From Flavobacteriales bacterium (lineage in GTDB: Bacteria; Bacteroidota; Bacteroidia; Flavobacteriales_D; Sanyastnellaceae), in NCBI GenBank assembly GCA_947442505.1, contig CANEVR010000016.1, positions 1 through 43,403 on the forward strand: a stretch of 43,403 nucleotides of DNA. The letters are read 5' to 3'. Each line of letters begins with the position of its first letter. Positions within the stretch are counted from its first letter, which is position 1. The notes beneath the pieces are model-generated. The model was given only the letters and a program-made list of their open reading frames with translations, was not told the origin of the DNA and did not search any database. Shown here piece by piece: positions 1-43,403 of this stretch. The translations under genes and the position numbers were made by a program.

Positions 1-1089
1 GATACAATCAGGCATCAAAATCATGCTGATGTTTTGGAGTCATTGGCATCCTTGGAATTTCCGCACTCTAAAATGGAGGACTGGAAGTACACCAGAACGC
101 AAAAGTTAAATCAAGGACAGTGGATTTTGCAAAGATCTGAGGTCATCTCTGACCCTGAATTTCAGGCGTTGTCATCTGTTCAAACGCAAATGCGTTCAGG
201 TTTTTTTGGTTGTCTTAATCAAGTTGCGCCAACCGAGGCTTTTTCATTGGACATCGCGTCAAATGAAAGCTTTGAAGATCCGTTTCATTTTGTTATTAAA
301 AGCAACACGGATTGGGCGTGGACACAACCTTCCTTTGAATTGACTTTGGGGGAGAACGCGAAGGCAAAAGTGGTGTTGCATTTTATCGGTAAGAATAACG
401 GGTTCTCCAATGCGATTTTGGATGTTAAGATGATGGAAGGTAGTCATTTGGATTTGGACATTATTCAAGACAATGATGATTCCTTTTTCCAGATACTGGA
501 TATCAAGGTTGATGAAGCAAGTAAGGCCAATTGCAACGTGGTTACCCACACATTGAATGGAGGATGGACAAGGAATAATTTGTGGATGAGTTTGAATGGT
601 GAAAACGCCCACGCGGCACTTTCAGGATTTTATCTTCCTCAAGATGGTCAATTGGTGGATAATCATACAGTGGTGGATCATCGTGTTCCCAATTGTACAT
701 CCAATGAATTGTACAAAGGTGTATTATATGACAAATCAAAAGGAGTCTTCAACGGTAAGGTTTTTGTAAGAAAGGACGCTCAAAAAACAGAGGCATATCA
801 GAGTAACAAGAACATCATGATGAGTGATGAGGCCACGATGGATTCAAAGCCTGAGTTGGAAATTTATGCAGATGATGTGAGGTGCAGTCACGGCTCAACT
901 ACAGGTCAATTTGATGAGGAGGCATTGTTTTATTTGAGAGCAAGAGGATTGAGCGCTTTGGGAGCAAAACAATTGTTGGTTTCTGCCTATGTGAATGAGG
1001 TTATCAATCGTTCCAATAATGCGGAAGTCATCACTTTTGTCAAGAAAGAGTTATCTGAAAGAGGTCGTATCATTGCTGATGAAGTATGA
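1..1089 (+). CDS. sufD: SufD, Fe-S cluster assembly scaffold subunit (5' end cut by window)
   Basis: SufD is a subunit of the cytoplasmic SufBCD scaffold that builds iron-sulfur clusters. The frame is open from base 1, so the start lies outside the window; a TTG at 34 is only an internal codon. About 362 residues are visible, against roughly 420-450 for the family. Near the visible N-terminus is the SufD hallmark FPHSKMEDWKYT, and the C-terminal part has the beta-helix features SKGVFNGKVFVR, then CSHGSTTGQFDEEALFYLRARG, shared by SufB and SufD. The HGSTTGQ element near the end carries the conserved histidine region. The stop overlaps the sufS start (ATGA), which implies translational coupling, and the order sufD-sufS-sufE-sufT supports the call. 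sufB and sufC are expected just upstream. Confidence 0.93.
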   Translation, partial: DTIRHQNHADVLESLASLEFPHSKMEDWKYTRTQKLNQGQWILQRSEVISDPEFQALSSVQTQMRSGFFGCLNQVAPTEAFSLDIASNESFEDPFHFVIKSNTDWAWTQPSFELTLGENAKAKVVLHFIGKNNGFSNAILDVKMMEGSHLDLDIIQDNDDSFFQILDIKVDEASKANCNVVTHTLNGGWTRNNLWMSLNGENAHAALSGFYLPQDGQLVDNHTVVDHRVPNCTSNELYKGVLYDKSKGVFNGKVFVRKDAQKTEAYQSNKNIMMSDEATMDSKPELEIYADDVRCSHGSTTGQFDEEALFYLRARGLSALGAKQLLVSAYVNEVINRSNNAEVITFVKKELSERGRIIADEV

Positions 1090-2309
1090 GTGTCGGTTCT
1101 GCCATAGCTGATATCCGAAAGGAGTTTACCATTCTGCATCAGCGGGTAAGAGGCAATGACTTGGTTTATTTTGACAATGCCGCTACAACCCAAAAGCCAG
1201 ATGTTGTCATTAGTAGTATTGTTGAGTACTATCAGCAATACAATGCAAACGTTCATCGCGGCGCACATTACCTGGCCAATTTGGCTACAGGAAGAATGGA
1301 GGAGGCCAGATCTACCATTCAATCCTTTGTAAATGCCCGTTCAACAGAAGAGATTATTTTTACTCAAGGAACTACCGATGGAATCAATTTGGTGGCGCAA
1401 GCTTGGGGAAATGGCTTCATTAAAGAAGGTGATGAAATACTCATCGCTACATCGGAGCATCATGCCAATATAGTTCCATGGCAGTTGTTGTGTCAAAGGA
1501 CAAAAGCAGTTCTGAGGATAATTCCACTCAATGAAGATTGTTCTTGGAAAGAAGACTATGTGAACTTGTTGACCAACAAAACAAAGTTAGTAGCAGTGGG
1601 ATGGGTGAGCAATGCTACAGGTGTTGTTCATCCTGTGAAAGCAATGATACAAAAGGCGCGTGCTGTGGGAGCCAAGGTGTTGATTGATGCAGCTCAGGCT
1701 GTTAGTCATTTTCCAATTGATGTTCAAGATTTGGATTGTGATTGGTTGGTGTTTTCAGGACATAAGATTTTTGGCCCCACGGGTATCGGTGTGTTGTTTG
1801 GAAAGTCAACATTGTTGAATGCCATGGATGTTTATCGAGCAGGCGGAGAGATGATTGATAAGGTGAGTTTTTCAGGAACGACGTTCAATAAGTTGCCTTA
1901 CAAGTTTGAAGCAGGAACGCCACACATTGAAGGAATCATCGCAATGGCTGAAGGGATAAGGTGGTGGACCAACTTGGGATGGGACTTGATCAATCAAATT
2001 GAGAAGAGTCAGCAAGAATGGATGTCTGAAGTGATTTTGAATTTTCCCGAGTTGAGATGGATAGGCATGCATCCAAATCGGGTAGCGCTTTATTCTTTTG
2101 TTCACCCAACCATTCATCCTTCGGATATAGGTGCATTATTGGATCAACAAGGAATAGCCATCAGAACGGGACATCATTGCACACAGCCCTTGTGGGAAGC
2201 ATTGGGCTTGAACGGCTCTGCTAGAGCATCTTTGACCGTATATAATAGTGAAGAGGAAGTGGATGTTTTTTCGAAGGCTTTGCGTAGATCAATTAATATG
2301 ATGGTGTGA
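1086..2309 (+). CDS. sufS: SufS, cysteine desulfurase (class V aminotransferase)
   Basis: This 407-residue PLP enzyme releases sulfur from L-cysteine and passes it through SufE to the SufBCD scaffold. Visible signatures are DNAATTQKP near residue 30, ATSEHHANIVPWQ with the histidine that stacks on PLP, DAAQAVSHFPIDVQ with the PLP-pyridine aspartate, and SGHKIFGPTGIGV, where Lys227 forms the Schiff base. RTGHHCTQP holds the persulfide cysteine, Cys365, which matches the position known in group II desulfurases (SufS type rather than IscS). Length is normal. The start ATG overlaps the sufD stop and the stop overlaps the sufE start, so it is mid-operon. Confidence 0.97.
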   Translation: MSVGSAIADIRKEFTILHQRVRGNDLVYFDNAATTQKPDVVISSIVEYYQQYNANVHRGAHYLANLATGRMEEARSTIQSFVNARSTEEIIFTQGTTDGINLVAQAWGNGFIKEGDEILIATSEHHANIVPWQLLCQRTKAVLRIIPLNEDCSWKEDYVNLLTNKTKLVAVGWVSNATGVVHPVKAMIQKARAVGAKVLIDAAQAVSHFPIDVQDLDCDWLVFSGHKIFGPTGIGVLFGKSTLLNAMDVYRAGGEMIDKVSFSGTTFNKLPYKFEAGTPHIEGIIAMAEGIRWWTNLGWDLINQIEKSQQEWMSEVILNFPELRWIGMHPNRVALYSFVHPTIHPSDIGALLDQQGIAIRTGHHCTQPLWEALGLNGSARASLTVYNSEEEVDVFSKALRRSINMMV

Positions 2310-2722
2310 TGAGTATTGAATCAAAACAGCAGGAAATAGTTCAGGAGTTTGCCATGTTTCCTACATGGATGGAGAAGTATGAGTACATCATTGAATTGGG
2401 AAAGGATTTGAATGTGATGGATGAAGATTTGAAAACAGAAGATCATTTGATCAAGGGATGTCAATCCAGGGTTTGGTTATCTGCTATTAAAAATGAAGAT
2501 GGAACTTTTCATTTTACAGCAGACAGTGACGCCATTATCACCAAAGGAATTGTTGCTTTGGTTGTTCGTCTGTTTGATGGAGAAAAAGGGAATGACATTG
2601 TTCAAGCTCCAATGGACTTTTTGAAAGAAATAGGACTGATTGAAAATTTGTCTCCAACAAGGAGCAATGGTTTAGCAGCCATGATCAAGCAAATAAAAAC
2701 GTACGCATTAATCATGCAATAA
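2309..2722 (+). CDS. sufE: SufE, sulfur acceptor for SufS
   Basis: SufE takes the persulfide from SufS and delivers it to the Suf scaffold. The 137-residue product has the family fold pattern with MFPTWMEKYEYIIELGK at the N-terminus and the acceptor cysteine in IKGCQSRVW (Cys51 when counted from the ATG at 2309). A GTG at 2306 is also in frame, but the ATG at 2309 shares one base with the sufS stop (TGATG), a common coupled arrangement, so it was chosen. Length is normal for the family. Confidence 0.94.
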   Translation: MSIESKQQEIVQEFAMFPTWMEKYEYIIELGKDLNVMDEDLKTEDHLIKGCQSRVWLSAIKNEDGTFHFTADSDAIITKGIVALVVRLFDGEKGNDIVQAPMDFLKEIGLIENLSPTRSNGLAAMIKQIKTYALIMQ

Positions 2723-2723
2723 G

Positions 2724-3035
2724 ATGGACAAGGAGAAAATCACAGAAGATATTATTGCCACGCTCAAAACGATTTACGATCCAGAGATTCCTGTGGATAT
2801 ATACGAATTGGGATTGATTTATGGTATTGACTTGAACGATGATGGTGATGTTAGAATAAGCATGACATTAACCTCCCCCAGTTGTCCAGTGGCGGAAACG
2901 CTGCCTCCTGAAGTGGAGTCCAAAGTGAAAGAGACACCTGGAGTGACTGGATGTAAGGTCGAAATTACTTGGGAGCCATCTTGGGACAAAAGCATGATGT
3001 CTGAGGCGGCGCAATTAGAATTAGGATTTTTATAA
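2724..3035 (+). CDS. sufT: SufT-like MIP18/DUF59 family Fe-S assembly protein
   Basis: A 103-residue MIP18-family protein (PF01883, the SufT/PaaD group), known to help Fe-S cluster maturation. Visible family features are YDPEIPVDIYELGLIYGI at the N-terminus, MTLTSPSCPVAETLP with the conserved cysteine, and a C-terminal WEPSWDKSMMSEAAQLELG segment typical of the SUF-linked branch. It starts one base after the sufE stop and is the last suf gene before the secreted giant. The symbol sufT is by family and context; Bacteroidota annotations often call it only a SUF-system assembly protein. Confidence 0.88.
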   Translation: MDKEKITEDIIATLKTIYDPEIPVDIYELGLIYGIDLNDDGDVRISMTLTSPSCPVAETLPPEVESKVKETPGVTGCKVEITWEPSWDKSMMSEAAQLELGFL

Positions 3036-3044
3036 ATTCAAGCG

Positions 3045-3052
3045 TAAATTTT
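3045..3052 (+). promoter_or_regulatory. candidate -7 box of the giant repeat gene
   Basis: TAAATTTT matches the Bacteroidota -7 consensus TAnnTTTG at five of six fixed positions and ends exactly four bases before the ATG at 3057. No clear -33 TTG is found at the right distance. It gains weight only because the same four-base spacing recurs at seven other genes in the window. Confidence 0.35.
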
Positions 3053-3056
3053 CACC

Positions 3057-6000
3057 ATGAAATCTTTATGGTTGAGAATTGCCACGGCTGTTTTACTTTG
3101 TCTTGTAGGACAATATTCAATAGCAGGGACAGGATTTGTTGGTAGTCATGCTAGCAGCGCTTGGACATTCTATCAGGATGCTGGAGGAAATGGATTAAGA
3201 ACCATCACCACTTCGATGCTTACCTTGAAGGGGAGCAATTCACTGCAGTTCAATTTGATTGAGACCAAAGTCACGATGGTAGCGCCATTATCGGGTAACT
3301 ATACTTTTACATGGCAACATACTACGTTGGACAATGCCTTGTACGAGGATGCGGCCTATTACATCAATAATTTCTATTACCCCATTACAGAAGGCAATCC
3401 CGCTACTTCAGCAACAGGAAGTATAACCATGTATGCTACTGCGGGAACAACTATTGGCTTTGCTATTTTCTCCAATGATGATGCTTATGGTGCTTCAACC
3501 CTGAAGATCACCAATTTTAACTGGCCCGACGCCGTAGTAGGATGTGCCAATGCCACCGCATGCAATTACAATCCATTGGCCAATGTTAGTGCCACTTGCA
3601 CTTTTCCAGCCCAGTTTTACAATTGTTCCAGTCAATGCATTAATGATGCTGATGGCGACGGTGTTTGCAATGAATTAGAGGTGCCTGGCTGTATGGAAAT
3701 GAATGCCTGTAATTTTTTGTCCAGCGCTACAGATCCAGCTCCTTGCGCTTATGCTCAGCAGTATTACAATTGTTCCAATCAATGTATCAATGACAGTGAC
3801 GGCGATGGCGTGTGCAATGAACTAGAGGTTTTGGGTTGCCTTGATCCTACGGCCTGCAATTACAATGCAAATACCACGGAGTTGGTCACTTGTGTTTTCG
3901 CACAACCGTTTTATTCATGCGCAGGAGCTTGTTTGTCAGATATCGATGTTGATGGGGTTTGTGATGAGAATGAAATAATTGGTTGTCCTGACTTGAATGC
4001 TTGCAATTACAATGCGCTAGCAACGGATAATGGTCCATGTGTTTATTCAGCGATGTTTTATGATTGCCAAGGCAATTGTCAATATGACTCTGATGGCGAT
4101 GGCGTTTGCAATGAACTGGAAATTTTGGGATGTCAGGATAATTTGGCTTGTAATTATGTACCCAATGCTACCGATGCGTCAGGTTGTATTTACGCACAAC
4201 TTTATTATTCTTGCAATGGTGTATGTATTCAAGACGCAGATGGCGACGGTGTTTGCAATGCGTTAGAGGTTTTGGGATGTTCAGATGTTTTGGCATGCAA
4301 CTTTAACCCTCTTGCGACGGATGGAGATCTGCAATTGTGTAATTACCCGGAGATGTTCAGGGATTGTTCTGGAAACTGCCTGTTGGATTCAGATGGAGAT
4401 GGGGTATGCAATCAAGAAGAGATTTTAGGGTGTCAGGCTCCTGCGGCATGCAATTATGATCCAACGGCGACCAATGCGGCCATTTGTTATTTCCCCGATT
4501 TGTTTTATTTGTGTTCAGGCGACTGTATCAATGATGCAGATGGGGATTTGATTTGTGATGAGTACGAAATGATCGGTTGCACAGATCCTTCAGCCTGCAA
4601 TTTCAATTCCGCCGCAACGGATGAAGATGTTTGCAACTATCCTGAGCTGTATTACGATTGCGATGGAAATTGCATCAATGATTTAGATGGTGATGGTGTC
4701 TGCAATGAGCTAGAGATTGGTGGATGCTCGGATGCTTCAGCTTGTAATTACAATGCATCGGCAACAGACAATAATGGAACATGTTGGTATGTGGATGCTG
4801 CCCTAGATTGTGATGGGAATTGTTTGAATGATGCGGATATGGATGGTGTTTGTGACGATTTTGAAGTTGTGGATTGTATGGATCCTCAAGCTTGTAATTT
4901 CAATCCTTTTGCAACTGATCCTGGAATTTGTGATTTCCCGCTACCTTATTACAATTGCCAAGGTGCGTGTATTTTGGATAGTGATGGGGATGGAGTTTGC
5001 AATGGTTTAGAGATTCAAGGTTGTCAGGATGCATTGGCTTGTAATTACAATCCCTTGTCTACGGAATTTGATTGTGAATATGCCGAGGCATTTTTAGAAT
5101 GTGATGGCAATTGTCAGAGTGATGGCGATGGAGACGGTGTTTGCGATGAACTTGAAATTGTAGGTTGCCAGAATAGTGCAGCATGCAATTTTAATGTAAT
5201 GGCAACTGATCAGGGAATTTGCGTGTATCCATCGCAGAGCTATTTAAATTGTGATGGCAATTGCATTATTGATACCGACGGTGATGGCATTTGTAATCCA
5301 AATGAGATATCTGGTTGCTTGGATCCTTTGGCATGCAATTACAATAGCCAAGCAACAGACAACAACGGTGTATGTTTTTATAGTAATAATGCAGTGGATT
5401 GTTCTGGAAACTGTATTGAAGATAGTGATCTTGATGGGGTTTGCAATCCCAACGAGATTGTAGGGTGCATGGATTGGCAAGCGTGCAATTACGATGCGCT
5501 TGCAACAGATTCAGGAAATTGCATTTATCCTTTGATTGGTTACAATTGCAATGGAATATGTTTGAGTGATTTGGATCTGGATGGTGTCTGCAATGAATTC
5601 GAAGTTAGTGGCTGTCAAGATATTTCGGCTTGTAATTACAATGCCAATGCAACCGAACCGGGCTCTTGTCAGTATGCCAATCCCTTTTTGGATTGCGATG
5701 GACTCTGTTTGAATGATGCCGATGGTGACGAAGTTTGCGATGAGTATGAGTTGTCTGGTTGTATGGATATGACCGCATGCAATTTTGATAGCAATGCCAC
5801 TGATTGGGGTGATTGTATTTGGCCAGAATTGAATACAGACTGTCAAGGGAATTGCATCGCAGATAGTGATCTAGACGGTATTTGCAATGAAGAGGAAGTT
5901 CAAGGATGTATGGATGTATTGGCATGTAATTTTGATCCCCAGGCAACGGATGATAATGGCACATGTTCTTACCCTGATGAGTTCGAACAGTGTGATGGAG

Positions 6001-7943
6001 TTTGCTTGAACGATTCCGATTCCGATGGCGTTTGTGACGAACTTGAGGTTGTGGATTGTATGGACCCTCAAGCTTGTAATTTCAATCCGTTTGCAACTGA
6101 TCCTAGTATCTGTAGTTACCCTCCTCACTTTTACAATTGTCAAGGAACATGTATTCTGGATAGTGATGGGGATGGGGTTTGCAATGGTTTGGAGATACAA
6201 GGTTGCCAGGACGCGTTGGCTTGTAATTACAACCCTCTGTCTACGGAATTTGATTGTGTTTACGCCGAGGCATTTTTAGAATGTGATGGCAATTGTCAGA
6301 ATGATTCGGATGGCGACGGTGTTTGCGATGAACAGGAGGTTGTGGGGTGTTTGGATGTGAATGCATGTAATTATTTGTCTTCCGCAACGGATCAAGGGAT
6401 TTGTGCATACCCAATCAACAGTTTTCTAAATTGCAACGGAGATTGTGTTTCAGATTCAGATGGAGATGGTGTTTGTGATGGTCAAGAAATTATGGGCTGT
6501 CAAGATATTGCTGCGTGTAATTTCCTATTCAATGCAACAGAATCTGGAACTTGTATTTATGCTGCATTTGGAATGGATTGCGATGGCGTTTGTATTGATG
6601 ATGACGATGATGACGGCGTTTGTAACGCGCAGGAAATAATTGGATGCATGGTCATAAGCGCCTGCAATTACTCATCTTCAGCAACAGATCCAGGACTTTG
6701 TACTTTTTCAAATGCATTTTACAATTGTTCAGGACAATGTGTTCAAGATACGGATGGCGATGGTATATGCAATGAATTGGAAGTGGTTGGTTGCATGGAA
6801 ATGGCGGCATGCAATTACAATTCCCTGGCAACAGACCCCGCACTTTGCATTTATTCTCTGGCAGGTTTGGATTGTAATAACCAATGCCTACAAGATGCCG
6901 ATAGTGATGGCATTTGTGATGGTCAAGAAATTGCAGGTTGTCAGAATTTGAATGCCTGTAATTTTAATGCGTTGGCTACAGATTCCGGATATTGTGCTTT
7001 TGCTCCTATCGGATTGGATTGTAATGGAAACTGTTTGCAAGATGCTGACGGCGATGGCATTTGCAATGAAAATGAAGTGCTGGGTTGCATGTTGGATGAT
7101 GCTTGTAATTACAATCCCTTGGCAACAGATGCAGGAACTTGTCAGTTTCCCGCTGAAGGCTATTTGTGCGATGGGAGTTGTCTGAATGATACAGATTTCG
7201 ATGGTACTTGCGATGAATTTGAATTGACAGGATGCATGGATACTGCAGCCTGTAACTTTGAAATTTGGGCTACCGATGCAGGCAATTGTTTTTATGCTGA
7301 AATTTATTATGATTGCAATGGCGCTTGCCTATTGGATGATGATGCAGATGGTGTGTGCAATGAATTAGAAGTACCGGGTTGTTCAGATTCCACGGCATGT
7401 AATTTTAATCCTTCAGCAACTGATTTGCAAATCATGGATTGTATTTTCCCCTCTGTTGAAGTTTGCAATGATTTAGATGACAATTGTGATGGTTTGGTGG
7501 ATGATGGTTTGATTTTGAATTGGTGGTTCGCAGATACGGACAATGATGGATTTGGCGGTTTGGATTCCATTCAATCGTGTCAAGCGGTCATGCTAGGCTG
7601 GTCATTGAATAATGGGGATTGTGATGATCAGGATAGTACCATTCATCCTTTGGCACTGGAAATCTTGGACAATGATGTGGATGAAAACTGTGATGGCAAC
7701 ATTGAGGTGGGTATTCAGTACTTACATTCAGCGCCATTGGTTATTTATCCCAATCCCAACAAAGGGGAATTTGTTGTAAGAACAGAGGATCCTATTTATT
7801 TCGAAATTATTGATCAGCAAGGCAAAGTTCTAGTTAGGGATATGGCATCAAAAGAAAAGCGTGTCCAATTGAACACGCTTTCTGATGGTATCTATCTTTT
7901 TAAATCAACAAAAGGCATTGTGTCTTTTGTGATTCAAAAGTAA
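3057..7943 (+). CDS. giant secreted cysteine-rich repeat protein with T9SS type A sorting domain
   Basis: 1628 residues. Order of parts: signal peptide (about 1-23, ending SIAG); a unique beta-rich domain to about residue 160; 26 tandem units of about 49 residues plus a partial 27th; a segment with MopE-like motifs (VCNDLDDNCDGLVDDG and GDCDDQDSTIHPLALE); and a T9SS type A C-terminal domain starting YPNPNKGEF. Each unit reads roughly GC-x4-ACN[YF]N-x2-ATD-x3-C-x6-Y-x-C-x-G-x-C-x2-D-x-DGDGVCNELE and holds six cysteines and a DxDxDG acidic loop resembling EF-hand or thrombospondin type 3 calcium loops. The likely product is an exported, disulfide-locked, calcium-binding fibre or adhesin, but that function is inference. 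Related single modules are common in marine Bacteroidota secreted proteins; an array this long is unusual. It follows the suf operon by 21 bases and may have its own promoter. Confidence 0.9.
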   Translation: MKSLWLRIATAVLLCLVGQYSIAGTGFVGSHASSAWTFYQDAGGNGLRTITTSMLTLKGSNSLQFNLIETKVTMVAPLSGNYTFTWQHTTLDNALYEDAAYYINNFYYPITEGNPATSATGSITMYATAGTTIGFAIFSNDDAYGASTLKITNFNWPDAVVGCANATACNYNPLANVSATCTFPAQFYNCSSQCINDADGDGVCNELEVPGCMEMNACNFLSSATDPAPCAYAQQYYNCSNQCINDSDGDGVCNELEVLGCLDPTACNYNANTTELVTCVFAQPFYSCAGACLSDIDVDGVCDENEIIGCPDLNACNYNALATDNGPCVYSAMFYDCQGNCQYDSDGDGVCNELEILGCQDNLACNYVPNATDASGCIYAQLYYSCNGVCIQDADGDGVCNALEVLGCSDVLACNFNPLATDGDLQLCNYPEMFRDCSGNCLLDSDGDGVCNQEEILGCQAPAACNYDPTATNAAICYFPDLFYLCSGDCINDADGDLICDEYEMIGCTDPSACNFNSAATDEDVCNYPELYYDCDGNCINDLDGDGVCNELEIGGCSDASACNYNASATDNNGTCWYVDAALDCDGNCLNDADMDGVCDDFEVVDCMDPQACNFNPFATDPGICDFPLPYYNCQGACILDSDGDGVCNGLEIQGCQDALACNYNPLSTEFDCEYAEAFLECDGNCQSDGDGDGVCDELEIVGCQNSAACNFNVMATDQGICVYPSQSYLNCDGNCIIDTDGDGICNPNEISGCLDPLACNYNSQATDNNGVCFYSNNAVDCSGNCIEDSDLDGVCNPNEIVGCMDWQACNYDALATDSGNCIYPLIGYNCNGICLSDLDLDGVCNEFEVSGCQDISACNYNANATEPGSCQYANPFLDCDGLCLNDADGDEVCDEYELSGCMDMTACNFDSNATDWGDCIWPELNTDCQGNCIADSDLDGICNEEEVQGCMDVLACNFDPQATDDNGTCSYPDEFEQCDGVCLNDSDSDGVCDELEVVDCMDPQACNFNPFATDPSICSYPPHFYNCQGTCILDSDGDGVCNGLEIQGCQDALACNYNPLSTEFDCVYAEAFLECDGNCQNDSDGDGVCDEQEVVGCLDVNACNYLSSATDQGICAYPINSFLNCNGDCVSDSDGDGVCDGQEIMGCQDIAACNFLFNATESGTCIYAAFGMDCDGVCIDDDDDDGVCNAQEIIGCMVISACNYSSSATDPGLCTFSNAFYNCSGQCVQDTDGDGICNELEVVGCMEMAACNYNSLATDPALCIYSLAGLDCNNQCLQDADSDGICDGQEIAGCQNLNACNFNALATDSGYCAFAPIGLDCNGNCLQDADGDGICNENEVLGCMLDDACNYNPLATDAGTCQFPAEGYLCDGSCLNDTDFDGTCDEFELTGCMDTAACNFEIWATDAGNCFYAEIYYDCNGACLLDDDADGVCNELEVPGCSDSTACNFNPSATDLQIMDCIFPSVEVCNDLDDNCDGLVDDGLILNWWFADTDNDGFGGLDSIQSCQAVMLGWSLNNGDCDDQDSTIHPLALEILDNDVDENCDGNIEVGIQYLHSAPLVIYPNPNKGEFVVRTEDPIYFEIIDQQGKVLVRDMASKEKRVQLNTLSDGIYLFKSTKGIVSFVIQK
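4872..5162 (+). repeat. duplicated two-unit block, copy A (units 10-11)
   Basis: This 291-base block aligns without gaps to 6054-6344 at an offset of 1182 bases (eight units). By hand count 85 of 97 residues are identical. The shared block includes features found nowhere else in the array: a unit beginning DC instead of GC, and the short STEFDC unit. Neighbouring units 8, 9 and 12 also resemble 16, 17 and 20, more weakly. Confidence 0.85.
6054..6344 (+). repeat. duplicated two-unit block, copy B (units 18-19)
   Basis: Partner of the block at 4872-5162. Most base differences are synonymous or cluster in the variable middle of unit 18 (after FATDP), so it is either a fairly recent segmental duplication of about eight units or homogenisation by recombination between repeats. 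Confidence 0.85.
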
Positions 7944-7956
7944 ATGTCATTGTTAT

Positions 7957-9096
7957 TTATGACAAAACATTTCTGGAGATAACAATCTTCTGAACCTCGC
8001 TGGTTCCCTCATAAATCTGAGTGATTTTGGCGTCACGCATCAAACGTTCAACGTGGTATTCTTTTACAAAACCATAACCGCCGTGAATCTGAACAGCTTC
8101 TACGGTGTGCTTCATGGCTACCGTTGACGCGTACAACTTGGCCATCGCACTGGCTTGGTCATAGTTTTGTCCATTGTCTTTCAACCACGCAGCTTTGTAT
8201 ACCAACATTCGAGCAGCCTCAATTTCTGTGGCCATATCAGCCAACTTGAAAGCAATGGCTTGGTGTTTAGAAATCTCTTTACCAAATGCCTTTCTTTCTT
8301 TTGAATAAGCCAATGCCAATTCATATGCACCTGCAGCAATTCCCAATGCCTGAGCAGCAATACCGATACGACCGCCACTCAATGTCTTCATCGCGAACTT
8401 GAATCCAAATCCGTCTTCGCCTATACGGTTCGCTTTGGGTACTTTGACATCGTTGAAAAGAAGAGTGTGTGTATCACTAGCGCGAATACCCATTTTGTTT
8501 TCTTTGGCTCCTACGATAAAACCTTCCATTCCTCTTTCTACGATGAGGCAGTTGATTCCTTTATGCCCTTTGTCTACATCGGTTTGTGCAATAACCAAAT
8601 AAGTAGAGGCACTGCTTCCGTTGGTAATCCAGTTCTTGGTGCCATTCAATAAATAGTAATCACCCATATCAATGGCAGTGGTGCGCTGTGAAGTGGCATC
8701 GGAACCAGCCTCTGGTTCTGACAAACAGAAAGCACCTATCTTTTCACCATTGGCAAGCGGAGTGAGGAATTTTTGCTTTTGTTCTTCATTACCAAATGTT
8801 TCCAAGCCCCAAGTCACCAAGCTATTGTTGACAGACATGCAAACAGATGTAGATGCATCGATTTTAGAAATTTCTTCCATCGCCAACACATAACTTAAAG
8901 TATCCATACCTGATCCTCCGTATTCAGGACTGACCATCATACCCATGAATCCCAACTCAGCAAGCTGCTTGATCTCTTCAACTGGAAATTTTTGGTGTTC
9001 GTCGCGCTCAATAACGCCTGATTTCAAAACGTTTTGTGCAAATTCACGTGCAGCAATTTGAACTGCTTTGTGTTCTTCTGATAATTCGAAATGCAT
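7957..9096 (-). CDS. acyl-CoA dehydrogenase (short-chain/butyryl-type)
   Basis: FAD enzyme that introduces the alpha-beta double bond into acyl-CoA in beta-oxidation or branched-chain amino acid breakdown. From the ATG at 9096 the product has 379 residues, the usual length, and begins HFELSEEHKAVQ as the family does. A longer reading from a TTG at 9147 adds 17 residues unlike any family member, so it was rejected. Motifs: AFCLSEPEAGSDA (FAD/substrate site), KNWITNGSSAS, AYSKERKAFGK, IHGGYGFVKEYHVERLMRD and YEGTSEVQ, whose glutamate is the catalytic base of short-chain enzymes. It converges on the giant repeat gene with only 13 bases between stops and diverges from anmK. Confidence 0.94.
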   Translation of the reverse strand: MHFELSEEHKAVQIAAREFAQNVLKSGVIERDEHQKFPVEEIKQLAELGFMGMMVSPEYGGSGMDTLSYVLAMEEISKIDASTSVCMSVNNSLVTWGLETFGNEEQKQKFLTPLANGEKIGAFCLSEPEAGSDATSQRTTAIDMGDYYLLNGTKNWITNGSSASTYLVIAQTDVDKGHKGINCLIVERGMEGFIVGAKENKMGIRASDTHTLLFNDVKVPKANRIGEDGFGFKFAMKTLSGGRIGIAAQALGIAAGAYELALAYSKERKAFGKEISKHQAIAFKLADMATEIEAARMLVYKAAWLKDNGQNYDQASAMAKLYASTVAMKHTVEAVQIHGGYGFVKEYHVERLMRDAKITQIYEGTSEVQKIVISRNVLS

Positions 9097-9141
9097 TGTT
9101 CGATAAAATTGATTTGTGCAAAGAAAAGCCATAATTGGCTT

Positions 9142-9159
9142 TGACAAAAAACTTTGTCA
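9142..9159. promoter_or_regulatory. inverted repeat, possible operator in divergent promoter region
   Basis: TGACAAA, four-base spacer AAAC, TTTGTCA: a perfect seven-base inverted repeat in the 92 bases between the acyl-CoA dehydrogenase and anmK. Its right arm covers the candidate -33 TTTG of anmK (9153-9156). The size and symmetry fit a dimeric repressor site such as the TetR family uses, but no regulator gene is adjacent; there is no T-tract, so it is not a terminator. Confidence 0.4.
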
Positions 9160-9184
9160 TATTGCAGATTGTGAAATAACATTG
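9153..9184 (+). promoter_or_regulatory. candidate anmK promoter, leaderless spacing
   Basis: TTTG at 9153-9156, twenty bases, then TAACATTG at 9177-9184, matching the Bacteroidota consensus except one position in the -7 box. The box ends four bases before the ATG at 9189, so transcription would begin at or next to the start codon. Confidence 0.45.
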
Positions 9185-9188
9185 TGCA

Positions 9189-10253
9189 ATGAACAAAAGA
9201 GATTATGTGGTTTTGGGTTTGATGAGCGGTACAAGCTGCGATGGCTTAGACATGATGCTCTGCAGGATCTTTTTTGATCATCAGTGGAATTACGAAATAC
9301 TGGAGTTTGAAACTTCGCCTTATGATTCAAATGAAGTGGACGCATTGAAGAACATTACCAAACTCAATGCTGTAGAACTTATGCAGGCGCATGCCCATTG
9401 GGGAAATGTTTTTGGCGAAAAGGCGAAATCGTTTTTGAACCGATTTCCAAATGTATCTGTCGACTTTGTTTCATCACATGGGCACACTGTGTTTCATCAA
9501 CCTCACAATGGGTTTACGTTTCAAATGGGATTGGGGGCCAACATTGCGGTTGCCACTCGATTGCCGGTTGTTTGTGATTTTAGAACGACAGATGTTGCAT
9601 GGGGAGGTCAAGGTGCGCCTTTGGTTCCCATTGGGGATGCACTCTTTTTTAGTCAATATGATTTCTGTATCAATCTGGGCGGATTTGTCAATATTTCTTA
9701 TGCCATAAATAAGGAACGCTATGCTTTTGATGTTTGCCCATTGAATATTGTGCTCAATGAGTTTGCGCGTCAATTGGGTGGAGCATATGACGAAGGCGGT
9801 AATTGGGCAAGGTCTGCCCAAGTTCATGATGTATGCTTGCAGGCATTGAATGCATTGGATTATTACCAACAACCCCCTCCCAAATCATTGGGTGTGGAAT
9901 GGGTCAAGGAAAATATTTACCCGATTATTGAGCGCTATCAACTTTCGCCAAATGATGCCATGGCCACCATCACTGAGCATGCGGCCATTCAGTTGTCCAA
10001 TACGTTGAACGGTTGGGTGGGGCAGTCGTTGTTAACTGGCGGTGGTGTTTTCAATGCTTACTTTATCGACCGTTTAAAGGCCCATACGTCAGACATGGAA
10101 TTGGTCATCCCTGAAAACAAATTGGTTCACGGAAAGGAAGCGTTGATTTTTGCATTGTTGGGTGTCTTGCGATGGGAGATGCATTTGAATTCAATTTCCT
10201 CAGTCACAGGCGCTGAGAAATCATCTACAGGAGCGGCTATTTATTATTATTGA
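9189..10253 (+). CDS. anmK: AnmK, anhydro-N-acetylmuramic acid kinase
   Basis: Cytoplasmic enzyme that opens and phosphorylates 1,6-anhydro-MurNAc to MurNAc-6-phosphate, in recycling of peptidoglycan fragments. The 354-residue protein has the family phosphate loop LGLMSGTSCDGLDMM at the N-terminus, SHGHTVFHQP, CDFRTTDVAWGGQGAPLVP with the catalytic aspartate, INLGGFVNISY, and TGGGVFNAYFIDRLK near the C-terminus, in family order. Length is slightly short of the E. coli enzyme, as usual for Bacteroidota. It is single-gene and divergent from the acyl-CoA dehydrogenase. mpl, another recycling gene, lies 11 kb downstream. Confidence 0.95.
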   Translation: MNKRDYVVLGLMSGTSCDGLDMMLCRIFFDHQWNYEILEFETSPYDSNEVDALKNITKLNAVELMQAHAHWGNVFGEKAKSFLNRFPNVSVDFVSSHGHTVFHQPHNGFTFQMGLGANIAVATRLPVVCDFRTTDVAWGGQGAPLVPIGDALFFSQYDFCINLGGFVNISYAINKERYAFDVCPLNIVLNEFARQLGGAYDEGGNWARSAQVHDVCLQALNALDYYQQPPPKSLGVEWVKENIYPIIERYQLSPNDAMATITEHAAIQLSNTLNGWVGQSLLTGGGVFNAYFIDRLKAHTSDMELVIPENKLVHGKEALIFALLGVLRWEMHLNSISSVTGAEKSSTGAAIYYY

Positions 10254-10282
10254 ACATGTTATTTGACTTTCTTACCAGAACA

Positions 10283-10314
10283 TTGAAAATTTTAGCTTCA
10301 ATATTTTATATTTG
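10283..10314 (+). promoter_or_regulatory. promoter of the first SGNH-type gene
   Basis: TTG at 10283-10285, spacer of 21, then a perfect TATATTTG at 10307-10314. It lies in the 86-base gap after anmK and would give a leader of about 20 bases ahead of the TTG start at 10340. Confidence 0.6.
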
Positions 10315-10339
10315 ATGGCATTGTAAAATAAAAATTACT

Positions 10340-11266
10340 TTGAAAAGATTTATATTTGGTTCTGCTCTATTTATCATTCCAATTATTGGTTGTTTTATTT
10401 TTTTTGAATGGAAATGCAGAGATTGTTTAGCATTTGTGAAGAAAAGAAACTACATTGTTTCCAGTTTGGCTAACATTCAAATTATAGCCACTGGAACTTC
10501 ACATATTGAGTTTGGAATTTACAGCGAAAATGAACATCAGATTTATAATTGGGGTGCAGCTGGACAATCATTTGGATACGAAAACGCATTGTTTGATAGG
10601 TATATCAATCAGATGAAGAGTTTGAAGGTGGTTTTTATTGAGGTCAGTGAAACAAGATTGTTGATGAATGATGAAGTTTCTCAATGGAGTTCTAACGTCT
10701 ATTGGATTCATTATGGGCTTCCATACAATGTCAATGTGCTTGATCCAAGATCCTATTTCCATTTAACTCAAGCTTACGATTTTTTTAGGCCGATCGTGAT
10801 TAACGATCTAACAAAAAAAAACGATAGGGTAGAAGTGAATGAAGCAGGATATATGGTAGAAAACCATGATGGTCGTTTTGAGCTGCTGTCATTCAATAAA
10901 AATGAAATTGAAAAAACCTTCAAAATGGTTTATGATTTTGATGAAGATTCAGTAGTGATTGCAGCTAATTTACTTCATCTGGAGAGGACAATCAATCTAC
11001 TAAAAAGTAAGGGGATACGCGTGATACTTCTGCATCCTCCCTTTTATTACACATTCAACAGATCTATCCCTCAAGAATTGGTGAGGCGGTTGCAAAATAA
11101 AGTCCAAGATATTGCAAGGTTTAAAAAAGTTGAATTTTGGGATTACACTTGGTCCATGGAAGATGGGGTTCAATATTTTTACAATGATAATCATCTTAAC
11201 AAAGATGGGGCAAGAAAATGGACATCGGTTTTATGCGATTCTTTGGTTAACTTATCAATACATTAG
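10340..11266 (+). CDS. membrane-anchored SGNH-type hydrolase/acyltransferase-like protein
   Basis: 308 residues with no family I can name with certainty. It starts at a TTG, chosen because MKRFIFGSALFIIPIIG immediately gives a positively charged signal anchor (membrane segment about residues 4-22). The rest is extracytoplasmic. ATGTSHIEFGI places a serine (Ser54) in the GxS context of SGNH proteins, and near the C-terminus YNDNHLNKDGARKW gives the HLN block with the expected histidine (His285) and nearby aspartate. This resembles DltD/AlgX-like SGNH proteins that act with membrane O-acyltransferases, but no such partner is in the window. The gene at 12670 has the same architecture and is probably a diverged paralogue. 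It converges on radA, the stops overlapping. Confidence 0.6.
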   Translation: MKRFIFGSALFIIPIIGCFIFFEWKCRDCLAFVKKRNYIVSSLANIQIIATGTSHIEFGIYSENEHQIYNWGAAGQSFGYENALFDRYINQMKSLKVVFIEVSETRLLMNDEVSQWSSNVYWIHYGLPYNVNVLDPRSYFHLTQAYDFFRPIVINDLTKKNDRVEVNEAGYMVENHDGRFELLSFNKNEIEKTFKMVYDFDEDSVVIAANLLHLERTINLLKSKGIRVILLHPPFYYTFNRSIPQELVRRLQNKVQDIARFKKVEFWDYTWSMEDGVQYFYNDNHLNKDGARKWTSVLCDSLVNLSIH

Positions 11267-12621
11267 CCGAAAAGATTGTTCACCAGTTCATCCACTCTTC
11301 CAACGGCAATGACTTCAATGCCTGAGTGCGTGCTTTCTTTGTTGTGTTTTGGGATAACTATTTTCTTAAAGCCCAATTTTTTGGCTTCACCTATGCGCTG
11401 ATCTATTCTAGCAACGGGTCGTATTTCTCCATTTAATCCCACCTCTCCTGCAAAGCAAGTTAATTCAGGAAGGGCAATGTCTTCGTTGCTGCTGATGATG
11501 GCTGAAACAACGGCCAAGTCCATTCCAGGATCTTCCATTCTGATTCCACCGGCTATGTTTAGGAATACATCTTTCATTCCCAATCTGAACCCACATCGTT
11601 TTTCCAAAACCGCCAAGAGCATATTCAATCTTCTCAAATCAAAACCAGTTGTGCTTCTCTGCGGTGTTCCATATACAGCAGTGCTAGCCAGTGCTTGAAT
11701 TTCAATGAGCATTGGGCGCATGCCTTCTAGCGCAGCAGATATGGCTGATCCGGATAGCCCATTTTGATGTTGCTGAATGAGCAATTCACTTGGATTGGAA
11801 ACTTCTCTTAACCCAGTTCCCTGCATCTCATATATGCCTAGTTCATTGGTAGAGCCAAATCGATTTTTCGTAGTCCTTAGCAAACGATAAACGTGTTGCT
11901 TATCTCCCTCAAATAGCAAAACCGTATCCACCATGTGCTCCAAAAGTTTTGGCCCAGCAATGGATCCTTCTTTGGTAATGTGACCAATCATGAAAATGGC
12001 GATGTTGTTTTCTTTGGCAACTTTTAAAAGTCGTGTTGCATTTTCCCTGATTTGAGAAACACTTCCTGGAGCGCTATCGATGAGTTTGCTTTGCAGCGTT
12101 TGAATGGAATCAATGATAACCAACTGAGGTTTAACTTGTGCTATGTGGGCCTCTATTTGCTCGATGTCAGTTTCCATCACCAACCAACACAAATCGTTTT
12201 GCAATCCCACACGGTCAACCCTCATTTTGATCTGCTCTTCACTTTCTTCACCGGAAACGTACAATACCGTCATATTGTTTTGTTGCAATGCCAATTGAAG
12301 CAGCAATGTTGATTTGCCAATTCCAGGCTCGCCACCAAACAAGATTAAACTTCCGGGTACCAATCCATTTCCTAGGACCCTATTCAACTCTTGATCAATG
12401 ATGGCATATCGCGGATAGTTTTGGCTCTCCAATTCTTTCACAGTTCGGGCTGGCTGGTTGATCCTGACCATACCCGCGTTGGTTTTTGTTTCGCTACTTC
12501 CTCGTTGAATCACTTCCTCTTCAAATGTGTTCCATTCAGAGCAACTGGGACACTTACCTGACCATTGGGGGGATTGATGTCCGCAGTTTCTGCAGAAATA
12601 AGCTGTTTTTGTTTTTGCCAT
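11263..12621 (-). CDS. radA: RadA, DNA repair/branch-migration ATPase
   Basis: RadA promotes branch migration in recombination and repair. From the ATG at 12621 the protein has 452 residues; an in-frame start at 12648 adds nine residues before the usual MAKTKTAYFCRNCG opening and was not chosen. Features: a C4 zinc finger (Cys10, 13, 24, 27), Walker A GGEPGIGKST at about 96-105, VIIDSIQTL as Walker B, the RadA-specific KNRFG motif at about 252-256, and a C-terminal Lon-protease-like domain (SAISAALEGMRPMLIE onward, then NIAGGIRMEDPGMDLAV). Its stop overlaps that of the upstream SGNH gene by a few bases. Confidence 0.96.
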   Translation of the reverse strand: MAKTKTAYFCRNCGHQSPQWSGKCPSCSEWNTFEEEVIQRGSSETKTNAGMVRINQPARTVKELESQNYPRYAIIDQELNRVLGNGLVPGSLILFGGEPGIGKSTLLLQLALQQNNMTVLYVSGEESEEQIKMRVDRVGLQNDLCWLVMETDIEQIEAHIAQVKPQLVIIDSIQTLQSKLIDSAPGSVSQIRENATRLLKVAKENNIAIFMIGHITKEGSIAGPKLLEHMVDTVLLFEGDKQHVYRLLRTTKNRFGSTNELGIYEMQGTGLREVSNPSELLIQQHQNGLSGSAISAALEGMRPMLIEIQALASTAVYGTPQRSTTGFDLRRLNMLLAVLEKRCGFRLGMKDVFLNIAGGIRMEDPGMDLAVVSAIISSNEDIALPELTCFAGEVGLNGEIRPVARIDQRIGEAKKLGFKKIVIPKHNKESTHSGIEVIAVGRVDELVNNLFG

Positions 12622-12625
12622 TTGG

Positions 12626-12633
12626 CTAAGATA
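12626..12633 (-). promoter_or_regulatory. candidate -7 box of radA
   Basis: Read on the minus strand, TATCTTAG matches TAnnTTTG at five of six fixed positions and ends four bases before the radA ATG at 12621. TTG triplets upstream lie at spacings of 14 and 25, neither ideal. This is another case of the four-base spacing. Confidence 0.3.
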
Positions 12634-12669
12634 TTTTAGTATTTTCACAATCTCGAAACAAACTAATAA

Positions 12670-13587
12670 ATGTATCTATTATCCATGCGCAAGCCATTTA
12701 TTTTGAATTTAATCATTTTTGTTTCATCGGGTTTGATTTTTTATCTGGTTCTGGGTCAAATATTGGTTTATTGTGCGCAATCTCAGATTAAAGTCAATTT
12801 GTCAAACGAGATCACGGCTATTGTCATTGGCCATTCTCATCCAGAGTGTGCCATTGACCCCAGTTTCTTTCCTGGGCTGGCTAATTTCGGTAAGTCAGGT
12901 GAGGCACTTTTCTATGGCTGTCTGAAGGGACGTAAAATTCTTCAAGAGCACCCGGAGATCAAAACAGTCTTCATTGAATTATCGGCAAATCAATTGGACG
13001 CGCACATGGAGGAGTGGGTTACAGATGAGGACCATTTTCAGAGAGCCATGAAGTCTTACTTTTTTTTGTTGCCAACTTCTTTGAAGTGGACATTTTGGAG
13101 GAGTTTTCCACTGCTATACAGCCAATCTCAGCTGATAGCTGAAAAAAAGATGTTGAACGTCTGTCTCATGGAGGAGGCGAAACAAAATGTGGCTGAAATG
13201 GAATGGGGCGGATTTGTGTCGCACGATAAAGTCGTGATTGATAGCTTGAGATATCAAAAAGATTCTCCAATAATGCCGCTTCATCCCTACAGGCCCAATT
13301 TGAGCGCACTATTGGATTTTATTCAATATTGTTCGAGCCATGGAGTGGAACCAGTGTTGATCAGAACTCCTGTTCATGTCAGTGAACTCGATATTCATGA
13401 GTCATCCTTTCAAGATTTGGTGAAAAAGAACTTTAGTCATTTGAAATTTTTGGATTTTCGCAGGTTTCCGCTGCAAGACGGTAGTTTTCTAGATCGAGAA
13501 CATTTGAACGCAGAAGGTGCACGAATATTTACCGTTCATTTTTGTAAAGTTTGGTCTGAAGCATCCACTCATCGCGTCATGCAATGA
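12670..13587 (+). CDS. second membrane-anchored SGNH-type protein
   Basis: 305 residues, or 300 if translation starts at the ATG at 12685; the first ATG was kept because the bases before it are A-rich, as favoured in Bacteroidota. A membrane segment covers about residues 10-35. VIGHSHPECAI holds the presumed nucleophile serine (Ser56) and LDREHLNAEGARIF near the end has the DxxH block with the same HLN-x2-GA pattern as the gene at 10340. A conserved ELSANQLD segment parallels EVSETRLL in that gene. The two are similar in length and topology, so probably paralogues, placed on either side of radA. The substrate is unknown; an esterase or O-acyl transfer role on a surface glycan is a guess from the fold. 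Confidence 0.6.
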   Translation: MYLLSMRKPFILNLIIFVSSGLIFYLVLGQILVYCAQSQIKVNLSNEITAIVIGHSHPECAIDPSFFPGLANFGKSGEALFYGCLKGRKILQEHPEIKTVFIELSANQLDAHMEEWVTDEDHFQRAMKSYFFLLPTSLKWTFWRSFPLLYSQSQLIAEKKMLNVCLMEEAKQNVAEMEWGGFVSHDKVVIDSLRYQKDSPIMPLHPYRPNLSALLDFIQYCSSHGVEPVLIRTPVHVSELDIHESSFQDLVKKNFSHLKFLDFRRFPLQDGSFLDREHLNAEGARIFTVHFCKVWSEASTHRVMQ

Positions 13588-13623
13588 GTTAACAATTTGA
13601 TTCTTATTTTTTAATGAATTGGG

Positions 13624-13657
13624 TTTGATTGGTGAAACAGAAAACATTGTACATTTG
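13624..13657 (+). promoter_or_regulatory. promoter of the LTD gene
   Basis: TTTG at 13624-13627, spacer of 22, TACATTTG at 13650-13657: a full match to the Bacteroidota promoter. The predicted leader is about 15-18 bases and A-rich (a run of A just before the ATG), as expected for translation without a Shine-Dalgarno sequence. Confidence 0.65.
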
Positions 13658-13675
13658 TCAGCTAACCAAAAAAAA

Positions 13676-14602
13676 ATGAAAAAACTTTTATTGTCTATTT
13701 TTTCCTTCACCGCTGTGTTGAGTGCAAGCTCACAATGTGCGGAAGTTTTCATGTCTGAAATCGTTGAGGGCTGGAGTAATAACAAAGCTGTTGAGATTTA
13801 TAATCCAACTGCCAATACCGTTTCTTTGAATGGATACGGGATTGTTCGATTTGACAATGGCTCTACCACCTATGGTCAGATTACACCTTTTGATGGGTTG
13901 AGTATTGCCCCATATGATGTGATGGTAGTGGTTTTGGACAAAAGAGACTCATTGGGAACAGGTCTTGAGGCCCCAGTATGGGATGAGTTGCAGGCAGCAG
14001 CTGATATATTTGTTTCTCCAACATATGACAATGGCGTTTGGGCAATGTATTTCAATGGAAATGACGCTTTGGCCATTGTGAAAAACGGAGGACAAACTTT
14101 GGTTGATTTATTTGGTCGTATCGGAGAAGGTACTGGTTTTGGCGGTTGGAGTCCACTAGGGACTTTGGATAGCCAAGGAAATCCAACTTACGCTTCCAAA
14201 GACCATACAATGATAAGAAAGTCAGATGTTACTTCCGGTGTATCAACCAACCCATCTTCTTTTGATGTGTTTTCTCAATATGATACCTTGTCAGCGAATA
14301 CATTTGACAACTTGGGTTTTCATGATTGCAATTGCGGTACAGTGGGTATCCAAAATACAAAGACCAAGGATGCATTTAATATGTATCCTAACCCAGTCAA
14401 AGATGGTAACTTGAGTGTATTAGCCAATCAAGGCATCGAGCAATTGAGCATTTTTGCATTGAATGGTCAATTGATCAGTCGCCAAAATGAAATCAATGAC
14501 ATCATGTTGAATGTCGATGTTCGTGCGTTGACAACAGGTATGTATTGGGTAGAAGTAGTTTTCCAAAATGGAAAAGTGGAAAGAAAGAAGTTGATCAAGT
14601 AA
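13676..14602 (+). CDS. secreted lamin-tail-domain protein with T9SS type A sorting domain
   Basis: 308 residues from the ATG at 13676, which begins a clean signal peptide (KKLLLSIFSFTAVLSASSQ). An earlier in-frame ATG at 13619 overlaps the promoter and was rejected. After cleavage comes a lamin-tail (LTD) domain: VFMSEIVEGWSNNKAVEIYN, SLNGYGIVRFDNGS, and later a GTLDSQGNPTY segment. The last 70 or so residues are a T9SS type A sorting domain starting NMYPNPVKDG and ending ERKKLIK. LTD domains in bacteria are often joined to secreted nucleases or phosphatases; no catalytic domain is present here, so it is likely a surface binding protein. It lies upstream of the TonB receptor and shares the LTD theme with the PLD protein at 17538. 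Confidence 0.82.
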   Translation: MKKLLLSIFSFTAVLSASSQCAEVFMSEIVEGWSNNKAVEIYNPTANTVSLNGYGIVRFDNGSTTYGQITPFDGLSIAPYDVMVVVLDKRDSLGTGLEAPVWDELQAAADIFVSPTYDNGVWAMYFNGNDALAIVKNGGQTLVDLFGRIGEGTGFGGWSPLGTLDSQGNPTYASKDHTMIRKSDVTSGVSTNPSSFDVFSQYDTLSANTFDNLGFHDCNCGTVGIQNTKTKDAFNMYPNPVKDGNLSVLANQGIEQLSIFALNGQLISRQNEINDIMLNVDVRALTTGMYWVEVVFQNGKVERKKLIK

Positions 14603-14626
14603 TTTTATCCATATTAAAAAATCAAG

Positions 14627-14649
14627 AGGGGCGAAAGCCCCTTTTTTTT
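14627..14649 (+). terminator. intrinsic terminator between the LTD gene and the TonB receptor
   Basis: Stem AGGGGC/GCCCCT with a stable GAAA loop, followed by a run of T ending at 14649. It begins 24 bases after the LTD stop, but the T-tract ends only six bases before the ATG at 14656, so it also lies in the 5' leader of any transcript reading into the receptor gene. Confidence 0.85.
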
Positions 14650-14655
14650 CCCAAA

Positions 14656-17538
14656 ATGATGAAGAAATTTTTTATTCTGTTTTTCGCGATGACCAGCTTG
14701 GTTGGATGGTCTCAAAATAATTTTTCAGGTGTAGTTACGGATGCCCTTTCCGGAGAAACGATACCATCGGCAGTTTTGGTTTGGGGAGAGAAAAAAGACA
14801 AAGGCGCAGTGGCCGATGTCAATGGTAAATTCTCTGCTCAACTGCCCAAGGGAGTGCAAAAGATTTATTTTTCTGCTGTTGGTTATGAAGAGCAAATGCA
14901 AGAAATAAGTATAGGAAGCAAGCCGTTGAGTATGGATGTGCAATTGGTCCTGATCAATCAAAGAGAACTATTGATTGTGACGGATTTGGCTGTGGGTAGA
15001 AAGGTGCCCGTTGCTTATTCCAACATTGACATGAAGCGTATTGATGAAGAATTGGGAGGAAGGGAAATGGCTACTTTGGCCAATACCACACCTGGTGCCT
15101 ATGCTACACGTTCAGGTGGAGGTGATGGAGATGCACGTGTCACGATCAGAGGATTTTCCGGGCCCAATGTTGCGGTTATGCTAGACGGTGTTCCTGTGAA
15201 TGACATGGAGAACGGAACGGTTTATTGGAGCAATTGGTTTGGTTTGGATTTGGTAACACAAACAGCCCAAATTCAACGCGGATTGGGAGCTTCCAAATTG
15301 GTAATTCCTGCAGTAGGTGGAACCATGAATATTATTACCAGAGGGATTGACCAAAAGAGAAGAATCCAAGTGAAACAAGAGTTTGCCGTTGATGCCTTTA
15401 GTCGTACTTCCATCGGAATGAATACCGGTAAATTGAAAGATGGTTGGGCTTTTTCCTTTGCTGCTTCTGTCAAAAGTGGTCAGGGTTGGGTAGATGCCAC
15501 ACCAACAGAAGGTGTATTTGGCTTCTTTAAAGTTGAAAAGAAAGTGGATCGTCACCTATTGAGCTTCTACGCTTTGGGCGCACCTCAACGACACGGGCAA
15601 AGAGGAAGACAAGACGCCATTGCCATGTATGATCGCGAAACTGCGGAGAATTTGGGAGTACCTACAACGTATTTTAATAGCAGTGCCAATCCCAATGCAG
15701 CGATTTTTGACGGTGGTATTAATTACAACCCAGACAAAGGGTATTTGGAAAGGTATACAATGATGGGTGGTCAAAAAACCGACATCCAATCCAGAGAAAT
15801 GGTGAACGCTAGAGAGAATTTTTATTTCAAACCTCAATTCTCTTTGAAAGATGTATGGAACATCAATGACCACTCATTCCTATCAACTGTGGCATACATG
15901 TCCATCGGTCGTGGTGGTGGTAAGCGTTGGAATGATAATTTAGGGGTTAAAGATTACTTGGCAGATGGAACCGTTGATGTTCAGAAATTTTATGATGCCA
16001 ATTCCGGAGCTACCATCCCGCTTTTCTCAGGTCCTGATTACAACATCAATCCTTTGGTGAGCACAACGGAACGTTACGCAACGTCCAATTACATTAAGGC
16101 AAGTATGAACGAGCATCAATGGACGGGCATCTTATCTACTTACAGCAATCAGGTAAATGAGAATTTTACCCTTTCGGGAGGAGTGGACATTCGTAATTAT
16201 AGAGGTGCACATTATCGCAAGGTCATCGATCTTATGGGTGCTGATTACATCGTAACCAGAAGTGCTTTTGACAAGAACGATCCCAATTTGGTGAAGAGAG
16301 AAGGCGATATTGTTGATTACAACAATGACGCTTTGGTTCGATGGGGAGGATTATTTGGACAAATGGAATACGAAGATCGCAGATTGACAGCCTTTATCAG
16401 TGCTTCTACGGCCATGACAGGATACAAGCGAATCGATTATTTCTTGCCTAAAGTATACAATGCCAATGGAGTCGATGTTGAAGTAGGGTATAGTCAACCC
16501 ACCAATGTGCCTAACTATGTTGCATTGGTTTCGGATACAACCATGTTAAATGGACAACAATTTGTGTCAGGTATGTCAGGTGCTGAGTACCAAAGTACAG
16601 GTTGGCTTTATAGAAATACACTCACTGTGAAATATGGATTTAAAACTACTTTTTCAGATCATTTTTCAGCATTCTTCAATGCCGGTTATTTGAATAAGGC
16701 TCCTCAATTCAATCAAGTATACACCAATGGGAATCAACGTTTTGCCAACATCCACAATGAAATTATCATGAGCAATGAGGTTGGATTCAATTGGAAGTAT
16801 CCAAAATTGGCATTGAATGTCAATGCATATCACACAACATGGGAAAATAAGCCATACCCTTATGGATTGTCTGTTCCCAATCCCTTGGACCCATCCACCA
16901 ATATCAGCGTCAACGTAAGGGGTATGAATGCCCGTCACATGGGTTTGGAAATGGATGCTGCATATAAAATAACAGATCGATTGACGTTAGAAGTTTTGGC
17001 CTCCTTTGCCGATTGGATATGGACTTCAGGAGATACCATTTACGTGAGAGATGACAATGGAAATGTGATGTTGAAAGATCCCGAGGATCCCAATTCGGGA
17101 CCTTATACTTTTGTATATGATGCTTATGGCGTTCACGTCAGCGATGCAGCTCAAACGCAGTTGGGAGCTATGTTGCGTTACGAATGGAAAAATGGAGCTT
17201 ATTTAAAAACACGCTATACTTGGTTTGATCGCTATTTTGCAGAATTGAATCCCTTTACCCTGAATGGAGCCAATGCGGGAAGAGAGTCTTGGAGACTTCC
17301 CAGTTATGGTACGTTGGAGTTGCATACGGGTTATACCTATGTAACAGAATCCAAGAATAGATGGGATTTACGATGCAGTGTTTATAATTTGTTGAATGAC
17401 AAGTTTATCACCGATGCTACCAACAACAGCACTTCGGCGCTTTATAACAATAAGTCCAATGATTTCGATGCTGCTTCAGCGGGTGTTTTCTTTGGACAGA
17501 ACAGATGGTTTAATGTATCTTTAACGGCCACTTTTTAA
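14656..17538 (+). CDS. TonB-dependent outer-membrane receptor
   Basis: 960 residues from the ATG at 14656. The longer reading from 14545 runs through the previous gene and the terminator and was rejected. Order: signal peptide (MKKFFILFFAMTSLVGWSQ); a carboxypeptidase-regulatory-like domain (FSGVVTDALSGETIPSAVL, about residues 20-100); a plug domain (NTTPGAYATRSGGGDGDARV, VTIRGFSGPNVAVMLDGVPV, TQTAQIQRGLGASK, VGGTMNIITRG, to about 240); then a beta barrel ending in WFNVSLTATF with the terminal phenylalanine. It moves a substrate across the outer membrane using ExbBD-TonB energy. There is no SusD partner, so it is not a classical polysaccharide locus. The stop overlaps the start of the next gene (TAATG), tying the receptor to the secreted PLD-fold protein. 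Confidence 0.95.
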   Translation: MMKKFFILFFAMTSLVGWSQNNFSGVVTDALSGETIPSAVLVWGEKKDKGAVADVNGKFSAQLPKGVQKIYFSAVGYEEQMQEISIGSKPLSMDVQLVLINQRELLIVTDLAVGRKVPVAYSNIDMKRIDEELGGREMATLANTTPGAYATRSGGGDGDARVTIRGFSGPNVAVMLDGVPVNDMENGTVYWSNWFGLDLVTQTAQIQRGLGASKLVIPAVGGTMNIITRGIDQKRRIQVKQEFAVDAFSRTSIGMNTGKLKDGWAFSFAASVKSGQGWVDATPTEGVFGFFKVEKKVDRHLLSFYALGAPQRHGQRGRQDAIAMYDRETAENLGVPTTYFNSSANPNAAIFDGGINYNPDKGYLERYTMMGGQKTDIQSREMVNARENFYFKPQFSLKDVWNINDHSFLSTVAYMSIGRGGGKRWNDNLGVKDYLADGTVDVQKFYDANSGATIPLFSGPDYNINPLVSTTERYATSNYIKASMNEHQWTGILSTYSNQVNENFTLSGGVDIRNYRGAHYRKVIDLMGADYIVTRSAFDKNDPNLVKREGDIVDYNNDALVRWGGLFGQMEYEDRRLTAFISASTAMTGYKRIDYFLPKVYNANGVDVEVGYSQPTNVPNYVALVSDTTMLNGQQFVSGMSGAEYQSTGWLYRNTLTVKYGFKTTFSDHFSAFFNAGYLNKAPQFNQVYTNGNQRFANIHNEIIMSNEVGFNWKYPKLALNVNAYHTTWENKPYPYGLSVPNPLDPSTNISVNVRGMNARHMGLEMDAAYKITDRLTLEVLASFADWIWTSGDTIYVRDDNGNVMLKDPEDPNSGPYTFVYDAYGVHVSDAAQTQLGAMLRYEWKNGAYLKTRYTWFDRYFAELNPFTLNGANAGRESWRLPSYGTLELHTGYTYVTESKNRWDLRCSVYNLLNDKFITDATNNSTSALYNNKSNDFDAASAGVFFGQNRWFNVSLTATF

Positions 17539-20500
17539 TGAATAAAATGAAATCCAAATCAATGAAAAAAATAAGTGTTTTTTTGCTGTCCCTATTTGCT
17601 TGGACAGCGCAATCACAATTTGTGATTAATGAGGTAGATGTAGATCAGACGGGAACAGATACGCAGGAGTTTATTGAATTAAAAGGAACTCCGGGTTTTT
17701 CTTTGTCGGGATATGTGATGGTTTTATTCAATGGAAACAATGCTACCGAAGCTTCTTATTTGGCAGTGGATTTATCGGGTGTAATTCCTGCTTCTGGTTA
17801 CTTTGTTATTGGAAATCCGTTGGTTCCCAACGTTAATCAAATTGTAGATCCCGGTGCGAGTGGAGCATTTCAAAATGGAGCAGATGCCGTAGCCATTTAT
17901 CAAGGTACAGCAGCAGCTTGGCCAAATGGAACTTCACCAACGTTAACAGGTGCTGTGGACGCAGTGGTTTACGGTACTGATGATGCAAACGATACAGGAT
18001 TGTTGGGCATTTTTGTTCCTGGTCAAATCCAAGTCAATGAAAGTCCAAGTGCCACGACTTCGTCTTCTAGAATTCCCGATGGAGGGACTCCATTTAACCA
18101 ATCGGTATTTAGTGCACAAACACCTACCCCGGGGGCTTCCAATTCAGGTGAAGTTGCGGGTTGTATGGATGTGACTGCATGTAACTTTAACGCCAATGCA
18201 ACCTCTGATGATGGTTCATGCGCTACTGTTGGTGATGCATGTGATGACGGCAATGCAGGAACAGCGGGTGATGCTTATGATGCATCTTGTCAATGTATTG
18301 GTGAAATTTCGGGTTGTATGGATGCTTCTGCTTGTAATTACAATGCAGCGGCAGTGTTGGACGATGGATCTTGCGCTTTACCAGGAGATGCGTGTAATGA
18401 CAACAATGGTGCAACCATCAATGACGTCTATGATGCAAGTTGTATTTGTATAGGAGAAGATTCTGGACAAAGCACTGTGGTATTGGCTGAGCAAGCTGGA
18501 GTTGGAGCTACTGTTACTGTAACAGGAATCATTACCAATGGAGTTGAGATGGGAAGTGCAGTCCGTTACATTCAAGATTTTGGCGGTGGATTGGCCATCT
18601 ATCCTGGCACAGCATGGACCACTTTTACAGCACCCAATCGCGGTGATTTGGTTACTGTGACTGGAACACTTTCTGAATTCGGTGGTCTTTTGGAATTGGG
18701 TCCTACATTGACTGCTGTTACAGTTAATGCCACCAATCAAACGTTGCCAACTCCACAATTGATTACACCTGCTCAGTTGGGTGAGTCATTGGAAGGTGAA
18801 TTGGTGACGGTTGAGAATGTTGTGTTTGATTTGGCAGGAACGCCTATATCTGGAAACTCAACCTACAATTTCACTTCTAATGGTGAGCAAGGAGCAATTT
18901 ACATCAGGGCAGGAAGCGTATTGGTGGGTGTAAATTTGCCAGCAAGCGCGGTAACCTTAGTCGGAATCGCTTCACAATATGATCCTGCAGCTCCTTTTGA
19001 TGCGGGTTATCAAATTTTACCAAGGGATGAGAATGATTTTATTTTACCTCCAGGTGTAGCCATCTTAGGTCAAGTGGTGCAAGAGAACATCAATACCACT
19101 TCTTTTGATTTGACATGGGCTACCAATAATCCCGGCAACAGCCAAGTCAATTATGGATTAACTCCAGCCTTGGGTCAGTCTGTTGTAGTAAATGACAACG
19201 TTACAGATCATACAGTAACAGTGACAGGTCTTGAGCCCGGTACCATTTACTATTGTTCAGTGACTTCAACCAATGCGGATGGAAGTTCTAGTTCTACAGT
19301 TCGTCCATACGCAACAAAGAGTTTGAGCTCAGGTGAGATTCGTGTTTATTTCAATCGTCAGGTTGACACGACCTATGCCACCGTTGAAAATGCCTTGAGC
19401 ATTGGCGCTGGATCAAATGATAGTATTGCAGCATATATCAGCAGAGCGCAACAGTCAGTGGACATTGCCATTTACAATTTTACAGATGATGCTGTCATTG
19501 CCAACGCAATAAATGCTCGATATGATGCTGGAGTCCAAGTGCGAGTCGTTGCAGATGGGTCAACAGCACAAATGGGTTTAAGTTTGCTTAACCCTGCAAT
19601 ACCTGTAGTTGAGAGAGTAAATACCTCTGGCACTGGTATCATGCACAATAAGTTTCTTATAGTAGATGCTGATGATGTTGACAATGCATGGGTATGGACA
19701 GGTTCTATGAACTGGACAGACAACAATCTTAACAATGACTATAACAACATCATCATTTTCCAAGATCAAAGTATCGCGCGCGGTTATCGTTTGGAATTTG
19801 AAGAAATGTGGGGCGGCAGTGGATCAAATCCTGGAAACCCCAATGGTGTTTTCGGAGCTGCCAAATCAGCCAATACACCAACAGAGTATGTACTTGGCCC
19901 CAACAATATTCGTGTTGAAAGTTATTTCTCTCCTACCGACAATGCCAATGGAGCCATTATCCGTTCCATGCAAACCACGGATGCCAATTTGGATTATGCT
20001 GTTTTGGCGTTTACTCGTCAAGACATTGCAGATGCCATCATTGCTGAAGATGATTTGTTCCTTGTGTTGGTTCGTGGTATTATAGAACAAACTTCAGATC
20101 CTGCATCAGAGTATGGTTATTTACAAACAGCAGGTCAAGACGTAAGATCTCATGAAGGCATAACTTACGATGTTCATCACAAGTATTTGATAGTGGATCA
20201 CAGCAGCTTGGATTCTGATCCTTTGGTTTTAACGGGTAGTCATAACTGGAGTTCTGCTGCGCAGACTACCAATGATGAGAATACCGTAATTGTTCACGAT
20301 GCCCGTGTGGCCAATCTTTATCTTCAGGAATTCATGAACCTTTGGGGAACTGAACCCGCTTCTGTAGAAAACGCAACGGATGGAACAGGAAACATGTATC
20401 CCAATCCTGCCGAGAATCAATTGTGGATAGCTCTTCCGAAAGGTGTTCAAAATGCAAACGTTTTTGTATTCAATCAATCCGGTCAAATGGTTCAAGAGTT

Positions 20501-20615
20501 TGCCGTAGGTCAAGGTTTGCAGTCGGTTCAATTGGCAGGTTTGTCTAGTGGTGTTTATCATTTTCAAGTGGTGAGTGAGAGCAGAAGTTGGAACAAACAA
20601 GTAATTGTCAAATAA
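17538..20615 (+). CDS. secreted multidomain LTD / phospholipase D-fold protein, T9SS type A
   Basis: 1025 residues. Start at 17538 overlaps the receptor stop; ATGs at 17547 and 17562 are also possible and the last sits right at the signal peptide (MKKISVFLLSLFAWTAQSQ). Domains in order: LTD (about 28-200); two cysteine modules GCMDVTACNFNANATSDDGS and GCMDASACNYNAAAVLDDGS (about 207-310); an OB-fold-like region (about 315-505); a fibronectin-III-like domain (about 515-595); a PLD-fold catalytic part with two complete HxK(x4)D motifs, HNKFLIVD (His703, Lys705, Asp710) and HHKYLIVD (His880, Lys882, Asp887), each followed by a TGSxNW element; and a T9SS sorting domain from MYPNPAENQ. The two HKD motifs suggest an active phosphodiesterase. 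The LTD and OB-like parts favour nucleic acid over phospholipid as substrate, but that is inference. Confidence 0.88.
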   Translation: MNKMKSKSMKKISVFLLSLFAWTAQSQFVINEVDVDQTGTDTQEFIELKGTPGFSLSGYVMVLFNGNNATEASYLAVDLSGVIPASGYFVIGNPLVPNVNQIVDPGASGAFQNGADAVAIYQGTAAAWPNGTSPTLTGAVDAVVYGTDDANDTGLLGIFVPGQIQVNESPSATTSSSRIPDGGTPFNQSVFSAQTPTPGASNSGEVAGCMDVTACNFNANATSDDGSCATVGDACDDGNAGTAGDAYDASCQCIGEISGCMDASACNYNAAAVLDDGSCALPGDACNDNNGATINDVYDASCICIGEDSGQSTVVLAEQAGVGATVTVTGIITNGVEMGSAVRYIQDFGGGLAIYPGTAWTTFTAPNRGDLVTVTGTLSEFGGLLELGPTLTAVTVNATNQTLPTPQLITPAQLGESLEGELVTVENVVFDLAGTPISGNSTYNFTSNGEQGAIYIRAGSVLVGVNLPASAVTLVGIASQYDPAAPFDAGYQILPRDENDFILPPGVAILGQVVQENINTTSFDLTWATNNPGNSQVNYGLTPALGQSVVVNDNVTDHTVTVTGLEPGTIYYCSVTSTNADGSSSSTVRPYATKSLSSGEIRVYFNRQVDTTYATVENALSIGAGSNDSIAAYISRAQQSVDIAIYNFTDDAVIANAINARYDAGVQVRVVADGSTAQMGLSLLNPAIPVVERVNTSGTGIMHNKFLIVDADDVDNAWVWTGSMNWTDNNLNNDYNNIIIFQDQSIARGYRLEFEEMWGGSGSNPGNPNGVFGAAKSANTPTEYVLGPNNIRVESYFSPTDNANGAIIRSMQTTDANLDYAVLAFTRQDIADAIIAEDDLFLVLVRGIIEQTSDPASEYGYLQTAGQDVRSHEGITYDVHHKYLIVDHSSLDSDPLVLTGSHNWSSAAQTTNDENTVIVHDARVANLYLQEFMNLWGTEPASVENATDGTGNMYPNPAENQLWIALPKGVQNANVFVFNQSGQMVQEFAVGQGLQSVQLAGLSSGVYHFQVVSESRSWNKQVIVK

Positions 20616-20635
20616 GTGCATGCAAAATCAATGAA

Positions 20636-20664
20636 TTAAAAAAGGGGAGTGATCCCCTTTTTTG
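20636..20664 (+). terminator. intrinsic terminator after the LTD/PLD gene
   Basis: A-rich 5' arm and GGGGA, loop GTGA, TCCCC, then six T. It begins about 20 bases past the stop at 20615 and closes the receptor-PLD operon. Confidence 0.88.
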
Positions 20665-20676
20665 TTTTATTTGGTG

Positions 20677-20684
20677 TAAATTTG
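20677..20684 (+). promoter_or_regulatory. -7 box of the frameshifted small gene
   Basis: A perfect TAAATTTG ends exactly four bases before the ATG at 20689. No TTG is found at the normal -33 distance because the terminator hairpin occupies that position. Confidence 0.4.
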
Positions 20685-20688
20685 TATA

Positions 20689-21172
20689 ATGAAATTGATA
20701 TTGTCAGCCGCTTTTATTTGTCTTTGTTCACTCTTGACTTTGGCACAAGCGCCTAAATCTTATTCCATTTCAAGCTGTCGCAAAAAGTGTAGACGGTTAT
20801 GTTCTGACTTCTCAAAATGTATCGGTAAATTTTAAAATCAGATCCAATAGTGAATTAGGGTTGGTAATTTTTGAAGAAAATCAAGATGTGATTACCTCAC
20901 CGGTGGGTTCATTTTCAGCCAATATTGGCCAAGGTGCAATGGTCTCCGGAAGTTTAAATTCACTCGCCAATGACAATGTGAATTATTACTTGGAAGTTAA
21001 TTTGACCATTGGTGCACAGACCTACCCGCTAGGAACAAGGAAATTGAATCCCGTTCATCATGCCAAATATGCCAATGGAGAGCGATTCAGAATCAGTGAG
21101 GTTGGCGATACATTGTACAAGGGAGGCAATGAAGGAATCATCATCCCAGGGATTAGCGGAGCCAACAATTAA
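20689..21172 (+). pseudogene. small secreted protein gene broken by a one-base frameshift
   Basis: Reading from the ATG at 20689 gives a clean signal peptide (KLILSAAFICLCSLLTLAQ) followed by APKSYS, then goes out of frame and stops at 20833 after 48 residues. From 20768 the next frame continues with FQAVAKSVDGYVLTSQNVSV and stays open to 21172. Joined, this gives APKSYS-FQAVAKSVDG, the typical opening of a Bacteroidota secreted domain usually written APQ-[SA]-F-x-YQAV-x-RD-x-xG. Removing one base near 20767 restores a 160-residue protein. The intact gene would have no T9SS tail. Either a real inactivating mutation or a sequencing or assembly error; the downstream frame shows no further damage, so the event is recent or artificial. 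Confidence 0.82.
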
Positions 21173-21232
21173 TTCCACCTTTGTCTTTTAATAATTTTTT
21201 TTAATTATACATTCTGGTCTGCTCTTCGATTA

Positions 21233-21240
21233 TAGTTTCG
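21233..21240 (+). promoter_or_regulatory. candidate -7 box of mpl
   Basis: TAGTTTCG matches TAnnTTTG at five of six fixed positions and ends four bases before the ATG at 21245. No good -33 TTG is seen, so on its own the call is weak. Confidence 0.3.
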
Positions 21241-21244
21241 GGGA

Positions 21245-22609
21245 ATGAAGGTTCATTTGATAGCGATTGGGGGCAGTGCCATGCATAATTTGGCCATAGC
21301 CCTTTGTGACAAAGGGTATTTGGTTTCAGGGAGTGATGATGAGATTTTTGAGCCCAGTAAATCTCGATTGGCGAAAAAGGATTTATTGCCAACTTCTTTG
21401 GGATGGGATGCCGCAAGGATTCATGCAGATTTGGATGCTGTTATCGTTGGTATGCACGCCAGAGCAGATAATCCCGAACTCCTGAAGGCACAAGAATTGG
21501 GTCTTAAAATATATTCTTATCCAGAATATATCTTTGAACAAACCAAAGATAAAAAGCGTATCGTTATTGGCGGCAGTCACGGCAAAACCACCATCACATC
21601 CATGTTGCTTCATGTATTTAAGCAAAATGAAATAGCTTGTGATTTTATGGTTGGAGCGCAATTGGCAGGATTTGATTGCATGGTCAAACTCACAGAGGAT
21701 GCAGAGTATGTTATACTTGAGGGGGATGAGTATTTGTCATCACCCATTGATTTAAGACCAAAATTTCATCTATACAAACCACACATTGCCTTGATAAGTG
21801 GTATTGCATGGGACCATATCAATGTTTTCCCAACGTTTCAAAACTATATACATCAGTTTGATGTGTTTATTGATTGCATAGAACCCAATGGCGCGTTGAT
21901 TTATGCCAGTGAAGATCCTGAAGTTCTAAAACTTGCGCAAAAGCCAAGGCACCGAAGTATTGAAACTTTGGGTTACGGGCCTCACCCCAACAAAGTGGAA
22001 AATGGTGTTACCTACTTGGATACCACATCAGGATGGCTTCCCATTAAGGTTTTTGGTCATCACAATTTGCAAAACCTGAACGGGGCCATGCAGATATGCA
22101 GAATGGTAGGAATTTCAGACGAAGGATTTTATTCCGCGATTGCTTCATTTGAGGGAGCTTCAAAGCGTTTGGAAATTGTAGCGCGAAGAAACCAAGGAAT
22201 TGTTTTCAAAGATTTTGCGCACTCACCATCGAAGCTCAAGGCCACAAGTTCAGCTGTCAAACGACAATTCCCGCAACACCGCATTGTGGCTTGCATGGAG
22301 CTGCACACCTTTAGCAGTCTCAATTCCGCATTTTTGGAACAATATGCGCACAGCATGGATGAACCAGATGTAGCCATTGTTTACTTTAATCCGCATACCA
22401 TTGAGCACAAGCGGTTGGACCCCATTAGTGTGGATGATGTGAAAAAAGCTTTTCAACGGGAGGATTTGATCGTGTTAACTGATGCCAGTTTGGTTGAAAT
22501 GATTTTAATGGAAAGTGATTGGGAGAAAACGCACTTATTATGGATGACCAGTGGCAATTTTGATGGGTTGGACATCGCAGATTTGGCTTTGCGATTACCA
22601 ATGAATTAA
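21245..22609 (+). CDS. mpl: Mpl, UDP-MurNAc:tripeptide ligase
   Basis: Mpl joins the recycled tripeptide L-Ala-gamma-D-Glu-meso-DAP to UDP-MurNAc, returning wall peptides to peptidoglycan synthesis. The 454-residue protein is a Mur-family ligase. It has a Rossmann-like N-terminus HLIAIGGSAMHNLAIALCDK, in which GSAM replaces the GIGMSG of MurC (typical of Mpl), the ATP loop GGSHGKTTITSM, LEGDEYLSSPIDLRPKF with the carbamylation/Mg region, HHNLQNLNGAMQICR, and FKDFAHSPSKLKATSSAVK with the C-terminal domain's peptide-binding site. It is the first gene of the tightly packed run continuing to rnhA. Confidence 0.92.
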   Translation: MKVHLIAIGGSAMHNLAIALCDKGYLVSGSDDEIFEPSKSRLAKKDLLPTSLGWDAARIHADLDAVIVGMHARADNPELLKAQELGLKIYSYPEYIFEQTKDKKRIVIGGSHGKTTITSMLLHVFKQNEIACDFMVGAQLAGFDCMVKLTEDAEYVILEGDEYLSSPIDLRPKFHLYKPHIALISGIAWDHINVFPTFQNYIHQFDVFIDCIEPNGALIYASEDPEVLKLAQKPRHRSIETLGYGPHPNKVENGVTYLDTTSGWLPIKVFGHHNLQNLNGAMQICRMVGISDEGFYSAIASFEGASKRLEIVARRNQGIVFKDFAHSPSKLKATSSAVKRQFPQHRIVACMELHTFSSLNSAFLEQYAHSMDEPDVAIVYFNPHTIEHKRLDPISVDDVKKAFQREDLIVLTDASLVEMILMESDWEKTHLLWMTSGNFDGLDIADLALRLPMN

Positions 22610-22621
22610 TCATTATCTTGG
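22588..22621 (+). promoter_or_regulatory. candidate promoter of the nucleotidyltransferase-GHMP gene
   Basis: TTTG at 22588-22591, spacer of 22, TATCTTGG at 22614-22621 (one mismatch to TAnnTTTG), four bases before the ATG at 22626. It overlaps the end of mpl, so the sugar operon may be expressed apart from mpl. Confidence 0.4.
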
Positions 22622-22625
22622 GACG

Positions 22626-23762
22626 ATGAAAGTTCCAAAAGTTATGGTATCTGGATGTTTTGATGCATTGCATCCGGGGCACATTGCATTTCTAGAGCGC
22701 GCGGCAGATTTCGGTGATTTATTTGTATGCATAGGCAATGACGCCAATGTCTTGCAATTGAAGAACAGGCCCACCTATTTCAATGAGCACGAACGAACAT
22801 ATTTGCTAAGTGCTTTGAGTGTTGTAAAAGAAGTCAAAATCAGTAAAGGGTTTGGCCAGTTGGATTTTATTGAAGAGCTAAACGAAATTGTTCCAGATTA
22901 TTTTGTTGTTAATGAAGATGGGCATAGCGAAGAAAAGCAGGCACTCATTGAGTCTAGTGGAGTCCAATACATTGTACTAGAAAGAACACCCAAAGAGGGT
23001 TTACCTGCACGGTCAACGACTCAATTTAGGAAAGATACAGAGATGCCATTTCGAATCGATTTGGCAGGCGGATGGTTGGATCAACCCTTTGTCAGTGAGC
23101 ACTGCCCTGGTCCTGTTATTACCATTTCCATTTTACCAACGGTCAACTTTAATTTGAGAAGTGGAATGGCCTCTAGCACAAGAAACACAGCGTTGAGTTT
23201 ATGGGGAAAACACCTGCCCAGTCAAGACACTGAGCAAGTGGCCAAGTTACTTTTCGCTGCTGATAATCCCCCTGGAAAGAAAAATGTTTCAGGCTCTCAA
23301 GATGCAATAGGCATTGTTTTTCCAGGCTTAAATAGGTTGGATTATGCCAATGATTATTGGCCGCAAGGCATTACCACCGTTCTTGATGAAGATACATTAT
23401 TGTGGTTGGAGCATCATCTGTTTTTGATTCCAATAGGGCCGCGAGAAGATGGTTTTGAGGTTCTGGACGAAGTCCATCTCAGTCATGATGGAGCAGCACA
23501 ATTGGCTGATGCAGCTAAAAATGTTTGGATGAGTATTCTGAATAAAGACTTGAATGGATTGGGGAGATGGATGACGGCATCATTTAGAGCGCAGTGTCAG
23601 CTATTTCCGCTCATGACCAATGAAACGGCAGAAGCCATACTAAAACCAATTGAATCCGATATTTTGGGTTTTAAGATTTCAGGCGCAGGTGGTGGTGGTT
23701 ATTGGGTGGTTGTTTCAGAATACAAATTGGAATCTTTCATTCCAATTAAAATAAGAAGATAA
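22626..23762 (+). CDS. cytidylyltransferase-like / GHMP kinase-like fusion protein
   Basis: 378 residues in two halves. Residues 4-135 form a nucleotidyltransferase of the cytidylyltransferase family (PF01467): VMVSGCFDALHPGHIAFLER with the HPGH site (16-19), and ARSTTQ (128-133) matching the family's RSTT element. Residues about 141-378 resemble the GHMP sugar kinases of the HddA/fucokinase type: FRIDLAGGWLDQP (142-154) is motif 1 and FKISGAGGGGYWVV (349-362) is motif 3. The canonical GLGSSSA phosphate loop is not seen; a conserved-looking VSGSQDAIGIVFPGL (221-235) occupies roughly its place, so kinase activity is uncertain. The kinase half is short (about 235 residues). Transferase-kinase fusions such as HldE and FKP activate sugars, and the next genes are a FucP-like transporter and a mutarotase, so activation of a scavenged sugar is the best inference. 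The substrate is unknown. Confidence 0.8.
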   Translation: MKVPKVMVSGCFDALHPGHIAFLERAADFGDLFVCIGNDANVLQLKNRPTYFNEHERTYLLSALSVVKEVKISKGFGQLDFIEELNEIVPDYFVVNEDGHSEEKQALIESSGVQYIVLERTPKEGLPARSTTQFRKDTEMPFRIDLAGGWLDQPFVSEHCPGPVITISILPTVNFNLRSGMASSTRNTALSLWGKHLPSQDTEQVAKLLFAADNPPGKKNVSGSQDAIGIVFPGLNRLDYANDYWPQGITTVLDEDTLLWLEHHLFLIPIGPREDGFEVLDEVHLSHDGAAQLADAAKNVWMSILNKDLNGLGRWMTASFRAQCQLFPLMTNETAEAILKPIESDILGFKISGAGGGGYWVVVSEYKLESFIPIKIRR

Positions 23763-24934
23763 TGAAGCATAGTCAATCGTTGTTTTTAGCCCTGGTATCA
23801 TTGTTTTTTATGTGGGCATTGGCGCACAACTTAAATCCAATTTTGATTGCCAAGTTGCGACAGTCTTTTCAATTGTCGGACACCAAGGCCATGTTGGTGG
23901 ACAGCGCTTTTTATATCGCTTATTTTATCATGGCCTTGCCATCTGCTTTTTTGATTGCTAAAATGGGTTATCAAAAAACCATCTTGTTGGGGTTGGCATT
24001 GTTTGCCACCGGTATATTGGGATTCTTACCAGCATCACTCTTTCATTCTTATGCCTTTTTCTTGGGTGCTTTGTTGTTAATCGGTTTGGGGATTACGATG
24101 CTTGAAGCAGCTGCCAATCCATTGATAACGCGAATTTCCGCTCCAGAACAACAAGTGTACAGACTCAATTTGGCGCAAAGTTTCAATGGTCTTGGCGCTA
24201 TGGTTGCCGCTGGTTTGGGAGGCTTTTTACTATTGGATGAAACAGATCAGAATAGTCAATTGGAAACAACACCTTTCGTTGTGCTGGCTCTGATTATTGT
24301 TTGCTTAATGTTTTTCATCTACCGTTTGAAATTTCCAATATTTCATGAGACAAGTCTTGATGCACCATCAAATTCAAATGGCATTTTTAAGAACAAGTCT
24401 TTTGTAATGTCCGTGGTTGCTCAGTTTCTATATGTGGGTTCACAGATTGGTGTTTCAAGTTTTTTTATCCGGTACATGAGTCAATACTTTTCTCATAGTA
24501 TGCAGGAATCAGCCTATTACCTTTCTCTTTCATTGGCTTTTTTTACAACAGGAAGATTCATTGGATCTTGGATGATGAGAAGATGGCTGGCAGAGCGAAT
24601 TCTTTTGTTCTACTCTTTAGGTGCTGCCATTTGTACGGTAGGGGTTGTGTTGGCTCAGCCATTTTCACAGTTCTTTTTGTTGGCACTTCCGTTTTTCATG
24701 TCCATCATGTTCCCTACCATCTTTGCGCTTGGAATAGGCTCTTTGCAAAACAACAAAGAGCGTGGCGGTGCGTTTATTGTCATGACCATTTCAGGCGGAG
24801 CTTTGATTCCATTTGCAATGGCTCAATTGGCGCAATGGTCTGGGAATTTAAGTTGGGCCTATATTTTGCCAATGGTGTGCTTTTGCTTTGTTGGGGTATT
24901 TGCTTTTTATTTCAAAAGAATGCAGCATGAATGA
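23762..24934 (+). CDS. FucP-like sugar:proton symporter (FHS family MFS)
   Basis: 390 residues with twelve predicted membrane segments. FFMWALAHNLNPILIAKLRQ near the N-terminus and LEAAANPLITRISAPEQ followed by RLNLAQSFNGLGAM are the signatures of the fucose-galactose-hexuronate:H+ symporter family (FucP type). It would import a monosaccharide across the inner membrane. Its start shares one base with the previous stop (TAATG), and it overlaps the mutarotase by eight bases. The family handles L-fucose, glucose/galactose, N-acetylglucosamine and others; which sugar cannot be read from sequence, though the RhaM-like partner points toward a 6-deoxyhexose. Confidence 0.88.
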   Translation: MKHSQSLFLALVSLFFMWALAHNLNPILIAKLRQSFQLSDTKAMLVDSAFYIAYFIMALPSAFLIAKMGYQKTILLGLALFATGILGFLPASLFHSYAFFLGALLLIGLGITMLEAAANPLITRISAPEQQVYRLNLAQSFNGLGAMVAAGLGGFLLLDETDQNSQLETTPFVVLALIIVCLMFFIYRLKFPIFHETSLDAPSNSNGIFKNKSFVMSVVAQFLYVGSQIGVSSFFIRYMSQYFSHSMQESAYYLSLSLAFFTTGRFIGSWMMRRWLAERILLFYSLGAAICTVGVVLAQPFSQFFLLALPFFMSIMFPTIFALGIGSLQNNKERGGAFIVMTISGGALIPFAMAQLAQWSGNLSWAYILPMVCFCFVGVFAFYFKRMQHE

Positions 24935-25265
24935 GTATGTTTTTTTTCTGGATTTGGTTGATGATCCAGACGGAATCGCTGAATATGAAAAATGGCATCA
25001 AAACGTTTGGCCAGAAGTAGAGGCGCAGATTTTGAAATCAGGCATCACATCATGTCGCATTTATAGATTAAGTAATCGTTTGGTTTTAATAGCACATTCC
25101 AATCAGGAGATGAATTGGGAGAAGAAGTCCATCGCTGATTTGGGTCACCCTCCAACAGTTGAATGGGAAAAACTAATGTGGAAGTTTCAACAATCTATTC
25201 CAGGTTCTCTCTCAGGCGAGAAATGGAAAATGGCGAATTTAATTTATGAACTTAAGGCAGAATGA
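24927..25265 (+). CDS. L-rhamnose/L-fucose mutarotase family protein (RhaM-like)
   Basis: 112 residues, the normal length for the RhaM family (PF05336), which interconverts alpha and beta anomers of L-rhamnose or L-fucose. YEKWHQNVWPEVEAQI contains the family histidine (His24), and RLSNRLVLIAH followed by a WEKLMWKFQ segment complete the pattern. The ATG at 24927 was chosen over an upstream in-frame start at 24888 because the earlier 13 residues lie wholly within the transporter and are not family-like. It overlaps both neighbours, so co-translation with the transporter is expected. Confidence 0.85.
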   Translation: MNEYVFFLDLVDDPDGIAEYEKWHQNVWPEVEAQILKSGITSCRIYRLSNRLVLIAHSNQEMNWEKKSIADLGHPPTVEWEKLMWKFQQSIPGSLSGEKWKMANLIYELKAE

Positions 25266-26245
25266 ATAGAATAATATTGGGATTTGTCTTTGTTTTCTCT
25301 TTGATTGCTTCTGAAGCGTTGATTGCTCAGCGCAACTTCATTCAAAGTGCTCGTTCAAGGAAAATGCATCGACATCATTTGAATGAAATTGTTTTAAAGT
25401 TCAACAATGGCGAGGAGGGACACGCCTGGGTCTCGCATCAAGGAAAGCCAAAGTTGCTTTTGCTTCATGGTATAACAGGGAATGCTGAAGTTCAATACGC
25501 CAGGAATGCTTCTAAGTTGAGTAAGCATTATGACGTGATAGCCTTGGATCTTAAATTTCATGGAGAATCCAAGAATATTCCTCAAGGTTATTCCATCCAA
25601 GATCAAGTGCATTGGGTTGCTGAATGTATGTTATTGTTATCCCAGTTGCACAATGATGAAGGCTATCAAAAGGTTCATGTTGTTGGAAATTCATACGGCG
25701 GAATAGTCGCTGGAATCTTTGCAGATCAATATCCCAATATGACAAGTCAGCTTACAATGATTGATGCCCCAATACGATTTTTTGGCGCATCAATGGCCGA
25801 TTCTATTGCGCATTCGGTTGGGCTTCAAGATTTTTTTGATTTGTTGTCTCCAACAAACGCTGCGGTATTTAACACACGAACAAAGTTGTCATTGCATCGA
25901 AAAATATGGGTGCCGCGTTTTGTGGCCAATCAGATTATTGAAAATGATTTAAAACCAAGGCGCGTAGATCACGAGCAGTTGGTAGATGATTTAAGGAAAA
26001 GTGAGGAGTATTGGATCAGTTACAATTTTCAATGGAATTGCAAGGTCAACATATTCTGGGGGGATGCAGATCGATTGATTCCGCTTGAGGTCGGAAGAAA
26101 ACAAGCTGAATATTTTAAGGGAATCAACTATACAGAGCTTGAAAAGGTTGGGCATGTCTGGAATATGGAGAGACCCAAACAATTCAATCAATGGTTAATA
26201 AAAAATCAGAATAGATACAGAACGCTTATTAACCCAAGTTTTTAA
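25262..26245 (+). CDS. secreted/periplasmic alpha/beta hydrolase
   Basis: 327 residues with an N-terminal signal peptide (ILGFVFVFSLIASEALIAQ). The fold is a classical alpha/beta hydrolase: LLLLHGITGNAEVQYARNAS with the oxyanion HG, VVGNSYGGIVAG with nucleophile Ser144, FWGDADRLIP with the acid (Asp268 or Asp270), and KVGHVWNMERP with His298. The substrate is unknown. It overlaps the mutarotase by four bases (ATGA), so it belongs to the same operon and might deacylate the imported sugar or its precursor outside the inner membrane, which is inference only. Confidence 0.85.
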   Translation: MNRIILGFVFVFSLIASEALIAQRNFIQSARSRKMHRHHLNEIVLKFNNGEEGHAWVSHQGKPKLLLLHGITGNAEVQYARNASKLSKHYDVIALDLKFHGESKNIPQGYSIQDQVHWVAECMLLLSQLHNDEGYQKVHVVGNSYGGIVAGIFADQYPNMTSQLTMIDAPIRFFGASMADSIAHSVGLQDFFDLLSPTNAAVFNTRTKLSLHRKIWVPRFVANQIIENDLKPRRVDHEQLVDDLRKSEEYWISYNFQWNCKVNIFWGDADRLIPLEVGRKQAEYFKGINYTELEKVGHVWNMERPKQFNQWLIKNQNRYRTLINPSF

Positions 26246-26249
26246 AACG

Positions 26250-26257
26250 TAAGTTTG
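26250..26257 (+). promoter_or_regulatory. -7 box of marC
   Basis: A perfect TAAGTTTG ends four bases before the ATG at 26262. No TTG lies at the usual -33 distance. It sits in the only gap (16 bases) between the hydrolase and marC, so marC-rnhA may form a separate unit. Confidence 0.4.
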
Positions 26258-26261
26258 CAGC

Positions 26262-26840
26262 ATGATTATTTTGGCAGAAATAGGTTCTTGTTTTATGGTT
26301 TTGTTTGCCGTCATTGATATTGTTGGCAGTCTCCCCATCATCATTGATATTAAAAACAAAACAGGCAATATTCAACCTGTAACGACAACCTTGGTTTCCA
26401 TGGTTCTGATGATTGTTTTTCTGATTGGTGGAGAAACGGTATTGGGGTTGTTTGGCGTTGATGTCTACAGTTTTGCTGTAGCGGGTGCATTTATCTTGTT
26501 TTTTATTGCTTTAGAAATGATTTTAGGTATTCAGCTTTTTAAACAGAAGGAAGGTCTCACGCACGTAGCGAGCATTGTTCCATTGGCATTTCCTACGATA
26601 GCTGGAGCGGGTACAATATCCACTTTGATTTCATTGCGCGCAGAGTATCAAATGATCAATATTATCATAGCCATTCTTCTCAATGTACCCATCATATTTA
26701 TGGTGTTGAAATTGTCGGGTCGACTGCAAAAGCTTTTAGGGCCAGGCGGAATTGCTATAATTGAAAAGGCCTTTGGCATCATTCTTTTGGCCATAGCCAT
26801 TAAATTATTCTCAAAGAATTTAGGTGTTCTGATTCAATAA
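26262..26840 (+). CDS. MarC family integral membrane protein
   Basis: 192 residues with about six hydrophobic segments. [20 protein letters not shown] is the MarC-family opening, and [19 protein letters not shown] is its second half-repeat signature. The family is widespread and its function is not established; despite the name, a link to multiple antibiotic resistance was not supported. It is followed one base later by rnhA. Confidence 0.9.
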
Positions 26841-26841
26841 T

Positions 26842-27315
26842 ATGCCAGTAGTAAAATTATTTGCGGATGGTGCGGCATCTGGTAACCCTGGCCCTGGTGG
26901 CTTTGGTACAGTTCTTCAGAGCGGTAAGCATGAAAAGGAAATCAGTGGAGGGTTTAGAAGGACAACGAACAACCGCATGGAATTGATGGCAGTGATTGAA
27001 GGATTAAAGGCACTTACTGTTATCCCTTGTGATGTATGCATCGTATCTGATTCTAAATATGTGGTGGATGCATTTGAGAAAAAATGGATAACGGGTTGGC
27101 AAAAAAGACAATGGAAGAATGTCAAAAATCCTGATTTATGGAAGCAGCTCATTGTTTTGGTGGATAAACACAAGGTTACTTGGCAGTGGATTAAAGGTCA
27201 TGCGGGTCATGCAGAGAACGAGCGATGTGATCGCTTAGCGGTTCAAGCACGCATGAAATCCAACTTGCCCATAGATGCTTTCTTTGAAGCGCAAGAGAAC
27301 ATGAACATCATTTGA
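26842..27315 (+). CDS. rnhA: RNase HI
   Basis: Removes RNA from RNA-DNA hybrids. 157 residues with all four catalytic carboxylates visible: [14 protein letters not shown] (Asp9), [12 protein letters not shown] (Glu47), [11 protein letters not shown] (Asp70) and CDRLAVQA (Asp130), plus [11 protein letters not shown] with the catalytic histidine. The basic protrusion [15 protein letters not shown], as in the E. coli enzyme, is present. Its stop overlaps the convergent gene on the minus strand by eight bases. Confidence 0.96.
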
Positions 27316-30301
27316 TAAGTAACGTTACCGTTCCTTTGCTCTCAAAATCAACACCTCCATACAACTTGCCTTTGCATGTATACACGTATACATCCTCTGG
27401 ACACATTTGGTCTTGATAGAATCCATTCCAACCTTTCCAGATGTCATTTGTAATAAACAACAACTCTCCCCATTTGTTAAAAATCATCATTTCAAACTCA
27501 GCAACAGATCTGAAATGCGGATGGAAAATATTATTGGAAAAATCATATCTCACATAGGCACCGTCGGCAGGATTGAGGAGTGTTGGTGAGAACGCATCGG
27601 GCATTTCAATAAAACCATCTGTTGTTACTAGAATTCCTTTGGGGTGTTCATACCTGTCGGTGCATCCGTAAGAATTACTGGCCACTAAAGTCAGGGGATA
27701 TTGCCCCACCAACTGATAGTATGCATAAGGTTCAAAGGCATTGCTGGTTACCCCATTTCCAAAATCCCAATAATATGAATTGGCTCCGGAAGAAAGATTG
27801 ATAACAACAGCTGAGTCAACCACTGCGGCAATTGTAGTTTCTAGAATATTAAAGAAAGCTTCTGGTGCTGGATATATTTCTATTGCATCTTCAATTCGTG
27901 CCGTATCGGTAGTTCCGTCAAAGCCGTGAGCCAAAAGTGTGACATCGTAGAACCCAGTGTTGTTGTAGGTGTGAGATGTTGTTTCGGCGTTGGTAGTGTC
28001 CCCATCACCAAAAATCCACTCTACAGATTGGGCATATGTGCTGGTGTGGTTGAAATTAAAACTGCTTCCTGGACATCCGGAATAGCTGAGATTAAAATCG
28101 GCGATGGGAGCAGGTGGCACAATTTGTATGACTTGTATGGTCGTATCTGAACACCACTCATTTTGTGTGATCAATGCGATTTCAAAATCTCCCCAAGTAT
28201 CAAAATTCAAAGTTCCGGGTTGCCATGCGGTAGTTGAATTGCTCTGCCACATCCATTCGGAGGTAAGCGTTCCACTTCCTGAGCTTTCATTGTTTACAGA
28301 AACAGATGCGTTGGGGAAAATTTGAGAAACAGGATCGAGCGAGAAAGCTGCGACAGCGGGCATCATGGTTTGAATGGTAAAGAATGCCGTGTTTGTGCAC
28401 CCTTGTGCATTCTGAACAGTAAGGGTCACTTGATAACTGGTATCGTTGGCACCACCTTGAAAAATATGATTGGGTGATTCAATGATGTCGGACGAGCCAT
28501 CACCAAACTGCCAATTGAAATTAAGAACTTCGGGATTGATATCGGTAAATTGAACCAGCAAAGGCGCACATCCTTGAAGGGTTGAAATGTTGGTCATCAC
28601 TTCGGGAATTGGATTCATCACAACATTGATTGTCGTGAAACATCCGTATACATTGCTGATGGTATAAACGGTGTTGACGCTTGGGGATATTTGTCCTGAA
28701 TTGCCATTGGCATTGATGTTGGCTCCAATGCTGTTGTTCCAGGTGTAAGCGCTATTGGGTGAGATAAGGACATCCAAAGATTGACCGGGACAAATCGCTG
28801 CATTGTTGATGTTGTTGGTGGGGTTGGCAATGATGGTAATAAAAACAGAATCTAGTTTTATTGGACAATCATCATAGGTGGCCTGCAAATAGTACATTCC
28901 ATTCATACTGAACTGCGCATTACCCAAATCATGGGTGAGTCCATTGAGTGTTCCTCCATTGGGTGTAATCCAAGAAAAACTACCAGGTCCGCTAGCGGGC
29001 TCACCATTTAAGATCAACGGTTCATTGTGGCAATAAAATGCATCATTCAATATGTTGGCTTGGGGACTTGTAATGGAAGGTAGGTTGAGCAGAGCGCTAT
29101 TGGAACCGCAAAGATTGGACGCCGTAATTTCAAATTGATTGTTGTCTCCAATGACAAAATAAGCAGTGTCACCTGATAGACCAATGTAGTTGGTGTTGAT
29201 CCAAGTAAAGGAGGTATCACAAACTCCCCAAACAGCAACGGTATCTCCTATGCATGGAGTATTGTCTTCGGTGTAAAGCGCTATCTGAGGAACAGGGCCA
29301 TCTTCAGGAATTGTAAAGTCAAGGGTAATGGGTGTTGCGCATGTTATTCCCATGTCTTGAATCTCAAGGGAATAACTACCGGGCGCAAGGTTATTGGCAA
29401 TAGGACCACTCAACGCAGGATTAAAAGACCAATCATAATCAAAAGGACCATCTCCTCCATCTGTTGTGATGGCGGCAACACCATTGTCCATTCCGCACTC
29501 AGATGCCGTCACATTGATGGACGCCTCCAACGCATTGGTGCAGGAAATAAAGTCAATCAAAACCCCAGAGTCAATGCTGCCATCCCCACTGTCTCCTATG
29601 ATCAGTTTAAAGTGATAGGTTTGGCAGGGTACCACTTTGATTTTGGGAGACAACACAACCGTCCTTCCGTCATATTGGATTTGTGATCCATTGGTATTGT
29701 CTACATAGTATGCGCTGTTGTTGTTTGCATTGACATTGTCAATGCTGACCACTGTATTATTTGGAAGACGGGCAATGTTGTAAGCGTTGTACATTCCCCC
29801 TGCAGGGTTGGGTCCAAAAATAAAAAATGCAAATGCGTCATTGTATCCTTCATTGACAAATTCCATGTATTCGTCAGAACCGAAGACGAACCTAATGGTC
29901 AATGTATCGCATTGGGGAATGATATCCAACTCAAGTGCGCAAACGTCTCTATTGGCTTGCGGAACAATGGAGGTCAAATGAGGGTCGCTGTATTGCGTGC
30001 CATTATCTACTCCATAAGATGGGGCATTGTTGGCTCCTGCCATGCCTTGCGCATTTCCTGTAGTGAGAACAATTCCATTGGTAATGCCCAATGAGGTACT
30101 GCCACCATTGGCAAATGCTCCATAGGCCAATGGGTTACAATTGATGGTTGGGTTTCCCTGAATGGTAATCCCACTCCCTGTCAACGCATCACCCATCTGA
30201 AAAGCACTGCCACCTGGAATAACGGTCAATTGCGCATCACCAATTACCGAAATGGTTAGGGCAAGCATTAATATACAAAGCGAATGGATCTTCTTTTTCA
30301 T
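27308..30301 (-). CDS. large secreted PKD-type surface protein, T9SS type B (gliding-associated C-terminal domain)
   Basis: 997 residues from the ATG at 30301, which opens a clean signal peptide ([20 protein letters not shown]). A longer reading to 30340 only prepends 13 non-signal residues. The N-terminal third is a choice-of-anchor-L domain: LVSNGI-type segments appear as [18 protein letters not shown], then [20 protein letters not shown] and [20 protein letters not shown]. Ig/PKD-like domains follow: [36 protein letters not shown] and [18 protein letters not shown]. The end is the type B domain seen in gliding-associated proteins: [10 protein letters not shown], then [17 protein letters not shown]. 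This architecture marks exported adhesin-like proteins. It converges on rnhA and diverges from the glycosidase-like gene at 30387. Confidence 0.88.
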
Positions 30302-30374
30302 GAATTCTGCTATCTCGGGCAAGTTACAAAATATCTTCATATCCTTGGATTACGAAATCCTGACCAACAAGGTT

Positions 30375-30382
30375 TATTTTTG
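30375..30382 (+). promoter_or_regulatory. -7 box of the glycosidase-like gene
   Basis: A perfect TATTTTTG ends four bases before the ATG at 30387. The nearest TTG upstream (30345-30347) is 27 bases away, longer than usual. Confidence 0.4.
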
Positions 30383-30386
30383 AAAA

Positions 30387-33119
30387 ATGAAAAAAGTCTT
30401 GCTATTCCTGTCCCTTCTCGTTTTTACGCGTTCCCTCTTTGCTCAAGAGAATATTGTAGTATATCCAGAATACAATTATTTTTTTAGTGATGAAAAACCC
30501 ATCTGTTGGATAACCACCGAAAGCCAAAATCCACAAGATGTTTCAATTCTGCTGAGAAATGGAAGAGTGATTTTTCGGGATAGCATCAGTTCCAACTCGC
30601 AGAAGTCATTTTTAATATTGCCTCTGGAGCGTGAGGAGTTCGAGATCACTGGTGATGGTGAAATTCAAATCCCTGTAAGAATTTTATGCAATCAAAATCT
30701 CACATACGATACCATAGAGATCAAAACATTACCGCGCAAAGACAATGCGGTAAGGATACATTTTCTTTCAGGATTGTTGGAAACTTCCATGGCAACCCAA
30801 CATCATTTTGTAGGTAATGAGCAAAGGTCAAAGTTTTTTCCTTTCGGTTTTTATGCACGGGAAAGGGATGATTTTGAGTGGATTCTAAGAACGGAAGCCA
30901 TGAATGGTTTCAACCTATATTCACCTTATCAAGCCATTGAGGATTCCACCATATTGCGGCGCAAGGCATACATGGATTTGTGCGCCAAATTGGGTATGCG
31001 GGTGAATTACAATCTCCAGCAAATTTGCCCATTGAAGGAAAGTGATTCGCCAGAAGTTAAAAAAGAAAAGCTGCGTAAATTACAACAAGAGGTTAGGATG
31101 TTTAAAGATCATCCAGCGCTTTTGAGCTGGTATGTCAGTGATGAACCAGATGGTCAATTTATCAAGCCCAGTGAGTTGGCCGAGTCTGTTGCGTTGATTC
31201 GCAAATTAGACCCGCATCATCCCATTTCTATGGTTTTTGTTGATCCCAAACCCAGTCTTCCTTACCAAGATTTATTGGACATTGTGATGACCGATCCTTA
31301 TCCGATTCCCGGAAATTCAGTGGTCAATGCCGGAGAGTATCTGAGGAAGCTCAAGGAATATTATCAATTTAAAAAACACATTTGGATAGTGCCTCAGGCC
31401 TTTGGTGGACAGGAGTTTTGGCAAAGAGAACCAACCCCTGAAGAGCTCCGAGCAATGGTCTATTTGGGCGTCATCAACGGAGCAATGGCCTCTCAAGCAT
31501 TCATCCGTCACGTGGGACAAAGTTTTCCCAAGAATCCAGCCATGTGGTCGGCATACCACCAATCCGCTAGAGAGTTACAGTTTTTGTCCAAGGATATTCA
31601 GTATCAAAACGAAATTAAAGCATTTAAAGAGAAGGATTGGTGGAACAAGATGAAGGTTGAGGCTGCTTGTTTTAAGGGGGAGAATCCCAATCATCAGCTT
31701 TTTATTTTGGTCAATTTGGAAAATACGCACAAGATTATCAATTGTCCAATGGGAGCGGATTACGAGAGTGGTGAATGGCATTTTATCGCTGAGAACCGGA
31801 GGGTGAAATCTGAAGAAATGTTTGAATGGGTATTGAATCCATTTGAAGTAAAATTGGTTCGGTTTGAAAGAAATAAGTTGTCTTTAAATACCATGATGAA
31901 CAAAGAGTGGGAAGGCAATTTGATAAGGGATTTTAGTTTTGAGCAATGGACGAGTGCAGGAATTCCAACGGCTTGTTATCTGCACATGAGCAAAGAACAC
32001 GGGGCAACAGCCATCCTCGATAGGTCAGGAGCGCACCATGGAGAAGTCAGTCTAAGATTGAATAATCTGGGCGGTGAGCGTGCACACGATAATTCGCAGG
32101 AGATAAGTTTTTATCAATTTGAGACGGTTGCTAATCACGCCTATGTTCTTAGTTTTTGGGCATATGCGGAACAAACCAATAATAAATCGGGCATCGAGAA
32201 TCGTGTTGCATTGCGCATAGAAAAGCCTTGGGGTAAATTTATTTGGCATGATACAATAGCCATTCTCTCGGGTTGGCATCGATATGATGTCTCCTATATA
32301 CCGTCCGTTGGGGAGGACAGAAACATGTTGGAGTTGCGCACAATCAATGAAGGCTTTGTTTGGTTTGATCAAATCCAATGGGTGGAATCTCCTTCTATCA
32401 TTATGGGCGGCGAAATTTTTGATGATCAAAGAACATTGAGTGCACAAGCCGTTGGGGATATATGTCCTTTGGACAAAATCACCTATGTCTTTACTCCGGT
32501 CGTTGGTGACTCCATTTATAGAGGTAATTTATCCCAAGGATTAGCGCTCAATAAACAAGGGACAGTGGTGGTGCAATATCTGTTGCCCAATGGTCAGTTT
32601 CAGAATTTGACCTGGCCTGTTTTGTTGCAGCATCATCGTTGGAAAAAAATAGAGTACACGCACGAGCCAAGTCTGAAGTATTTGGCAGGAGGAAAGGATG
32701 CTTTAATTGACGGGAAAATGGGAGAGTTTGTATGGGATGGGAAGTGGCAAGGATTTGAAGGCACGGATTTCGAAGTTGTGGTTGAGGCGGATACTGCTTC
32801 AGCGCCTTCCTCGATAGGGTTTAGATCACTTTCCAAAAAAAGTGCTTGGGTGTATTGGCCAACTGAGGTTGTTTTATCAGGCAGTTCTGACGGTATCCAT
32901 TTTGTGGAAATCGAGCGGCAGTCAGGGGTAGTACAAAATTATCAGGATGATGATGGCGTGAAGCAATTTCAGTTTTCTTTGAAATCAAATGAAACAACAA
33001 AAGATCAAAGAATGCGTTATTTCAAATTGAGCGCTCAATCCATCAAGAAATTGCCACAAGATCACCCGTTTGTTGGTGAAAAATCGTGGTTATTTATTGA
33101 TGAGATTTTGCTCCGATAA
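30387..33119 (+). CDS. secreted glycoside hydrolase-like protein with carbohydrate-binding and discoidin-like regions
   Basis: 910 residues. Signal peptide (KKVLLFLSLLVFTRSLFAQ), then a beta domain (about 25-135), then a TIM-barrel of the clan GH-A kind (about 140-500). LLSWYVSDEPDG (about 245-256) fits the strand-4 position of the acid/base glutamate (Glu253), and DIVMTDPYPIPG and HIWIVPQAFGGQEFW follow. After the barrel a jelly-roll resembling CBM4/9 modules begins at about residue 510 (LIRDFSFEQWTSAGIP). The last 200 residues recall the C-terminal part of GH20-like enzymes with a discoidin-type region: LAGGKDALIDGKMGE, WDGKWQGFEGTDFEVVV. I cannot assign a GH family. There is no T9SS tail, so it is probably periplasmic or released another way. 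The neighbours give no substrate clue. Confidence 0.7.
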   Translation: MKKVLLFLSLLVFTRSLFAQENIVVYPEYNYFFSDEKPICWITTESQNPQDVSILLRNGRVIFRDSISSNSQKSFLILPLEREEFEITGDGEIQIPVRILCNQNLTYDTIEIKTLPRKDNAVRIHFLSGLLETSMATQHHFVGNEQRSKFFPFGFYARERDDFEWILRTEAMNGFNLYSPYQAIEDSTILRRKAYMDLCAKLGMRVNYNLQQICPLKESDSPEVKKEKLRKLQQEVRMFKDHPALLSWYVSDEPDGQFIKPSELAESVALIRKLDPHHPISMVFVDPKPSLPYQDLLDIVMTDPYPIPGNSVVNAGEYLRKLKEYYQFKKHIWIVPQAFGGQEFWQREPTPEELRAMVYLGVINGAMASQAFIRHVGQSFPKNPAMWSAYHQSARELQFLSKDIQYQNEIKAFKEKDWWNKMKVEAACFKGENPNHQLFILVNLENTHKIINCPMGADYESGEWHFIAENRRVKSEEMFEWVLNPFEVKLVRFERNKLSLNTMMNKEWEGNLIRDFSFEQWTSAGIPTACYLHMSKEHGATAILDRSGAHHGEVSLRLNNLGGERAHDNSQEISFYQFETVANHAYVLSFWAYAEQTNNKSGIENRVALRIEKPWGKFIWHDTIAILSGWHRYDVSYIPSVGEDRNMLELRTINEGFVWFDQIQWVESPSIIMGGEIFDDQRTLSAQAVGDICPLDKITYVFTPVVGDSIYRGNLSQGLALNKQGTVVVQYLLPNGQFQNLTWPVLLQHHRWKKIEYTHEPSLKYLAGGKDALIDGKMGEFVWDGKWQGFEGTDFEVVVEADTASAPSSIGFRSLSKKSAWVYWPTEVVLSGSSDGIHFVEIERQSGVVQNYQDDDGVKQFQFSLKSNETTKDQRMRYFKLSAQSIKKLPQDHPFVGEKSWLFIDEILLR

Positions 33120-33130
33120 TGTTACCTTTG
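33097..33130 (+). promoter_or_regulatory. purL promoter
   Basis: TTG at 33097-33099, spacer of 23, then a perfect TACCTTTG at 33123-33130. It overlaps the end of the previous gene and gives a leader of about 10-15 bases before the ATG at 33146. Confidence 0.45.
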
Positions 33131-33145
33131 GGCAACTTTTAGATT

Positions 33146-35386
33146 ATGTCAGCAGCAACACAATTGGCTACTTTGGAGCAAGCCAAAGAAATGGGTTTAA
33201 TGCCCCAAGAATTTGAGAAAATCAAAGAAATTTTAGGGCGTACGCCTAACTTCACAGAGATGTGTGTTTACTCCGTGATGTGGAGCGAGCATTGCTCTTA
33301 CAAAAATTCAATCAAATGGTTGAAAACATTGCCCAAGGATGGACCGCACATGTTGGTCAAGGCAGGTGAAGAAAACGCGGGTTTGGTGGATATTGGCGAT
33401 GGATTGGGATGTGCCTTTAAAATTGAGTCACACAACCATCCTTCAGCCATAGAGCCTTATCAAGGTGCGGCAACAGGTGTGGGTGGAATCAATAGGGATA
33501 TCTTCACCATGGGAGCTCGTCCAGTTGCTTTGTTGAACTCTCTTCGTTTTGGGGAAATATCCAATCCAAAAACCCAGTGGTTGATGGAAGGAATCGTAAA
33601 AGGAATTGGCGATTATGGCAATGCTTTTGGAATTCCAACTGTTGGTGGTGAGGTTTATTTTGACGAAAGTTATCAAGTCAATCCATTGGTGAATGCCATG
33701 TCTGCAGGTCTGATTGATTCAACCAAAATCATTTCGGCCAAGGCCAGTGGGGTAGGGAATCCTGTGTTTATCGTCGGATCAGCTACTGGTAAAGATGGAA
33801 TCAAAGGCGCTTCTTTTGCGTCCAAGGATATTACAGAGGAATCCGCCAAAGATTTGCCTAGTGTTCAAGTAGGAGATCCTTTTCAAGAAAAGTTGTTATT
33901 GGAGGCAACCATGGAATTGGCTGAAATTGATGCCATCCGTGGTATGCAGGATATGGGGGCAGCAGGAATCACTTGTTCCACCTCTGAGATGAGTGCAGGT
34001 GGAAAAGTAGGAATGGATATCCATTTGGAAAAAGTACCAACGCGCCAACAAGGTATGTTGCCATTTGAAATTTTGTTGTCAGAATCTCAAGAGCGCATGC
34101 TGGTGGTGATAGAGAAAGGACATGAAGAGAAAGTGAAAGCCATTTTCGATAAGTGGGATTTGCATGCTGCAGAAATTGGCGTGGTGACTGAAGGTCCAAT
34201 GGTTCGTTATTTCATGAACGGAGAATTGGTCAGTGAGATTCCCGCAGAGTCGTTGGTTCTTGGCGGAGGTGCTCCACAATACGAAAGAGAATACAAGGAG
34301 CCTGCCTATTTCCAAGAGTCAAAGAAATTTGATATTGCAAACATTGAGCAACCGAAAGATTTTGTTCAGGCTGCGCAACAACTGATTGCATTGCCCAATA
34401 TTGCGAGCAAGCGATGGATTTATGAGCAGTATGACAGTATGGTGGGCACTGCAACCATGACAACCAATCGTCCCAGTGACGCGGGAGTAGTAAATATTAA
34501 GGGTAGCAATAAAGCATTGGTACTCACCGTGGATTGCAATGGAAGGTATGTCAATGCTGATCCAGAGGTAGGCACCATGATTGCTGTTTCAGAAGCTGCA
34601 CGAAATATTGTTTGTTCTGGAGGACAACCTTCAGCCATTACCAATTGTCTCAATTTTGGTAATCCATACATTCCTGAGGTATACTGGCAGTTTGTTGGAG
34701 CCATCAAAGGAATGGCAGCGGCTTGCCGCAAGTTCGAAACACCTGTTACAGGAGGTAATGTTAGTTTTTACAACCAAACCGTAAATGAGGATGGCACTTC
34801 CAAGCCTGTTTTTCCTACACCCACCATCGGGATGTTGGGTATCATGGAAGACAAATCCCATCACATGACTTTGGACTTTAAATACAAAGGGGATTTGATT
34901 TATTTGATCGGAGAAAGCCAAGACGATTTGAATTCTTCCGAGTATTTGTACAATGTTTTGGGAGTGAAGAATACACCCGCTCCTCATTTTAATCTAGAAG
35001 AAGAATTTGCATTGCATCATTTCTTGAAACACATGATTCAAAACAACCTGATCAATGCAGCGCACGATATCAGCGATGGTGGATTGTGGGTGACATTGGC
35101 AGAGATGGGAATGTCAGCCAAATTGGGATTTGATATTGAGACGCCCTTGGAATTCAGAAAAGATGCATTCCTCTTCGGCGAGTCTCAAAGCAGAGTGGTA
35201 GTCACTGTTCCTGAAAGAGACAAGGATGCATTCTTGGATTTTGTACTAGAAAACAAAGTTCCAGCAATGCTTCTGGGTCACGTAACCAAAGGTCGTTTTA
35301 CCATCGATGGGGAAGAGTATGGATCAGTGGATGAAATTGGAGAACTTTACAACAATGCCATTGGCAATTTCATGAAGAAGAAGTAA
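33146..35386 (+). CDS. purL: PurL, phosphoribosylformylglycinamidine synthase (small-type subunit)
   Basis: Catalyses the ATP-dependent conversion of FGAR to FGAM in purine synthesis. 746 residues, the size of the small PurL that works with separate PurQ (glutaminase) and PurS; there is no glutaminase domain. [14 protein letters not shown] holds the catalytic histidine (His49). Other signatures: [66 protein letters not shown], and in the second half [18 protein letters not shown] and [16 protein letters not shown]. purQ and purS are not in this window. It is followed two bases later by the PASTA gene. Confidence 0.96.
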
Positions 35387-35388
35387 GC

Positions 35389-36189
35389 ATGAGTTTTTTT
35401 CAATACTTGCGTTCAAAGCCCGGAATGAGAATGTTGGGTTATGTGGTAGGAGCCAATATCTTGGTTGTCTTACTCAGTTGGTTTTGGCTTTCTTGGTACA
35501 CTGATCACGGAGAGTTTGTGACCATACCCGAATTAAAGGGGCAACCACTAGAGAACGCAATGGAGATTTTAGAGGATTTGGATTTGGAGCCTGTGGTCAT
35601 TGATAGCATTTGGTCTGACACTTCAGCAAAGGGCAGTGTGAATTATGTAATGCCAGTGCCAGGTTCCACCATCAAGGAAGGTCGTCAGGTGTATCTTACC
35701 ATTTTTAGCAAGACTCCACCGATGGAAACCATTACCATTAAATCAGGTGAATATGCTGCTGTGGCCATGGTGAAATTGAAAAACAAAGGAATTGATTATG
35801 ATGTCTCATACCAACCCAATAACAATTTTGTTGGAAGCGTAATAGGCATTCGATATCAAGGAAAGGACATCAAGTTCAACGACCTATTGCCCAGAGGATG
35901 CAAGGTGGTCTTAATTGTTGGAACGGGTGACAACGCTAAAATTCCAGTCCCGGATTTACACGGTTTGTCCTACATTGAAGCCCAGCGTTTATTGAAGTCT
36001 TTGGGTTTAATACCGCAGTTGTTTTTTGATGCAACGCCCAGTGAAGCTGACTCTCTTGCATATAAAGTATGCACCCAAGAGCCACCATATTCACCGGGAG
36101 CATTGGATTTGAATTCCGGAAGTATCATGGACATTTACCTGACCAAAGAACCTTGTCCCAGAGACTCATCATCCGTTACAAATCCATGA
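35389..36189 (+). CDS. membrane-anchored PASTA-domain protein without kinase domain
   Basis: 266 residues: short cytoplasmic N-terminus, one membrane segment (about 16-37), then three PASTA domains outside: VTIPELKGQPLENAMEILED (about 45-110), a diverged middle copy starting ETITIKSGEYAAVAMVKLKN (about 113-185), and IPVPDLHGLSYIEAQRLLKS (about 187-258). PASTA domains bind peptidoglycan or beta-lactam-like ligands and usually sit on Ser/Thr kinases or penicillin-binding proteins; neither is present here. It lies two bases after purL and its stop overlaps the next start, so it is part of the purL operon. The likely role is sensing or binding wall material. Confidence 0.85.
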   Translation: MSFFQYLRSKPGMRMLGYVVGANILVVLLSWFWLSWYTDHGEFVTIPELKGQPLENAMEILEDLDLEPVVIDSIWSDTSAKGSVNYVMPVPGSTIKEGRQVYLTIFSKTPPMETITIKSGEYAAVAMVKLKNKGIDYDVSYQPNNNFVGSVIGIRYQGKDIKFNDLLPRGCKVVLIVGTGDNAKIPVPDLHGLSYIEAQRLLKSLGLIPQLFFDATPSEADSLAYKVCTQEPPYSPGALDLNSGSIMDIYLTKEPCPRDSSSVTNP

Positions 36190-38006
36190 GAAATATACTT
36201 TTAGTTTTGTTTTCATTGCTCGTGTCTGCTGTGCAATCACAAGAGTTAGAAAGAGTACCCATGTATTTATCTCGTACTCAAGATCGTTACTTAGTCAAGG
36301 GAGAGCGGGAATTGCTCACCTTGCCTTTTTTTGATGATTTCGCCCATCACCGCGGAGGAAGGACTAGCCCCAATCTTCTGTTTTGGCAGGATGATGATGT
36401 GTGCATCAACAATGTGATGCCAATAGATCCATTGACCATTGGCGTGGCCACCTTGGATGGGCTAGATGCTAAGGGTTATCCCTACGACTTTACGGATCAA
36501 TACGCTCAAGGTCCCGCTGATACCTTAACTTCACAGGGTATTGACTTATCTGGACTGGATAGCACAGATAATGTTTATTTGTCTTTTTATTACCAAGCTG
36601 GTGGCTGGGGGAATATGCCCGACGAGGAGGATTCACTTTTTGTGGATTTCTATTCGCCATTAACAGGAGATTGGGAAAAAAAATGGGTCGTTACATCTCC
36701 CAACAATACTGATTGGTCAAGAGCAGATTTACACATTGCGCAAGCACAGTTTCTACAAGCCGGTTTCCAATTTCGATTCCGCAATGAAGCTACTTTAAGC
36801 GGAGCTTATGATCAATGGAATATTGATTATGTTTTGCTGCGTGAAGGTCTGGACACCTCCAACATTGCCTTTGATGAAGTAGCCATGCAATTGGTTCCAA
36901 GCCTACCATTTTCCAATGGATACAGCACAATGCCATGGAAGCATTTTAAAAGCAATCCCTCTGGTTTCCTGAATCCAACCGTAACAGCCTTTGAGCGCAA
37001 TCTGGGAAATGCAGAAAACATTGCTACCGGATATCGAATCAGATGCAACAATCAAGTCCAGCAAGAGTCTGCGGTGGTTCTTAACACTTTTGCCAATGAG
37101 AATCAAGAATTGGAGGAGACCATGAATTGGAATACGTCCATTCTTCAGAATCCACTCTTGAGCGACACCACGGTGAATGTCGAAGTTTGCACTTTCATCA
37201 ATCCCACAGATGCTCATTTGGAAAATGATACAGCTTGCTACTCTGTGGAGATGTCTAATTTCTATTCTTACGATGATGGCAGCGCAGAACGCACTTGGAC
37301 TGTTCAAGGTGCAGGTTCTCAAGTAGCATTGAAATTTTACAATTACACAGCGGATACATTGATGGGCTTGGCTGTGAATTGGTTGCCCTACGGAATCAAT
37401 CACTCAACTCAAACTTTTTTTCTTAAGGTGTGGAGCGATAATTCAGGCTCGCCTGGTTCATTGATTTCCGAGAATTTTAACTACCAATATCCCCAATACA
37501 CGGATAGCACAGGATATGATTCGTTTACCTTTCATGAATTGGATAATCCTTTGGTCTTGGGAGTGGGTACTTATTACGTTGGATGGGTGCAATCCGATGC
37601 GCCTACTTATGACGTGGGCAATGACAAGAATACCAATAACAATCCAGCCAAGTTGTTTTATTCATTGGGTGTAGATCAACCTTGGCAAGCCTCTCAAGTA
37701 ACGGGAAGCGTTATGGTTCGTCCTGTATTGCGCTCAGGAAAGAAACAAATATGGAATGGTATTGAAAATGAAAATTCAACCCATGCATGGGGCTTGGCTT
37801 ATCCCAATCCTGCGTTGGATCAAATCGCCTTTGATGCCCCTGGTTCTTGTTCTTTTGAGGTTTTAGATGTTACAGGGAAAATCATTCATTCGGGTTCGTC
37901 TTTCAATAGCCATGTTGTCATTGATGTCAACAATTGGTCTCCAGGATTTTATTTCATCAAGGCATCTTCACTAGGTCATCAACATGTTTTCCGTTTTTCA
38001 AAGTAG
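36186..38006 (+). CDS. secreted T9SS type A protein of unknown function
   Basis: 606 residues from the ATG at 36186, coupled to the PASTA stop (ATGA). An earlier in-frame ATG at 36069 lies inside the PASTA gene and lacks a signal peptide. The signal peptide is RNILLVLFSLLVSAVQSQ. Then LLTLPFFDDFAHHRGGRTSP begins a jelly-roll-like region with YLSFYYQAGGWGNMPDEEDS and FQFRFRNEATLSGAYDQWN, similar in style to other Bacteroidota secreted beta-sandwich domains. A middle domain contains SYDDGSAERTWTVQGAGSQ. The C-terminus from LAYPNPALDQIAF is a T9SS type A sorting domain. No enzyme motif was found. A secreted cargo gene translationally tied to housekeeping genes is unusual. Confidence 0.82.
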   Translation: MRNILLVLFSLLVSAVQSQELERVPMYLSRTQDRYLVKGERELLTLPFFDDFAHHRGGRTSPNLLFWQDDDVCINNVMPIDPLTIGVATLDGLDAKGYPYDFTDQYAQGPADTLTSQGIDLSGLDSTDNVYLSFYYQAGGWGNMPDEEDSLFVDFYSPLTGDWEKKWVVTSPNNTDWSRADLHIAQAQFLQAGFQFRFRNEATLSGAYDQWNIDYVLLREGLDTSNIAFDEVAMQLVPSLPFSNGYSTMPWKHFKSNPSGFLNPTVTAFERNLGNAENIATGYRIRCNNQVQQESAVVLNTFANENQELEETMNWNTSILQNPLLSDTTVNVEVCTFINPTDAHLENDTACYSVEMSNFYSYDDGSAERTWTVQGAGSQVALKFYNYTADTLMGLAVNWLPYGINHSTQTFFLKVWSDNSGSPGSLISENFNYQYPQYTDSTGYDSFTFHELDNPLVLGVGTYYVGWVQSDAPTYDVGNDKNTNNNPAKLFYSLGVDQPWQASQVTGSVMVRPVLRSGKKQIWNGIENENSTHAWGLAYPNPALDQIAFDAPGSCSFEVLDVTGKIIHSGSSFNSHVVIDVNNWSPGFYFIKASSLGHQHVFRFSK

Positions 38007-38009
38007 AGG

Positions 38010-39035
38010 ATGAGCGAAGAGATAGACGATATCGAGAGGGAGGATGAGGAAGGTTTATTTGAACACCACCGCATCGTTGCTGATAAAGGACAAGGCCTGG
38101 TTAGAATTGATAAATTTTTGGTAGATCGATTGGAAAAAACCTCTCGATCTAGAATTCAAGAAGCGCATGATGCGGGTTTTGTAAAGGTCAATGGGATTTC
38201 AGTAAAGGCCAGCTACAAAATCAAGCCCAATGATGTAATCACCATTGAGTTGCCCTATCCGGTCAGGGAATTTGAGATTATCCCAGAGAATATCCCCATT
38301 GATATTTTGTATGAGGATGATGATGTCCTGGTGATCAATAAACCCATGAATATGGTGGTTCATCCAGGCCATGGCAATTATTCAGGAACTTTGGTTAATG
38401 CGGTTTTGTATCATTTGCAAAAGACGCCAGCAGGTGAGCAGCATCGTCCAGGATTGGTTCATCGATTGGATAAGCATACCACTGGCGTGATGGTGATGGC
38501 CAAGACGGATTATGCATTGAATCATTTGGGAAAACAATTTTTTGATAGGACCACAGAAAGGCGCTATCAAGCCATCGTTTGGAGCGATGTTGAGAAAGAT
38601 GGAACGGTCATTGGCAATACTGGAAGAAGTTTGCAGGATCGAAAAGTGTTCACCGTGTTTCCGAAAGGAGACTTTGGGAAACATGCTGTAACGCATTACA
38701 AGGTTTTGGAGAAGTTGCATTATGTTACACTGGTCGAGTGCAAGTTGGAAACGGGGAGAACACATCAAATCCGCGTTCACATGAAGTACATCGGCCATAC
38801 TTTGTTTGGGGATTTGGAATATGGTGGTGACAAAATTTTAAAAGGGACAACCTATCCCAAGTACAATCAGTTTGTACAAAATTGTTTTAAAATACTACCC
38901 CGACAAGCGCTGCATGCCAAAACATTGTCATTTGATCATCCCACAACAGGTGAACGCATGTCTTTTGATTCTCCCTTGCCAGCGGACATGCAAGAAATCC
39001 TAGAGCGATTTAGAAACATCGCAAAGTACAGCTGA
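38010..39035 (+). CDS. rluD: RluD-type 23S rRNA pseudouridine synthase (RluA family)
   Basis: Converts uridines to pseudouridine in 23S rRNA helix 69 if truly RluD. 341 residues: an N-terminal S4 RNA-binding domain (about 30-82: VRIDKFLVDRLEKTSRSRIQ and FVKVNGISVKASYKIKPND) and a RluA-type catalytic domain with HRPGLVHRLDKHTTGVMVMA, where Asp154 is the catalytic aspartate. RTHQIRVHMKYIGHTLFGD is the other family motif. It starts three bases after the T9SS cargo stop and ends the purL operon. RluC and RluD cannot be separated with certainty by eye; in Bacteroidota this form is usually called RluD. Confidence 0.92.
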   Translation: MSEEIDDIEREDEEGLFEHHRIVADKGQGLVRIDKFLVDRLEKTSRSRIQEAHDAGFVKVNGISVKASYKIKPNDVITIELPYPVREFEIIPENIPIDILYEDDDVLVINKPMNMVVHPGHGNYSGTLVNAVLYHLQKTPAGEQHRPGLVHRLDKHTTGVMVMAKTDYALNHLGKQFFDRTTERRYQAIVWSDVEKDGTVIGNTGRSLQDRKVFTVFPKGDFGKHAVTHYKVLEKLHYVTLVECKLETGRTHQIRVHMKYIGHTLFGDLEYGGDKILKGTTYPKYNQFVQNCFKILPRQALHAKTLSFDHPTTGERMSFDSPLPADMQEILERFRNIAKYS

Positions 39036-39036
39036 T

Positions 39037-39891
39037 TTAGGGGAGTTTAAAGGTTTGTCCTGAACCGTAAATACGCACGTCGAAATGCGCATCATCTATC
39101 ATTTCACCCTTTAGTTTGATTTTTTTCTTGGTGGTAAAAAGTACAACAGGACCTTTCCCAACGACAGTGCAAGATTTGTTCTGAATCAAAGCAGCAGTTT
39201 CTTCCTCAACACCCATCCCGTAGTTCATCTTGGGATAATCCACCATTGCAGTGATCAGTCTGTTGTAGCGGCTTCTGGTTACAAAATGTTGATCCACTAT
39301 TCCATTTTCAATAAATCCCAACCCCGCGCTGTACATGGCATTGTTGGTTTCTAATCGATCATAAGTAGCACTATAAGCAGTATCTTTTTTCTGATCTCCT
39401 GTAATCATCACCTTGCTCATTACTGCAGCTCCAGCACTGGTGCCTGCTATCATTCCTCCGTTGTTATAAACGTCAACAATCAAAGGGGCAAGTTTTTTAT
39501 CTTTCAATACTTGCATGAATCGATTTTGATCACCTCCGCAAATGAAAATGAGTTTTGCTTTTTTCAAAGAGTCGCTCATGCTTTGAGCGTTACGCTCCTC
39601 ATCTGAAAAATTTAAATTGACGCATTTTATTGACGGCAGGACATCTTGTTTGAAATACCAAAAGCTTGAGTCGGGCTCTTCTCCTGCCATGGGAAGAACT
39701 GCAATGTAATCGTTGGATTGCAAGCCGGCCTGCTGAATCATTGAGGCCATCAGCTCAGGCGTTCTATCTCCACCGCCTATGATGAACAGTTTGCCTTTGG
39801 TAGATGTATTTATGCCATCTGTTTTTTCTTTTTGTTTTCCAATACAACTGGTCAAAAAGAACAACGCGAGAATCAATCCAAGGTTTTTCAC
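39037..39891 (-). CDS. cyanophycinase-like (peptidase S51) lipoprotein
   Basis: 284 residues starting at a GTG. A lipoprotein signal with lipobox LTSC (Cys16) puts it in the periplasm or on the outer membrane. The mature part is of the S51 type: KLFIIGGGDRTPELMASM, VLPMAGEEPDSSF, FICGGDQNRFMQVL and AGTSAGAAVMS, with the nucleophile Ser152. The family includes cyanophycinase and dipeptidase E. There is no cyanophycin synthetase nearby, and a lipidated form outside the cytoplasm suggests action on imported or external aspartyl/arginyl peptides rather than a storage polymer. It meets rluD tail to tail with one base between stops. Confidence 0.85.
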   Translation of the reverse strand: MKNLGLILALFFLTSCIGKQKEKTDGINTSTKGKLFIIGGGDRTPELMASMIQQAGLQSNDYIAVLPMAGEEPDSSFWYFKQDVLPSIKCVNLNFSDEERNAQSMSDSLKKAKLIFICGGDQNRFMQVLKDKKLAPLIVDVYNNGGMIAGTSAGAAVMSKVMITGDQKKDTAYSATYDRLETNNAMYSAGLGFIENGIVDQHFVTRSRYNRLITAMVDYPKMNYGMGVEEETAALIQNKSCTVVGKGPVVLFTTKKKIKLKGEMIDDAHFDVRIYGSGQTFKLP

Positions 39892-39906
39892 AAGATCGAA
39901 AGTTTC

Positions 39907-40551
39907 TTACAAACGGTTATCCACCATTTCGACCTTTGGATATTTGGCTTTATTGAAGCTAAAGTCACCATCCGAGTAGGGTTGATTGGTCTTGAGGTTG
40001 GAAATCTTGTAGCTGATTTCGCCACCATCTTTTGTCTTAACAACAGCCTTTCTCAATTCCATTTTACCCTTGTCGATGTACATGGAAATAGAATGATAAG
40101 GTTTGCCTTTGGGATTGATAGGGAATAGTGCAATTTCATAACAAGCAACTCCATCCATAAGTGCATTTGGATTTTTCATTTCGTTTTTAAAATCCTTTTC
40201 CCAAATGCTGAATATTTCAGAAGGGTCAAATGCACCGTCTTTGACATCTTTCAAATTGTCAATGGTGCAGGTGTTGGATTTTTTATCATACGTCCAAATG
40301 GTAGTACCATCGGTAGAGATGGTATAGTCCGATAAACTGATGATGTATTTCTTGCCTTTGATTTTGATATTGCCTTCTTGTTTGATGTTTTTGTTGTTCT
40401 TTTTGTCAACAAGTGTAGAACTAAAGTCTGCTGTGACGGTGGTCCAACCTTTGGCTTTGGCGGAGAGTTTATCCAAAACTTCTTTAGAGCTTTGTGCTTG
40501 AACCATCAAACCCATGGTGATGGTCATTAAAAATAAAAGTGCTTTTTTCAT
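39907..40551 (-). CDS. lolA: LolA-like outer-membrane lipoprotein carrier
   Basis: 214 residues with a signal peptide (KKALLFLMTITMGLMVQAQ). The body follows the LolA-like pattern: WTTVTADFSSTLVDKKNN, KQEGNIKIKGKKYIISLSD, DGTTIWTYDKKSNTCTID and, near the end, a DGDFSFNKAKYPKVEMVD tail typical of the carrier. It shuttles lipoproteins across the periplasm from LolCDE to the outer membrane. It lies ten bases after ftsK on the same strand; ftsK-lolA adjacency is also known in gammaproteobacteria, which supports the call. Confidence 0.86.
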   Translation of the reverse strand: MKKALLFLMTITMGLMVQAQSSKEVLDKLSAKAKGWTTVTADFSSTLVDKKNNKNIKQEGNIKIKGKKYIISLSDYTISTDGTTIWTYDKKSNTCTIDNLKDVKDGAFDPSEIFSIWEKDFKNEMKNPNALMDGVACYEIALFPINPKGKPYHSISMYIDKGKMELRKAVVKTKDGGEISYKISNLKTNQPYSDGDFSFNKAKYPKVEMVDNRL

Positions 40552-40561
40552 ATTGCTTATG

Positions 40562-43141
40562 CTATTGCGGACCTCTTTTCAAGAACTGTTCCAAAGTGGT
40601 TTCGTCTTGAATTAAAACCTTTCTTCCTTTGCTTCCTTCGAATGGCCCAATGATTCCAGCTGCTTCCAATTGGTCAACCAAACGACCGGCTCTATTGAAT
40701 CCCAGCTTGAGTTTTCGCTGAAGCATAGAGGCAGAACCCTGTTGTGTTTGAACGACAATCTTGGCAGCTTCCGCAAATAGTTCATCTCGGTCGCTGTCGG
40801 CAAAGTTACTCAATTCTGTATTTCCCGCTTCATCTGGAACTTCAGGTAAATAGAACGCGCTTGGATAGCCTTGTTGATTGCCGATGTACGCTGTGATTTC
40901 CTCTACTTCAGGTGTATCCACAAATCCGCACTGCACGCGAATCAAATCGTTTCCTGTTGAATACAACAAATCACCACGTCCAATCAATTGATCCGCACCT
41001 CCTGCATCAAGAATGGTGCGTGAATCTATTTTGGATGTTACGCGGAAGGCAATTCTAGCAGGGAAGTTGGCCTTAATGATTCCGGTAATGATATTCACGG
41101 AAGGTCGCTGCGTTGCAATAATCAGGTGAATCCCGATGGCTCGCGCCAATTGCGCCAAACGGGCGATAGGGGTTTCAACTTCTCTGCCAGCAGTCATGAT
41201 CAAATCTGCAAACTCATCCACTACCAAAACGATGTAGGGCAAATAGCGGTGACCATTTTCTGGATTCAGTCTCCGCTTGATAAAGCGTTCATTGTACTCT
41301 TTGATATTCCTACAACCTGCAGTCTTTAATAAATCATACCGTTGGTCCATCTCTATGCAAAGGCTGTTCAGTGTTCTTACAACTTTGCTGGTATCGGTGA
41401 TGATGGGGTCCTCAGTATCGGGAAGTTTGGCCAAGAAGTGTCTTTCAATTTTGTTGAACAAAGTCAATTCAACTTTTTTGGGATCCACCAAAACAAACTT
41501 CACTTGTGAAGGATGCTTTTTGTACAACAAACTCACCAAAATGGCATTCAAACCAACGGATTTTCCTTGTCCGGTTGATCCTGCCATCAGCAAGTGAGGC
41601 ATCTTGGCCAAGTCCACACAGAAAATTTCATTGGAAATGGTTTTTCCCAAAACAACGGGCAATTCCATGTCTGCATTTTGAAATTTCTCGGAAGCAATCA
41701 AACTGCGCATACTGACCACTTCGGGCTGTGAATTGGGAACCTCTATACCTATGGTGCCTTTCCCTGGTATTGGCGCAATGATTCGGATACCGAGCGCAGC
41801 AAGACTCAATGCAATGTCGTCTTCAAGACTTTTGATTTTTGAAATGCGAACACCTGGAGCCGGATTGATTTCATAGAGTGTGACTGTCGGCCCAATGGTG
41901 GCTTTGATTTTTTCGATTTCAATTTTATAATGATTGAGTGTTTGGATGATTTTGTTTTTGTTCTCCTCCAATTCCTCTTTCGTGATTTTTATTCCTCCTG
42001 TCGTGTGATTTTTAAGGAGTTCAATGGAAGGTGCCTCGTATCTTGAAAGATCCAATTTTGGATCATAGTCGCCAAAGTCAGCCAATCGTTCATCCACCTC
42101 TTCATTGCTCAATATTTCTTCTTGGGCTGGGCCTTGCACCTCCATCCCAAGGTCGGCTTCAATCTTGGCAAGGTTTAGTTCATTATCGTTGGAGGGCAAT
42201 TCATTGGTCAGACTCATTTCAATGGGAACGTTGGAAACCGGAGCAATGGGTTCAGGTACCATCGGTTCAGGGGTAATGATTTCCAATTGACTCAATAGCT
42301 CCTCTTCTGTCTCATCTGCATCCTCTTCTACCAGTTTGTACCGGTTGCTAATGGTGGTTTCCAAGGCTGTTGCAGCAGGTGCAGCAGGTTCTTGAGGGAC
42401 AATTGGAGATGGGGTTTCCTCAACAACAACCTCTTCCTCTTGGGACTCCATCATTTCCGACAATCGTTCTTGCTTCTCTTTTTTTCTCAGCTTCCATTTT
42501 TCAATGCCATTCTCTACCCATTGACCAAAATGAATTAAAAATGAAGTAGCGGCAACTCCAACCAGAGCAACGGTTCCGCCAATTCTACCTAGCGTAAATG
42601 TTAACCATTGGGCACTCCATAAACCATAGGCACCTACAAACCGATCATTGATGTCCAAAACGATGTGGGGAAAAGGATCCTCTTCTCGGTGGTGAAAGGC
42701 AAAAGCCAGAACGAGGGGAATGAAAATCATTCCATACATCATCCACCGGAAACTTTTGAAAAAGGGAGTCGGTGTGGCTTGAACAATCAAGTAACTGCTG
42801 AGTAAAACGAGCAAGTAACAAATGAAAAATGCACCAACACCAAAACCTTTGTACATGAGAACGTAAGCAGCCAGTGCGCCCAATTTGCCCATCCAATTGG
42901 AATAGTTGGGCGTTTCGCTAATGCTGGATGCATGGTCTCCGCCTAGAATCAAGCTCAAGTCAGCGTCGCCATTGATGGCAAAAGAGATGCAAGCCAAAAT
43001 CAGGTAAATGGAGGAGAGCAGAAGGGCGGTTCCAAAAATCAATTGAGAACGACGGCCCAAAACGCTTTGTTTCCAAGATTTTTTTTCATCCACCCATGGG
43101 ATTTCATCTTCTTGATCGATATTTGATTTGCTTTTTGCCAT
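40562..43141 (-). CDS. ftsK: FtsK/SpoIIIE family DNA translocase
   Basis: 859 residues. The N-terminal 210 hold four to five membrane segments (about 33-56, 88-120, 133-150, 185-205) that anchor it at the septum. A linker of about 150 residues, rich in Glu and Pro, follows (225-370). The motor starts near 380: the alpha/beta region includes ATIGPTVTLYEINPAPGVRI and IRIIAPIPGKGTIGIE, Walker A is AGSTGQGKSVG (about 520-530), and Walker B is VVDEFADLI (about 640-648). The C-terminal gamma winged helix (about 790-859) has KLGFNRAGRLVDQLEAAGII, which reads the polar KOPS sequence. It moves chromosome ends at division. The length is typical. It diverges from rpmG. Confidence 0.96.
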   Translation of the reverse strand: MAKSKSNIDQEDEIPWVDEKKSWKQSVLGRRSQLIFGTALLLSSIYLILACISFAINGDADLSLILGGDHASSISETPNYSNWMGKLGALAAYVLMYKGFGVGAFFICYLLVLLSSYLIVQATPTPFFKSFRWMMYGMIFIPLVLAFAFHHREEDPFPHIVLDINDRFVGAYGLWSAQWLTFTLGRIGGTVALVGVAATSFLIHFGQWVENGIEKWKLRKKEKQERLSEMMESQEEEVVVEETPSPIVPQEPAAPAATALETTISNRYKLVEEDADETEEELLSQLEIITPEPMVPEPIAPVSNVPIEMSLTNELPSNDNELNLAKIEADLGMEVQGPAQEEILSNEEVDERLADFGDYDPKLDLSRYEAPSIELLKNHTTGGIKITKEELEENKNKIIQTLNHYKIEIEKIKATIGPTVTLYEINPAPGVRISKIKSLEDDIALSLAALGIRIIAPIPGKGTIGIEVPNSQPEVVSMRSLIASEKFQNADMELPVVLGKTISNEIFCVDLAKMPHLLMAGSTGQGKSVGLNAILVSLLYKKHPSQVKFVLVDPKKVELTLFNKIERHFLAKLPDTEDPIITDTSKVVRTLNSLCIEMDQRYDLLKTAGCRNIKEYNERFIKRRLNPENGHRYLPYIVLVVDEFADLIMTAGREVETPIARLAQLARAIGIHLIIATQRPSVNIITGIIKANFPARIAFRVTSKIDSRTILDAGGADQLIGRGDLLYSTGNDLIRVQCGFVDTPEVEEITAYIGNQQGYPSAFYLPEVPDEAGNTELSNFADSDRDELFAEAAKIVVQTQQGSASMLQRKLKLGFNRAGRLVDQLEAAGIIGPFEGSKGRKVLIQDETTLEQFLKRGPQ

Positions 43142-43160
43142 GAATAGTTTAGGTTGAGTT

Positions 43161-43168
43161 CAAAAATA
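43161..43168 (-). promoter_or_regulatory. candidate -7 box of ftsK
   Basis: On the minus strand a perfect TATTTTTG ends 19 bases before the ftsK ATG. No TTG lies at the right -33 distance. Confidence 0.3.
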
Positions 43169-43264
43169 GTAACGTGCGACTTTGAAAACGCCTTGGATTT
43201 CCGCCGTTTTCAACAACTTAACGTGTATCTTTTCAAGGTTAAAAACAAGAGATGAAAAAAAATA

Positions 43265-43294
43265 TTGTAAAATCCAAAATTCATTCTATATTTG
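43265..43294 (+). promoter_or_regulatory. rpmG promoter
   Basis: TTG at 43265-43267, spacer of exactly 19, perfect TATATTTG at 43287-43294. It gives a short leader of about 15-20 bases before the ATG at 43315, and matches the Bacteroidota consensus best of all sites here. Confidence 0.7.
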
Positions 43295-43314
43295 CAATCC
43301 GTTTTTAAGACACA

Positions 43315-43403
43315 ATGGCAAAAAAAGGTAACAGAGTTCAAGTGATTATGGAGTGCACCGAGCACAAGGAGTCGGGCATGCCAGGAACAAGCAGATACAT
43401 CAC
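43315..43403 (+). CDS. rpmG: 50S ribosomal protein L33 (3' end cut by window)
   Basis: The visible 29 residues begin [18 protein letters not shown] and continue [11 protein letters not shown], the standard N-terminus of Bacteroidota L33. The family has about 60 residues, so about half is missing. It has its own strong promoter. rpmB (L28) commonly precedes rpmG in this phylum, but here ftsK lies upstream on the other strand. Confidence 0.9.

Follow-up and report, generated by a model that had tools for sequence, protein, structure and literature searches.

The window analysed here is a stretch of 43,403 nucleotides from a Flavobacteriales bacterium (contig CANEVR010000016.1), in which four open reading frames follow one another on the + strand between positions 22626 and 26245, with successive overlaps of 1, 5 and 4 bases. 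They encode a nucleotidyltransferase-GHMP fusion of 378 aa (22626..23762), a FucP-like MFS sugar transporter of 390 aa (23762..24934), a RhaM-like mutarotase of 111 aa (24930..25265) and an alpha/beta hydrolase of 327 aa (25262..26245). Homologues with the same architecture occur elsewhere, which makes a chance origin of the cluster implausible, and the overlapping four-gene arrangement described in the initial annotation is confirmed.

The transporter matches TIGR00885 (fucP; 9.3e-76) with 255.6 bits, under the cut-off of 280.4, and is therefore called FucP-like only. The RhaM-like protein, for which the ATG at 24930 was chosen as the start (the mechanical ORF begins at TTG 24888), scores 75.8 bits against PF05336 (3.7e-21; cut-off 23.4) and stays below the cut-off of the equivalog model TIGR02625 (24.6 bits vs. 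99.6). The hydrolase, assigned by profile scan and with a hydrophobic N-terminus by eye, holds the same slot in those loci of the genus that were examined, while no gene of the remaining loci clusters with it.

Domains and motifs of the fusion protein

The N-terminal half of the fusion (residues ~1-130; 22626..23015, + strand, as are all features of the fusion given below) is a TagD/HldE-type cytidylyltransferase-like domain, with a PF01467 match of 42.1 bits (1.2e-10; cut-off 21) and a structural match to TagD (1coz) at a VIA Z of 18.4 over 125 residues at 1.8 A. The residues H16-P-G18-H19 (22671..22682), of which H16, G18 and H19 are invariant in 26/26 aligned family members, form the HxGH nucleotide-binding motif, and the STT at residues 130-132 (23013..23021; S130 and T132 invariant, T131 nearly so) is the counterpart of the STT/STS motif of TagD and HldE. 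R120 is kept as well in the 26-member alignment. Neither the full-length HldE model NF008454 (39.2 of 521 bits) nor the HldE domain II model TIGR02199 (50.3 of 181.5 bits) reaches its cut-off on the fusion.

The C-terminal half (residues ~138-378; 23037..23759) is a compact GHMP domain, although Pfam finds no GHMP N or C domain on the fusion at E 0.001. The fold is clear from structure comparison, where many GHMP kinases match at a VIA Z of about 15 to 21.6, mostly over residues 139-378; VIA places the heptokinase WcbL (Z 21.6) above the fucokinase part of FKP (9iip, Z 20.2), and Foldseek puts FKP narrowly first. No ribokinase-type kinase appears among the best 50 matches of either structure search. 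At the profile level FKP is the best PDB match of the C-half by hmmsearch (1.6e-13, followed by heptokinase 3k85 at 1.4e-6), and hhalign against nine FKPs gives a probability of 99. In the kinase tree, whose branches are long, the fusion is not nested with FKP.

All three GHMP motifs are present in 26/26 aligned members, with motif 3 (KISGAGGGGY, residues 350-359, 23673..23702; alignment and C-half profile) varied in L032 and L033. Motif 1, PFRIDLAGGWLDQP (residues 141-154, 23046..23087), carries R143, W150 and D152, the equivalents of FKP R592, W599 and D601, and the segment G223-S-Q225-D226 (23292..23303) aligns with FKP G759-W-Q761-D762, which makes D226 the proposed general base. These five residues (R143, W150, D152, Q225 and D226) are invariant in 26/26 members, and the roles of their FKP counterparts, including the stacking of the Trp on the C4-C6 edge of fucose, are those given in the available portion of PMC11982464. 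The sugar-pocket Trp is found in 9/9 FKPs and in 0/12 standalone HddA-like kinases. At position 213, close to where E751 lies in FKP, 25/26 members have an acidic residue (Asp or Glu); FKP T602 is replaced by Q153. The parallel with FKP is thus closer than the initial annotation had claimed, since the C-half is nearest to the FKP fucokinase by profile and most of the named sugar residues are kept.

The P-loop position is taken by G180-M-A-S-S-T-R186 (23163..23183), opposite FKP GLGTSS 715-720, with the form G-[ML]-[AS]-[ST]-S-T across the 26 members, altered from what is usual in GHMP kinases; FKP G717 becomes Ala or Ser, and S184 and T185 are invariant. Since hhalign aligns the stretch from motif 1 to the catalytic Asp poorly, this assignment rests on motif and spacing. 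It agrees with the initial annotation in that the GLGSSSA loop is absent, but not in the replacement named there, because VSGSQDAIGI holds the catalytic base.

Upstream of the P-loop, 86 residues relative to FKP are absent in 25/26 members and 72 in the remaining one (L029). The distance from the Arg of motif 1 to the P-loop is 37 residues in the fusion, 123 in FKP and 89-102 in the 12 standalone HddA-like kinases, which thus carry a longer segment in addition to lacking the Trp, and the distance from the P-loop to the catalytic Asp is 46 in 26/26 members as compared to 47 in 9/9 FKPs. The proposed adenine-site residues of FKP (D644, M645, P666 and I669, as named in the available portion of PMC11982464) would, by motif spacing, fall in the absent segment. 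From sequence, then, the kinase half seems to have kept a fucose-kinase-like pocket and lost the part that grips ATP, and because the segment carrying most of FKP's proposed adenine site is absent, the phosphoryl donor is uncertain.

Neighbourhood and distribution of the family

A phylogenomic search, as suggested in the initial annotation, recovered the fusion family with fucose genes near 16/34 loci as compared to 1/19 control stretches, but with none of the sought fucose genes at the other 18/34. Three of the 16 loci belong to the window's genus, and reference proteins were drawn from three of the 34, without which the count is 13/31. In 10/34 loci the gene next to the fusion encodes a FucP homologue; RhaM or FucU lies near the fusion in 12/34 and GH29 in 6/34, and in 3/34 (L030, L042 and L044) gmd and fcl stand on either side of it. 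The operon at L038 runs fucosidase, aldolase, FucP, FucU, fusion, FucI and FucK. It is these fucosidase, FucI/FucK, FucU and Gmd/Fcl neighbours at other loci that allow the sugar to be named as L-fucose.

In the window, mpl (21245-22609) lies directly before the fusion gene, and the initial annotation read it as a hint at cell-envelope use. This hint is weak: no locus outside the window's genus has mpl beside the fusion, and one of them, L032, has a MurC/Mpl-type gene ~3 kb from it; we rejected mpl as a functional partner since direct adjacency is confined to the genus.

The window's genome has both Gmd and Fcl above cut-off and gives no match for FucI or PF07959. The presence of Gmd and Fcl together with the absence of FucI suggests that this genome probably uses GDP-fucose and has no isomerase route for breaking fucose down. 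Gmd enrichment was dropped as evidence (33/37 fusion genomes vs. 316/395 of the class), and replacement of FKP by the fusion was likewise rejected as evidence, with FKP above cut-off in 1/37 fusion genomes against a class background of 9/395; weak FKP matches under the cut-off occur in four further fusion genomes of the 37. The sample of 395 class genomes contains 8 fusion and 9 FKP genomes with no overlap, where 0.2 would be expected by chance.

Wherever the compact kinase is strongly matched in the 395 class genomes, the frame is a fused one (8/8). A diverged relative in viral contigs, where the family alignment finds 39 loci and the window protein alone finds no match, is likewise fused and likewise short-spaced. 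The plasmid and phage collections were queried with the window protein, and the phage collection also with the L131 viral protein; the matches are confined to the N-domain, and none reaches 80% coverage of the query.

Proposed reaction and alternative readings

We consider it likely that the fusion makes NDP-fucose, probably GDP-fucose, as a bifunctional L-fucose-1-kinase / fucose-1-phosphate nucleotidyltransferase, and that in function it is an analogue of FKP. The cluster would scavenge free L-fucose, which would enter through the FucP-like protein and have its anomers interconverted by the RhaM-like protein, and the GHMP half would phosphorylate the beta anomer at C1. In this scheme D226 would act as general base with R143 close to the anomeric oxygen, W150, D152 and Q225 would hold the fucose ring, and the GMASSTR and GAGGGG loops would hold the donor phosphates. 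The TagD/HldE-type half would then convert fucose-1-phosphate and NTP (most simply GTP) to NDP-fucose and pyrophosphate, with the product presumably destined for surface glycans. Salvage of a monosaccharide that is imported, has its anomers interconverted and is then handled by a fusion of kinase and nucleotidyltransferase, as initially proposed, is well supported; the product, which had been left as not recognised and perhaps CDP- or ADP-linked, is now predicted most simply to be GDP-fucose, with L-fucose as the nameable sugar.

The absence of the FKP adenine-site segment invites the reading that the GHMP half is a non-kinase module binding sugar-1-phosphate, so that the fusion would be only a nucleotidyltransferase supplied with phosphate by another kinase, and the available portion of PMC13313206 does call Akkermansia Amuc_1591, described with the same two domains, a nucleotidyltransferase whose C-half is a predicted sugar-binding domain. 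This seems unlikely given that the phosphoryl-transfer residues D226, R143, S184 and T185 are invariant across 26 members and motif 3 nearly so, that position 213 is acidic in 25/26, and that a scan of seven window proteins gave no second sugar kinase; a frameshift allele among the Amuc_1591 D-arabinose suppressors also fits a first-step enzyme (PMC13313206, available portion). The same absence could mean that the kinase half no longer uses ATP and draws on pyrophosphate from its own nucleotidyltransferase half, in which case L-fucose and NTP would yield NDP-fucose and phosphate in a self-fuelling cycle run by a pyrophosphate-dependent GHMP kinase. The exclusively fused occurrence (8/8) and the fused, short-spaced viral relative are consistent with this, but by our estimate the step would lie near equilibrium, and a rebuilt ATP pocket, for example around the invariant Y240, Y244 and W245, explains the same data; we regard pyrophosphate use as improbable.

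Returning to the bifunctional L-fucose enzyme, the same chemistry might act on a different sugar, with L-galactose, D-arabinose, L-rhamnose and a heptose as candidates. The RhaM annotation refers to rhamnose, the WcbL/HddA heptokinases are structurally close, D-arabinose resembles fucose, and the L038 aldolase passes a rhamnulose-1-phosphate aldolase model. The neighbours, in contrast, are GH29, FucI, L-fuculokinase, FucU and Gmd/Fcl, the transporter matches FucP, and the fucose-stacking Trp of FKP is invariant in the fusion while missing from the HddA-like kinases, which leaves another sugar with a rather small chance. A CDP- or ADP-linked product deserves somewhat more weight, though we still think it doubtful. 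TagD uses CTP and HldE uses ATP, and the best matches of the N-half are of that kind, so GTP use by the fusion would need explaining. Against this, three genomes have the fusion gene enclosed by gmd and fcl, and GDP-fucose is used by all L-fucosyltransferases according to the available portion of PMC11982464.

Relation to known systems

HldE shares with the fusion the type of its nucleotidyltransferase domain but has a ribokinase-type kinase; HddA belongs to the GHMP sugar-1-kinases. TagD, a glycerol-3-phosphate cytidylyltransferase, shares the N-half fold but is single-domain and has another substrate. FKP of Bacteroides fragilis, a bifunctional L-fucokinase/GDP-fucose pyrophosphorylase through which bacterial fucose salvage is known (PMC12732313, available portion), has the overall reaction that is proposed for the fusion and the same order of an N-terminal nucleotidyltransferase and a C-terminal GHMP kinase, with sugar and catalytic-base residues matched by the fusion. 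It differs in size (about 950 aa vs. 378 aa) and in its PF07959 fucose pyrophosphorylase domain, which is absent from the fusion at E 0.001 and replaced by the TagD/HldE-type domain; the fusion is therefore not counted as an FKP. The full-length FKP model NF009948 gives 38.1 bits on the fusion against a cut-off of 721, the best stretch being residues 297-364 on profile 868-935. If the proposed function is true, the fusion would be a second route to fucose salvage in less than half the size of FKP, and a compact catalyst for activated fucose. A search by PF07959 only overlooks it, given that 36/37 fusion genomes have no such match above cut-off. It also raises the question of where the phosphate comes from in a kinase domain that lacks the usual adenine-binding segment.

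Searches of the open-licence literature, in which we found no published enzyme assay of the fusion, indicate that it is little described. The architecture is nevertheless characterised in part, through suppressor genetics on Amuc_1591 of Akkermansia muciniphila (PMC13313206, 2026), a protein that by description has the same two domains, an N-terminal adenylyl/cytidylyltransferase and a C-terminal sugar-kinase-like domain resembling FKP 9IIP. The available portion of that paper proposes it as a fucose nucleotidyltransferase and contains no enzymology; it also places the gene in one transcriptional unit with murJ, unlike the fusion. Amuc_1591 was mutated in 12/12 Akkermansia D-arabinose escape mutants, with three alleles, and L-fucose restores growth (same portion of PMC13313206). 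D-arabinose has also been tested as a substrate of the FKP kinase (PMC12732313, available portion), and if our reading of the fusion is true, D-arabinose sensitivity outside Akkermansia might be explained.

Operon layout and the two halves of the fusion

The 378-residue nucleotidyltransferase-GHMP fusion (22626–23762, + strand) opens a run of four plus-strand reading frames, consecutive ones sharing 1 to 5 bases, and is followed by a FucP-like MFS importer (23762–24934), a RhaM-like protein (24930–25265, if its ATG start is used) and an alpha/beta hydrolase (25262–26245). A Mpl/MurC-type ligase lies 5' of the fusion across a 16-base gap, and a MarC-like protein and then RNase HI lie 3' of the hydrolase. 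We read the fusion as a compact bifunctional enzyme that activates fucose, encoded in an operon for fucose import, and as an analogue and not a member of FKP (the L-fucokinase/GDP-fucose pyrophosphorylase of Bacteroides fragilis); L-fucose is strongly suggested as its substrate, and kinase chemistry is likely.

The window genome holds one full copy (a second match is weak and covers residues 6–98 only), and five of six other genomes in the genus carry the fusion at 57–94% identity, the sixth being 64% complete. Loci L022, L073 and L074 share the gene order Mpl, fusion, FucP, RhaM, hydrolase, and L075, which starts at the fusion, keeps the remainder. With a fusion that shares 94% identity with the window protein, L022 (titled Chryseobacterium gleum) looks like a member of the window's own genus. 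The hydrolase is constant in place in the genus, yet only 38% (L073) and 35% (L074) identical, versus 92% and 86% for the neighbouring MarC; we take it to be a fast-evolving enzyme, possibly exported.

The N-terminal half belongs to PF01467 (TagD/HldE type), in which all 26 members of the fusion family share H16, G18, H19, R120, S130 and T132. A Pfam scan of the C-terminal half returned no GHMP match; in the AlphaFold2 model (pLDDT 88.7, pTM 0.66) residues 139–378 carry most of the match to GHMP kinases. This modelled half aligns with WcbL (Z 21.6, rmsd 3.0, 236 residues) and with 9iip, the fucokinase part of FKP (Z 20.2, rmsd 2.7, 222 residues). Foldseek ranks 9iip slightly above WcbL, and the sequence-profile ranking places FKP clearly on top (1.6e-13, with heptokinase 3k85 at 1.4e-6).

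Active-site motifs and the phosphoryl donor

As described in structural work on FKP (PMC11982464), D762 is the general base, R592 lies close to the anomeric oxygen, W599 stacks on the sugar, D601 and Q761 bind the C3/C4 hydroxyls and loop 712–720 holds the phosphates. Nine FKPs share the motifs R[ILM]D[LIV]AGGW[TS]D, G[LM]GTSS and GWQD, which in the two of 949 aa fall at that published numbering. The fusion has counterparts in RIDLAGGWLD (R143, W150, D152), GMASST (180–185) and GSQD (223–226), and R143, W150, D152, G180, S184, T185, G223, Q225 and D226 are invariant in 26/26 members. The position that is Trp in both FKP and the fusion is Gly in HddA-like kinases (n = 12). While the initial annotation took VSGSQDAIG as standing in for a GLGSSSA P-loop, the match to FKP in motif and spacing identifies that stretch as the catalytic-Asp motif, the P-loop itself being present in altered form as GMASST.

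The motif-1 Arg and the P-loop Gly lie 37 residues apart in 25 of the 26 members (51 in the remaining one, L029), compared with 123 in 9/9 FKPs and 89–102 in 12/12 HddA-like kinases, while the P-loop stands 46 residues from the catalytic Asp in 26/26 members and 47 in 9/9 FKPs. These distances mean that about 86 residues (52–65 relative to the HddA-like kinases) are absent from the N-lobe of the fusion, with the other spacing kept. The adenine-binding residues proposed for FKP (PMC11982464) include D644, M645, P666 and I669, which by spacing fall in the absent stretch, and L722, which lies outside it. The fusion seems to have kept the parts that handle phosphate and sugar and to have lost the usual base-binding part. 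The alternatives are a new mode of base binding, with Y240, Y244, W245 and P246 invariant in the family, and a donor that has no base.

Fucose genes and distribution of the family

We searched 34 family loci (the window, two congeners, seven class-sample genomes and 24 of 27 loci from a peptide-pattern scan, leaving out near-copies L022 and L025 and fragment L048) for FucP, RhaM, FucU, GH29, FucI, FucK, aldolase, Gmd and Fcl at E 1e-8 and at least 40% of reference length. Such genes lie near the fusion in 16 of the 34, versus 1 of 19 control stretches from fusion genomes. These control stretches, chosen non-randomly, total 290 kb against 533 kb of family loci, and by length about nine of them would be expected to carry such genes at equal rates. 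The reference proteins came from L023, L030 and L038, without which the count is 13/31, and the window, L073 and L074 represent one genus; 18 of the 34 loci have none of the searched genes. In 10 loci (five sample genera plus L023) FucP is the immediate neighbour of the fusion, and L023 reads GH29, RhaM, fusion, FucP, GH29. Locus L038 reads GH29-like (by clustering), aldolase, FucP, FucU, fusion, FucI, L-fuculokinase, GH29, with FucI and L-fuculokinase above cut-off and the aldolase passing a model named rhamnulose-1-phosphate aldolase. Three further loci (L030, L042, L044) have the fusion between gmd and fcl; in L030 Gmd is above cut-off, and Fcl, at 435 bits, is below its cut-off of 500 yet matches a solved GDP-L-fucose synthase at 2.4e-126. 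Seven loci from Carboxylicivirga and relatives (L034, L037, L039, L040, L041, L045, L046) have members of the pyruvate formate-lyase and activase clusters and a formate/nitrite or MFS transporter upstream of the fusion, with no searched fucose gene nearby (one representative per cluster scanned).

Across the window genome, Gmd scores 581.6 bits and Fcl 507.2 bits, both above cut-off; FucI has no match at E 1e-50, and FKP none beyond a weak one to the fusion itself. Among 37 fusion genomes at E 1e-50, Fcl occurs in 34 (7 above cut-off) and FucI in 16 (15 above cut-off).

A 2026 account from Akkermansia muciniphila (PMC13313206) reports that 12/12 D-arabinose escape mutants were mutated in Amuc_1591, with three alleles that include a frameshift, that L-fucose or mucin brings back growth, and that the modelled protein pairs an adenylyl/cytidylyltransferase domain at its N-terminus with an FKP-fucokinase-like domain at its C-terminus; its authors suggest that Amuc_1591 is a fucose nucleotidyltransferase, with a possible outer-membrane role. 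By this description Amuc_1591 would fit the fusion family. A 2025 phylogenetic study of FKP, FUK and GFPP (PMC12732313) uses neither "GHMP" nor "cytidylyl" in its main text.

Scanning 84,980 species (one genome each) with exact peptide patterns from the window protein, which reach near relatives only and thus undercount, gave at least 27 fusion loci in 26 records; Bacteroidota titles account for 23 of these 27 loci and include Tamlana, Polaribacter, Wenyingzhuangia, Draconibacterium and Carboxylicivirga. Two metagenome-assembled loci titled Anaerolineae and Rhodospirillaceae (L024, L025) share one fusion neighbourhood, so one or both of them are probably mistitled or misbinned. An even class-wide sample places the family in 8/395 genomes at E 1e-40, patchily. 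Strong matches to the C-half profile occur in those eight only, in frames of 381–419 aa, i.e., fused; the next-best, at 4.4e-10 or weaker, come from frames of 912–976 or 340–377 aa and include FKPs and standalone kinases (12/18 named HddA-like by motifs).

Kinase tree and viral relatives

In a kinase-domain tree of 76 rows, a single branch (98 to 100% of 200 bootstrap trees) sets each of four groups apart from all other rows: the fusion family (including four viral-contig members), a second viral-contig family, FKP and the HddA-like kinases. The tree pairs the fusion with the viral family and FKP with the HddA-like kinases, an order that is unsure at depth given the long branches to the groups (1.3 to 3.1) and a flag on one HddA-like row; it does not demonstrate that the fusion is a shortened FKP.

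The second family comprises 25 distinct proteins, mostly 350–385 aa, from uncultivated viral contigs (L111–L143), diverged yet of fusion-type architecture, with GWQD, a P-loop G[LV]GGS[AG] in the 24 proteins readable by the script pattern and a similarly short motif-1 to P-loop distance of 39–41 residues. In L121 and L131, the most fully scanned viral loci, its genes sit amid T4-like replication genes (gp32-like, RecA-like and DnaB-like; RegA-like and AAA), with a glycosyltransferase and QueC nearby in L121 and a HAD-NTP_transferase fusion adjoining in L131. We read this family as phage-encoded sugar activation, perhaps for DNA or surface modification. Five members nearer the window family (42–49% identity) come from contigs classed as viral (L106–L110), the C-terminal end of L109 diverging. 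Elsewhere in the window, the translation of a 1025-aa reading frame (17538–20615), read by eye, hints at a secreted product that bears phospholipase-D-like HxK repeats and, at its C-terminus, a sorting region.
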